Of a stretch of DNA of 64,000 nt, positions 1 through 64,000 are shown one piece after another (within the stretch, counting starts at the first letter, position 1; each line of letters opens with the position of its first letter). The position numbers were made by a program, and so were the translations under genes. Under the pieces are notes generated by a model. The model was not told where the DNA came from. It worked only from the letters and a program-made list of their open reading frames with translations, and did no database searches. Source of the DNA: Sinohyriopsis cumingii (taxonomy: Eukaryota > Mollusca > Bivalvia > Unionida > Unionidae); NCBI GenBank assembly GCA_028554795.2, contig CM068839.1, positions 14,167,220 to 14,231,219 on the forward strand, read 5' to 3'.

Positions 1-79
1 CAGAATCTTGCCAAATTCTTAAGAATTATAATGAATGTATTCCAAAAAAGAAGATTCAACCCATTTTTTTTGCTAAATA

Positions 80-400
80 TATTGTGCTTTATTTGTACTG
101 TTACAGCAGTGTTCAGTGTGAGAATGGTTTTCACACTAAGACATTGGAGTTTATTTTCATTATTATATTAGTGTTCAGTGTAAGACATTGGAGTTTATTT
201 TCATTATTATATTAGTGTTCAGTGTAAGACATAGGAGTTTATTTTCATTATTATATTAGTGTTCAGTGTAAGACTAGTTTTCACACTAGACATATTGTGC
301 TTTATTTTTTTACTATTACAGTAATGTTCAGTGTGAGAATGGTTTTCATTAGACGTATTGTGTTTTAGTTTTTACTATTATAGTAGTGTTCAGTGTTTTC
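80..400. repeat. Minisatellite of about 44-60 bp
   Basis: Units carry GTGTTCAGTGTAAGAC followed by TTTATTTTCATTATTATATTA. Variants carry ATATTGTGCTTTATTT and GAGAATGGTTTTCACAC. About six imperfect units, with no coding sense. Confidence 0.8.
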
Positions 401-470
401 ACAAACTCTATAATATTAATTTATGAATTGGTAAATTGCATCATTAGTATCTATACTTGTTTTCAAGTTG

Positions 471-632
471 ATTCCAACTGCTGCAAACTGCACAGACCCA
501 GATCTACCATCACATAATGTGCCAGGAGATGCACTTTATTAAATATCATGAGTTGAACAAGTGATGTAGACCCTGATGTCCAGTACATTATGTGATGGCA
601 GATCAGAGTCTGTGTTGCAGTTTTACTCAACT
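471..632. mobile_element. Palindromic MITE-like element, copy 1
   Basis: An inverted-repeat structure: TCCAACTG then AGATCTACCATCACATAATG on one side, and CATTATGTGATGGCAGATC then a degenerate GTTGCAGTTTTACTC end on the other. Two more copies occur at 7314-7467 and 56888-57061. No coding capacity. Confidence 0.55.
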
Positions 633-1120
633 TATAAGTGAATATATTTTGTGTCTCTGATAAGCTGCATGAAACATGATTAAATACAGTTTGCTACCTT
701 ACTAGCTTATAAGTTAAATCCAACTGCAAACAACATATGAACATGGTCCACTGCATCTACTGTTAAGTTATGTGAGGAAATTGTTTCTTAACTAGTAATA
801 CAAAAGATGAACTGTACAAATCTAAGGGTTCACAACTCTTTGTCACCAAATTTTATAATAAATACCAAATTTTTAAAAATACAAACAGTAGGTTAGCAAG
901 GAAGTTCCATCAAGCTTAAATTATCATTATCAGTCAATGGAAAATTGAATCAACTGAACTAGATATGAAGATGTTAAAATTTCTATCACCTTTTCTAGGT
1001 TTTGTTTTCTGCCAAAGACACCACATGAGCCACATTTCATGAACCAGAACATAATGATTAGCCATGGTGAGTAGAAGTTTCTTTACTTTATAGACGATAT
1101 AATGCACACCCATATGCACA

Positions 1121-1233
1121 TAGCACAGATCCAGATCTGCAGTCACATGATAGCCCATCTGTACAGACCAGTATCTGTTGTCACTTAATGGACCATCAAC
1201 ATTGTTACAGATCTGCAGTAGCACAATGGCTGG
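1121..1233. repeat. AGATCTG/CACATAATG array, left part
   Basis: Units contain CAGATCTGCAGTCACAT and a variant of TAATGGGCCA. The array is split by two insertions (1248-1884 and 1953-4499) and resumes at 1885-1952 and 4500-4935. The motifs are those of the palindromic MITE-like elements in this window. Confidence 0.65.
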
Positions 1234-1247
1234 CAGCACAGACCCTT

Positions 1248-1884
1248 TGTTGTTGTTGTTGAGTTTAATTATAGTGGCATGCACACAATTGTGCATGTGC
1301 CACTCTTTTCTGACTGCACTGCAGTCTGCTAGTTGTTCCTGGGGAAGGGGATGGTGCCACCTCCCCCAGGCTTTTATGGATTCAAGGAACCCTGATAGTT
1401 TGGCCTCAATCTGTGGGTCCATAAAGGTCCCTACAGTTGAATGGTTGGCTGTCATTACCGAGTAATCAGCTAGGATTCCGGTCCTAGATGTCCTTAACGA
1501 ACCGTGTAATCGGCTAGGACTCTGGTCTCTTGCTAAATAAAGTATAAATAACATTCAATCTCTAAAAACATTAATTAATAAATAACTTAAAGAGGTAATA
1601 TCTAAAAACTTATAAATAACATAATGTAGGAAGCACACCCTAAACACCTCGACTAGTAATACCATAATAACCTTGAAAATCTCTCTTCATACATGATTTC
1701 TACTAAGAACCTCTATAAACAGCATAGAACATCCCCCCCTCCTTTTAGAACATTTTGAAGAGAAAAAAAAAATTCGAAAAAAATAAAAAATAAAGAAATC
1801 ACAAGAAACACCAGGCAAATGCAACAAGAAACTAGCGATGTAAAGCAAGCAGGACCGTTCCCAAGCTCTCCTTCCCACTAATGA
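1248..1884 (-). mobile_element. Retroposon-like insertion with (CAA)n tail
   Basis: A 637-bp segment interrupts the AGATCTG array. On the minus strand it ends in repeated CAACAACAACAA, and the 14-bp sequence CAGCACAGACCCTT flanks both sides (1234-1247 and 1885-1898), as expected of a target-site duplication made by LINE machinery. The same sequence is also part of the array unit, so the duplication may be fortuitous. An open frame covers part of the minus strand, with MTANHSTVGTFMDPQIEAKL inside it. I do not recognise the protein. Confidence 0.5.
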
Positions 1885-1952
1885 CAGCACAGACCCTTAT
1901 ATGTGGTTACATAATGGGATGGCCGCACAGGCCCAGGTATGTCTGCAAGCAA
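1885..1952. repeat. AGATCTG/CACATAATG array, middle remnant
   Basis: One to two units (CACAGACCCTTATATGTGG, then TTACATAATGGG) between the retroposon-like insertion and the DNA element. They show that both elements landed in the same array. Confidence 0.6.
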
Positions 1953-4499
1953 CCTGTATGAAAACTTCCGCCCTGACTTTAACCAGATTCCAGGTGGAAT
2001 TTTAAAGCGAATTTCACCTAAAGCCTAGATTCCACTCCTTATTATAAATTTTAGGTGGATTCAGGGTGGAATATAACTCAAAATATGCAGATTACTCTGT
2101 CTGTTACTAGGCGGAATCTTTACTTCTAATTACATGGAAATACCTGCAGAAACCCCATCCAGTAATGAAAATGTCATAGCAGATTTCAGGCGGGTTTTTT
2201 AAGCACTTTCTGCCTAAACCATAAAAAAAATATTCTTCAGATTTCTATTAAACTGCCTAATGATTCTTAGACATTATTGGGAATCGATGATAAATATTCA
2301 CAATAATATTTAAAATGGATCATACTTTTTATTTCGGCAGACATTATCAAATACGATTTAGGTTTTTCTTGTCCTCATTTTCTTTCTTGCATACAAAACC
2401 TAATCCGTGATGGCATCACTTAAGTCTTTTTCATTTCACTTTAAAGTTTGGTGAGATTTCACAAATATTTCAACCAAAACTTTCATTGAAATTGTGGTGA
2501 GATCTCATTAAAATTTACTGAAATATTTGTGAGGTTTCACAAAACATTTGACTAAAACTTTCATGAGATTTCACTAAAATTTTGATCATTATATAGTATT
2601 TTACTGAAGTTTCAGTAGTTTTTCAGACATTTCAGAAGGTTTCAAAGATATAATGGATATGAATTAAATGGTACTTTATTAACCAGAGTAGTATTTAAGT
2701 GTGCATGAAAAAAAATATACAGATATTGTAATTATATGACATCCAAGGTAAGAGATATGGGAGTTCATAATAATAATAAAAATAATAATAAAGACTTTGT
2801 TTAGAGAAGGTAACTCAATTAGTTACAGAACTAATCTACTTTGAGGCCTTCTATCTGTGATGTACAACATATACAGTTAATACATGATGATGTGAAGAAT
2901 CTGGCTTGATACTAAATAATTAAGTGATTTTAAAAATCAAAGTATCAAGCCTGGAACATATGCACAGGCATCTGTGAACACATAAACATATATAAAATAT
3001 AAAATATTAATCTGCATTGAAAATTTCAACTGTGAAAATAATGCAAAATTACAGAAAAGCATCTATTTGAGACATTGATTATGAAAAGAAGAAATGCTAG
3101 GAGCCTGCCTTATGTCACTTGTACTGTAGACTTGATTTTTGATTGTACAAACTATGATGCTGTTGTGTTCTCTTGAATTAGTCCTTGTTCCATAAGCAGC
3201 CATGACAACTTTTATCATGATATAATTACTCTTATTTTGCACTGAATTCTAACACACCTATCTGGGAACAGTTCCCACCAGTGATGTATACATTGTCCCT
3301 CCTTAAATTCTGAAGTTAATCAGTTTGGAGTTATATAACTTCGAAATCATCCTGGTTCAATTCCTTGTTCTATTTAGCACATTAGCCGCTACTGTAAAGC
3401 TCTTTATGGCACAGAAAGCAAAATGCTAGTCCTGGCATTCAATTTTCATACAGATTGACAATTACATTCCCATCGACTTTGCATTCAAGCTATTCTCATT
3501 GCTGCACATTTTTCAAATGGTTATTCAATCTCGTAACCCGCTTGAAAATTTGAATCGCCATGTTTAGCAAACATGCTCATTCGATGGAAATGAGCATGTT
3601 TGCTAAACATGGTGATTCAAATTTTGACCAATCAGAAAGCTCTTCACAGCGATCATCTGTTAAACAATAAGTAGAACAAATACTTATTAGAAAGCTCGTT
3701 GTGGAATGGGACTGGATAGAGCATTATTAAAAAAATAGTTTTGGAGACGATATTCAGATTCAATTGAGGAGAAAAGCTAAATTCTGTTTTAAAACAGAAA
3801 ACAAGATGAAAACTAGCTTGTTTGAAGGCAGTTAAATCCAACTTAAACCAAGTTAAACAAAAATAACAACAACAACAAATTTGAAAAAGAAATATAACAA
3901 GGAAAGACGTGGAAAGAAGTTATAAATTATGCCCCAAATAAACAATAAAATTACAGCTGTCAGAAACAGGAAATAATAAATGCTGCTGAAAATCATTCAA
4001 ATTGTACAAGAAACAATAAATTTTATTATATCTTATTGACATTTTTATTGAAATGTCAGTGATATTACAATCACAAAATATCACTATATTTTTTAGTCAT
4101 TTAACGTTACAGGCAAACAAAAGCCATGTCCTTATTCTGCCTTATTTAACTGACGTACATGACTAAGTTTTTGATTCCGTCTAGATGTTGGTTAGAAAAT
4201 AAACTAAGTCCAGATTCCTTCTTTCATAGAAAAGATGCCAGTAACTAAGTTCCTAATTCCACCTAGATGATGGGTGTAAAATCAACCAAGTCTAAAATTA
4301 TGCCCAAAGATGTATTATTTAGTAGGAATTTTGACAAAAGTCCATCTTAGAATTAGACGGACTCTAGGTGAATTCATCTTTGACTTCTTCAATTTTCCAT
4401 GTTCACCTTTGTATTACCCAGAGTTTTAACATTTTTAGCAGATTCCACCTGGAGTCTGCTTAAGTTCCAGGTGGAATCCGCCTAATTATTTTGTACAGG
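1953..4499. mobile_element. Non-autonomous DNA transposon, family R, copy 1
   Basis: The termini are inverted: CCTGTATGAAAACTTCC at the left and, reading inwards from the right, CCTGTACAAAATAATTAGGC. Near both ends short motifs related to TTCCAGGTGGAAT and TAGGCGGAAT recur, and the core is shared with copies at about 8496-11586 and 13459-16616. No open frame longer than about 60 codons follows the core, so it is probably mobilised in trans. The flanking bases (AA on both sides) are not a clear TA duplication. A 37-bp inverted duplication lies at 3544-3620. Confidence 0.7.
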
Positions 4500-4935
4500 A
4501 ATGGGCCATCAGCACAGATCCAGATCTGGAGTCACACAATGAACTCACAGCACCGACTCTTATATGTGGTCACATTATGGGCCAGAAGCATAGACCCAGA
4601 TCTGGAGTCACACAGTGGACTCACAGCACAGACTCCTATACATGGTCACATTATGGGCCATCAGTACAGACACAGATCTGGAGTCACACAATGGACTCAC
4701 AGCACAGCCTCTTATACGTGGTCACATTATGGGCCAGCAGCATAGTCCCAGATCTGGAGTCACACAAAGGACTCACAGCACAGACTCTTATATGTGGTCA
4801 CCATTAAGATCTGCTGTCACATAATGGGCTGGCACAATGACCCAGATAAAATAAAGTAAATTAATAGACCAGCAACATACAATGATCATACAGTGGGCCA
4901 GCAGCACAGAACTAGATCTACGGTTATACAGTGGG
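4500..4935. repeat. AGATCTG/CACATAATG array, right part
   Basis: Repeats of about 85 bp carry CAGATCTGGAGTCACACA, then GGACTCACAGCACAGACTC, then TATGTGGTCACATTATGGGC. The open frames seen here come from the repeat and are not genes. Confidence 0.75.
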
Positions 4936-5019
4936 TTGGCAAATCAAAGTTGTTGGTATTTGCTTCAAATCAATGTACAGCCCCAACTCTGATAGACAAA
5001 TACTTTAAACAGCAACTTA

Positions 5020-5500
5020 GACTCTAATTTACTAATACTTTATACAAAACATAGACTCTGGTCTTCTAAAACATTATACAAAACATAGACTCTGGTCTGC
5101 TAATACTTTATACAACAGTATACTCAGATCTACTTATGCTTCATTCAGCTGCATAGACCGGTCTATAATACTTTATACAACAGCACAGTCTCTGGTCTAC
5201 TAATACTTAATACAACAGTGTAGACTGATCTTCCAATACTTTATACAACAACATTGACTCCAGTATACTTTAATACTTTATACATCAGCATAGACTGGTC
5301 TACTAATGCTTTACACAATAGCATAGACTGGTCTACTATAATACTTTATACAGCAGTATACTTTCTGGTCTGCTAATATTTCATACAACAGCATAGGTCC
5401 AGATCTACTAATGCTTTATAAAACATCAAGACCAGTCTATTAAAGCTTTATAAAACATTATAGACAAGTCTACCATTGCTTTATACAAAATCATATTCTC
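5020..5500. repeat. Minisatellite of about 38 bp
   Basis: Units read close to ACTTTATACAACAGCATAG followed by ACTCTGGTCTACTAAT. About a dozen degenerate copies. Confidence 0.75.
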
Positions 5501-6308
5501 AAAACATTTACTGAAGCTAAGTCTCAAGCAGGAAACTCAGGCCCAAGCAAGGAGTTCCAACATATTGACACAGAAGGTTTAGATTTTTTTGTAACAAAGG
5601 GTTCTCTGCAAGAATAACAGAATAATGCATACCATGTGCAACCTAAGTGTTATGCCTAGTTTGGGCACTTTTGAATTTGAACTTTGAGCTATAGTAAACT
5701 TGGTAATCCTTGTTGACTGCTAAATGGTAGTGAAAAATTAATTGTTGTCAACTAAGAAATAAGAGATATTCAAAAATCTGTTTTTGAAAGAAAATATGAT
5801 ATAGAGTGGCCAGATCAGAAAGTAATGCTTTAGCTCCTCATGGGTCCAATTAGTCAATGTACTTAACAATTCAGTGTTCAATTTCAAAGTTGATTTTTCC
5901 TTAATTTATGTTAACTTAAACAATATGTAATTAGTGCTTATTAAATGTTTCCAATACACAAGATCTCATGTGAAAAAAAATCAATATGTCTACAGAGATT
6001 TAATGATGTGTAATTTGGAATTATTTAAATGCATTTCTCTGGCTGTTTGAAAATCTTCTTTAACTCAGATAGCCTTTTAGAAATGTTGAATTGTGACCAC
6101 TATGAGTTAAGTACATGAGCTAAGCATGCTTCAAAGTCAGGTTCTAATAAAGAAATTCCAGTCAATTATTGACATCAAATGGGAAATAAAAGGTATTTTT
6201 TTGTTATTCTTTCATTGGATACATTTGTAGGCATGATAGCATGCAATTCTGAAAGACTAGCTTCAGAGGTTTCTCTGAAGAGAAAAGATAAAGTTTGTAT
6301 TTAAAATA
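5501..6308. other. Intron sequence without recognised features
   Basis: AT-rich sequence with no convincing exon, repeat array or transposon end. Confidence 0.5.
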
Positions 6309-6512
6309 TGCTATGCTCATATGACATTCCATTTCATCTCATATGACAGTACTTTCACCTTATATGACATTCCATTTCATCTCATATGACATTCCATTTC
6401 ATCTCATATGACATTTCATCTCATATGGCAGTTCTTTCACCTCATGACAGTTCATTGATCCTATTTATTACTCCATTTCATCTCATACTGCATTACTTTT
6501 CATCTCTTATTG
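6309..6512. repeat. 22-bp array abutting the exon 1 acceptor
   Basis: Units of TCTCATATGACATTCCATTT CA recur and degrade into CATTACTTTTCATCTCTTATT GCAG, which is the acceptor of the exon at 6516. The pyrimidine tract of the splice site is thus part of the array. Confidence 0.65.
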
Positions 6513-6515
6513 CAG

Positions 6516-6571
6516 GTATTTTGGACATTGTTCTGGACATATTGTCTCAAGAGATTGACTCCAAACTGCTG
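6516..6571 (+). CDS. IP3-receptor-like gene, exon 1 of the window
   Basis: The exon lies between an acceptor ending TTATTGCAG and the donor GTAATT. It begins with two bases of a split codon and encodes ILDIVLDILSQEIDSKLL, ending on a codon boundary. It corresponds to the short leucine-rich helix that in IP3 receptors reads roughly VVLELLQIPYEKAED. The acceptor tract is continuous with the 22-bp tandem array just upstream. I recognise no earlier exon in 1-6515, so the preceding exon probably lies before the window. Confidence 0.7.
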
Positions 6572-7313
6572 GTAATTGATTCCTGTCCCTTGGATCTCAC
6601 TCTGCATCAACAACTATCCCTAGTTCTGATTAAATATTTAGGATAGATACCTGTCACTGTGTCAACAACTATCCCCTAGCCCTAATTACGACTAATGGTT
6701 TTCAAGAAATTTAATACATTTAATGTGCATGAACTAAATGCTTACCTTTCTAGTTTTGACTTTTGTTTTTCACACCATTTTAGTATGTAAACCTCTGTAT
6801 GTGTTTTTGATTAATGAAATTTCTGGTTTGATTGACACCAGTTTTGAATAAGTCCTAAAATACATGATCATGCAAAAAACTTGTGGTTATTAAGTTAGAT
6901 GAAACATGAAATGTAAGTGCAAGAAAACTGTCCTTCATATAGTCAAATGTAGGTGACTGAAGTCTAACTTTTGTGTACCTCTTGGATGCTGTCAGCTGCA
7001 AACTCAAATCATTCTATGATATAAGGTTAGGATTCTTCTGCCTTTGTTGTAGCTATAACAATGTAAATGTAATTTTTATTTAATGAATTTACTGACTTTT
7101 AAGCTTTAAATAACCTCACAGATTTTATTCTAAACTAGATTTCTCAATATCATCAGAAGGAATTTATGGAAACTTTAGGTGTGTGTCTATCCATAAATAA
7201 AATGTAGTTGTCTTTAAAATGTCATCTGATATACAGTCCCCTACCTTTTGTATCTATCTAGGAAACTTTTCAAATGAACACAAGGGAACTATATATACTT
7301 GATTAATAGTCAA
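6572..7313. other. Intron 1 sequence without recognised features
   Basis: A short duplicated phrase (TGATTCCTGTCCCTTGG, and later CAACAACTATCCC twice) follows the exon. Otherwise I see nothing identifiable. Confidence 0.4.
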
Positions 7314-7467
7314 GTCCAACTGCAAACTGTACAGAACTAGCTATGCCAGCAGATTTGGGTCTATGCATTTTGTTAGGAGTAATGGGTATTGCAAACGAAA
7401 TATACCCTGATCTATCAGCACATTATAGGACAAAAACATAAGGTCTATATTGTTTGCAGTTGGAGTT
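7314..7467. mobile_element. Palindromic MITE-like element, copy 2
   Basis: The ends are TCCAACTGCAAACTGTAC and its near inverse GTTTGCAGTTGGA. The interior has GCCAGCAGATTTGGGTCTAT and the inverse-like CTGATCTATCAGCACATTAT. This is the clearest copy of the family, with no coding capacity. Confidence 0.65.
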
Positions 7468-7556
7468 GTATGTATGTATATTTACTGTGGTAAACTATAT
7501 TGTTGATAGTACTAGAAATGCATGTAACCAAGTGTAATACCTGTGCCCACTTGCAG

Positions 7557-7610
7557 GTGTCAGAAGATGCTTCTAGACGGGGAAAGGAAAAGGCTAAGAT
7601 ATACAAACCT
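7557..7610 (+). CDS. IP3-receptor-like gene, exon 2
   Basis: This 54-nt exon in phase 0/0 lies between CCCACTTGCAG and GTAAGA. It encodes VSEDASRRGKEKAKIYKP, a short, basic, probably disordered linker. IP3 receptors have a variable insert at the equivalent place, before the conserved helix of exon 3. Support comes from good splice signals, exact phase and the charged composition. Because it keeps the frame whether included or skipped, it could be an optional cassette exon. Confidence 0.6.
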
Positions 7611-8495
7611 GTAAGACTATGCACTGAATCTATCATCATAAATTCTGTCTCATAATTTAGCTTTATACTCTCAATAATGCTATTTTGTTATATATTATAA
7701 CTATTTGCTTGATATATTGTTTATAAATTATGTGATAGTTCTGACCTTCAGAATTCATGACGTTGATACATTTTCTTAAGACTATGTCTTAAAACAAATG
7801 TTCATGTATATTGATGGGAAAATGTTGACTTATTCTTATGGTAATAATTCCAATTTTTATAAATTGACTGCATTTTCTGTTTTGATTGGATGTAAACGGT
7901 CATGTGATACTGATCTGGAATTTTTTTCACATCGATAAATTCTGTAGACTACTTTTGGTTCCCCGTTTCCAGATCATTTGATGTGAAGTTTTATTTATAT
8001 CAATGCCTTACACCCTAATAATAATAAAAACAAGCTCCCACCCAGCCACTCCTGTGTTTTCCGATCAAACATGACAAGCCACAGCTTAAAATCAATGATT
8101 AGAAATGAAAACAATGTATTTGCACAGACTTTCCTGCACTGCAACACTCACTCCTTTTGCCAAAGAAAGCATATGGCAGGCTTTAGAAGCCAATTTTTGG
8201 AAATTATTGCATTTCACCTCAACATGTTACAGCAGCAGTTATTAAAGGTCGGCGTCAACCAAGGGATATCACTAAAAATGGACATGATTTAGCTTTTGAA
8301 AGATCAAAATGTGTAGAAAGTAACAAAAGCGTTGCTATAACAAAATGTGCCATATGCAAGCATACTTAAAATAAAAAGGAATATTCCTAGTTTAAAAGCA
8401 TACAGGCATTTTTTTTATATTAAAATAATGATCATAACAATATATCACTATGACATTCTACCCCATATCACTGTATAAAGAATCAATGAATCTTA
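7611..8495. other. Intron 2 sequence, left of DNA element copy 2
   Basis: AT-rich. A weak inverted repeat links CATGTGATACTGATCTGGAA (7893) with the complement of TTCCAGATCATTTGATGTG (7969). A 73-codon open frame at 8071 has no recognisable product. Confidence 0.4.
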
Positions 8496-11400
8496 CCTGT
8501 ACAAAATTTTCCATATGGACCGGATATGGAATCCATATATAATTTTACAGAAATATCCATATGGACATTTTTATTCTATAGCTGAACCACTCTTATTGAT
8601 TTCAGTGTATCCATATGGAAATGTTATGGATTTCTTACGCACTTCTTATGGAAAATCCCATGGAATATGCAGATTAGTCCATGAGATCTGTAAATTATCC
8701 ATATGGAATAAAACTAAAATTCCATGTGGAATTTGGCAATAATCCATATGGAATTCGTGAATAATCCATATGGAATTTGGCAATAGTCTATATGGAATTT
8801 GTGAATAGTCCATATAGAATTTGGAAAAATACCATATGGAATTTGGAAAATTACCATATGGAATTTGTAAATGGTCCATATGGAATTTTTAAATAGTTCA
8901 TATGCAATTTGATAATAGTCCATCCCATCTGAAATTTTCCAGGTGGACTTAAGGGAGAGTTCAGATGGGATTTTTAAGTGCCTTCTGCATATACCATAAA
9001 AAATCTGCTTCAGATTTCTAGTAACACATTAACCCCTGGCGGTGAGTTTACGTGGCAGGAGGTAGTAGCCTTCTGCTGAGTTCTGTAGCATCAAGGTCAT
9101 GTATGATACACTAAAGTGGGTGGTATTATAGAAAGGCAGACCAGTATGAAGTGCAGACAGATGAACCTTTGCAAAAGGTAAGATAAGATGGACGTTTGGA
9201 ATAAAGAATGATCTTAATACGAAAATAATGGGTCCATTAAGCACAAAATACCCAAAAAAACTTTTAACCTTTTGCTCATGGGCTAGCCAAATAGCCAATG
9301 AAAAATGATGTTTCTAACACAACTAGGCATTAGGTTATTTGAAAATTACCTGGAAGTTGATGTATTAGGATGTATTCAGAAATAGCTTTCAAAATGTGTT
9401 CTCTGACTGACAATATCGAATAAGGTTTAGGTTTTTCTTGTCCCCATTTTCTGTCTTGCATACAAAACCTAATCTATGATGGCATAACTTAAGTCTTTTT
9501 CATTTCACTGAAAGTTTGGTGAGATTTCACAGATATTTTGACCAAAACTTGTATCGAAATTCTTTAAGACATTTCAAAAGGTTTCAAATAAATAATGGAT
9601 ATGAATTAAACAGGACTTTATTAACCAGGATGATATTTCAGTTTACATGAAAACACAGATGTTGTAATCATATGACATCCAAGGCAAGAGATATGAGAGT
9701 TAATAATAATAATAATAATAAAGACATTATTTAGATATTTTTTATCTGGGGGTGATGGGTCTTACTGCCTAACTAACGGCGCTGTTGTTGACTAACAGTA
9801 TAACAAAAGTCAAATTTTCAGAAATATCACACACAACTGGCAACCAATAATGACACTTTCCTGCAAAGTAATATTATAAAATAAATGTTTTGTCAGACTT
9901 TACTTACCCTGATATCTTTTCTCTAATAAATTCAAATTCTCACAAAAGAAATGGACCTTTTTCAAGTTTCATTGGCCTACATTTCATTTGGCTGGAAAGT
10001 GATGAAAGCTGGGAATGCCAAAATTGGGTTAAGTTGAAATATTATCCTTTAACGAAACAAATTAAAATATACTCTGCTGTTGGAACTGTAAAGCAACATT
10101 TTGTTTCATTCAACAAACCTATCTGCCACATGAACCTACTTAAACATACTTCGGCATACCTCGACTACCACTGCATTACAACAAATTCAAATGTATGTCA
10201 ATGGAACATGAAAATGCGTCCGTTTGCTAGTGTCATATTTTCATTTCACCAGGATAAAGACAGTTAGTATATTAATTACACAAAATAATGGAAGAGTGTC
10301 GATATATGCTGTCAAATGTGTGAGATATTCCTGAAACTTTGACTACTCGTTCCGATGTCAATGACATTGGAACACACTATATAAGCCTGTTATTTGGATA
10401 GCAAGACATAGCACTTAAACAAAAACAGCACGTGCTATATCTTACATCGTAAGACTATTGTGAACATGTAAACATATATAAAATATATAATAATATCATG
10501 CATTGAAAAATTCAACTGAAAATGATGCAGAATTACGGAAAAGCATCCATTTGAGACATTGGTTATGACTTTAAGAAATGGCAGGAGCCTCTCTTATGTC
10601 ACTGTTGTACTGCATACTTGATTTTTGATTAATATACAAACTATGATTCAGTTGTGGTCTCTTAAATTAGTACTTGTTCCATAAGTAACCATGACAAATG
10701 CTTATCATGATATAATTACTTTTATTTTACACTGAATTTTACAGTAACACACATAGAATATTTTGATAATATACACAATAATACCACTCATGTTATTGAA
10801 GGATGATTCTACTTGTGGGCCAAGAAAACTCGGCAAAGATATGACTATCTTTGATAGACATGGGTATCTGGCAACAATTCCCACCAGTGATCTATACACT
10901 GTCCCATCTTAAATTCTGGAAGTTAGTCATTTTGGAGCTATATAACTTCGAAATCATCCTGGTTCAATAACTTGTCATATTTAGCATGTTAGATGCTACT
11001 GAAAAGCTCTTTATGGCACAGAAAGCAAAATACTAGTCCTGGTGTTCAGTTTTCATACAGATTGACCAATTACGTTCCCATCGACTTTGCATTCAAGCTA
11101 TTCTCATTGCCGCGTATTTTTCAAATGGTTATTGAAAGTCATATGCCGCTTGATAATTCAAATCACTATGTTTAGCAAGCATGCTCATTCCCATCAGTTT
11201 CTGTTGCGCGACGATTCATTGGGCAAGTACAAAATTTTCACCAATCAGAAAGCTCTTTACAGTGATCACTTGTTATGTAATAAACAAAACAAATACTTAT
11301 TAGAAAGCTCGTTGTGGAATGGGACTGGACAGATCATTGTAAAAAAAAGTTTCAGAGACAATATTAAAAAAGGGTCCATATCGAGGAAAATCAGATTCCA

Positions 11401-11586
11401 TGTGGAAAAAAGTGCTTATGGATTAAAGTTGCAACTTTATTACATATGGAATTTTCACTTGCTGTGAAGTACTTATGGAATTAATATGGAATAAATTGTC
11501 TGATTCCATAAGTTGTTCAGTCCATATCTCTTTCATATGGATTCCTGAAGTATTCCACATGGAATCCATTAGAAATTTCTGTATGG
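8496..11586. mobile_element. Non-autonomous DNA transposon, family R, copy 2 (CATATGG subtype)
   Basis: The left end CCTGTACAAAATTTTCC and the inverted right end CCATACAGAAATTTC flank a core shared with copies 1 and 3 (for example GGTTTAGGTTTTTCTTGTCC and GATTTCACAGATATTTT). In place of the GGTGGAAT motifs of those copies, both subterminal zones carry many short repeats of CCATATGGAATTTG. A segment of about 720 bp at 9736-10458 replaces about 170 bp of the core found in copies 1 and 3. The right boundary is approximate. Confidence 0.6.
9890..10267 (+). CDS. Hypothetical 125-codon open frame inside DNA element copy 2
   Basis: An open frame with ATG (MSDFTYPDIFSLINSNSHKR...) lies in the segment unique to this copy of the element. 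It holds three Cys and several His and Trp residues with no pattern I recognise, and there is no neighbouring frame or splice site pointing to a longer protein. It may be a chance frame, or a fragment of a gene captured by the element. Confidence 0.25.
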   Translation: MSDFTYPDIFSLINSNSHKRNGPFSSFIGLHFIWLESDESWECQNWVKLKYYPLTKQIKIYSAVGTVKQHFVSFNKPICHMNLLKHTSAYLDYHCITTNSNVCQWNMKMRPFASVIFSFHQDKDS

Positions 11587-11726
11587 ATGGCTAGCAAAGA
11601 TAGGGCTATGTATTCTATTGAAGTTAAGAGGCTGATGAAAGAAAACTTTGATGTACATAAAAGTGAATATTTTGTTGATTAAATCTGCTGATCTGATATT
11701 AGAGAGGAAGTAAATTGGAATTATAA

Positions 11727-11870
11727 GGATTAAATGATCCTGGTTGGGTATTTATCGATGTGCAAATTTTACTTAATGACTAGTTTACATAAAGTCCTTC
11801 GAACTTTATTTACTTTGTGATTAGGTAAAATTTACACATCGATAAATACTCAACCATGATCATTTAATCC
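11727..11870. mobile_element. 144-bp hairpin MITE
   Basis: Arms of about 44 bp: GGATTAAATGATCCTGG at the left, and CCATGATCATTTAATCC as its inverse at the right. Inside these, TATTTATCGATGTGCAAATT pairs with the inverse of AATTTACACATCGATAAATA. The loop is about 55 bp. No coding capacity. Flanking TATA and ATA would suit a Tc1/mariner-type MITE, but the family is not established. Confidence 0.75.
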
Positions 11871-12049
11871 TATATTAAACAGTAGTCTGTTCACATACAA
11901 AACAGAATTCACTAAATGTTTCAAGTGGTTTTCATGATAATTTTATGGCTATAAAATGTTTTACTAGCATGTAATCAGCACTCTAAAGCATATACTTTTA
12001 AAAGTTTTGGGATGGTACCAGCTTTTCTATTAAGGCATTGTGGTGGCAG
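11871..12049. other. Intron sequence without recognised features
   Basis: Short AT-rich spacer between the hairpin MITE and the C-rich array. Confidence 0.4.
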
Positions 12050-12880
12050 CTTGTAAGGATGAAATTATCCTGGTTTTCTCATGCTAGTGTTACTCAATAC
12101 CAATTCCCCCCCCCCCCCCAGAAAAGACACCATGTCATGTTAGGGACCCTTCCTCTCAACCTAATTCCCCCAGGATAGGGCACAAGGCTAATGTAGGCCC
12201 CCTTTTTACACTGCTTCCAGTCCCCATGTAAAGGACACCAGATCAATTTTGCAAAGGTTCAGTTCTCTCCCCCATAGTGTTAACTTCAGTACCCTTAAAT
12301 AGGATGGCTGGCTACTGTAGGACACTTCCTTCACCTCCCCCCATTTCCCCTGGAATGAACACCAGGCCACTGCTGCATTGTTCCTTCCCTCTGCATACTG
12401 TTCACTTTATTTGTTCACTAAGCAGGTCATAGGGCCCCTTCCCATCTCATCCCAAGTCCCCCTAGATAGGACACCAAGCCGTTTTACAGCCCTTTTTCTT
12501 CCTCCACCCCAATCCCCCTGGATAGGACACCAGGTCACTGCTGCAGGGTTACTTCCCCCACCCTTTACTGCTTATTTCAGTCTAATAGGACACCAGGCTA
12601 GTATTATAAAGTTCTCTCACTCCTCCTACTATTTCAGTTCCACTAGATAGGACACAAATCCATTTCAGGATTTTCCCCTGCCCTATAGTCCTTCTGGATT
12701 GGATGTTAGGCCATTGCAGGGTCCATCCCACTCAATCCTATGTAACCCTGGTTAGATTGAACACCAAGTTGTTGCAGACATCCCCCCTCTCTTCACTGTT
12801 TAATTCAGTCTCCCTGGACACCAGGCCATTACAGGATCTTGCCCACCCATTCCCCTTGGATAAGATGGGTATGGATGTGT
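12050..12880. repeat. Degenerate C/T-rich minisatellite, about 55-65 bp
   Basis: Units read roughly CCCCTGGATAGGACACCAGG then CCATTGCAGGGTCC, with a poly-C run of 14 at about 12107-12120. The strand bias (pyrimidine-rich on +) is strong compared with the AT-rich surroundings. The open frame at 12378-12650 is a by-product. Confidence 0.75.
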
Positions 12881-13199
12881 AGGTGAATCAGCTAGAGCTG
12901 TCCATGTACCCTGAATGAAGTTAGAAAAGCAACGAGTATCTCTTTTTAATAGATTTGCTAGCCACTAGGCTATAGGACTCCCTATGTATAAATACAAAAA
13001 AAGTATGCATGATTTGCTGTTGAGCTTCATCCTTTACATTCTCATTGATTTTCTTTACTGATTTGGTGAAGTAGTTTCCTTTAGAGAATTTAGCATGTAT
13101 TTTTGTGTGTGCATGTGCATGTCTTGGTTAGTTATGTAATTTAGGAATGTAGTCATCTAAATTTTGATTTTGATTTTTACCTACTTGATGTACATAACT

Positions 13200-13458
13200 A
13201 ATTTAACATAATATAGGCCATGAGCTGAGATACTGTGTGAGTGATTATTAATATTAAGATATAATATGGGTCATGATCTGAGATACTATGTGGGTGATTA
13301 TTAATTTAATATATAATATTGGTCATGATCTGAGATACTCTGTGGGTGATTATTAATTTAATATATAATATAGGCCATGATCTGAGATACTGTTTGGTGA
13401 TTATTAATTTAATGTATAATTTAGGCCACGATCTGAGATACTGTGTGGGTGATTATTA
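13200..13458. repeat. Minisatellite of about 55 bp, left part
   Basis: Units read GGTCATGATCTGAGATACTG then GTGGGTGATTATTAATTTAA. The array is interrupted by DNA element copy 3 and resumes at 16617. Confidence 0.8.
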
Positions 13459-16400
13459 CCTGTACGAAAACTTCCACCCTGACTTTAACCAGATTCCAGG
13501 TGGAATTTTAAAGCGAACTTCACTAAAAGCCTAGATTCCACTTATTATAAATTTTAGGTGGGTTCAGGGCAGATTCAGGGTGGAATACAGCCCGAAATAT
13601 GTAAATTAGTCCGTCTATTACTAGGTGGAATTTGTTTATTCAGCCTACTAGGCAGAATTAGTTTATTCCGCCTACTAGGTGGAATTTGTTTATTCCGTCT
13701 ACCAGGTGGAATCTGTTTATTCCGCTTATTTAGCCTAGATTCCCCTTATATAATCACTTTTAGGCAGATTCAGGGTGGAATATTGCTTGAAATTACTGTT
13801 ACTAGGCGGAATCTTTATTTCTGCCTAATTACATGGAAATACCTGCAGAAACCCCATCCAGTAATGAAAATGTCAAGGCAGATTTCATATGGGTTTTTTT
13901 AAGCATTTTCTGAATAAACCATAAAAAATATACTTCAGATTTCTATTATGTATTAAACTGCCTAATAATTTTTTAGATATTATTGGGAATCAATTTTAAA
14001 TATTCACAGTAATATTTAAAATGGATCATAAATTTTATTTTGACAGACATTATCAAATAAGATTTAGGTTTTACTTATCCTAAGGGGCAATGCTATTTTC
14101 TTTCTTGCATATAAAATTTAATCCAACATGGCATCACTTAGTAATATTCATTTCACTTTAAAGTTTGGTGAGATTTCACACATATTTTGACCAAAACTTC
14201 CATTGAAATTATGTTGAGGTCTCACTCAAATTTCTTTGAAATATTTGTGAGGTTTCACACAAAAAATGACTACAACTTTTGTAAGATTTCACTAGAATTT
14301 TGATCATTATATAGTATTTTACTGAAGTTTTTGTTAGTGTTTCAGCCATTTCAAAGAAATAATGGATATGAATTAAACAGGACTTTATTAACCAAGGTGA
14401 TATTTAAGTGTGCATGAAAACAATTATACTGATGTTGTAATTATATGACATCCAAGGCAAGAGAAATGGGAGTTAATACTAATAAAAACAATAATAATAA
14501 TAATGACTTTATTTAGAGAAGGTAATTCAATTAGTTACATAACTGGGGCCCCGAGTGGCCGAGTGGTCTAAAGCGCTCACCGTTCTGGATCACTGCCATC
14601 TCACCTCTGTCTGCGTGGGTTCGAGTCCAAGGCTTGGCTAGCGTGGGTATGTGGGAAAGCCTGCCAGTAGCTTCTCGTGGGTCGGTGGTTCTTCCCTGGG
14701 TTTTCCAGGGTTCTTCCTCCACCAGTTATACTGGCCGCCATGTATAGCCTATCTTGTGCTGAAAAATGGCGTTAAACCCTAGAACAACAACAAGAACAAG
14801 TTACATAACTAATCTACCTTGAGGCCTTCTATCTGTGGTGTACAACATATACAGTATATACAACATGATATGAAGTATCTGACACTAAATAATTAAGTGG
14901 TTTTAAAAATCAAAGTATCAAGTCTGGAACATATGCAAAGGCATCTGTGAACACATAAACATATATAAAATATTAAATATTAATCTGCATTGAAAAATTC
15001 CGCCGTGAAAATAATGCAAAATTACAGAAAAGCATCCATTTGAGACAATTTGATTATGAAAAGAAGAAAAGCTAGGAGCCTGCCTTATGTCATTTGTACT
15101 GTAGACTGGATTTTTGATTGCACAAACTATGATGCTGTTGTGGTCTCTCGAATTAGTCCTTGTTCCAAAAGCAGCCGCGAAAAACGTTTATCATGATATA
15201 ATAACTCTTATTTTACACTGAATTCCAACACACCAAGAATATTTTGATTATATACACAATAATGCCTCACGAGATTGAAAGTAGATTCTACTTTTCGGTC
15301 AAGAAAACTCCGCAAAGATATGACTATCTTTGATAGGCATGGATATCTGGCAACAATTCCCACCAGTGATCTACACGTTGTCCCTTCTTAAATTCTGAAG
15401 TTAATCAGTTTGGAGTTGTATATTACTTCGAAATCGTCCCGATTCAATTCCATGTCCTATTTAGCACGTTAGCCGCTACTGTAAAGCTCTTTATGGCACA
15501 AAAAGCAAAATGCTTGGCCTAGCGTTCAGTTTTCATACAGATTGACCAGTTATGTTCCCATCAAATTTGCGTTTAGGGTATTCTCCTTGCCGCACATTTT
15601 TCAAATGGTTATTCAATCTCTCGTCCTGCTCGAAAATTCGAATCGCCATGCTTAGTAAACATGCTCTTTCCAATCAGTTTCTGTTACACGATGATTCATT
15701 GGGCAATTACAAAATGTTGACCAATCAGAAAGCTTTATACAATGATCCTCTGTTAAACAATAAACGAAACAAATACTTATTTGAAAGCTCGTTGTGGAAT
15801 GGGACCGGATAGAGCATTATTTAAAAAAGAGTTTCGGAGACGATATTAAAAAATGGGTCCATATTGAGGAAATTCAGGTCAGGAGAAAAGCAAAATTATG
15901 TTTTAAAACAGAAAACAAGATGAAAACTTGTTCGAGGGCAGTTAAATCCAATTGAAGTTAAATAAAAATACAACAACAACAACAACAAATTTGAAAAAGA
16001 AATTTAACAAGGAAAGCTGTGGAAAGAAGTTATTAAAAAAATTGTGTCCAAAATAAACAATAAAAATTTACAGCTATCAGAAACAGGAAATAATTTTAAA
16101 TGCTGCTGAAAATCATTCAAATTGTACCAGAAACTATAAATTGTATTATATCTTATTGATATTTTTATTGAACTGTCAGTGATATTACAATCACAAAATA
16201 TCACTATATTTTCAGTCATTTAACTTTACAGACACACAAAAGCCAAGTCCTAATTATGCCTTCTTTAGTGATGTTAATGACTAAGTTCTTCATTCCGCCT
16301 AGATGTTGGTTAGAAAATAAACTAAGTCCTGATTCCTCCTTTCATATAATAGATGCCAGTGACTAAGTTCCTAATTCCACCTAGATGGTGGGTGGAAAAT

Positions 16401-16616
16401 CAACCAAGTCCAAAATTACGCCTAAAGATGTATTTATAGCAGGAATTTGACAAAAGTCCATCTTAGAGTTAGACGGACTCTTAGATGAATTCATCTTTGA
16501 CTTTTCAAATTTTCCATGTCCGCCTTTGTAGTAACCAGATTTTTAACATTTTAGGCAGATTCCGCCTGGAGTCTGCTTAAGTTCCAGGTGGAATCTGCCT
16601 AATTATTTCGTACAGG
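13459..16616. mobile_element. Non-autonomous DNA transposon, family R, copy 3 (complete, TA duplication)
   Basis: The termini are CCTGTACGAAAACTTCC and, inverted, CCTGTACGAAATAATTAGGC. The element sits inside a tandem unit whose other copies read GATTATTAATTTAAT, so the junctions GATTATTA|element|TAATTTAAT show a clean TA target duplication. Many subterminal TAGGTGGAATTTG-type motifs occur on both sides. It is 3158 bp long, of which 254 bp is a SINE inserted later (14545-14798). No transposase frame. A TA target suggests mobilisation by a Tc1/mariner-type or other TA-using enzyme (inference). Confidence 0.75.
14545..14798 (+). mobile_element. tRNA-derived SINE, complete, with 12-bp target duplication
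   Basis: The 5' part is tRNA-like, with A-box-like TGGCCGAGTGG and B-box GGTTCGAGTCC, the two internal promoter elements for RNA polymerase III. A tRNA-unrelated body follows (TTCTTCCCTGGGTTTTCC, then GAAAAATGGCGTTAAACC) with an AACAACAACAAGAACA tail. AGTTACATAACT flanks it on both sides (14533-14544 and 14799-14810). It inserted into DNA element copy 3, so it is younger than that copy. Diverged relatives are at 33682, 34566, 42828 and 46858/48524. Confidence 0.85.
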
Positions 16617-16660
16617 TAATTTAATATATAATATGGGTCATGATTTGAGATACTGTAGTT
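16617..16660. repeat. Minisatellite of about 55 bp, right part
   Basis: Continuation of the 13200-13458 array (TAATTTAATATATAATATGG, then GTCATGATTTGAGATACTG) beyond DNA element copy 3. Confidence 0.75.
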
Positions 16661-17429
16661 GATTAAACTTGTTGAAAATACTTATTCGTCATTGATATCA
16701 CTGATGCAGATCATTCTATCATTTACCTGTCCAATTTATTTACAAAGTTTTCCAAAATGTTTTAAGACAAAATTGGAAGAATTGTATTCAGCTATTCTTT
16801 TTCAGCAATAAACACTGTTGTTGCATGCAGTTTGATGTATTCTTACTTAGGAACAATGATCAACACTAGTGTTTACGTTTGAAAATTTGATTCTAATGTT
16901 TGTCTTACAGCATTCCAGTAGGTTTTTAGTAACTGAATTTTGACTGTCAGTTTGTCTTACTTAACAAGAAATAAGGTATCCATAAAACAATAAGCATTTG
17001 ACCTCAGTGTTTGGCATTCATAAAGACATACATGATCTACAATATAATTTGATGATATTTAATGAGAATATTATTATCCCCCTCATAAAAATGGTTTCAT
17101 AATGGTTGCTAGGTTTTATTTGAATCATTACTTAGGAGTCAAAATGTTTGACATAGAGCTTAGGAAAAGAGTTTAAAGGTTTTACCTGTCCAATTTCCTC
17201 AGTTGGTCATGCATTTGCATGATACAACTTTCTCTAAATCTTGTTGAAAAATATTTTAACCAAAAAGAAAGCTGCATTAATTTATTTCCAGTAAAATTTC
17301 TAAGTGTGAAGTAAAGATTTTTATTTGAAACATTGAGTCAAGTTTTATGATGGAGGGGTCAAGCATTGAATTTTTTTAATAAATGTGGTGGGTTCTTTTG
17401 CAGTATTGCTATTTGCAATAAAGACTTTG
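16661..17429. other. Intron 2 sequence without recognised features
   Basis: AT-rich sequence. No exon, repeat or element end that I can support. Confidence 0.45.
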
Positions 17430-18985
17430 CATATACTGATCTTGACTGTTGTGGTTCAGATGCAGGTGACTACTATTGATCTAGACTGCTATGGTTCACA
17501 ATGAGGTGACTACTATTGATCTTGGCTACACTAGTTCAGAACTAGGTGACTACTATCGATCTTTACTACTCTGGTTCAGAATGAGGTGACTACCATTGAT
17601 CATGACCTCTTTGGTTCAGAACAAGGGGACTACTATCAATCTTGACTATTATGGTTCAGATTGAGGGGACTACTATTGATCTCAACTACTATGGTTCAGA
17701 AAGAGGTGACTACTATTGAACTAAACAATTATGGTTCTGACTGAGGTGGCTTTCGATCTTGACTGCTATGGTTCAGAATGAGGTGACTACTATTAATTGT
17801 GACTGCTTTTATTCAGAATGAGGTGACTAATATTGATCTTGACTACTTTGGTTCAGAATGAGGTGACTAATTTTGATCATGACTGCTGTGGTTCATAATG
17901 AGGTGATTTCTGTTGATCTTGACTGCTATAGTTCTGATTGAGATGACTAATATTGCTCTCTGGTTCAGAACAGTGTGACTGCTATTAATCTTTACTATGG
18001 TTCAGAATGAGATGATTATGATTGATCTTGGCTATACTAGTTCATAACTAGGTGACTACTATTGGTTGTTACTACTATTCTGGTTCAGAACGAGGTGACT
18101 GTTATTGATTTTTGCTACTTTGGTTTGGAACAAGGTGACTACTATCAATCTTGACTACTATGGTTCAGATGGAGGTGACTTGTATTGATCTTTACTATGG
18201 TTCAGAATGAGGTGACTACTATTGATCTTGACTGATGTGGTTCATGAGGTGTTTACTATTGATCTTGACTGATGTGGTTCAGATTGAGGTAACTACTCTT
18301 GACATTGACTGTTATGACTGATGGAGGTGACTGCTATTGATCTAGTCTACTGTGGTTCTGATTGAGTTTATTACTATTGGTCTTGACTGCTATGGTTCAG
18401 AACAAGGTGACTTTTTTATTTTGACTACTTTGGCTCAGAACAAGATGACTACTATTGATCTTGACTACTGTGGTTCAGAATGAGGTGACTATTATTGATC
18501 TTAGCTACTATGGTTCAGAGCAAGGTGACAACTAGTGATCTTGACTACTGTAGTTCAGAATTAGGTGTCTACTATTGTTTTTGACTACTATGGTTCAGAC
18601 TGAGGTGACTACTGTTGATATTGACTACTCTGGTTTAGAACAAGGTGAATATTTTTTATTTTGACTAATCTGGTTCAGAATGTGATGACTACTGTTGATC
18701 TTGACTAATATGGTTCAGAATGTGGTGATTACTTTTGATCTTGACTACTCTGGTTCAGAATGAGGTGACTACTATTGATCTTGACTACTCTGGTTTAGAA
18801 CAAGGTGAATATTTTTCATTTTGACTACTTTGGTTCAGAACAAGGTGACTACTGTTGATCTTGACTTCAGTGGTTCAGAATGTGGTGACTACTATTGATC
18901 TTGACTACTATGGTTCAGAACGAGGTGACTAATATTGATCTTGACTAATATGGTTCAGAACAAGGTGACTACTCATCAGGGTTGG
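17430..18985. repeat. Minisatellite of about 40 bp, near 38 copies
   Basis: Units read ATTGATCTTGACTACTATGG, then TTCAGAATGAGGTGACTACT. The array ends about 70 bp before the acceptor of exon 3. Units differ by scattered substitutions, which suggests an old array. Confidence 0.9.
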
Positions 18986-19052
18986 CCTCTCTTTAGAGAA
19001 GCCTCAGACTACAAAGATTGCAGTATACATGTTTTAATACTTCCTGTTATAG

Positions 19053-19217
19053 GCTGAGCAGTATCGTGGGATGAAGACAGTGTTCCAGAAGACCTTGTAC
19101 CTGTTACAGCTGCTGATCAGAGAGAATGTGAAAGTCAAGGGAAGAATCTTCAACAGGCTGGACACACTGCTGGATGTCCAGGTTGTTCCATCTGATCTGG
19201 CTCTAGCACTTAAAGAG
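19053..19217 (+). CDS. IP3-receptor-like gene, exon 3 (RIH/armadillo region)
   Basis: This 55-codon exon in phase 0/0 has acceptor TGTTATAG and donor GTAATT. It begins AEQYRGMKTVFQKTLYLLQL and ends VVPSDLALALKE. The pattern of two amphipathic helices joined by a KGRIFNRLDTLL segment matches the IP3-receptor stretch where a helix with LAHEFLQNF is followed by ALLHKHINLFL. This is the start of the second RIH domain. It follows an 11.4-kb intron filled with repeats. The coding base composition is clearly richer in G and C than the flanks. Confidence 0.75.
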
Positions 19218-19703
19218 GTAATTAACAGAAGTCTAACCTTTCAAAGTTTGTTCATACCTGGGTAAGATTATCTCTATTAAATACTCATCTGTCCTAAACA
19301 GCCACTTTCTTTGGATTTGTTTCAATGAAATGCACAGAAAGTGAACTCGGTTAAGGAGCAACTGGTAATAAAAGACCACCTGTTCTGTTTTCCAGATGTG
19401 TGACTTAATACAATTTGACTATATTAGGCCTATGTAAGATACAAATTATTAAATACATGCATTTGTTTGAGGACCACCCCTTGGAAAGGACTAAGTGACC
19501 TCTCAAGTCAGTTTATACATTTCTTCACATTCTTGATTTAAGGTAATGAAAGTGGTTGTTTAAGCCAAGTGTGATTGCTTATTGAAAGTGATCTTTCATG
19601 TAGATTAAATTCTATAGATGTCTGAGTCATTGGACAAAGATAAAGTGTAATAATTAGTACAGGCACTGTACTCAAAGGACAAGTTTTGCAATTTCTGTTA
19701 AAC
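19218..19703. other. Intron 3, upstream part
   Basis: AT-rich intron sequence with nothing recognised before the decayed exon copy at 19704. Confidence 0.4.
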
Positions 19704-19815
19704 TATTTATTGCCAGTCAACAGACCATCTGTATGATGGTGCAAGTTTCCAGGTAAAGAAGATCATCAAGGTGGCATCAGGCCGTACTTTCTCGAAACTT
19801 CTCAACAGTTTTCCA
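19704..19815 (+). pseudogene. Decayed duplicate of exon 4 in the preceding intron
   Basis: The segment starts TATTTATTGCCAGTCA, against TATTTATTGCCAATCA in exon 4, keeps the run GTAAAGAAGAT and the run TGGCATCAG at matching spacing, and ends near CTTCTCAACAG, which parallels GAACTGCTCAATG. Two extra bases before GTAAAGAAG break the frame and make the TAA of that run an in-frame stop. No AG acceptor directly precedes it. It looks like a tandem exon duplication that has lost function. Confidence 0.65.
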
Positions 19816-21073
19816 TAAATTGAGATTTTGCATTATCTTGCTTGTACTAATAAACACTGGAATTTTTGAAAAGGCAGATATACAAGAAAGGGTGAAAACA
19901 ACTTGACAATTTTAAAATTGTACTTGTTTTGATCGTTTTACTTTTAATAATATTTGTAAAAAGTAATGGGATATTCCATAGAGATGAAATTAACAATTAC
20001 AGAAGAATGAAAAATACTGTAATTACAGTCAAAATCCTTGATGCCTGCTTAATGTTCAGTAAATGGCATACTTCCAAACCAAACAAAAGAAAGGCACCAC
20101 AAACACTGAATTGGATGAAGAAAATTGGAATATTAAGTGAAATTGAGTTCAGAGTACCAATACAGACATGTTTTACAATCAATATGGTATATCCAAGTTG
20201 ATATTTCCATATTAACAGTGAAGTTTATTTAGTCCTAATTATTAATTTAGTATAACTATAATAAATAAATTCAATGAGCAAATTTAAAATAGGATAGATT
20301 TCAGAGATCACCACTATTTTATTGAATTAATATTAGTTTTTAGTGAAAATTCTGCATTCCAAATTATATTCATGAAATTCTTAAAATTATTAATTTTTTA
20401 AAAATTAAATTTTGAACAGGATGTTTTTATTTGGAGGTAGTAAGATAGAAGAGTACTTTACCAGTGATACCTGATCTCAGGGTGCAACTTAAGTTAGGAT
20501 TCATGGGGGATTCTCAACAGGGTCATGAAGGGTCATCAGAAGAAAATCAGGGTTGGGAGGTCTTATTGTTGGCTAGTTTAGTTTTGTAGCAAAAATGGTT
20601 GTGATCCACTGTACTATTGCATCAATGTGAGAGACTGGTGCGATATAGTTTCTCAATGAAAACACCAAGTTGCTGAAGAAGAACCAGTCAGACTATAAAT
20701 AAGTGAAAAGTAATGGCAGAACTGAAAAGAAAAGAAAGATGAAGAAAAAAAAACTGTTTATGGTGATCATTTTGGTAACAAGTGTTGAAAGTATTAAAGG
20801 TTCTGGAATTGGAGGAATTGATACCATTTGTTCTCAATGGACATTAAATGTTGATGACTGTACAGGGTTGTATAGATTCATTGAAAAATGGAGCAGTTGA
20901 TGAATAGAAGTTTTTTTGTTTACTTTTAACTAATGTATTATTGATTTTAGATATGCTGCCTAAATTATGAAAAAGTTCTGCTTATATTTCTTTCAAGCAT
21001 GCCCATAGGCTGACATGTCTGTGTAATTAGAATATTTGTATCAATTAGTAGAAATATATTTGACAATTTTCAG
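19816..21073. other. Intron 3, downstream part
   Basis: AT-rich. Short open frames on both strands at about 19930-20200 and 20703-20900 have low-complexity, Lys-rich products and no recognisable domain. Confidence 0.4.
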
Positions 21074-21312
21074 GTATTTATTGCCAATCAGACTAACTGT
21101 CTAAAGGTACGAGCCAATCAAGTAAAGAAGATTGTTCTGCTGGCATCAGAACATCAGCATGAAGCCCCAGAATTCCTGGAACTGCTCAATGTCCTGGTGA
21201 AAGTTGAGGGTCTGGACTTAACAATCAAGCGTAACCAGGCACTGGTCATGAAGTATGTTATGCAGAACTTCAAGAAGTCAGGATATGTCCTAGATCAACC
21301 CCGTGAAACTAA
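21074..21312 (+). CDS. IP3-receptor-like gene, exon 4 (RIH/armadillo region)
   Basis: The exon runs from acceptor TTTTCAG to donor GTATGC and encodes 79 codons plus two bases of a split Lys codon. It opens VFIANQTNCLKVRANQVKKI and contains EFLELLNVLVKVEG, the counterpart of the conserved KFLQTIVKAEGK block of IP3 receptors, then ALVMKYVMQNFKKSG, the counterpart of the MVMAELVNSG helix. This is the most family-diagnostic exon. The donor is also the first unit of the 49-bp array that follows. A broken duplicate of this exon lies 1.3 kb upstream at 19704-19815. Confidence 0.8.
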
Positions 21313-22318
21313 GTATGCACCTTCTCTGACTAATATAAAATTCTGAGCACTGGGATGCTAAGCATGTACCTCACTTGACTAATATAAAATTCTAAGCCCT
21401 GGGACACTAAGCATGTACCTCACCTGACACTTATATAATTCTAAGCAGTGGGACACTGAGTATGTACCTTCTTTGACTAATATAAAACTCTAAGCCCTGG
21501 GACACTAAGCATGTACCTTCTCTAATATAAAACTCTAAGCTCTGGGACACTAAGCATGTTCCTCACCTGACTAATATAAAATTCTAAGCCCTGGGACACT
21601 AAGCATGTACTTCACCTGAGTAATATAAAATTCTAAGCTCTGGCACGCTAAGCAGGTATTTCACCTGACTAATATAATATGCTAAGCCCTGGGACACTAA
21701 GGATGTACCTCACCTGACTAGTAATATAAAACTCTAAGCCCAGGGACACTAGCCATGTACCTCATTTGAATAATATAAAATTCTAAGCCCTGGGACACTC
21801 AGCCGGTACCTCACCTGACTAATATGAAATTCTATGCCCTGGGACACTTAGCCTGTACATCAACTAATATAAACTTCTAAGCCCTGATACACTAAGCATG
21901 TACCTTCTCTGACTAATATAACATTTTAAGCCCTGGGACACTAAGCATGTACCTCACCTGACTAATATAAAATTCTAAGCCCTGGGACACTAAGCATGTA
22001 CCTCACCTGATTAATATAAAATTCTAAGCCCTGGGACACTAAGCATGTACCTCACCTGATTAATATAAAATTCTAAGCCCTGGGACACTAAGCATGTACC
22101 TCACCTGACTAATATAAAACTCTAAGTGCTGGGACACTAAGCATGTACCTCACCTGACTAATATAAAATTCTAAGCCCTGTGACACTAAGCATGTACCTC
22201 ACCTGACTAATATAAAATTCTAAGCCCTGGGACACTAAGTATGTACCTCACCTGACTAATATAAAATTCTAATCCCAGGGACACTAAGCATGTTCCTCAC
22301 CTGACTAATATATGAGTA
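21313..22318. repeat. 49-bp array beginning at the exon 4 donor
   Basis: Units read AATATAAAATTCTAAGCCCT, then GGGACACTAAGCATGTACC, then TCACCTGACT. The exon 4 border ACTAA|GTATGCACCTTC is itself the start of the first unit, and some later units recreate CTAAGTATGTACC or CTGAGTATGTACC. About 20 copies. Confidence 0.9.
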
Positions 22319-22429
22319 GCTCTTTATAAAGTACTGTTACATAGTATTTTTTTCATTTGTGCACTTTTAAAAAGTTTGTTTATTTTGTGTTTTAACATTA
22401 AATGAAACAAAATATAGCCATTATATTTT

Positions 22430-22970
22430 GATACAAGTGAGTCTTATAAAGTAGGGCAAGGATTCTGTGTCCCCTAGGATCATGGACACAAGTTAGTCTT
22501 ATAAAATAGGGTATATAGGAATCTGTGTCCTAGGACCATGGATACAAGTGAGTCTTATAAAATAGGATATATAGAAATCTGTGCCCAAGGACAATGGACA
22601 CAAGTTAGTCTTATAAATTAGGGTATATAGGAATCGGTGTGTCCTAGGACAATGGACACAAGTTAGCTTATAAAATAGGATATATAGGAATCTGTGTGAC
22701 CAAGGACCATGGACACAAGTGAGTCTTATAAAATAGGGTATATAGGAATCTGTGTGACCAAGGACCATGGACACAAGTGAGTCTTATAAAATAGGGCAAG
22801 GATTCTGTGTCCTAGGACTATGGACACAAGTTAGTTTTATACCATAGGGTATATAGGATTCTGTGTGCCCAAGGACGATGGACACAAGTTCGTCTTATAA
22901 AGTAGGGCAAGGATTTTGTGTACACAGTTTCGTCTCATAAAACAGAGTATATAGGATTATTGGTGCCCAT
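22430..22970. repeat. Minisatellite of about 58-60 bp
   Basis: Units carry GGACACAAGTTAGTCTTATA, then AAATAGGGTATATAGGAATC, then TGTGTCCTAGGACCAT. About nine copies. The frame open on the minus strand is a by-product. Confidence 0.85.
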
Positions 22971-23149
22971 GGACCATCCATCTGTCTTTCCTACTGTCAG
23001 TAGCACAATTTTGTGAATATTACTAGTCTTGGAGTTTTTGATGGATTGTAGGATGACTTTGTAGATATATTATGTCATCAGTTTAGCTGAAAATGTGCAT
23101 ATGGACAAAATTGCTGTGACTCTGAAATGTTTAACTTGCCTGGTCATAA

Positions 23150-23412
23150 GGACAAGAGAGCTACAGGTCTGGTCATTCATCTGTCATGGCCAAGAGAGCT
23201 ACAGGTCTGGCCATTCATCTGTCATGGCCAAGAGAGCTACAGGTCTGGTCATTCATCTGTCATGGCCAAGAGAGATACAGGTCTGGCCATTCATCTGTCA
23301 TGGCCAAGAGAGCTACAGGTCTGGCGATTCATCTGTCATGGCCAAGAGAGCTACAGGTCTGGTCATTCATCTGTCATGGCCAAGAGAGCTACTGGGTCTG
23401 GTCATTCATCAG
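23150..23412. repeat. 38-bp minisatellite, seven near-identical copies
   Basis: Units read GAGCTACAGGTCTGGTCATT, then CATCTGTCATGGCCAAGA. Copies are almost identical, so the array is young. Open frames in three phases are expected from a stop-free unit. Confidence 0.9.
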
Positions 23413-24060
23413 TAATGTATCTTTGATCATCCATTCAGTTATTTACTTCCTCTTCTAAAAAACTGCTTGCCCATTTTACACACAAACACACAATTATTGA
23501 GATAACATTCTGTCATGAAGACCATTCAGGTCTTGTTCAGTGAATACTAATTGGTTGTCCAGTATGACCATTGTTACTAACAAAATTCTTTAAATGCCAG
23601 TCTTCAATTAAATATGGCTGTCGCAACTGAAAATAGCTTCTAATAAACAGAATTGGACCAAATTATACTGAAAGTATTGTAGGTTAAACTGTAAATGGCA
23701 TTTCAGGTTATGCAAATTATGCCAACCTACCATCAAATATGACCATTTACTAAATACTGAAACATATTTACACAGCATTATGTCTGAAAACTGTTTAATG
23801 GAATTTGACCAATATTGATACAGAGCATCCTTTTGTTGAAGCCTTTCAGTATGTATGAATTATGTTGATGTGTCATAAAATATTAATGGCATATAAAAAT
23901 TAGAGAAACCTTGAGGCAGTTGTTTTCATAGCATTGTAATTAGCAGCACTCAAAGAAATTCCTGCAGAATTCTACTGACCCAGATTTCATGGGTATTTTG
24001 CACTTGGCTTTTAGGTTGATGTCAGCTGGGTGGGTGATCACAGGCTCACTTTTGTTAAGA
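23413..24060. repeat. Diverged dispersed repeats (TATGACCAT/TATGGCTG type)
   Basis: Old sequence with phrases such as CCAGTATGACCATTGTTAC and AATATGGCTGTCGC that recur in 34060-35560, 58130-58460 and 63530-64000. No coding sense. Confidence 0.4.
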
Positions 24061-25025
24061 AAGTTATTGCCCCTTTTTGATTTGCAGCTAAATACAGTGC
24101 ATTACAAAATCTTGTGAGAACTGCCATTTCACAGTTTTGAATAGATTGCCATGAAACTTGGTATAGTCATAATCAGAAGATGTGTGTATTGACAAAGTAC
24201 TTTGCTCCTGTGAATTTCGTCAGAGTTATTGCCTTTTTGGACTTGAAGCTGGATATATTGCATAACAGAATCCTATGAAAACTAGTTTCACAGTTTTACA
24301 ATATATTGCTATGTAGTGTATAATAGAATATTGAGAACACTTCTGTTTTCACAGTTTTCAATGAATAACTATGTAGTGTATGATATAATATTGAGAACAC
24401 TTCTATTTTCACAATTTTCAATGAAAAACTATGTAGTGTATGATAAAATGTTGAGAACACTTCTATTTTCACAGTTTTCAATGAATAACTATGTAGTGTA
24501 TGATAGAATATTGAGAACACTTCTATTTTCAGTTTCCAATGAATAACTATGTAGTGTGTGACAAAATATTGTGAACACAAATAGTTTGAGAGATCTCAAT
24601 TTATTACTGTGTAGTGTGTGACAGAATTTGTGAATACATGTAGTTTCACAGCTTTCACTGATTTGCTGTTTAGTGTGCGATAGAATATTGTTAACACAAC
24701 TAATTTTAGTTTTTGATAGATTGCAATGTGAACACAAGTATTTTCATTGGATTGCTATGTAGGGTGTGACAGAATCTTGTGAACACAACTATTTGCAGTT
24801 TTCAGTGGATTGATATGTAGTGTGTGACAGAATCTTATGAACACAACTATTTGCAGTTTTCAGTGGATTGATATGTAGTGTGTGACAGATTCTTGTGAAC
24901 ACAACTATTTGCACAGTTTTCATTGGATTACTATTTAGCATGTGACAAAATATTGTGAATACAATTACTATTGCAGTTTTTAGAGGATTGCTATGAAACT
25001 TGGTACATCTTATTGTCATTCTCAG
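24061..25025. repeat. Minisatellite of about 62 bp derived from a dispersed repeat
   Basis: Units carry TTCACAGTTTTCAATGAATA, then ACTATGTAGTGTATGATA, then GAATATTGAGAACAC. The first, longer units contain AGTTATTGCCCCTTTTTGA and ATGAAACTTGGTA, phrases I associate with a dispersed repeat of invertebrates. The regular array appears to have grown from it. Confidence 0.75.
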
Positions 25026-27843
25026 AAGAACTCACTGATCAAATGTCTTAACCACACCACAACTTTCAATTTCTACCACACATCATTTTAACTAGTCCAA
25101 ACCACACTCACACTGAAACAAAGGTCAGTCCATTTTTTCTGCCTATACTGCCCTCCTCCTGGTAGAAAAAACAAGGTGACTCTCTTTTTGGAGCAGTTTT
25201 TGAATCTCCTGGAGTATGGAAATTTGATAGGTAGCACCCTGATTATTCTTGGAGATTTCAGCTTTCACTTGACTGTCCCGGAAACCCAAACACATCAGAA
25301 CTCCTGGATTTCATTCATGTTTTCAACCTCAAACAGTCAGTTAACCAACATAAACATGGTCACATTTTAGACTGGATTCTTCATAGACCTGATAATAATA
25401 TTCTACAGTCCTCCCTGACATCCCACGAACTTGCATCAGGTCTTCTCTGCATTATATGCCATCTTGATGTATCAGTCCCTAGCCCTCTACATTTATTTGC
25501 TACTAAGAGAACCTCCATATGATAAATAGAACCAAACTAATGCATGACATCCAAGCAAACCTAACAACTTGCTTGCTTCCTACAGTAGAACAACTCGATA
25601 ACTGCCAGCATTCATTGCTCGACAAACATGCCCCAGCCACCAAGTGCAGAGTATCAATTCAAAAGTGTTCTCCGTGGTATAGCAGTCTTAGGGACCAGCT
25701 TCGCACTGCTAAAAGAGACTGTCGTAAAGCTGAGAGGCTTTGGCTTTCCACCAGACTCACTATTCATAAGCAAATCTATGAAGCCGCTAAGAAGAACTTC
25801 ACAGACATAGTCCATGCAGTGAAATCAGCCCACTACAGTACTAAGATCATGGAAAGTTCCAGCTGCAAAGTGCTCTTCAAGATTGCTAACAAGCTAATGT
25901 CAAGGAACAAATGTACACCACTTCCAACTACCTTCTCTCCAGTTGACCTTCTGGACCTGTTTGCAAATTTCTTCCATGACAAAGTACAAATATTATGATA
26001 AGCTTGACAACACAATTTCAATTGATTCATTGTCATGATACAGATGGGATACAGAATTTCAGCAGCAACCATTAACATCATTTGAACCTGTCTCTATGGA
26101 TTTAGTACGTACAATCATGATGAAGAGTGCACCAAAGTCATGTGAACTTGATCCAATTCCAACATCACTGCTGCTTGAGTGCTTAGATCCATATTGCCTT
26201 CACTAACTGATGTTAATAATACCTCTCTCTCATCCGGGGAATTCCCATCATTTTTCAAAACTGCCATTGTAAAGCCTTTGCTGAAGAAACCAACACCTGA
26301 CCATAACATTAAGGAACTACCACCCAGTTTCTAATCTCCCATTCATATCAAAAATCTTAGAAAAGGTTGTTCTATCCCAGCTTGTATCTCATCTGAATTC
26401 AAAGTCTTTTTAGCATTGTATAATCTGCATATTGCCTTTGCCACAGTACTGAAACTACTTTACTAAAAGTAGTTAATGACATTCTCTCTGCTTTTGGATA
26501 GCAGAAAGATTACAGTCCTCACCCTCCTTGATTTGTCTGCAGCATTTGACACAATAGACAATGATATATTACTTCACCATCTCCAGCATGTATTTGGAAT
26601 TCATAATACAACCTTACTGTTTTTCAAGTCCTACTTGGTCAACAGGACACAAATTGTGTCTGCAAATGGAATACACTCCAGCCCAGTTAATTTTTTGTTG
26701 TGGTGTTCCACAGGGGTCTGTTCTTGGACCTGTTCTCTTCATTCTATACACTCGGCCACTCTCAAGTGTCATAGATCATCATCCAGTGCCTCATTAATTG
26801 TGTGTCAACGATACCCAACTATACAAATCTAGCCACCCAACTGAAGTTGATGCTACCATCCAAGGTGTAGAGATGTGCATTTCTGATGTGAAATCATAGA
26901 TGACATGTAGCAAGCTGCAGATGAATGATAAGAAAACTGAGGCCATTCTGATTACAACACAAAGACTTTCTCATTCACATCCTTTACCTCAAACAGTAAC
27001 TATCAGCAACACCAACATTAAATTCACACAGTATGAAACCTAGGTGTTACTCTGGACAGTACTCTCACATTGCACCAACATGTCATGAACATGTGCAAGG
27101 CTGTATATCTTGAGCAGAGACGCATCAGCTCCATTTGCAAATATCTTTCAGTTGATGCCACTAAAACATTTGTGTGCTCATTAGTACTTTCAAGACTGGA
27201 CTATCGTAACTCAGTTCTGTCTGGTTCATCTCAATATCTACTCCAGAAACATAAAAACACAGCTGCTCAGATCATAGAGTACCACGTTCAGAGCACACCT
27301 CCCCACTGCTCTGTACCCTACACTGATTATCCATTCAATCCAGAATCAAGCACAAAATTTGTTCTCTGTTCTACGTTTCACTGATGGACTCTAGTCCAAC
27401 ATACCTATCTGACCTCACCCATGTGTACACATGAGTAAGATACTTATGCACCTCTTCTGACAATCATATACTCATTATTCCCACTATGAAAATTAAGTCA
27501 TATGGACAACGTTCTTTTGCATACTAGAGCCCAGCAATGTAGAATGAATTGCCCACTGAACTTAGACACAAAGACACAGTGATCCCATTCAGGAGTGCTC
27601 TTAAAACTCACTTATTTTGATTTCAGACACAAACTTAAAGACCTAATAATGTTTCCTACCTTAAATATTTTCAGCATATTTTTTATGTTTTCTAATTTCA
27701 TGGGGTTTGATTTTTATAATGATGTCATTATATATGTTTTTTGGTGTTTTTTTATGTTACAGGTGTTGTCTAATGTTGTAAAGCGCTTAGAACTTCTACA
27801 GATTAGGTGCTGTACAAAGTTCTCATTATTATTATTATTAATA
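25026..27843 (+). mobile_element. L2-like non-LTR retrotransposon, 5'-truncated and inactivated
   Basis: In order: an endonuclease end with LIILGDFSFHL (25230) and GHILDWILHRP (25359), a linker (25519-25998) with LDKHAPATK and LRTAKRDCRKAERLWLS, and reverse transcriptase motifs [20 protein letters not shown] (from 26524) and, in another frame, [17 protein letters not shown] (26700-26760). A C-terminal SLVLSRLDYRNSVLSG (27178) follows. The 3' end AAAGCGCTTAGAA runs into an ATT repeat, typical of L2/CR1-type elements. Frameshifts and stops separate the blocks, so it is dead. The 5' limit is approximate. A DNA transposon sits in its ATT tail. Confidence 0.85.
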
Positions 27844-28137
27844 TTACACTGGTCAACAGTGAAATCATTACTGACTTGAAAAGGCCCTAATCTGTAGTAT
27901 TTTGGTGTGCCGAACACGAATATAACCGTGAAAAATTTGTATTGGCTCTCGTTTTGAAGATATTCATATACCTCATTTTCTATGTTTCACTGTGTAAATT
28001 TCTCCAGTAGGACTGCAGCAACATCCGGAATAATGATGTAACATTGCATAATACCATCATGCTCACATCATCCACAGTTGATTGCATCATTTTCTGATGC
28101 AATGCAATACTAATGCCATGCGGCTGCTGAAGTAAGT

Positions 28138-28226
28138 TGACGTCAGCAGTGTACTATACATGTGTAGGCCTATTATACTAATGCCAGGCGGCTGCTGAAG
28201 CTGACGTAAGCAGTGTACTATATAAA
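28138..28226 (+). promoter_or_regulatory. Putative promoter of the transposon gene (CRE-like sites, TATA box)
   Basis: TGACGTCA at 28138-28145 and TGACGTAA at 28202-28209 lie in two copies of a direct repeat of about 65 bp, each with GCGGCTGCTGAAG before and CAGTGTACTATA after. The second copy reads on into TATATAAAG at 28219-28227, about 120 bp before the start codon. TGACGTCA is the consensus CRE (CREB/ATF site). Function is inferred from the motifs only. Confidence 0.5.
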
Positions 28227-28340
28227 GCCCAATCAGATAGGTTCAGCATTTAAAATATTTTAGACGTTGTGCGAGACAGTTCAAGCTACTGTTACATAAA
28301 ACTTATTATTTTATCCATTTACGTACAATAAAGAACAGTA

Positions 28341-30029
28341 ATGCCTCGAAAGTGTGTTAATACCGCGGACAATTTTTGCTATATTTGTGGGGAAGTGACA
28401 TTTGCCAACCAGAAGAAAAGTATCAATTCTCAAGTGAAGAAGGCATATCATCTTTACTTCGGATGCAAGGTTGGTGACCAAGACAAGCCTTGGGCTCCGC
28501 ATATATGCTGTGCTACATGTACAACACAGCTTTCACAGTGGTTGAATTGCAAAAGGTCATCAATGCCGTTTGCAGTCCCAATGGTGTGGAGAGAGCCAAG
28601 CAACCACCTAAATGACTGTTACTTCTGCTTGGTTCCTCCTCTTTCCGGCGGAATAACGAAGCGAAAGAAGTCGAGAATAGTCTACCCAAACATTCCGTCT
28701 GCATTGAGACCAGTTCCACATGGTGAGGGACTTCCTATTCCAGAACCTCCAGCAGAATATTCTCTTGATTCATCTGACGAAGACAAAGGTGAGTCGACCT
28801 GTTCTTTTCCTGGTCCATCAGCATGCAGTGATCCAGATTTTCACTGTGATGCATCATCAACCCCACACAGAATAACACAGGAAGAACTAAATGACCTGAT
28901 TCGTGATTTGGACTTATCAAAGAACAAGGCAGAATTGCTAGGATCAAGACTCCAACAATGGAATCTTCTAGAAGAAGATGTCACAATTACTGCATATCGA
29001 AAGCGCCACCAGCAATTGGAGCCTTTCTTCAGAAAGGAAAGTAATCTGATATTCTGTTCCGATATTGAGGGCCTCATGAATGCTTTAAAAATCACTCATG
29101 ACCCACAAGAATGGAGACTATTTGTGGACTCTTCGAAACTGAGTCTCAAGGCTGTGCTTTTGCACAATGGAAACATTCTTCCATCTATTCCAGTAGCGTA
29201 TGCTGTCCACATGAAAGAGACATACGATAACTTAAGGCAGCTACTGAATTCCATTGAGTATAACAAGTACAGCTGGCACCTCTGTGGTGATTTGAAGGTA
29301 GTTGCCCTTTTAATGGGACTGCAGCAAGGATATACAAAATACATGTGTTTCTTATGCGAGTGGGATAGCCGAGCAAGGGAAATGCACTACATGAGGAAGG
29401 AATGGACTCACAGGCAGAATGTAGCCATTGGAGAGAAGAATATCCAACACCCAGCTCTGGTTGAGGCTCAGAAAATCTTGCTACCACCCCTTCACATCAA
29501 ACTAGGTTTGATGAAGAACTTCGTGAAAGCCATTGACCGGACTTTGCCAGCATTCCGATACCTGCATGAAAAATTCCCTCGACTCAGCGAAGCAAAGATT
29601 AAAGAGGGAGTTTTTGTGGGTCCTCAGATTCGAGAGCTTTTCAAAGATGACCGGTTCAACAACTTGCTGGAAGGTGACGCGAAACAAGCATGGAATGCTT
29701 TTCGCCTAGTTTCTACAAACTTCCTCGGAAATGTTAGGGCAGAAAACTATAAGGAACTAGTAGAAGACATGTTGATGAAGTATAAGAAACTTGGCTGCAA
29801 TATGTCTCTAAAGATTCACTTCCTTCATTCCCATTTGGATTTCTTTCCTAGCAACTGTGGTATTGTTAGTGATGAACACGGCGAACGTTTTCATCAAGAT
29901 ATTGCAACAATGGAACAAAGATACCAGGGAAAATGGTCCACTACAATGCTGGCTGACTACTGCTGGACACTCCTCAGAGATGCTCCCGAACAGCTGTACA
30001 AGAGACAGGCGAAGAAATCTAAGATGTAG
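28341..30029 (+). CDS. Putative DDE-type transposase, 562 residues
   Basis: This is an intact frame with no intron inside a transposon with matching termini. Residues 5-60 hold a Cys-rich block (CYICGE near 13, C42, then CCATC at 56-60) that may be a zinc finger for DNA binding, possibly ZAD-like. A second CYFC pair is at 93-96, and an acidic, Ser-rich linker spans about 137-175. The likely RNase H-like core has D263 in FVDSSKL, D317 in CGDLKV, a CFLCEWD pair at 336-342, and E512 or E515 in SDEHGERFHQD. The DDE assignment is inference from spacing and context. Similar proteins ending SDEHGERFHQDI followed by ADYCW occur, as I recall, in many invertebrate genomes as uncharacterised proteins. 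The start ATG has a purine at -3 and lies about 120 bp after a TATA box. Confidence 0.7.
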   Translation: MPRKCVNTADNFCYICGEVTFANQKKSINSQVKKAYHLYFGCKVGDQDKPWAPHICCATCTTQLSQWLNCKRSSMPFAVPMVWREPSNHLNDCYFCLVPPLSGGITKRKKSRIVYPNIPSALRPVPHGEGLPIPEPPAEYSLDSSDEDKGESTCSFPGPSACSDPDFHCDASSTPHRITQEELNDLIRDLDLSKNKAELLGSRLQQWNLLEEDVTITAYRKRHQQLEPFFRKESNLIFCSDIEGLMNALKITHDPQEWRLFVDSSKLSLKAVLLHNGNILPSIPVAYAVHMKETYDNLRQLLNSIEYNKYSWHLCGDLKVVALLMGLQQGYTKYMCFLCEWDSRAREMHYMRKEWTHRQNVAIGEKNIQHPALVEAQKILLPPLHIKLGLMKNFVKAIDRTLPAFRYLHEKFPRLSEAKIKEGVFVGPQIRELFKDDRFNNLLEGDAKQAWNAFRLVSTNFLGNVRAENYKELVEDMLMKYKKLGCNMSLKIHFLHSHLDFFPSNCGIVSDEHGERFHQDIATMEQRYQGKWSTTMLADYCWTLLRDAPEQLYKRQAKKSKM

Positions 30030-30249
30030 TCAATGACTTGATTTTTTATAGGTAGGCTATTACAGTTGACCTTTTACTATTGGAATGCATTTCGTTATGT
30101 AAACATTAATTTCTTGCAGATTACAAAAAAACTAGAGCCAATTTTGCAATTTGACTGTCATATTCATGTTCAGCACATAAAAATTGATAAGAATTGACTA
30201 ATTTTATTTCAGTAACATGACTTTTGTAAAAATTTGTTGTCCAGTGTTA

Positions 30250-30540
30250 TGTGTATGTTGACTAATCATGTTAGTCATTGAGTATTTTGTAAGTGTTTGT
30301 GTCGTTAATTCAAGCTAAGTTACAGCTGTATGCAAAACATATATGACAGAATTTTGCAGACTCAACTATTCTTTTCATTATTGATAGATTTAAGTGGTTT
30401 TTTTTGGTCCAAATGGTCATATGAAGACATGCATACTTACCAATCTTTCATGATAATTTGTAAGAGTTATTGCCCATATTTGAGACTACAATCAACTCAT
30501 CTTCATCATGATGAGCAAGCATTAGCTGGCATATTGACTG
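30250..30540. other. Intron 4 sequence after the DNA transposon
   Basis: AT-rich, with no recognised feature. An open frame starting at 30330 continues into the following array and is not a gene. Confidence 0.4.
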
Positions 30541-30661
30541 ACTTACTAACCTTGGGAATGTCACTCATTCCATTGACTGGGCATTCTATTTACATTAGCT
30601 CATTCCACCAGCTGGGCATTCTATTTACATTAGCTCATTCCACTGGCTGGGCATTCTATTT
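30541..30661. repeat. Minisatellite of about 36 bp, left part
   Basis: Units read GCATTCTATTTACATTAGCT, then CATTCCACTGGCTGG. Interrupted by the hAT-like element and resumed at 32301. Confidence 0.85.
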
Positions 30662-32300
30662 CAGAGGTCTCGCTAGGATTTTAAAACTAGGAGTCCAGGA
30701 CTCCCATTTTGGTAAAATTAGGGGTCCCACCATCAAAAGTTGCAGTCCTTTCTTTCCTACAGAATCAACACAGACGTGAGTGCATCTATGTTTAGATGGA
30801 GAGGTTTTCGTAATGTAATCACTCACTTTAATATAGCTTCATTACAGCAGTCCATTGGCAGGATTGCAAATTTATGGTTTATTTATTTGTCTACGTCATT
30901 GTAGTAATTTTAGGCGATGGTTAAATAGTATCTGATTTGCTGTTTTTTCCCCATATTTTCGCAAATACGTGTCAAGTCGGAAAATAGCTTAGACCTTAAA
31001 ACGCATCTCGTGAATTCTACAACATAACATTGTTCTATACGTTTCTGACCTTCATAATTTGCCGTTTAAAGTTAAATCTTTAATAAAATAATACCTTGTC
31101 TTTGCTTTCAATGTATATTTTTCTGAAAATATTTGCCCGATGAATTACGAAAACGGACAATCTAATAAATTGGTACATCCCAGACTTAACAAAGTCTACC
31201 ATTATTTCCTGTAAGGCCTACTGGTTCACATATAGTTTCAAACTATTTTTTATAACGAAATAGTGTACAAGAGGCAGCTAATATATATCCAGATCACCGA
31301 TTCTGATCTTAAAACACAAGTTTGTATGTTTTATCATCAAATGATATCATGCAGGAAATTGATAGTTGCTACCTTACTCGGAAAAGGGTTAATGGTCAAT
31401 CAGCTATCTAAACATATGCTTGTGAATGGGCAAGAGTTTGTTTGTCAACGTAATTGATATCAAAACTAGGCCTAGCTACTGATGTATTGGTGAATACATT
31501 TCCCTACAAACACTAGAACTAACCGGGCTAAGGCCAGGGGCACTTAAAAAAAAGTATGGTCAGTCAATGTACCTCTTAAGCAGCTCTTGTTTGTCCAACA
31601 GAGTGATACTGAATTTTGCCAATCCATCTAAGGACTTATTCCAAACACTAAGCTAGGTATCACACACTTTCTTACACTTAGGTACTGTCCTATCCGAACT
31701 ATCAGTTCTAGCAGCTTTAGCACTCTTCTGAATTTTGTTACAATCTTTGTAAGTTTGCCGTTTAACCACAACATACTTATCCAGATTTATGAATGGCATT
31801 TTATCTAAGTCTCAACATGTCTTGATTCTCGTGCACTACTTTTTCCGATACATTCGGAAATGAAAACAATAACAAAAGCTAAAGTTGTTTATTTGATGTA
31901 CTTTTATAAATCACACATGTACGTCTCTGGGTCTTTCTGACTCTGAATTCAAGCACTGTAAATATCAGTACATTTTCCCACCTGGGCGCCAGTCAGAGCC
32001 TTTGAAATTGCAGCCCAACTATTGCATCATGTTCTTTTTGATGTACTCTTATAATGGCAAAATGTATGTACATCAAGGGATCTTTCAGTCACTGAATTCT
32101 GTCATTGTAAATATCAGCACAGCTAATTGATCAACACATTTTCCCACAAAGCAAGTGGCTGAAGCAGGACTGGCAAGTCTTTGAATTTCGCCGCTCACCT
32201 GTTACATGTGTACGGAGGACTCCCACCTCAGTGATTTTCTGCATCCCAGATAAAAAATTGGCGTCCAAATACGTGTAATTAAGCATTTCCGAGATCTCTG
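30662..32300. mobile_element. hAT-like non-autonomous element, 1.64 kb, with TATTT flanks
   Basis: The left end CAGAGGTCTCGCTAGG and the right end (inverted CAGAGATCTCGGAAATG) are CAGAG-type termini resembling hAT elements. It interrupts a minisatellite whose unit reads GCATTCTATTTACATTAG, so the junctions GCATTCTATTT|element|TATTTACATTAG show a 5-bp TATTT duplication, shorter than the usual 8 bp of hAT. No long frame survives inside. GGAGTCCAGGACTCC near the left end is a perfect short palindrome. Confidence 0.65.
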
Positions 32301-32835
32301 TATTTACATTAGGTCATTCCACTGGCTAGGCATTCTATTTACAGTATCTCATTCCAGTCACTGGGTTTTCTATTTACATTAGCTCATTCCACTGGCTTAG
32401 CATTCCATTTAAAATAGCTCATTCCACTGACTTGGGCAATCTATTTGCAATAGCTCATTCCACTGACTGGGCAATCTGTTTGTAATAGCTCATTCCACTG
32501 ACTGGGCAGTCTATTTGCAGTAGCTCATTCCACTTGCTGGGCATTCTATTTACAATAGCTCATTCCACTGGCTGGGCATTATAATTATAATAGCTCGTTC
32601 CACTTGCTGAGCTGTCTTTTTACCATAGTTCATTTCAATGGCTGGGCATTTTATTTACATTAGCTTGTTCCACTGGCTGGGCATTCTATTTACATTAGCT
32701 TGTTCCAATGGCTGGGCATTCTATTTACATTAGCTTGTTCCACTGGCTGAGTAGTCTGTTTACATCCTCTTTCCAATGGCTGGACATTCTATTTATGGTA
32801 GCTTATTCCACTGGCTGGGTAAAATATTTATAATA
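32301..32835. repeat. Minisatellite of about 36 bp, right part
   Basis: About fourteen more units of the 30541-30661 array (CATTCCACTGGCTGGGCATT, then CTATTTACATTAGCT), more diverged than on the left. Confidence 0.85.
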
Positions 32836-33671
32836 GCTAATATATAATAAATACTGTGAATACTATAACCTATTAAGTGATGAAATTGATTAAATAGATA
32901 TATAAACTGACTAGGATCCAAACCAATGTAAACATTATCTTTGTATATGTCTGTGTGGTTTGACTTATTTCCATTGCTATCTTACCAACAGGTGCATATC
33001 CATACTTGATACTGGTAATATCTAGCATTGCAAATCCATTTTCATTAAAAGAGTGCTGTCTTATGAGCCTAAGGTCTTTTGAACACAAAACATTTGAGAT
33101 TAACTTGAGTATAAGTCATGTTCTTGTCCATAAACTGTCTGAAGTACATATGACTGTCAACCTTTACCAGTTACTTCAACTTATCAAACCATGCTTTAAC
33201 ATTTCACAAATGGCAGATTTACTGACATTAAGATTGCTGAATTGCTGCAGTTCTTGTCTAATCTCATCTTATTTTAATGAATGCCTTTTCTGTTTTCATA
33301 GCTTTTAAGTGTACATTTTACTCTGATCAGTTTGCTTTTTAGTTGGCTAACAGATCATTATTGTGGCATTGTATGGTCAGTTGTGCAAAAACTTTGCCAT
33401 AATCTTCAAATGGATCTTCTAGTCAGAAGTAACCTGTTAAAACTTTGCTGTAAATATACCCCTTGGAACTTTACCAGTGTGTTCTGTAAAGCTAAATTCT
33501 TGCAAACCCTAATAAATCAGCTAACAGTCAAATGTGTATTTCAATTCTTTTACCATGTTGGCCATGTCTTAAACTAAAACTTTACTACCCCAGAAGAAAG
33601 GCTTCATTTTAACACAGATAATACTTACAAAACAGAAATGATCCAATTTTAATATGCAGATTAAAGAAACC
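32836..33671. other. Intron 4 sequence without recognised features
   Basis: AT-rich. Open frames at 33006 and 33332 have no recognisable domains and I see no splice signals linking them to the gene. Confidence 0.4.
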
Positions 33672-33681
33672 ACCTGACAAG

Positions 33682-33930
33682 TGGGTCCCATGGTGGCCAT
33701 GTGGACTAATTTAGGCACTTGATTTTACAGAAACTAACATCTCACTTCTGCATGGGTTTGAGTCTTGAGCTCAGACAGCATAAGTATATGAGAAAGCTTG
33801 GCAGTAACCTGCTTTGGATCAGTGTTTCTTCCTTGGGTTTTGCCATCATCTTCCTCCACCTAATATACTGGTCACCATGTAAAGATTATGATATGCTGAA
33901 AAATGGCATTAAACCCATAACAACCAATCA
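33682..33930 (+). mobile_element. tRNA-derived SINE, diverged copy
   Basis: Same family as 14545-14798: CCATGGTGGCCATGTGG at the A-box position, GGGTTTGAGTC at the B box, then TTCTTCCTTGGGTTTTGC and TGAAAAATGGCATTAAACC. ACCTGACAAG flanks it at 33672-33681 and 33931-33940. Confidence 0.8.
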
Positions 33931-34059
33931 ACCTGACAAGCTGAGCACAGAGAATAATTCTCAATGTGCAAAAACTTGTTCTTAAGAAAATAAAACCAAG
34001 CTACTTTTGGAAAACTATACAAAGTACCTAACAGGGTTTTATCTGCTGTTACTTTTTGT

Positions 34060-35560
34060 TTTCCTATATATGTACCTCTTTTTAACTCTGCTGGTCATAA
34101 ACCAGAAGAGTTTATGGGATGGCCTGCTGTCCACTGTTCTACATCTGTTATCCAGTGTCTGACATCCATCAATCTGTCCATTAACACAATTTTTTATTGC
34201 AACTTCTCCAAAACCGCTTGGAGGATTACCATGAAACTTTATACACACATATATCCCAAGGTCTAGTTATTCCTACATGAAAATGTTGCTGTTCAGGTAT
34301 CCAATATGGCTACCATAGCAGCCATATTGAAAATCGTGTAATCACAACTCCTTCTGAATGGATGTTGATATCAACATGGGATATACACCAGATGACTTCT
34401 TATGATGTCTTGTTGGTTATAATGAAAATAGTTGTATTTGGACATCCAGTATGGCCACCATAGCAGCCATCTTGAAGATCTTGTTAACACTACCCCTGAA
34501 TGGATTTTCATAACATGGGGTTTCACTAAAAAAAATATGACTTTAAGGTGCTTTTAAATTAAAATGTTGTTTGGACTTAGTGCCATTTTTCAGTACATGA
34601 TAGGTTATACATGGTGGCCAGTATATCTGGTAAAGGAAAAACCCAGGAAGAAGTACCAACCCATATGAAGTTACTGGCAAGCTTTCTCACATAACCATGT
34701 TGGCTAGTCTGGGACTCGAACCCACATTGACAGAGGTAAGATGTCAAGGATCTGTAAAGGCAAGCAACCTAGACCACTCAGCCACCCAGGTTCTTAAAAT
34801 AATAAACCAATTTGACATCCAATATGGCTGCCATCTTAAAAATTTGTATATGCTTCCCCTGAATAGAAAGTCATATTGACATGGGGTTTTCAACAGAAGA
34901 ATTCTCATGATGTCAGATTTATTCCAAATGAAAATGATGCTGACCCAACATCCAATATAACCACCACAGCAATTAACTTGAAAATCTTTAAAAGTACTGC
35001 TACTCCTGAGTAGAAAGTAATAATTAATTTGGGTTTTGACAGAAAGACTTATCATGGTGTTGAGTTGGTTTTAAATAGAATTATGCCAATCCGATATCCA
35101 CTATGGCTGACACAGGGGTCATCTTCAAAATTATATAACTACAGTCCTCCTACATGAGTCATATCAGTATTGGGGTTTTACTAGAGGACTTCTAATCATG
35201 TCTGGTTGTCACTAAATGAAAACTTTGCTTATCTGACATCCAGTAAGGCCATCACAGCAGCCATCGTGATATTGCTACTTCTCCTACGTGGAAAGTAATG
35301 TTATCTTGGGGTTTTCAACAGAATATTAATTCTTATATCTAGCAGGTCCTGAATGAATATGGTGCCAATGTGACACCAAGTATTGCTGTCACAATGAACA
35401 TATTGAAAACCTTGTCACTAATTCTCCTGAATGAAAGATCATATAAGCATATGCTTTTCACCAGATATCTTCTAGTGGTTCCAGTTTTGTATGAATGAAA
35501 ATGGTGATCTTAGAGCCAATATGACTGCCATAGTGGCCAAGTTTTAGATCTTATTGCCCA
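34060..35560. repeat. Tandem and dispersed repeat of about 130-150 bp (ATGGCCACCATAGCAGCC type)
   Basis: About nine diverged units carry a phrase like CAATATGGCTACCATAGCAG, then CCATATTGAAAATC, then a TCATATCAACATGGGGTTTT phrase. A reverse-oriented SINE interrupts the series at 34566-34793. The same family returns at 63530-64000. Confidence 0.7.
34566..34793 (-). mobile_element. tRNA-derived SINE, reverse orientation, diverged
   Basis: GTGCCATTTTTCAGTACATG at the left is the SINE 3' part. GGGACTCGAACCCACATTG contains the inverted B box, and GACCACTCAGCCACCC the inverted A box. TTAAAAT on both sides may be the target duplication. Confidence 0.75.
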
Positions 35561-35716
35561 ATAATAGCAGGAATGATTTCAACAGTCAGCAGTTAAAAAG
35601 AAGAAACAGTGTTACTTAAATTCTTGGGAAATCTTTTCAGACAGGGCATCAATCCCTTTGAGGGACTCTTGTTTATTTTTAGAATTAAATATGTTCAAGA
35701 TTTTGTTTGAAGAATA

Positions 35717-35717
<1 letters not shown>

Positions 35718-35756
<39 letters not shown>
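35718..35756. repeat. (CT)n microsatellite
   Basis: About 19 uninterrupted CT dinucleotides. Confidence 0.95.
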
Positions 35757-35758
<2 letters not shown>

Positions 35759-36039
35759 ATAACAACTTTGGCCATTTCACTTGTTATTTGCACAGTTGTC
35801 ATGAATTCTCAGTGGGCATTACAAAAAACAGTTATTAAGAATAACCTGCTATCCCCACTGCATCCACATGTTCATGCATCTCAGTCACACATCTGACCTT
35901 AGCACGAAACTTTAACTTTGAAAGCAGTGATAATGTTATCACTTCTATAAATGTGATACCTATATCTCGCTATTTAAGTGCCATTAATTAACAAGTAAAT
36001 TGTTTTTAAAATCATACAATAAAGCAAATTTTAAGTCTA

Positions 36040-36475
36040 CAGTAATTATTATTGGAAATAAAGATATTCACATTACAGTAATTATTATGGGAAATAAAGG
36101 TATTCACATTACAGTAATTATTATAGGAAATAAAGGTATTCACATTAGTCACATTACATTAATTATTATGGGAAATGAAGGTATTCACATTACAGTAATT
36201 ATTATGGGAAATAAAGGTATTCACATTACAGTAATTATTATGGGAAATAAAGGTATTCACATTACAGTAATTATTATGGGAAATAAAGGTATTCACATTG
36301 CAGTAATTGTTATGGGAAATAAAGGTATTCATGTTACAGTCACATTACAGTAATTGTTATGGGAAATAAAGGTATTCCATTACAGTCACATTACAGTAAT
36401 TAATATGGGAAATAAAGGTATTTACATTACAGTCACATTACAGTAATTATTTTGGGAAATAAAGGTATTAACATT
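36040..36475. repeat. Minisatellite of about 36 bp
   Basis: Units read ATTACAGTAATTATTATGGG, then AAATAAAGGTATTCAC, about eleven copies. The basic unit is a multiple of three without stops in one phase, which explains the open frame 36000-36353. Confidence 0.9.
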
Positions 36476-37074
36476 ATAATCAGCTCTTCTGCAATGAAGC
36501 TTTTAAAAAACAACTAGAAAAACTTGTGTGAACAAGTAGTGTGATATGTTATGTATTCTAAATTGCATATTTATTTTTATGGCAAGTTCTGCTTTTATAA
36601 CTATTTGAAGAATTAATAGAAACTTTAGGTTTTCACCCCTTCCACTTTCCAACATATAAATACTGGACAGTATGGTGTTTATTATAATGAATTTATCATT
36701 TCAGTTTTCAGGATGTGAATATTCCAGGATACTTTTGTTTGAATCACATGATTTTGATTGTGCATTTTGTTGTAGCTTTACTTTAAAATTGATGTGCTAT
36801 TCTGTGAAGAACACATAACTGGAGGGATGAAGTTTCATTAAATTTATGATTACAAAATTTGTCTGTTTGATTATAAGCAAACCTGAATAGATTCTCCTTC
36901 TCTCTCTCTCCAGTTCTATTCGTTTCAAGTTCAAAGAGACCATCAGTACATTTAGTGTTCAATACCACACTGTACATTACGATTTCATGGTATAGTAACT
37001 GTTTCTATTTTAGTTTTCCAAAATTTATTTTGTGCTTAATTGTGATCTGTTAACATATTTTGCTGCTGATGCAG
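36476..37074. other. Intron 4, last part before exon 5
   Basis: AT-rich. A short CT-rich run occurs at about 36898-36912, with nothing else recognised. Confidence 0.45.
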
Positions 37075-37162
37075 GGAGAAGATTCTGACCAATCAGATGG
37101 AGACTCCAGGCCACCTGACCTACTTTGTCAACCTTGTGGACCTGCTGGCTACATGTGCTGAG
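37075..37162 (+). CDS. IP3-receptor-like gene, exon 5
   Basis: This 88-nt exon (acceptor GATGCAG, donor GTAAAA) completes a Lys codon and adds 29 residues ending YFVNLVDLLATCAE. That end is a near match to the IP3-receptor helix HLVELLAVCTE, one of the better conserved parts of the regulatory region. It lies 15.8 kb downstream of exon 4, across the most transposon-loaded intron of the window. The phase agrees with both neighbours. Confidence 0.8.
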
Positions 37163-38170
37163 GTAAAAGAACAACATACAAGCTTATAAAGGGTTCAATC
37201 TTGATAAATTGAAATATCCATCAGGATATTAATTCCATATACAATGGTTAAGGCTTTACAGGTTAGAGAGATATTTCTATATGTATGCTCTTCTTGCTTT
37301 CCATTGTTTACTTGGACATTTATTGTCTACAGTGGAAAGTATTTACATTATTCTGTGCCTAAATGTTCCTAATTACACATCCCTACTTTAAGAAGTAGAT
37401 GGTATGTGGGATTAACTTTGACTACCTGAGTCAAGTTTATCTGTGCACCTTGTCTCAACTCTTATACCTAAACACCTGTTTATAGCAAACTTGCACCAGG
37501 AAATATGTTGAAATCAACAGTCATGTACTCATCAAAACTGGGTTGCTGTGACCAACTTTACACAAAGAGTAAGCTCATTTTTTATTGGGGCTCTAATATC
37601 AGTATCTTTTCACTTATTGCCACAATGCTTGCACTGTAGATGAGTAATATGGATAAAGGTTTGTAAGAGATCAAGATTCAGTTGCTATAACCTTTTTAGG
37701 CTTTATTGAATGTTGCTTATATTCAGAAACCTTTTCAGACATTGCTGCCTTAACCTGCATTGAAGATGCATCCTCTATGTGATGATAAATATTGTCATGG
37801 TACCTGCACTGTGTCACTGTCACCTACTTTGTAAGGCTTTTGAACATTGTATGCAAGAGCAACTGACTTGCACTAGACAGCATCAAAGAGCATCTTCTGA
37901 GTTTCGACTTCCTTCCTTAGAACTTGCTTCTTTTTATAAATGACAGATGAAATGTTCAAAATCAGGTATTATTGAGTACAAAATTACACCAAAGATTTTG
38001 TTTGTTTCCATTTTGATTACCATTTTTTCAATATTCTGAAGCTGTATAAATATGGAAACAAACTGAGCTAGTCTTACTAAATCCAGTTTTGGGAAACATG
38101 GCAGAATGCTTTTTTTTTGGTATCATTTCAGACATATTTTCTACTTACTGTGTCTATTATCTGTTTACAG
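37163..38170. other. Intron 5 without recognised features
   Basis: About 1.0 kb of apparently unique intron. No repeat array and no element ends that I can support. Confidence 0.5.
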
Positions 38171-38358
38171 GGTGAGAATAAATTCATTGAATCACTATGC
38201 CAGACAATTTTACCTGTGGGAGAAATAACCTGGATAATCAATCATCCTGGTATTGACAGAAACACCAAGAAACCTTTCATCAAGTTCTTGATGTGGGTCT
38301 ACATGAAGCCAGTAGAAAATTTGATAGAGAGTGGGGCAGCTGACCTGCAACATGACAG
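38171..38358 (+). CDS. IP3-receptor-like gene, exon 6
   Basis: The acceptor CTGTTTACAG is followed by GENKFIESLCQTILPVGEIT, continuing the ATCAE end of exon 5 exactly as IP3 receptors continue [20 protein letters not shown]. The later segment KKPFIKFLMWVYMKPVEN matches the family's helix with a conserved aromatic (KIAYINFLNHCYVDTE). There are 62 codons plus two bases, and the donor is GTAACA. No frame interruption is seen. An in-frame ATG lies 54 nt upstream within the intron and is not thought to be used. Confidence 0.8.
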
Positions 38359-38554
38359 GTAACAATTACCTCCTCCTAATCTTTATTTAACTTTCCTTTC
38401 TGTCTGCTAATGTATTCATCCATTTCACACTTTAACAACTTTCTGCTTTGTTATCAATCTCTTTTTATCTCTTTCTGCCCCCCTCCCCTGAGTCTGTTTT
38501 TGTTGAGCCAGGTGTGGTGAAAAATTGATGGTGATCACGATGGCATCTATGTGC

Positions 38555-38985
38555 ATGTCCATCCATCCATCCACAACCTTGATTAGCCTCAATGTCCATC
38601 TATCCATACATTGATAAATCACAATGTTAAAGGGTCCATCCATCCATCCACAACCTTGATTAGTCTCAATATTAAAATGTCCATCCATCCATCCACAGCC
38701 TTGATTAGCCTCAATGTTAGACTGTTCATCCATCCATCCACACCCTTGATTAGCCACTTTGTTAAAGTGTCCATCCATCCATCCACACCCTTGATTAGCC
38801 TCACTGTTAAAGTGTCCATCTATCCATCCTTCCATCCATCCATCCATTCATCCATCCGTCCATCTATCCATCCATCCATCCACACCCTTGATTAGCCTCT
38901 CTGTTAAAGTGTCCATCAATCCATCATTCCATCCACACCCTTAATTAGGATCAATGTTAAAGTGTCCATCCATCCATCCATATTC
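38555..38985. repeat. Minisatellite with nested (CCAT)n
   Basis: Units of about 60 bp carry CCACACCCTTGATTAGCCTC, then AATGTTAAAGTGT, then CCATCCATCCATC. The CCAT part has expanded at 38815-38880. Long frames on both strands are by-products. Confidence 0.9.
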
Positions 38986-39408
38986 ATCACTGTGAAAAAC
39001 TGTTTTAAAAAATATACAGATCTGTAGAAATTTCACCTATCATTGTAAAGGTACATTTATTTTAGTCAGGAGTCAGGGGCTTACATATATCTACAAATGT
39101 AAATATATATGTAGATACCATGAAATATCATTAACTGACATGGCTTCCTGTAATCCTGAGCATCCTATATACAGTGGCCTTTATTGGCTCAAATATGGCC
39201 TTTGTAATACTATTTAATGTCCATAAGCTGGCCACTTCTAAAATGAAGGCCAAATGTTTTGGTCTGGCATTGTCTGATTTAGGACAATTTCAGTGTATTT
39301 GAGATCATCATGTTCTGCTTTGAAGTGATGTATTTAAACAGATGTGATGATTGCAGCAATTTTTGCATCTCACTACTGTATTTAAGACATGCAAGTTTTG
39401 TATTTCAG
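38986..39408. other. Intron 6, downstream part
   Basis: No feature recognised. Ordinary AT-rich intron leading to the exon 7 acceptor. Confidence 0.45.
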
Positions 39409-39596
39409 ACAACTGTGGGAGTTTATAGGATCGGTGGTGGAAGATATCAATCTGGTGACAGAGGCTGTGAAGAGGGCCCCTGCAAGGGTGACTGAGCTGT
39501 TGAAAATGCCACCTCATAAAGGGTATAGTACAGATTTTATATTAGATGTCCTTCAAGAAATCTTGGCCTCCTCCTGTAAAAGTGTTATGGGGATGG
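39409..39596 (+). CDS. IP3-receptor-like gene, exon 7
   Basis: The exon starts after TATTTCAG, completes an Arg codon and encodes QLWEFIGSVVEDINLVTEAV, matching the family block MWKLFENFLVDI. It then runs through TDFILDVLQEILASSC to a donor at G|GTACC. A stronger-looking donor (GTATAG) at 39523 would shorten the exon and would also fit exon 9 directly. I prefer the longer form because the extra residues align with the family helix ILEKYVTEIVMSIV and because the micro-exon that follows restores phase exactly. Both forms may occur. Confidence 0.65.
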
Positions 39597-39749
39597 GTAC
39601 CATGGAATTGGCTTCATTTAATTTCATTTATTGCTTTCTAATTAGGGCCCTATATTGAAATGCATGACACCAGGTAGTAGTGACTATTCTCAATCCGTCT
39701 GCATCATTTTTGTCCATTCACATCACTTGTAACCAGCATAACTCTGCAG

Positions 39750-39780
39750 CCCTTTTACATAATTGGATGTCCTCTGGCAG
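39750..39780 (+). CDS. IP3-receptor-like gene, 31-nt micro-exon 8
   Basis: A 31-nt segment lies between CTCTGCAG and the consensus donor GTGAGT. With one base carried in from exon 7 and two passed to exon 9 it reads ALLHNWMSSGS, with no stop, and is in frame with both neighbours. The position corresponds to the short variable link before the QTRQPVFVQLL helix of IP3 receptors. Evidence is the splice signals and exact phase rescue. It is too short for similarity to help, and it is needed only if exon 7 uses the longer form. Confidence 0.55.
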
Positions 39781-40377
39781 GTGAGTTGCTTATTATACAG
39801 ATTGCATGATTCTTTGTTGATTTATGTATTATGTCCAAATGGGCAAGATTGTTTTAAAAATATTATTCCAATTGATCTAATGTATTTTTTTTTTCACTAA
39901 AAACCAGAATGAAACATTTTACTAAAATGTATGCCCAACTATATAAACATCAACGATTTGACATGGATCATGTCACAGGTATCATGTAAACAGTTATATG
40001 TCAAGTAAATGATAGATATCTTTTGGCAAGAAATGGTTTTCTGTATTAATCTTCCATATTGACGTATTTTTACATTTGAAGGCACTGTATATCTTCATAC
40101 ATGCCTTGAAGTACTTTCAGATATTTAATCCCTTGTTATGTATTTTACTTGGAGAGTGTTATGCACTGAAACAAATTTTCATTGTTTTTATCCATCTATA
40201 TTTTAATAGTAACTTGCATGACACTGCTATATCAGTTACCATATGCACATATACAAACTTTTCAAACATTATTCTATGAGTGAAGAACTTGAGTTTAGGA
40301 TTTGTCTTTTCATGTATAAGAAATAATGTCAGATTTAAATGAGCTTTGGAATTCCTCAGTATGTCTCTTCATTGCAG
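39781..40377. other. Intron 8 without recognised features
   Basis: AT-rich intron between the micro-exon and exon 9. An open frame at 40076-40279 has no recognisable product. Confidence 0.45.
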
Positions 40378-40462
40378 TGCTGTGACCGACGAGAATGATG
40401 AGAAGTCAGCACTCCATATAAACTTGTTCTTTGTTGTAGAGGCCATCATGCCATTTTTAGAG
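40378..40462 (+). CDS. IP3-receptor-like gene, exon 9
   Basis: The acceptor TTCATTGCAG is followed by one base completing a Ser (or Gly) codon and 28 codons ending HINLFFVVEAIMPFLE, with donor GTGAGA. The acidic start (AVTDENDEKS) followed by a hydrophobic helix matches the family order of a variable acidic loop before PVFVQLLQGVF. It lies about 180 bp upstream of a 2.1-kb array in the next intron. Confidence 0.75.
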
Positions 40463-40639
40463 GTGAGAGATAGGACTGTGTTTTGATTTTAGTCTTCAGT
40501 TGAAAAATTCATTTGTTACATTCCACAACATCATTTCATTTAAAATTCTTTATAACTGTTTTTATAAATTTTTGGTTAACTACCACAGGTTTGACATATT
40601 TCCTGTTTGATGGGATATATTTTAGATTGTAATATATAA

Positions 40640-42760
40640 AAGTCAGGCTTGGACAGTAATATATTAGCTGTTCATTGTAATATAGAGACTGTTAGACTTG
40701 GACAGTAATATATTAGATGTTCATTGTAATATAGAGACTGTTAGATTTGGATAGTAATATATTATGTAAGACTTGGACAGTAATATATTAGCTATTCATT
40801 GTAATATAGAGACTGTTAGACTTGGATAGTAGTATATTAGCTGTTCATTGTAATATAGAGACTGTTAGACTTGGACAGTAATATATTAGCTGTTTATTGT
40901 AATATGGAGACTGTTAGACTTGGAGAGTAATATATTAGATGTTCTTTGTAATATGGAGAATGTTAGACTTGGACAGTAATATATTAGATGTTCATTGTAA
41001 TATAGAGACTGTCAGGGTTGGACAGTAATATATGAACTGTTCATTGTAATATAGAGACTGTTAGACTTGGACAGTAATATATTAGCTGTTCATTGTAACA
41101 AAGAGACTGTTAGACTTGGATAGTAATATATTAACTGTTCATTATAATATAGAGACTGTTAGACTTGGACAGTAATATATTAGCTGTTCATTGTAATATA
41201 GAGACTGTTAGACTTGGACAGTAATATATTAGCTGTTCATTGTAATATGGAGACTGTTAGACTTGGATATTAATATATTAGATGTTCTTTGTAATATGGA
41301 GACTGTTAGACTTGGACAGTAATATATTAGATGTTCATTGTAATATAGAGACTGTTAGACTTGGATAGTAATATATTAGATGTTCATTGTAATATAGAGA
41401 GTGTCAGGCTTGTACAGTAATATATTAACTGTTCATTGTAATATAGAGACTGTTAGACTTGGACAGTAATATATTAGCTGTTCATTGTAATATAGAGACT
41501 GTTAGACTTGGACGGTAATATATTAGCTGTTCATTGTAATATGGAGACTCTCAGGCTTGGACAGTAATATATTAGCTGTTCATTGTAATATGGAGACTCT
41601 CAGGCTTGGACAGTAATATATTAACTGTTCATTGTAATATGGAGACTGTCAGACTTGGATAGTAATATATTAGATGTTCATTGTAATATAGAGACCGTCA
41701 GGGTTGGACAGTAATATATTAGCTGTACATTGTAATATGGAGACTGTTATACTTGGATAGTAATATATTAGCTGTTCATTGTAATATGGAGACTGTCAGG
41801 GTTGGGCAGTAAAATATTAGCTGTACATTGTAATATAGAGACTGTTAGACTTGGATAGTAATATATTAGATGTTCATTGTAATATAGAGACTATCAGGGT
41901 TGGACAGTAATATATTAGCTGTACATTGTAATATGGAGACTGTTAAGCTTGGATAGTAATATATTAGCTGTTCATTGTAATATGGAGACTGTCAGGGTTG
42001 GACAGTAGTATATTAGCTGTACATTGTAATATAGAGACTGTTAGAATTGGACAGTAATATATTAGCTGTTCATTGTAATATGGAGACTGTTAGACTTGGA
42101 TAGTAATATATTAGCTGTTCATTGTAATATAGAGACTGTTAGACTTGGATAGTAATATATTAGATGTTCATTGTAATATGGAGACTGTTAGACTTGGATA
42201 GTAATATATTAGCTGTTCATTGTAATATGGAGACTGTTAGACTTGGACATTAATATATGAGCTGTAGATTGTAATACAGAGACTATCAGGCTAGGACAGT
42301 AATATATTAGCTGTTCATTGTAATACAGAGACTTAGACTTGGACATTAATATATGACCTGTAGATTGTAATACAGAGAATGTCAGGCTAGGACAGTAATA
42401 TATTAGCTTTACATAGTTATTTAGAGACTGTCAGGCTTGGACAGTAATACATAGAGCTGTACATTGTAATATAGAGACTGTTAGGCTTGGACATTAATAT
42501 ATGAGCTGTACATTGTAATATAGAGACTGTCAGGCTTGGACAGTAATATATGAGCTGTACATTGTAATAAAGAGACTCAGGCTTGGACAGTAATACAGAG
42601 AGCTGTAGATTGCAATGTAGAGACTGTCAGGCTTGGACAGTAACACACAGAGCTGTAGATTGTAGTATAGAGACTTTCAGGCTTGGACAGTAATATATGA
42701 GCTGTAGATTGTAATGTAGAGACTGTCAGGCTTGGACAGTAACATATAGAGCTGTTTTTA
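40640..42760. repeat. 2.1-kb minisatellite of about 48 bp, near 43 copies
   Basis: Units read GTTCATTGTAATATAGAGAC, then TGTTAGACTTGGACAGTAAT, then ATATTAGCT. Blocks of variant units (for example CTGTACATTG with CAGGGTTGG) recur together, which points to duplication of multi-unit blocks. Confidence 0.9.
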
Positions 42761-42827
42761 AGTCACTGAACATAATTCACTTCTTATTAATTTTGTATAT
42801 ACTGAACTTTGGTGGATGCACACATTG

Positions 42828-42955
42828 TGGTTGTTATAGGGTTTAACACCATTTTTCAGCACATGAAAGGCTATATACATGGCAACTAATATTAATGGTG
42901 GAGGATTAACCCGGGAAAACCCCGGAGAGAACCACCGCCCCACAGATGCACACAT
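42828..42955 (-). mobile_element. tRNA-derived SINE, 3' part only
   Basis: GGGTTTAACACCATTTTTCA, then ATGGTGGAGGATTAACCCGG and AACCACCGCCC, match the tRNA-unrelated body of the SINE in reverse. The tRNA-like head is missing or unrecognisable. Confidence 0.7.
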
Positions 42956-43004
42956 GCTGATGTTAATCTTTAGCAAGATATTTTAGAATATGGTATGTTT
43001 GATT

Positions 43005-43165
43005 GGTTGTTTTGGTTTTTAATGGCACATCAACACATGAGAGGTTATATTATGCAGAGGCAGTAAGGGTCATGTGCTTGTCCAGGACACAACATGAAAC
43101 TAATCTGGCTTGGTCTGGCAGGATTTGAACATGCACCCTTATGTTCAAGAGCCCATGACTCTGAA
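43005..43165 (-). mobile_element. Possible second tRNA-derived SINE, reverse orientation
   Basis: GGTTTTTAATGGCACATCAA at the left resembles a SINE 3' part, and CAGGATTTGAACATGCACCC contains an inverted B-box-like sequence. The body differs from the main SINE family here, so assignment is weak. Confidence 0.4.
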
Positions 43166-43678
43166 CACTGTATTGTGCAGCCCCTGGAATGTGTTATATA
43201 CTATATTTGATGTTTTTCTGTACTTTACATCCCCTAGAATGTATTATGTACTACTTGTGATGTGTTCCTGTACTTTGCAGCTCCTAGAATGTGTTCATAC
43301 TACATTTAATATTTTCCTGTGCTTTGCAGCCCCTACAATGTTTTATGTGCTACATGTGATGCTTTCCTGTACTTTGCAACCCATAGATTGTATTCTGTAC
43401 TACATTTAATTTTTCCTGTACTTTGCAGCCCCTAGATTGTGTTATGTAATACATGTGATGTTTTCTTCTACTTTGCAGTCCCTAGATTGTGTTACATAGT
43501 ACATGTGATGTTTTCCTGTACTTTGCAGTCCCTAGATTGTGTTATGTAGTACATGTGATGTTTTCCTGTACTTTGCCATCCCTAGATTGTATTATGTACT
43601 ACATGTGATGTTTTCCTGTACTTTGCCATCCCTAGATTGTATTATGTACTACATGTGATGTTTTCCTGTACTTTGCAG
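43166..43678. repeat. Array of about 48 bp built from the exon 10 splice acceptor
   Basis: About ten units read CCTAGATTGTGTTATGTAGT, then ACATGTGATGTTTTCCTGTA, then CTTTGCAG. The final CTTTGCAG is the acceptor of exon 10. Most units keep TTTGCAG. The two nearest the exon instead read TTTGCCATCCC. Confidence 0.9.
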
Positions 43679-43765
43679 GTCTTCTATACCTCATTCTATG
43701 CTGCTGACAAGGATTTATATCCAGATGAAGTCTTCCACACTGAAAGTGCTGCTAACGCCCTGACT
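43679..43765 (+). CDS. IP3-receptor-like gene, exon 10
   Basis: This 29-codon exon in phase 0/0 has donor GTAAGT. It encodes VFYTSFYAADKDLYPDEVFH and ends ESAANALT. The acceptor TTTCCTGTACTTTGCAG is the last unit of an array of about 48-bp repeats lying immediately upstream, so the true acceptor is preceded by many near-identical ones. In the family this is the loop and helix start before SVESCIRVLSDVA, which exon 11 continues. Confidence 0.75.
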
Positions 43766-44948
43766 GTAAGTTCAGTTTTGTCCAAATACCACAAATATCA
43801 GCATAAAGGAGGATCCAGGAAATATTATCTGTTGTTGGAAATGCGTTAGTAATAGGGACCAGTTCTGTGCATTTCTGAATAAAAACTGGAAATAAAAGTA
43901 TTCTAGCTTTAGTAATAAGAATGATAAAGGCATTTTGTATTTGAGTATCAGCCATCCAGCTTTTCAGATCAATTTAACTCAATAATGCATCATTATGTGA
44001 TGTGATATACACTCATTGAAGTTAATGGTTAAGTAGTTTTAATAACTTACTTTTGGAAAACAATTTGAATTTATACTTCATTTTTTTCATCAATTGTACA
44101 TTTAGGCTGCTAACACTCTTTACATCAAATGAAATTTTTAAAAATTCTTTTACCAGGAAGGGTACTTAACTTTTCAATCTATAAACTTTAAATAAAGGTA
44201 ACAGCTACAGTTTTTGTTTAAAACTTATTAAAGTAGATCAAACTGTTAATGAAAAAGTATACCTTTTAACATCTGATGGCATAAAGTCTTTTAATTTTAG
44301 TTCATTTTCTGGAAAATTTCAGAATGTTAAGGCATTTGCATTTAAATTTACAGTCTATTAAATAACACTAATGAAAGGCATATAACTGAAGAATATCAAA
44401 GGATTTAATACATTAGGTTTAGTGTATTGATACATTTACCTATTTTCTCATACTTTTATTGTGTATAATAATACATTTTTTAGATATTTTGAAGGGAGCA
44501 TGTGACCTAACAATGATACATTGCCAGTAATATCTGAGCCTGGTAGACTAAAATAAAGAAAACAGCAATAACTTTGTTAGGAATTGGAATTTTTTAACTC
44601 TGTTTGCAGCTTTGTAAATCAGTGGTCAGAATCAAACTATTATATATGTAAACAGTAAAGATTTGCAAGTGGCAAGATGAAAGAAAAAAATGTATTCAGT
44701 TTGCAAGAAGAGAAAGGAGGGACATAGCTTTGTAGCTAACAAAAGCCTGTAGGATTAAGCAAACATTATTGTTCAGAGAATGCCATGCTGAGTTTGAATT
44801 TTGCATGCACAATACTAAATTAACAGCCAGCAAAACACAAAACTGTAAGCTCAATATCATCTTTTGATGACATAGACAAAATAATTATGAGAAAAAGGTT
44901 AAAATTCAACCAAAATTGTTACGATCTTGAATAATGGTGCTTGACAAT
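43766..44948. other. Intron 10, upstream part
   Basis: AT-rich. I see no array, element end or exon-like segment. Confidence 0.45.
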
Positions 44949-44951
44949 ATG

Positions 44952-45021
<70 letters not shown>
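44949..45021. repeat. (AT)n microsatellite
   Basis: About 35 nearly uninterrupted AT dinucleotides. Confidence 0.95.
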
Positions 45022-45026
<5 letters not shown>

Positions 45027-45388
45027 TGATGTATTTGCAAGATGATGGGTATAAAATTAAAATCAGGATGAGGAGACTAAAATTGGAATATGCTCATTAC
45101 TTTTATCATGAACTTTGTAGTAGTTGACGTTAGGATGACAAAGCTGGAGGAGTGGAAATGTCCTGTAACAATAAGTAGCCCTATGATAGTATGGTAGGGT
45201 ATAGTATGTTGCACTGCTGATTAAGCTTTTGAACTTTATATTTGTGAAACTATATTAATTGTGTGACTCTTACAATAACTGTATAAATACTACATTAAAG
45301 ATAGTGACATAATTAAGGGTTTTGTTCAATTTGAAATAATGCATGCTGGAACATTTTACAGTAGTGTATCAAAATTAATTATTGTTAA

Positions 45389-46171
45389 CCCTTTACCTCA
45401 TAGAGCTAAGTTACCCAGTGCAGTGTGCTATAAATAGAACACCTGTTAACTATTCGACTCCGTACGCATAGGCCTGCCTGTTAAATGTTAAGCAGTGTAG
45501 TGTATGTTTAACAGCAATTTTAACCATTTTACATTTTTGGTACACGTCTATTATGTGAGGAAAAATTTAAGAGTAAAGTCTGATTGTAATAGCTGTGTAA
45601 TTATTTTTTATGGAAGAATTTTTTTTGTGCTTTAGAATCTTGAGAGAACTCATTCATTGTCAAGTCAGTGAGAACGTGTGACCAACTGTAGCTGCCATTT
45701 CTCATACTCGAAATTTACAAGTTTTTTGTCCGCGTCTACATCACTAAGTCATCTGAATTTGATAATTTATAAAAACTAATTGCGGCCTACATCAATATCA
45801 GAGCCTTTTCCTAAGTTATTGAATCTTTCATAGTTGTGATTCTAATTGTGAAAACTCTGTAAGTACTGAATGAAATCTGCGACCTCCATTTTGGAGAGTG
45901 GAGATTACAACCCAGTTACTTTAAATAGCAGATTTCAACCAGAGCATAAGCAGTGACCATGTGATCTGACATAATTGTCATTCGCAGAAATTAATGTAGT
46001 ATCTAAGAGGGGATTTTCCCCGAAGGTGGCACTATGAAAACCCGCTTAAAATGGCTGATGTTTACAGTAGGCGTCAAAAGGCGCTTCCATGTGAATGGAG
46101 TCGAGGCATCAAAAGGTGCTTTCATATGAATGGAGTAGAGGCGTCAAAAGGCACTTTCATGAAGCAAAGGG
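45389..46171. mobile_element. TTAA-flanked MITE, 783 bp (piggyBac-like)
   Basis: The left end CCCTTTACCTCAT and the right end ATGAAGCAAAGGG are imperfect inverted repeats, each directly bordered by TTAA (45385-45388 and 46172-46175). CCC..GGG ends at TTAA are typical of piggyBac-type elements. Near the right end GGCGTCAAAAGGCGCTTCC and related units repeat three times. No transposase frame. Confidence 0.75.
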
Positions 46172-46175
46172 TTAA

Positions 46176-46857
46176 GTTGGGATATATTAACTTGTAAATG
46201 GGCTGCAATGAAGATACCTAGGTCTATTCCAGATTTATCCCCACCCACTCCAAAAGCAAGTAACCTTGGTGCTTTGGCTGATTAAAACTATATTCTCTGT
46301 GTTTAGATGTCAGTCACAGCTAATACAACTTTATACTTGGTTGTCTGAGACAAAGACTGATAGCATTTTACATCATGCTTAATTTTGAGAGACAAGTCCT
46401 TTATACACTCAAGCAGGCCATATAAACTATGTGTTGAACTATAAACATTTTTACAACAATATTTACAATTTTACTCGACTTCATATTGAATTGGGCATAA
46501 TAAAGGAAAATCTCCAAGAGCAGTTCATTAAATTCTTCAGAATGGAAACATTATACCCATAGCTGATGGTACTCTATGCGTTTTTGGGCTCTTTAAAACT
46601 AGGCCTGAACATTAATTAGATATTGTAAACATGTTATTTGAGATAAGAACAAAAGATGTTGCATCTTGTATGAAACATATTTTTTACTTAATAAAGTTCA
46701 GTGGATCATGAAATCTAAAAGTTAATTTTATATGTGGCATATATAAGCATATAAAACCTAAGTTTGTTGAACATAAATTGAATATAAAGAAGATAAATTA
46801 CCAGAAAGGCATGGCATTTGTGTTGGTTGACAGTTAGAGATATCCCAAGGACAGTTG
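46176..46857. other. Intron 10 sequence without recognised features
   Basis: AT-rich spacer between the TTAA element and the split SINE. Confidence 0.45.
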
Positions 46858-46915
46858 TTGTTATAGGTTCAAGCCATTTCTCAGTGCAAGATAGGTAATA
46901 TATGGTGGCCAGTAT
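46858..46915 (-). mobile_element. Split SINE, 3' half
   Basis: Reverse-oriented SINE: GTTCAAGCCATTTCTCAGTG, then ATATATGGTGGCCAGTAT. It breaks off at GCCAGTAT and its other half is at 48524-48712. Confidence 0.75.
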
Positions 46916-48523
46916 GGCGTTCTACGAACGTTCTGTTATGAGTTGGGGTGGGGGTGTGATCCCAATATTTATTTGAATTACTATGGAATTCCCACCCTGG
47001 TTCGTTTTTGTAGGAAGTGAAATTAGTGATAGAGAGAGATACAGCTCCCAGCCCCCAGTCAGCAATACCGACAATTAAATTATTAAGAACACAAAGGTGA
47101 AATTCAAAAGAATAACAGTTTAATACAATTTAAACGATATTAATTTCTCAACCAATCTGCTTCCTCTCAACCATGTAACAACCTATTTCATCATGTGATT
47201 ATAGTGTGAGATGGCTTTCCCTGTACTTGGTTTCTACTCATCTGTGCTCTACTCTGCCAATTCCTTTCCTCCTTCCGGCGTTCTCCGTACTCCGATTCTT
47301 CCTATCCTCTTCCCTTTTTGTCTCCTTTTCTCCTCCTCCTTCTCTCTCTCTTTCTCCAGCAACTAGGCTTATTCTCTGCCTACTGCCTTGTTCTATCCTG
47401 TCTCTCTGAGACTCGGGACTTGACTACCCAGTAATTCTGTCCCCAAAAGCTTCCTATGAAAAACACAAGGACATTAGCATGTTTCATTAGCCATCTCGCC
47501 TCACACTAAATCAACAATCAAATCATCAGATTAAGGCTATCTACATCTTTGGTCACGCATTCGTGCACATCGAAAACCACACACATTCTTATAGAAAACA
47601 ATGTTGCAATAAAGAGTGGTATCCTACTTATCATACAGACATCACTAAATTGCGTTACATCAATATATTCTTAATCTCAGTATTCTGAACAATATCACAA
47701 CAATCAGACGCATTTCTGTACATTACACTCCCACAAGTGTACACAAATATTCAAATATCCATATTATTTAAATTTACACACTGCAACCATTTCCAAAGTT
47801 ACAATTTAATTCAACAATTGCAGAATCTAGAATATCACATAAATAAATACACTAGTTTACCCCGAAGTAACCAGATAGCGAATTACAATATTAATTCTGA
47901 CTATGAGCTAGCAATCTACATAATCATGGCTCATTTGTCAAGTACGCATGTAAATTAAACAATACAAAGGTAATTCTATGTACTAACAATTCTAGTAAGT
48001 AAATATACATACTGCCCATAATTACAATTACATTGCCGTAACATTCTGCAACAGTCGAGCAAATAACTCACTGACCTTTACAATGCTTTCTGTCCTTGAA
48101 TGTACCAAGGTTTCTTTTTCCGCCAATTCACGAGTGGCTTCCTCGGAGTTATTGCTACAACTTCTCAGCATGATACTTCACAATGACTAATTCATTCCCA
48201 GCCCAAAGGACTGTTAAGTTTTGGTTCTAATTGATGACCCCACCCTTCCTCAGTTCCGACTGGATATCAATTCTACCCCAGTCAGTCCAGCTTAACAGAC
48301 GAGCCTCAGGCCATCTGTCAAAGCAGGGAGATTTTACAACAGCATCATGAGTCCTTTGTTCGTAGAACAAAGCTTCCAATGTCTACATGTTAGTTTTGAC
48401 ACCTAACGATGTGGGCTCTTGTACAACACGAATCGCTACGATAGACACAGGGTCTACATACACATGGCGCTAACCCATTCCTTTGTTCCTGACTTACATA
48501 ATTGCGGGCAGGCAAACGTAACA
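46916..48523. mobile_element. Unclassified 1.6-kb insertion with 8-bp target duplication
   Basis: It is bounded by GCCAGTAT on both sides (46908-46915 and 48524-48531), a sequence present once in the intact SINE, so this is a real insertion. The first bases are GGCGTTCTACGAACG and the last CAAACGTAACA, with little inverted similarity. GTTCTACGAAC near the left end recurs inverted as GTTCGTAGAAC at about 48359. If the preceding T is counted, the ends are TG..CA with a 7-bp duplication, as in an LTR, but the duplication is long for an LTR. No coding frame is recognised. A CT-rich zone lies at 47260-47410. Confidence 0.6.
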
Positions 48524-48712
48524 GCCAGTATAATTGGTGGAGGAAGAACAAGGGAAAAAGCAGTAAGAACCATGACCTATGGGGAACTACTGACTAGTTT
48601 TCTCACGTACCCACATATGCTGAGCCAGAGTATTGAACCCATGTGGACAGGTGTGAGATGGCAGTGATTACTAAGTATGAGTGCTTTAGACCACTTGGCC
48701 ACTGCGGCCTCT
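48524..48712 (-). mobile_element. Split SINE, 5' half with tRNA-like head
   Basis: AATTGGTGGAGGAAGAAC continues the body. ATTGAACCCATGTGG is the inverted B-box region, and GACCACTTGGCCACTGCGGC the inverted A-box region. It joins the half at 46858-46915 once the insertion is removed. Confidence 0.8.
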
Positions 48713-49389
48713 TGCCATGGAAGATGAGGGTACTGCCATCATCTGAACACAATCATGCTCCTGATCCAGCAAAAAATCAGTGTTGAAAGTCATATCAGCA
48801 ATATGGGGAGAAGCAGCAGAAGGATTAAAATACCAAGGCAACAGACTATAAGCAGTTTATCATTAGAAGCTGCAAGTCATTTACTGGCATACTGTGCATC
48901 ACAGTGCTCAATCATTAACACCAAAGCAATGGAAACAGCTGCCGTATCCTAATCAACAAACCACTGGAAATACCCAGATACCTGTTAGTCTACAAATAAT
49001 GAAATGGAGGGTCTTTCTTGCTTTGGGATTCAGGACCCATTGATGATAATAGAATTTTGATTTTGGAAATTAGATTATAAATGAAAACATCTTAAATGTT
49101 TTCTTTAATATACTATTTTCTAAAATATTTATTTTTAAACCTCTTTTGTTGGTACTTTTCTTCTTGCACTCTTTTGTATCACTATTTTGTCAGTGCTCCT
49201 TTATCAGCGCTCTTTTGCTGTGCACACTTCTGTTGGTTAATCACATATCAGTGGGCATGATGTCAATAAACCCACAGTTGTCATATGACTTTTCTTGGAT
49301 TCTTTCATTCTACGCTGTCTGTTTATATGGATCTTTATAATGAAGAATTTAATTAAATTGTTAATATAATTTATTGTACAATCCTATAT
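48713..49389. other. Intron 10 sequence without recognised features
   Basis: AT-rich. Short frames have no recognisable product. Confidence 0.4.
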
Positions 49390-50965
49390 GCTATAAATGC
49401 ATCCCAAACTGAGAATTTAGGGGTGGGGGAACAATCTCATTTATTATAAATCTCTATTAAAGCTGATGAATAAGCATGGAAAGGGTGGAAATTCAATCCC
49501 ATTTGTTATAAATGTATACCAGAGCTGAGAATGAGGGGAGGAGGGTACACTTCCATTTGTTATAAATGTATACAGAATTAAAAATATGGGGAAAAGGTAT
49601 TTTAGTTTCATTTGTTATAAATGTGTACAAAAGATAATATTAACTTAGGAAAAAATGGTGCACAGTTCTATTTGTTGTAAATGTACACAGCAGCTGTGAA
49701 TAAATTTTGGAAGTTAGGGCACAATCCCATTCATTATAAATGTATACAGAAGCTGGGAGTTTGGGAAGGAGGTTAAATTACATTTGTTGTAAAAGTAGAC
49801 AAAAGCTGAGAATCAGTTGGGGATAAAGGGAGTCTGATTCCATTTGCTGTAAATGTAGACAAAAGCTGAGAATCAATTAGCAATAAGGGAAGTCTAGTTC
49901 CATTTGTTGTAAATGTAAACAAAAGCTGAGAATCAATTGGGGATCAGGGGAATCTAGTTCCATTTGTTGCAAATGTATACAATTTACGCTGAAAATCAAT
50001 TGGGGATATGGGGAGTCTAGTTCCATTTGCAGTAAATGTAGACAAAAGCTGAGAATCAATTGGGGATAATGGGAGTTTAGTTCCATTTGCTGTAAATGTA
50101 GACAAAAGCTGAGAATCAGTTGGCGATAAGGGGAGTCTAGTTCAGTTTGTTGGAAATGTAGACAATTTACGCTGAAAATCAATTGGGGACAAGGGGAGTC
50201 TAGTTCCATTTGTTGTAAATGTAGACAAAAGCTGAGAATCAATTGGGGATAAGGGGAGTCTAGTTCCATTTGTTGTAAATGTAGACAAAAGCTGAGAATC
50301 AATTGGCAATAAGGGGAGTCTAGTTCAGTTTGTTGTAAATGTAGACAATTTACACTGAAAATCAATTGGGGACAAGGGGGACAAGTCTAGTTCCATTTGT
50401 TGTGAATGTAAACAAAAGCTGAGAATCAATTGGGGATAAGGGGGTCTATAGAATTCCATTTGCTGTAAATGTAGACAAAAGCTGAGAATCAATTGGGGAT
50501 AAGGGGAGTCTATAGAGTTCCATTTGCTGTAAATGTAGACAAAAGCTGAGAATTAGTTGGGGATAAGGGGAGTCTAGTTCCATTTGTTTTTAATGTGACA
50601 AAAGCTGAGAATTAATTGGGGATAAGGGGAGTCTAGTTCCATTTGTTGTAAATGTAGAAAAAATCTGAGAATCAATTGGGGATAAGGTGAGTCTATAGAG
50701 TTCCATTTGCTGTAAATGTAGACAAAAGCTGAGAATCAATGGGGATAAGGGTTGTCTAGTTCCAGTTGTTGTAAATGTAGACAAAAGCTGAGAATCAATT
50801 GGGGATAATAGGAGTCTAGTTCCATTTGTTGTAAATGTAGACAAAAGCTGAGAATCAATTGGGGATAATGGGAGTCTAGTTCCATTTGCTGTAAATGTAG
50901 ACAAAAGCTGAGAATCAATTCGCGATAAGGGGAGTCTAGTTCCATTTCTTGTAAATCTATACAAT
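49390..50965. repeat. Minisatellite of about 59 bp, near 26 copies
   Basis: Units read GTCTAGTTCCATTTGTTGTA, then AATGTAGACAAAAGCTGAGA, then ATCAATTGGGGATAAGG. Units at the left end are older and more diverged than those in the middle. The minus-strand frames through it are repeats without gene features. Confidence 0.9.
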
Positions 50966-51124
50966 GAAACTAGCATAAATGTATCTTTGATGATGTCAAA
51001 ATTTATTCATTACACTTTTAACTTAAAATTATCATTAAGAATTGTCAATTTCATAATTATATATTTGATTACATTTTATTGACATCCTTCTCAGCTGCTT
51101 ATCATGTATTTTTCTTGTGTGCAG

Positions 51125-51229
51125 GCCCTTTGTGATGTCATTGGACCCGTCTTGTCTGATCCAAAGCACATGAAGTCCATGGTTACATCTTTGACAGCTG
51201 TAGTGTCCACATCAAATGCACCCAGAGCG
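51125..51229 (+). CDS. IP3-receptor-like gene, exon 11
   Basis: This 35-codon exon in phase 0/0 has acceptor TTGTGTGCAG and donor GTTAGT. It encodes ALCDVIGPVLSDPKHMKSMV and ends SNAPRA. Together with the end of exon 10 it gives ESAANALTALCDVIGPVL, comparable to the SCIRVLSDVAKSRAI helix of IP3 receptors. It is separated from exon 10 by 7.4 kb of transposon- and array-rich intron. Confidence 0.75.
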
Positions 51230-51980
51230 GTTAGTACCATACATTTGTATTTACCTGCTTATTACATTCTTCCTCAATAAATACGTCTGACACTATAGAT
51301 AAAAGTACATCAAAATCATATAAAATGTTTCTTTGTTTTTCTTTCCATAAAGTTGACAACTATAAGAAACATCTCCCATTAGGAATGATGTATATGCAAC
51401 ATGTTTAAATTCTAGCTTGCCAACATTTCTGCACTTTCATCCTGGGGAATATTTTTATGGGAAACAAATGTTACAGAAATAAATAAAATAAAGTAATTTA
51501 ATTATCTAGTACAGGATATAGTGATTCGAAAATCCTTTAAATGTCACTTTATATTTTCAAATATAACCCATCATCTGATTTTGTTGTATCATTATGACTA
51601 GAATCATTGTCATCAACAGAGAAATTATATCAACATCTAATGCAGTCTTCATAGAAGAAAGGCACTTTTGGAAGGATAGTGCTTTAACAATTGTATCATT
51701 TAGTTATCTTCCTCATCATCAATAATAGAATAATACAATTTCACTTAATGGTCAGTTATGACAGTGAAACAGGTTGGGTATAGTACGCCAGAAGATCTTA
51801 AGAACTCTAATATTTCCTCATCCCTAGAGTGAGGTAATTTCACTTAACTGTCAGATATCACATTGATACAGATTGGATCTTAATAACTATGTTTTTCATC
51901 CATAGAGTGGTGCAATTTTATTTAACAGATGGACATTGCAATGAGTTGGGTTGTGCCAGAATATCTTAGTTCCTTTTCAG
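51230..51980. other. Intron 11 without recognised features
   Basis: AT-rich sequence. Loosely repeated phrases (TTTCACTTAATGGTCAG and TTTCACTTAACTGTCAG) occur in the second half. Confidence 0.4.
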
Positions 51981-52052
51981 ATTATGGTTGGAGTTTTGGA
52001 GAAGTTCAATAGTGAGATAAAAACTGGGGACACAAAAAGTGCTGTTAGAAAG
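51981..52052 (+). CDS. IP3-receptor-like gene, exon 12
   Basis: This 24-codon exon in phase 0/0 has acceptor TTCCTTTTCAG and donor GTAACA. It encodes IMVGVLEKFNSEIKTGDTKS followed by AVRK, which looks like the family helix NIIERLQDIVSALEDR. Its length is a multiple of three and both flanks are phase 0, so skipping it would keep the frame. A 3' fragment of an L2-like LINE begins about 20 bp downstream of its donor. Confidence 0.7.
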
Positions 52053-52074
52053 GTAACATTCCCCTTTTTTTCAA

Positions 52075-52258
52075 CTGCACAAACAACTTTAAAGATCTAA
52101 TAATATTCTCTACATTAAATATTTTCAGCATGTTTTTTATGTTTTTTAATTTCATGGTGTTTGTTTTTTGTAATAATATCATTATATATGGTTTTTTATG
52201 TTATAGGTGTTGTCTAATGTTGTAAAGCACTTAGAACTTCTAAAGAATAGGCACTGAT
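52075..52258 (+). mobile_element. 3' fragment of the L2-like LINE
   Basis: It matches the 3' end of the LINE at about 27630-27820: TTAAATATTTTCAGCATGTT, then TTTCATGGTGTTTG, then GTGTTGTCTAATGTTGTAAA and GCACTTAGAACTTCTA. It is severely 5'-truncated, begins about 20 bp past exon 12, and shows the family moved more than once here. Confidence 0.8.
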
Positions 52259-52640
52259 ATTTATTGTACGTTGATTTCTTGGATATTCATTATATTTACC
52301 CATAAATACTGTAAAATTAATTTTGATATAGAAAAATAAAAAATATATTCGGGTTATATGATTTGTTGATGTCTGCATTTAAAAATTATTTTAATAGATT
52401 TCTTTTTTGTTTGTCATAATAGCATTTTGCAAAATTGACCTGGTTTAGTATCAGCATGGGCATAATTAAAGGATCATTGTCAATTGCAAAGAATAATTTG
52501 AAAATGTACCCTAAACAACATCACCAAAATGTTTTGACTCAAGTGACACAGATGCCATCAAGCTTCAAAATGACAGCATTTTTTGGGGTACAGCCCTTTC
52601 ATATTTTAAATTTATAATTTAAAAATGGTGCATGCTTTTG

Positions 52641-52642
<2 letters not shown>

Positions 52643-52707
<65 letters not shown>
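52643..52707. repeat. (AT)n microsatellite
   Basis: About 32 AT dinucleotides, ending about 90 bp before the exon 13 acceptor. Confidence 0.95.
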
Positions 52708-52714
<7 letters not shown>

Positions 52715-52798
52715 GTACACACACCAGTATGAAATGTGTCATGCAATGAACATAGCTTGTCTGGTCAGGAGATTATTTGCTGTTGTTTTTTTCAACAG

Positions 52799-52928
52799 GG
52801 CAACATGGAATACTATGCCAGTGAGCTAGAGCTGAATGCTAAGTTTCATATGTTTGCTACAAACTGCCAACATGTTCACTGTGGACAGAACTCCGTTTCC
52901 CAGCAACTCAAAGTCAAGTCAAAAAGAG
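52799..52928 (+). CDS. IP3-receptor-like gene, exon 13
   Basis: A pyrimidine-rich acceptor TTTTTTTCAACAG is followed by GNMEYYASELELNAKFHMFA and then NCQHVHCGQNSVSQQLKVKS, ending with one base of a split Glu codon at donor GTATGT. The first half can be aligned with the family segment containing VQAELSVLVDVLH. The His/Cys cluster CQHVHC is unlike the IP3-receptor sequences I recall and may be specific to this paralogue. A long (AT)n tract lies just upstream. Confidence 0.7.
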
Positions 52929-54290
52929 GTATGTACTATATATCTGTTACAGAGCGGGCAGCTTGTCCTTTTGATAAACTGGTGTCCTATCTTGGTGCAG
53001 GGCTGGGGGTGGTGTAGCATGGTTATTAGGTGCTAGTGGACATACTTTTTCAGTTAATTCAGGTCATTCAAACTGGGATAACCTCCAATATGAACCATAT
53101 AGTCAGAAAAAAAAAAATGTGAAGTGTACTTTAGCATTTTTTTAATGTGTGCATGTACATTATAAATGCACACAAGCCTACACAGAAATAAACAGACTGA
53201 TAAACTCATTACCCTTTGAAGTTGCTGGCTTAAAATTAAAAGTACAGTGCTAAGTCAGTGCATACAATATTGTTACGAGTCTATGCTCATAAAATAAGTA
53301 ACAGTAAAGAGTAAAGACAACAAGCTTTGAAAAATTTAACAAATAATTTATTTCCCAGGAATACAAAGTGAAAAATGAGAAAAAAGAACTTACAGTATTG
53401 TGAATTAAATCCAAAATTAATCCAAGAATTAAAGACACAAGTCCTAGTAATAAAAGTCTTGAAGAAAAATCAGTTCAGGTCCCAAAGAGATTCGAAATTG
53501 AAGGCGATGATGTGTCTTTTATGACCTGTGTAGTGCTGATGTGTCAACAGTCTCTTTTTGAATCACATAAATATTATTTCAGGTTTGAATTTAGTATAAA
53601 TTCCAATGAATGTCTTTATCCAAGAATTTTATCAGAATACCTTTTGTATTTCCTGAGAAAATAATCACTTGAACTCAATAATTTGAAAAAAATAAAATTC
53701 AGCGTAAACTGGTCACAAAATAATACAACTTAAAGTGCTAGATGTTAAAGCATGACTAGCATAATCATCACAGTCACAAGAAAATATAGTTCTTTGCTTG
53801 ACCTCATGTCACAAATTAGCAGTTTCAATAAAAAAAAACACATTATCTAATGGATAATAACCTTTCAGAATGATCTCATGAGCCTTGTTTATTTACAACA
53901 CAATAGCCATTAAAATTCACTTTGGAATCTTCAAAACTCTGACCCATATCAACATGTTTACCTCAGTAATAATTCAGTTAATAAGCTCTTACACATAGAG
54001 AATAATGAAGCTATTATTAGTTGTTTACATAAATTAAACAAATAAAATAGGTCAAGCAGGTCAATCAGAAATGAACTCAATTTTGGACAAGGTCAAGTCC
54101 AGCAAACAATGTTACATTACAATAACACATAATGAAGTTAAAAAATAAAACAAACAAACAATTAAATTAAATATACATAACAATATAAAAAATGTTAGAG
54201 TTTTAAAAGTAGACAGCATTAATGTTTAAATTAGTACAAGTAGAAGGGTTTGTGCAGCCTGCTGGCAGCTAAAAAGAAGGCTCTTTTATA
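52929..54290. other. Intron 13, first part
   Basis: AT-rich sequence with no repeat array or element end that I can support. Confidence 0.45.
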
Positions 54291-54294
54291 CACC

Positions 54295-55560
54295 AAAAGC
54301 TGTTCACCATTACTTGATTTGCATGGTTTACCATTACCTGATATATATGGTTTACCATTACCTGATTTGCATGGTTTACCATTACCTGATTTATATGGTT
54401 TACCATTACCTGATTTGCATGGTTTGCCATTACCTGATTTATATGGTTTACCGTTACCTGATTTATTTGGCATACCATTACCTGGTTTGCATGGTTTAGC
54501 ATTACCTGATTTATATTGAATACTGTTACCTGATTTATATGGTACACCATTACCTGATTTATATGGTTTACCATTACCTGATTTGCATGGTTTACCATTA
54601 CCTGATTTATATCACATACCATTACTTGATTTGCATGGTTTACCATTACCTGATTTATATGGTTTACTATTACCTGAATGCATGGTTTACCATTACCTGA
54701 TTTGCATGGTTTACCATTACCTGATTTATGTGGTTTACCATTACCTGATTTGCATGGTTTACCATTACCTGATTTGCATGGTTTAACATTACCTGATTTA
54801 TATGACATACCATAGTGAATTTGCATGGTTTACCATTACCTGATATATATGGTTCACCATTACCTGAATTGCATGGTTTACCATTACCTGATTTATATGG
54901 TTTACTATTACCTGAATGCATGGTTTACCATTACCTGATTTGCATGGTTCACCATTACCTGATTTGCATGGTTTACCATTACCTGATTTATATGGTTTGC
55001 CATTACCTGATTGTTATGGTTTACTATTACCTGATTTATATGATTTACCATTACTTGATTTATATGGTTTACCATTACTTGATTGTTATGGTTTACCATT
55101 ACCTGATTTATATGGTTTAACATTACCTGATTTATATGACATACCATTACCTCATTTGCATGGTTCACCATTACCTGATTTATATGGTTTACTACTACCT
55201 GATTTGCATGGTTTACCATTACCTGATTTGCATGGTTTACCATTACCTGATTTATATGACATACCATTACCTCATTTGCATGGTTTACCTTTACCTGATT
55301 TATATGATTTACCATTACCTGAATTGCATGGTTTACCATTACCTGATTTATATGGTTTACCATTACCTGATTTATATGATTTGCCATTACTTGATTTATA
55401 TGGTTTACCATTACTTGATTGTTATGGTTTACCATTACCTGATTTGCATGGTTTACCATTACCTGAATTATATGGTATATCATTACCTGATTTTTATGGT
55501 TTACCATTACTTGATTTATATGGTTTACCATTACTTGATTGTTGTGGTTTGTTGCTGATG
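54295..55560. repeat. 24-bp minisatellite, about 52 copies
   Basis: Units read GGTTTACCATTACCTGATTT followed by GCAT or ATAT. The unit is a multiple of three and free of stops in several phases on both strands, so long frames appear everywhere in it. They are not genes. Confidence 0.95.
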
Positions 55561-55770
55561 CTATTATTTATCTTGAGACAAGGTTTACCATTTTATCATG
55601 AAACTATATGGTTACATTTTTGGGGGTAATTTTTATTGAATTGTCTAGGTGGAGGCTCAACATTGCAACCATTGTTGTGTCCTAATGCCTGTCTGCATCA
55701 ATAAACCCATCCATTCCCAACCTAGATTAACCTTAATATTAAAAGATTTTATGGAAGAACTGTATTGTTT
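55561..55770. other. Spacer between two arrays
   Basis: No recognised feature. Confidence 0.4.
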
Positions 55771-56550
55771 TGGTTCAGATAATGCTAGTGGAATGACAGG
55801 CAGATTGCCTTAGATTCAGACAATGCTAGTGGAATGACAGGCATATTGCCTTTGATTCAGATAATGCTAGTGGAATGACAGGCAGATTGCCTTTGATTCA
55901 GATAATGCTAGTGGAATGACAGGCAGATTGCCTTTGATTCAGACAATGCTAGTGGAATGACAGCCAGATTGCATTTGATTCAGATAATGCTAGTGGAGTG
56001 ATGCAGATTGCCTTTGATTCAGATAATGCTAGTGGAATGACAGGTGGATTGCCTTTGATTCAGATAATGCTAGTGGAATGACAGGCAGATTGCCTTTGGT
56101 TCAGGTAATGCTAGTGGAATGACAGGCAGATTGCCTTTGATTCAGACAATGCTAGTGGAATGACAGGTAGATTGTCTTTGATTCAGATAATGCTAGTGGA
56201 ATGACAGGTGGATTGCCTTTGATTCAGATAATGCTGGTGGAATGACAAGCAGATTGCCTTTGATTCCGATAATACTAGTGGAATGACAGGCAGATTGCCT
56301 TTGATTCAGATAATGCTAGTGGAATGACAGGTGGATTGCCTTTGATTCAGATAATGCTGGTGGAATGACAAGCAGATTGCCTTTGATTCCGATAATGCTA
56401 GTGGAATGACAGGCAGATTGCCTTTGATTCAGATAATGAATGCTAGTGGAATGACAGGTAGATTGTCTTTGATTCAGTCAATGCTGGTGGAATGACAGGC
56501 AGATTGCCTTTGATTCAGTCAATGCTAGTGGAATGACAGGCAGATTGCCT
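55771..56550. repeat. 40-bp minisatellite, about 20 copies
   Basis: Units read TTGATTCAGATAATGCTAGT, then GGAATGACAGGCAGATTGCC. Multi-unit blocks recur (GCTGGTGGAATGACAAGC followed by GATTCCGATAAT appears twice). Confidence 0.95.
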
Positions 56551-56559
56551 TTTTTTTCC

Positions 56560-56860
56560 TGTTCAGGAAAAGTGAAAATCAAGGAGACCGTAGTGCCACT
56601 GGATATGTCTCTAACTGATGTGCTGTACATAAAAAGTTAAAATCTAGGAGACCGTAGTGCCACTGTATATGTCTCTAATTGTTGTGCTGTACAAGAAAAG
56701 TGAAAATCAAGGAGACAGTGCCACTCTATATGTCTCTAACTGATGTACTGTACAAGAAAAGTGAAAATCAAGGAGACAGTGCCACTGTGTATGTCTCTAA
56801 CTGATGTGCTGTACAAGAAAAGTAAAACTCAAGGCGACATTGCCACTGTATATGTTTGGA
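56560..56860. repeat. Minisatellite of about 60 bp, five copies
   Basis: Units read AAAAGTGAAAATCAAGGAGA, then CAGTGCCACTGTATATGTCT, then CTAACTGATGTGCTGTACAAG. Confidence 0.9.
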
Positions 56861-56887
56861 GCTCACATATTACTGTGATATGTATTT

Positions 56888-57061
56888 TCCTATAAGGCAA
56901 ATCCAACTGCACATTCAAATCTGCTGTCACATTGTGCATTGGCAGATCTAGGTCTATCCAGTTTGTTGAGAGTAATCAGTAGAACAAATAACATGGACCC
57001 TTATCTGCCATCACATAATGAACTAGCAGATCAGTGTTATGTTGTTTGCAGTTGGACATAA
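56888..57061. mobile_element. Palindromic MITE-like element, copy 3
   Basis: The ends are TCCAACTGCACATTC and GTTTGCAGTTGGA. Inside lie AATCTGCTGTCACATTGTG and the inverse-like TCTGCCATCACATAATGAAC. Same family as 471-632 and 7314-7467. Confidence 0.65.
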
Positions 57062-57109
57062 CTTTTATGTGAGTATATATAGTATACAAGTGTATGACAC
57101 TTGCATTGT

Positions 57110-57460
57110 CCTATAAGCTTTCAGAAGTTGCCATTGGTTACTAATAAATTTTTCAAACATTCAGAAGTTGCTAATGGCTAATAATGAACTGTTGAAATGT
57201 GCAGAACTTGCCAGTGGATAATAATGAATTTCTCAAATATTCAGAAGTTACCAGTGCATAATAATGAATTTCTCAAATATTCAGAAGTTACCAGTGCATA
57301 ATAAAGAATTTCTCAAATATTCAGAAGTTACCAATGGATAATAATGAATTTCTCTAATATTCAGAACTTGCCAGTGGATAATAATGAATTTCTCAAATAT
57401 TAAGAAGTTACCAGTGGATAATAATAAACTATTAAAATATATAGAAGTTGCCAGTTAGCA
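57110..57460. repeat. 40-bp minisatellite, eight copies
   Basis: Units read ATTCAGAAGTTGCCAGTGGA, then TAATAATGAATTTCTCAAAT. Confidence 0.9.
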
Positions 57461-57734
57461 TCTGTGAAGACTGTCACACAAGACTGAATAATGAGTGTTT
57501 TTTAATGGATTCCTCGCAATTGATGCACCAGCAGATGAATCACTTGAGCTTAATCTCTTGTGCATCAAGCAGATTTTCAGATTCTGTTACACAGTGTGAG
57601 TGCAGTGACACAGCTTAGCATCTGATTGGGAAATTGAAGAATCCAAACCCTGGAAAATCAGCACGTGGTGATCTGTTGTGCATGATGTTGACTGTACTTA
57701 CAATGTGCTAGTGCTATGCTGACAGTGAGTGGTT

Positions 57735-58020
57735 ATTTAGTTGAAGATACAAAAACCATAGTGAATTTAGATACATAGACAATAGTGAATTTAGATACTA
57801 GGACAATAGCAAATTTAGATACAAAGACCAGAGTGAATTTAGATACATGGACCCTTGTGAATTTAGATACAAAGAACATAGTGATTTTAGATTCAAGAAC
57901 TGTAGCGAATTTAGAAAACAAGGACCAAAATAAATTTAGAAAACAAGGACCATAATGAATTTATATAACAAGAACCATAGTGACTTTAGATTCAAGGACC
58001 ATAGTGAATTTAGATACAAA
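57735..58020. repeat. Minisatellite of about 24 bp, near twelve copies
   Basis: Units read GTGAATTTAGATACAAGGAC followed by CATA. Adjacent copies are diverged. Confidence 0.85.
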
Positions 58021-58720
58021 TTGGTATTGCATGTTACAATTGTTTCCATAGAATATCCCTGTGAAGATGATGACTTGTGGAGTTTGTTTCAATTAGTCAT
58101 GTCCTTCCTCAGCCATGAAAGAATTTGACAAAAAGTGACAGAAAGTCCTTGCATTTACACAAATGATGCCATTTTGTAATCAAATATGGCTGCTGCTACT
58201 AAACATTGTATAGAAACATTTATTTCAACAAAACACTTAACAAATTTTGACCAACTTTGACACAAAGCAACCAGGCATAGTGGCCTTCCAGTATTGGACA
58301 AACGATGCTGAATAGCAATCAAATATTTATGAAGATCCTAAAACAAGAAAAAACCTTGAAACAGTTGTTTTCATAGCATATGCAATCAGTAGCATTGGAA
58401 AAATTTCAACCAAAGCATCCTACATCTGATTATTTGGCAGATATCAGCCATGCGAGTGACTTCAGACTCACTGAGGCCTCTTTTTAATTTTTAACATCCA
58501 TATTTAGAATTTTTCAAGACTTTTACATTTTCATGGGAGGTCTCTTATGATGAAAACATGAAGCATGCTTTGGAAAAATGTTAAAGTTTCCATGTTATTG
58601 GGATGCACAGAATATCAGCATGCACTTGCATGGTATGTTAGTGACTACACTTAATTCTCCATAGTGACATCAAATATATTTAATGCTATTGCTTGTGTTT
58701 CATGCACACGTAACTGATGT
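58021..58720. repeat. Diverged dispersed repeats, intron 13
   Basis: AAATATGGCTGCTGCTAC, and phrases such as GAAACAGTTGTTTTCATAGC shared with 23918-23935, mark old copies of the family at 23413-24060. No coding sense. Confidence 0.45.
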
Positions 58721-58724
58721 GAAC

Positions 58725-59470
58725 CTGAATCTTCTCTCATATAGTGTGTCTGTACCCAGATCTTCTCTCATATAGTGTGTCTGTACCCAGATCTTCTCTC
58801 ATATAGTGTGTCTCTACCCAGATCTGCTCTCATATAGTGTGTCTGTACCCAGATCTTCTCTCATATAGTGTGTCTGTACCCAGATCTTCTCTCATATAGT
58901 GTGTCTCTACCCAGATCTTCTCTCACATGGTGTGCTCTACCCAGATCTTTCACATGGTGTGCTCTACCCAGATCTTCTGTCATATAGTGTGTCTATACTC
59001 AGATCTTCTCTCATATAGTGTGTCTGTACCCAGATCTTCTCTCATATAACGTGTCTCTACCCAGATCTTCTCTCATATAATGTGTCTGTACCCAGATCTT
59101 CTGTCATATAGTGTGTCGGTACCCAGATCTTCTCTCATATAGTGTGTCTGTACCCAGATCTTCTCTCATATAGTGTGTCTCTACCCAGATCTTCTCTCAT
59201 ATAATGTGTCTATACCCTGATCTTCTCTCATATAATGTGTCTATACCCAGATCTTCTGTCATATAATGTGTTTGTACCCAGATCTTCTGTCATATAATGT
59301 GTCTCTACCCAGATCTTCTGTCAAGTAATGCACTTAGACCACTGTCTTCTGTGACATAGTGTACATGTATCCAGTGATTCTGTCAAATAATGTACATGGA
59401 CTTAGATCTTCTGTGAAATAATGTACAGGGACCCAGATCTCTTGTTAAATAATGTATATTATGTGTCAGC
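58725..59470. repeat. 30-bp CAGATCT array
   Basis: Units read CCCAGATCTTCTCTCATATA then GTGTGTCTGTA, about 23 copies, decaying at the right into AGATCTTCTGTGAAATAATG. The core resembles the AGATCT..CACATAATG part of the palindromic elements, so the array may have grown from one. Confidence 0.9.
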
Positions 59471-59666
59471 AGATCAGGGTCTGTTGTGTTCATTTTACAA
59501 ATGATTTGAAGTTATCATTGTGGAACCTAATTAGAAGGTGAATGACATGACTGCAAATTTGGTCTACTGTTGCAATTGGGTATTTTCAACACAAAGGTTA
59601 ATATTAAACACTACTGTCCCTTACACATGGTGAAATATGATTATCCTAGATTTGTTTCCTTCACAG

Positions 59667-59805
59667 AATATACAGAAGTAGGAAGCAGTGAGGAACTTCC
59701 TTTAGGTGAAGAGTTTCAGAATCTTGTGAAAACATTCATTGACAATCATGAAAAGAAGTCTTCCAAAAGATATGCTTTAACAAAGAAGCTGTTGGAGCAG
59801 TTGGC
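59667..59805 (+). CDS. IP3-receptor-like gene, exon 14
   Basis: The exon starts after CCTTCACAG, completes a Glu codon, encodes 45 codons beginning YTEVGSSEELPLGEEFQNLV, and ends with two bases of an Ala codon at donor GTAAGT. The EELPL and EEFQNLVKTFIDNHEK segments match the family order PELLFPEN, then FICKLIKHTKQLLEE. Its donor GTAAGTATT is repeated in about 45 downstream copies of a 55-bp unit, which makes this the exon most exposed to decoy donors. Confidence 0.75.
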
Positions 59806-62270
59806 GTAAGTATTACTGATGATGTAGAACATGCTACTCATGTAGTTAGTGGGTTCAGGAGTAAGTATTACTGATGATCTGGAACATGCTACTCTTGTAG
59901 GGAGTGGGAACAGGAGTAAGTATTACTGATGATGTGGAACATGCTACTCTTGTAGGGAGTGTGTTCAGGAGAAAGTATTACATATGATGTGGAACATGCT
60001 ACTCATGTAGGGATTGGGTTCAAGAGTAAGTATTGCCAATGATGTAGAACATGTTACTGATGTAGGGAGTGGGTTCAGGAGTAAATATTACTGATGATGT
60101 GGAACATGCTACTCTTGTAGGGAGTGGGTTCAGGAGCAAGTATTACAGATGATGTGGAACATGCTACTCATGTAGGGAGTGGGTTCAGGAGTAAGTATTA
60201 CCAATGATATGGAGTATGCTAATTATGTAGGGAGTGGGTTCAGGAGTAAGTATTACCAATGATATGGAACATGCTAATTATGTAGGGAGTGGGGTCAGGA
60301 GTACATATTACCAATGATATGGAACATGCTACTCATGTAGGGAGTGGGTTCAGTAGTAAGTATTGCCAATGATATGGAACATGCTACTCATGTAGGGAGT
60401 GGGTTTAGGAGTAAGTATTACCAATGATATAGAACATGCTAATAATGTAGGGAGTGGGGTCAGGAGTAAGTATTATTGGTGATATGGAACATGCTAATTA
60501 TGTAGGGAGTGGGTTCAGAAGTAAGTATTGCCAATGATATGGAACATGCTACAAATGTAGGGAGTGGTTTTAGGAGTAAGTATTACCGATGATATGGAAC
60601 ATGCTACTTCTGTGGGGAGTGGGGTCAGGAGTAAGTATTACTGATGATGTGGAACATGCTACTCTTGTAGGGAGTGGGTTTAGCAGTAAGTATTACCAGT
60701 GATATGGAGCATGCTAATTATGTAGGGAGTGGGTTCAGGAGTAAGTATTACTGATGATATGGAACATGCTAATTATGTAGGGAGTGGGTTTAGGAGTAAG
60801 TATTACCAATGATATGGAACATGCTAATCATGTAGGGAATGGGTTCAGCAGTAAGTATTACCAGTGATATGGAACATGCTACTCATTTAGGGAGTGGGTT
60901 CAGGAGTAAGTATTGCCAATGATATGGAACATAAAACTCATGTAGGGAGTGAGTTCAGGAGTAAGTATTACTGATGATATGGAACATGCTACTCATGTAT
61001 GGAGTGGGTTCAGGAGTAAGTATTACCGATTATATGGAACATGCTACTTCTGTGGGGAGTGCGGTCAGGAGCAAGTATTACTGATGATATGGAACATGCT
61101 ACTTATGTAGGGAGTTAGTCAGGAGTAAGTATTACTGATGATATGGAGCATGCTAATTATGTAGGGAGTGGGTTCAGAAGTATTACTGATGATGTGGAAC
61201 ATAAAACTCATGTAGGGAGTGAGTTCAGGAGTAAGTATTACTGATGATATGGAACATGCTACTCATTTATCGAGTGGGTTCAGGAGTAAGTATTGCCAAT
61301 GATATGGAACATGCTACTTCTGTGGGGAGTGGGGTCAAGAGCAAGTATTACTGATGATATGGAACATGCTACTTATGTAGGGAGTTAGTCAGAAGTAAGT
61401 ATTACTGATGATGTGGAACATAAAACTCATGTAGGGAGTGAGTTCAGGAGTAAGTATTACTGATGATATGGAACATGCTACTCATGTAGGGAGTGGGTTC
61501 AGGAGTAAGTATTGCCAATGATATGGAACATAAAACTCATGTAGGGAGTGAGTTCAGGAGTAAGTATTACTGATGATATGGAACATGCTACTCATGTAGG
61601 GAGTGGGTTCAGGAGTAAGTATTACTGATGATATGGAACATGCTACTCATGTAGGGAATGGGTTCAGGAGTAAGTATTACTGATGATATGGAACATGCTA
61701 CTCATGTATGGAGTGGGTTCAGGAGTAAGTATTACTGATGATATGGAACATGCTACTTATGTAGGGAGTTGGTCAGAAGTAAGTATTGCCAGTGATATGG
61801 AACATGCTACTCATTTAGGAAGTGGGTTCAGGAGTAAGTATTGCCAATGATATGGAACATAAAACTCATGTAGGGAGTGAGTTCAGGAGTAAGTATTACT
61901 GATGATATGGAACATGCTACTCATGTAGGGAGTGGGTTCAGGAGTAAGTATTACTGATGATATGGAACATGCTACTCATGTAGGGAGTGAGTTCAGGAGT
62001 AAGTATTACTGATGATGTGGAACATAAAACTCATGTAGGGAGTGAGTTCAGGAGTAAGTATTACTGATGATATGGAACATGCTACTCATGTAGGGAGTGG
62101 GTTCAGGAGTAAGTATTACTGATGATATGGAACATGCTACTCATGTAGGGAGTGGGTTCAGGTATAAGTATTGTTGATGGTATGGAACATGCTACTCGTG
62201 TAGGGAGTGGGTTTAGGAGTAAGTATTACTGATGATATGGAACAGGCTATTCATGTATGGAATGGGGGCA
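59806..62270. repeat. 55-bp array of the exon 14 splice donor, about 45 copies
   Basis: Units read GTAAGTATTACTGATGATAT, then GGAACATGCTACTCATGTAG, then GGAGTGGGTTCAGGA. The first GTAAGTATT is the authentic donor of exon 14, and most later units keep GTAAGTATT. A variant unit with GGAACATAAAACTCATG recurs at intervals that are roughly multiples of 55 bp, so multi-unit blocks have been copied. Confidence 0.95.
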
Positions 62271-62604
62271 GATGTTCCCATCAATGTCCATGGTCTCATT
62301 AAACATTAGATACATTTTGTTGAGCTTTTATTCTTGGTGGAAGTTCATCACAGCAATCACTTTGTCATTCATGTGTATATCCATCTGACCCAATGACTGT
62401 CAATACATCTGTTCATACATATAATCATATTTTTAACAAATGCATATGCTGCCTTCATCTTTATTTGATATACATTTTATCTTGCTGTACTTCATGTTTA
62501 GGGGATTTATCTAAAATTTTGTGTATTCTATTGTTAGATTTTTAAACTTTACATTTAGTTGTCATTATGTAGACTATTGTGCTGAGGTGCCATAAATTGT
62601 TAAT
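62271..62604. other. Intron 14 sequence without recognised features
   Basis: AT-rich spacer between the donor array and the CATA repeat. Confidence 0.4.
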
Positions 62605-62672
62605 GCATTCATTCATGCATACATTGATACATACATACATGCATGCATACATACATACATACATACATACAT
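62605..62672. repeat. (CATA)n microsatellite
   Basis: CATACATACATACATACATA run with GCATGCAT variants at its left. Confidence 0.95.
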
Positions 62673-62854
62673 ATTGAAATAATTCTTTAAAAATTTAATG
62701 CTGAAAATAATTGGCACTTGTTTCAGTTGTTATATTATGCAAGTTTGTTGCCTGTAACAAATTTTACCAAGTTTAGATAACTTAATTTCATGAGTATAAG
62801 ACTGTGAAATAGAAAGATGTTTTAAAATACATTTTTCATAATGAATGGAACGCC

Positions 62855-63045
62855 TTTATAACTTCACCGTTGTACAAATTGAATACCTTTATAATTACAC
62901 CATTGTGAAAATTGAATACCTTTATAATTACACCATTGTATAAATTAAATACCTTTATTATTACACCATTGTCCAAATTGAATACCTTTATAATACCATT
63001 GTACAAATTGAATACCTTTATAATCACACCATTGTACAAATTCTG
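62855..63045. repeat. 34-bp minisatellite, six copies
   Basis: Units read AATTGAATACCTTTATAATT then ACACCATTGTACAA. It lies about 80 bp before the exon 15 acceptor. Confidence 0.9.
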
Positions 63046-63124
63046 GAGTTTATCATCATTGTTAATGGACAGCTACAATGTTGCTCAAAGATTACAGACT
63101 TCCTGATTTTGTGACTAACTGCAG

Positions 63125-63283
63125 GATATCTGCCAAGCAAATCCGTCTGGCTATGATGCCATCAGGTGCAGAAGAGGTCCTGGACATCAAATGTCTGCAG
63201 ATTCTGAGGGCCATTATCCATAATGAGGAGAGAAAGCTTCCAGAGGACTGGGATACAAGAGCCTCAGAAACCAAGATCAAAAA
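63125..63283 (+). CDS. IP3-receptor-like gene, exon 15 (last in the window)
   Basis: The acceptor AACTGCAG is followed by one base completing Ala and 52 codons, ending with two bases of a Lys codon at donor GTGAGC. The segment DIKCLQILRAIIHNEERKL matches the IP3-receptor block EKLCIKVLQTLREMM. The charged tail EDWDTRASETKIK follows, and in the family this position leads into a long variable linker. The gene continues beyond 64000. Confidence 0.8.
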
Positions 63284-64000
63284 GTGAGCAATTAACCATA
63301 AATACATGTATTTGTAGATACTTTGAGTCCAATTTCACTGTATATGAATCTTTGTTAATTCTGGAAATTCAGCATATTTATGGGAAAACAATGATTTGCA
63401 ATTAATCTTCTTTCTCCTAACATGTATGAAAATTGAGGATTTCATTAGATTATACATGTACATTCTGTTTGATGTACCTTTGTATTTTGCCTAATTAGAG
63501 CATGCTCTAGTTTGTAACTCTACAGGTAATAGACCAGAAGAATTCATTGGGTGGCTTACTTTCTGTCACCTGTCAGCTGAGGTCCATTGTCCATCACTAT
63601 ATTATCACAAATTTGTTATCACTACTTCTCCTAAACTACCTGGAAGATTGCCATTAAACTTTACACACGCATTCATCCAATAGTCTGGTAGGTCCTGGAT
63701 GAAAATAGTGCAGCGCTCACACTTATGATATGTCCATCATAGTGGTCATCTTGAATACTTTGTTATCTGATCTGACAGCCGACATGGATGGTTTTCACTT
63801 AAAGACAAATCGTGTTGTTCCTAAATTATCTGACAGCCATCTTTAAAATCTTGTTTTTGCTACTCCTCCTAAATGGCAAGTCATATCGACATGTAGTTTT
63901 TTCCCATAGATTTCTTAAAATGTTTGGTTTGCCCTGAAGAAAAATAGTGCCATTAGTACACCCAGCATGGTAGACACTATGGCCATCTTCAAAATCATTT
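63284..64000. repeat. Intron 15 start with diverged 150-bp dispersed repeat
   Basis: From about 63530 the sequence resembles 34060-35560 (GACCAGAAGAATTCATTGGG, then TGGAAGATTGCCATTAAACT, then AGTGGTCATCTTGAA). The part at 63284-63529 shows nothing recognisable. Confidence 0.55.

Follow-up and report, generated by a model that had tools for sequence, protein, structure and literature searches.

The intron behind one coding exon of a putative IP3-receptor-type gene in Sinohyriopsis cumingii opens with a 55-bp minisatellite whose units repeat the donor of that exon many times over. With a probability of roughly 85%, we infer that this is a largely neutral or near-neutral minisatellite that arose when the first 55 intron bases were duplicated, and as a biological system the array appears ordinary. 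The tandem duplication of this segment, donor foremost, would have taken place at the latest in the common ancestor of two near-identical IP3-receptor-type genes, after which the array would have expanded and contracted through ordinary repeat instability. Its place at the edge of that segment would be the reason why the donor motif was copied, and the first donor would have stayed the functional one. The later copies would then be decoys, and their use would bring a stop directly after the exon and a truncated or degraded message. Positions given below are those of the window, i.e., the whole 64-kb stretch of DNA that was analysed (Table 1).

Tandem Repeats Finder (TRF) described the array with a period of 55, 44.9 copies, 87% matches, and a score of 3578, values that fall within the definition of minisatellites (VNTRs) as head-to-tail units of 6 to 100 bp given in an excerpt of PMC12771815. 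The 45 unit heads were located by a fuzzy scan. Forty units measure 55 bp, three 54 bp, and one 51 bp, while the final unit is truncated at 52 bp, where the scanned stretch ends. On its left, the array starts exactly at the exon border (59805/59806, offset 0), and eight of the heads depart from the exact donor sequence. Among the 37 exact heads, the preceding triplet is GGA in 29, GGC in one (the exon), and something else in seven. All 37 plus-strand occurrences of GTAAGTATT in the window fall inside the array and none outside, and the minus strand holds a single one. Pairwise identity between units averages 86%, with 38 distinct units among the 45, and a search for long-range block order found none (lags 2 to 29; runs of at least four units at 98% identity or more). 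The preliminary description of a donor amplified into about 45 copies behind its exon was accurate, and the array is striking to the eye.

Table 1. Positions of the array, its flanking exons, and a mobile-element-like sequence in the window
Feature	Position	Strand	Basis or comparison
Transposon-like sequence, 2.4 kb	27839..30250	.	99.6% identical to insert in near-duplicate array
Coding exon EYTEVGSSEELPLGEEFQNLVKTFIDNHEKKSSKRYALTKKLLEQLA	59667..59805	+	Kept in near duplicate; 52-56% aa identity, equal phase in older paralog
Probable genuine 5' splice site GTAAGTATT, also head of array unit 1	59806..59814	+	Older-paralog intron comparison
55-bp minisatellite	59806..62266	+	45 unit heads, 37 exactly GTAAGTATT
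Next coding exon ISAKQIRLAMMPSGAEEVLDIKCLQILRAIIHNEERKLPEDWDTRASETKIKK	63125..63283	+	Borders read from sequence

The limits of the exon before the array are set by its AG and GT, and its phase-2 end reads TTGGC/GTAAGT (the slash marks the border); the E that opens its peptide and the A that closes it are split with the adjoining exons. It joins the exon after the array in frame (phase 2, GC/G). A protein search gave seven matches in the genome, namely two exon rows each for the host gene, a near duplicate, and an older paralog, and one for a copy on C5. The exon after the array gave rows of 93% identity for both near duplicates and of 74% over part of its length in the older paralog. On their own, the two array-flanking exons had no match in Pfam or PDB. 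A downstream exon (window-equivalent 93192-93350) carries RIH_assoc (PF08454) with an E value of 9.5e-13 and 48.4 bits vs a cut-off of 28.5. Among solved structures, the eight best of nine matches (up to E 1) were IP3 receptors, all of them weak (best E 0.017), and those up to E 0.06 were ITPR2/ITPR3. Since the array exons and the RIH_assoc exon are collinear with the older paralog, we place the RIH_assoc exon in the gene of the array. The RIH_assoc exon, the weak IP3 receptor structure matches, and the collinear exons of the older paralog together suggest an IP3-receptor-type host gene, a finer name that is probable rather than certain, RIH_assoc being also found in ryanodine receptors. When the near duplicates were scanned by codon position, few convincing exons were flagged, and the exons were found afterwards by their conservation to the older paralog.

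The near duplicate lies at C16:14.72 Mb (C16:14719494-14724048), about 490 kb away, and follows the order of the window for tens of kilobases. It has the same exon and the same GGC/GTAAGTATT border as the host gene, and its array has only seven recognizable heads (four GTAAGT with the first included, two ATAAGT, and one GCAAGT), GTAAGT being gone from three of the six later ones. Between the two paralogs, the unit heads number 45 vs 7. The right flanks of the two arrays match (by eye), and therefore the array is older than the gene duplication. The near-duplicate array is interrupted by a 2.4-kb transposon-like insert, at C16:14719802-14722214 (in L014/L015), and its near identity to the copy found in the window indicates that this element moved recently. 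Its ends resemble, by eye, short inverted repeats beside TTA.

The older paralog (C16:74.81 Mb) has an intron at the same position and in the same phase, with the donor CA/GTAAGTATAG, in which GTAAGTAT is retained. It is without the 55-bp array, and an unrelated 50-bp array lies about 1.5 kb past its donor. The C5 copy, on the reverse strand, reads AA/GTAAGA at the homologous place (by eye). As both the older paralog and the C5 copy keep a donor there, the first donor is the ancestral one, and the site at 59806 is very probably the real, functional site in the host gene.

Scored with a donor weight matrix, the first donor reaches 1.28 and is surpassed by 36 of the 44 later heads (2.6 to 4.9), the lower value of the first being due to its C at -1. 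In U1 duplex energy, the first donor has -8.3 and the 36 exact later heads have -7.5 to -8.3. The earlier view of the later heads as near-equals of the real donor is therefore upheld. The same description had foreseen reading-through exon extensions from the use of later donors, and these are impossible. The reading frame across the border is GCG TAA, and the in-frame TAA (59807-59809, intron bases 2 to 4) is met immediately after the exon, so every later donor would give a protein ending right after LLEQLA. Judged from this frame, the later donors cannot add protein. Any intron in phase 2 that opens with GTAA brings such a stop with it, so this is no special design, and how the first donor would be preferred is an ordinary question of splice-site competition.

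The GT of the donor varies among the units at the background rate. In the alignment of the 45 units, 7 of 90 cells in columns 1 and 2 are non-consensus (7.8%), vs 179 of 2060 (8.7%) in columns 10 to 55. If the units were selected as donors, GT should be their best protected part, and this variation argues against such selection. Against full neutrality, the donor 9-mer is the least variable 9-column window of the unit (10 non-consensus cells vs a median of 30), and this can be read as some constraint; the low variation sits in columns 3 to 9 (3 of 315 cells), not in the GT. We also counted against the neutral reading that 36 of the 44 later heads are still intact.

Regulated unproductive splicing, in which the ladder would cut the productive share of the mRNA and copy number would tune the message lost to decay, is the likeliest alternative, although an improbable one. 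It would fit the in-frame TAA that precedes all later donors, the 36 of 44 later heads that outscore the first on the weight matrix, and copy numbers as unlike as 45 and 7 unit heads in the two gene copies. However, the GT columns are not preferentially kept, half of the six later heads of the near duplicate have lost GTAAGT, and the stop would arise in any phase-2 intron starting with GTAA without having been designed. We consider it just as improbable that the ladder is a copy-number-tunable spliceosome sink, in which every unit gained would make it more likely that a donor beyond the in-frame stop is chosen and whose length would set the output of IP3-receptor-type mRNA, and that donor-seeded minisatellites are widespread expression modifiers in this genome, rich in repeats as it is. 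The array may still weakly affect how efficiently the message is spliced or how much of it decays.

A role as a U1-binding platform, with early-intron U1 sites guarding a long gene against premature polyadenylation or helping to define the exon, seems very improbable. In its favor, 37 sites within 2.5 kb read GTAAGTAT, which pairs with U1 over all eight bases; however, the intron has ATTAAA only twice (62298 and 62944) and no AATAAA, and a genome-wide enrichment of such arrays is absent. Triples of GTAAGTAT at gaps of 22 to 52 number 5483 genome-wide (2606 + 2877), vs 9728 for TATGAATG, 5317 for TAGTAATG, and 8495 for GTAATGAT (the reversed 8-mer giving 9728), where the counts are overlapping matches and not separate arrays, may be dominated by a few long arrays, and have a small control of three scrambles. 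Tandem GTAAGTAT is thus not enriched across the genome relative to these three scrambled 8-mers of the same composition, exceeding one of them slightly. Recursive splicing, with the units as ratchet sites and TTCAG as the 3' site directly before GTAAGT, is hardly credible: a ratchet site has a pyrimidine tract and then an AG joined directly to GT, whereas the unit consensus that invites the idea, TTCAGGA/GTAAGT, holds AG and GT two bases apart (AG-GA-GT), and the 20 bases ending in AG are the G-rich CATGTAGGGAGTGGGTTCAG, without a pyrimidine tract, which does not agree with such a site.

The largely neutral minisatellite can be set against the repeat content of the genome around it. In the 104 kb examined (window plus flanks, L021, L018-L020), 51 merged arrays with a period of at least 10 cover 28% of the sequence. 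The 64-kb window gave 71 TRF rows, a very high tandem-repeat density. In the host gene, 2 of the 11 donors checked lie in tandem repeats, and array edges are in contact with 2 of 11 donors vs 0 of 10 acceptors, too small a sample for a conclusion, made up of exons found by conservation only and with borders set by eye. By chance, 0.22 donors would be expected at array edges (P about 0.02, in a test made once both cases were known). The second of these exon ends, at 66587/66588, lies within a 46-bp, 13.6-copy array with 11 GGTATGAC sites, and the sequence after the exon reads V and then a stop. The end of this exon (66431-66587) and its donor, CAACAGGGAGGTCCAG/GTATGAC, are amplified at window-equivalent 66571-67195 (L018:2591-3215). 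Further arrays downstream in the intron, at L018:6340-6930 and 7385-7632 and with periods of 83 and 94, hold longer stretches similar to this exon end.

Dynein genes gave a second sample, of 60 exon ends out of 84 matches, with related gene copies accounting for some. In 3 of the 60 (L039, L050, and L083), the donor as located by eye lies inside a tandem duplication of 1.9 to 3 copies. The left edges of 17 separate arrays, in 50-bp bins from -45, are distributed as 3, 2, 3, 0, 2, 1, 2, 2, 1, and 1, without a clear excess in the donor bin over these 60 exon ends. At the dynein exon end L079 (C16:84107931-84108531), a 24-bp unit that carries CAGTAAGAAAG is repeated about 20 times and forms a donor-like ladder, which starts 29 bases past the match end and was left out of the duplicated-donor count. 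An excess of array edges at donors is suggestive in the host gene only, where it was tested after the fact (2 of 11). Because donors sit in tandem repeats both in dynein (3/60) and in the host gene (2/11), we regard donor-bearing tandem repeats as a recurring side effect of tandem duplication where it is abundant, and the ladder, which is not exceptional in this genome, seems to be one short tandem repeat among very many.

The array amounts to a natural splice-site competition experiment, with 37 near-identical donors at one exon and a sister gene with few, and could be used to test how the donor next to an exon is chosen by the spliceosome over its neighbors. In a minisatellite-rich genome such as this, donors seem to be caught repeatedly in tandem duplications, and gene prediction must expect false donors.

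A comparable array is that of human IFI6 (6-16, G1P3), whose unit is reportedly 12 bp long and located at the exon-intron border, vs 55 bp for the unit described here. In an IFI6-like array, the units carry good donor sequence and the array is in contact with the exon border, and both features were found here. The preliminary description knew of no system built in this way; however, the IFI6 minisatellite has been reported to provide multiple splice donor sites (Turri, Cuin and Porter, Nucleic Acids Res 1995; excerpts in PMC4526556 and PMC2572611). Two of its downstream units are reported there to be used as donors, yielding three mRNA species and differing isoforms (PMC4526556). The two systems share tandem-repeat units that carry donors, several in a row (for the array here, as known from sequence), and they differ in that later IFI6 units give isoforms, whereas any later unit here would lead to an immediate stop.

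VNTR6-1 of TERT, an example of intronic VNTRs with an influence on splicing and treated in a paper on TERT splicing, has a 38-bp unit with 24 to 27 repeats in short alleles and 40.5 to 66.5 in long ones (PMC11830802). It is an intronic minisatellite like the array here, although the units here copy the own donor of the host intron, and no such statement about VNTR6-1 appears in the excerpt of that paper (PMC11830802). Tandem genomic duplication has also been described, in an excerpt of PMC4974935, as a source of introns. There too, tandem duplication bears on intron structure, but in the host gene no intron is newly made and the original one only grows.
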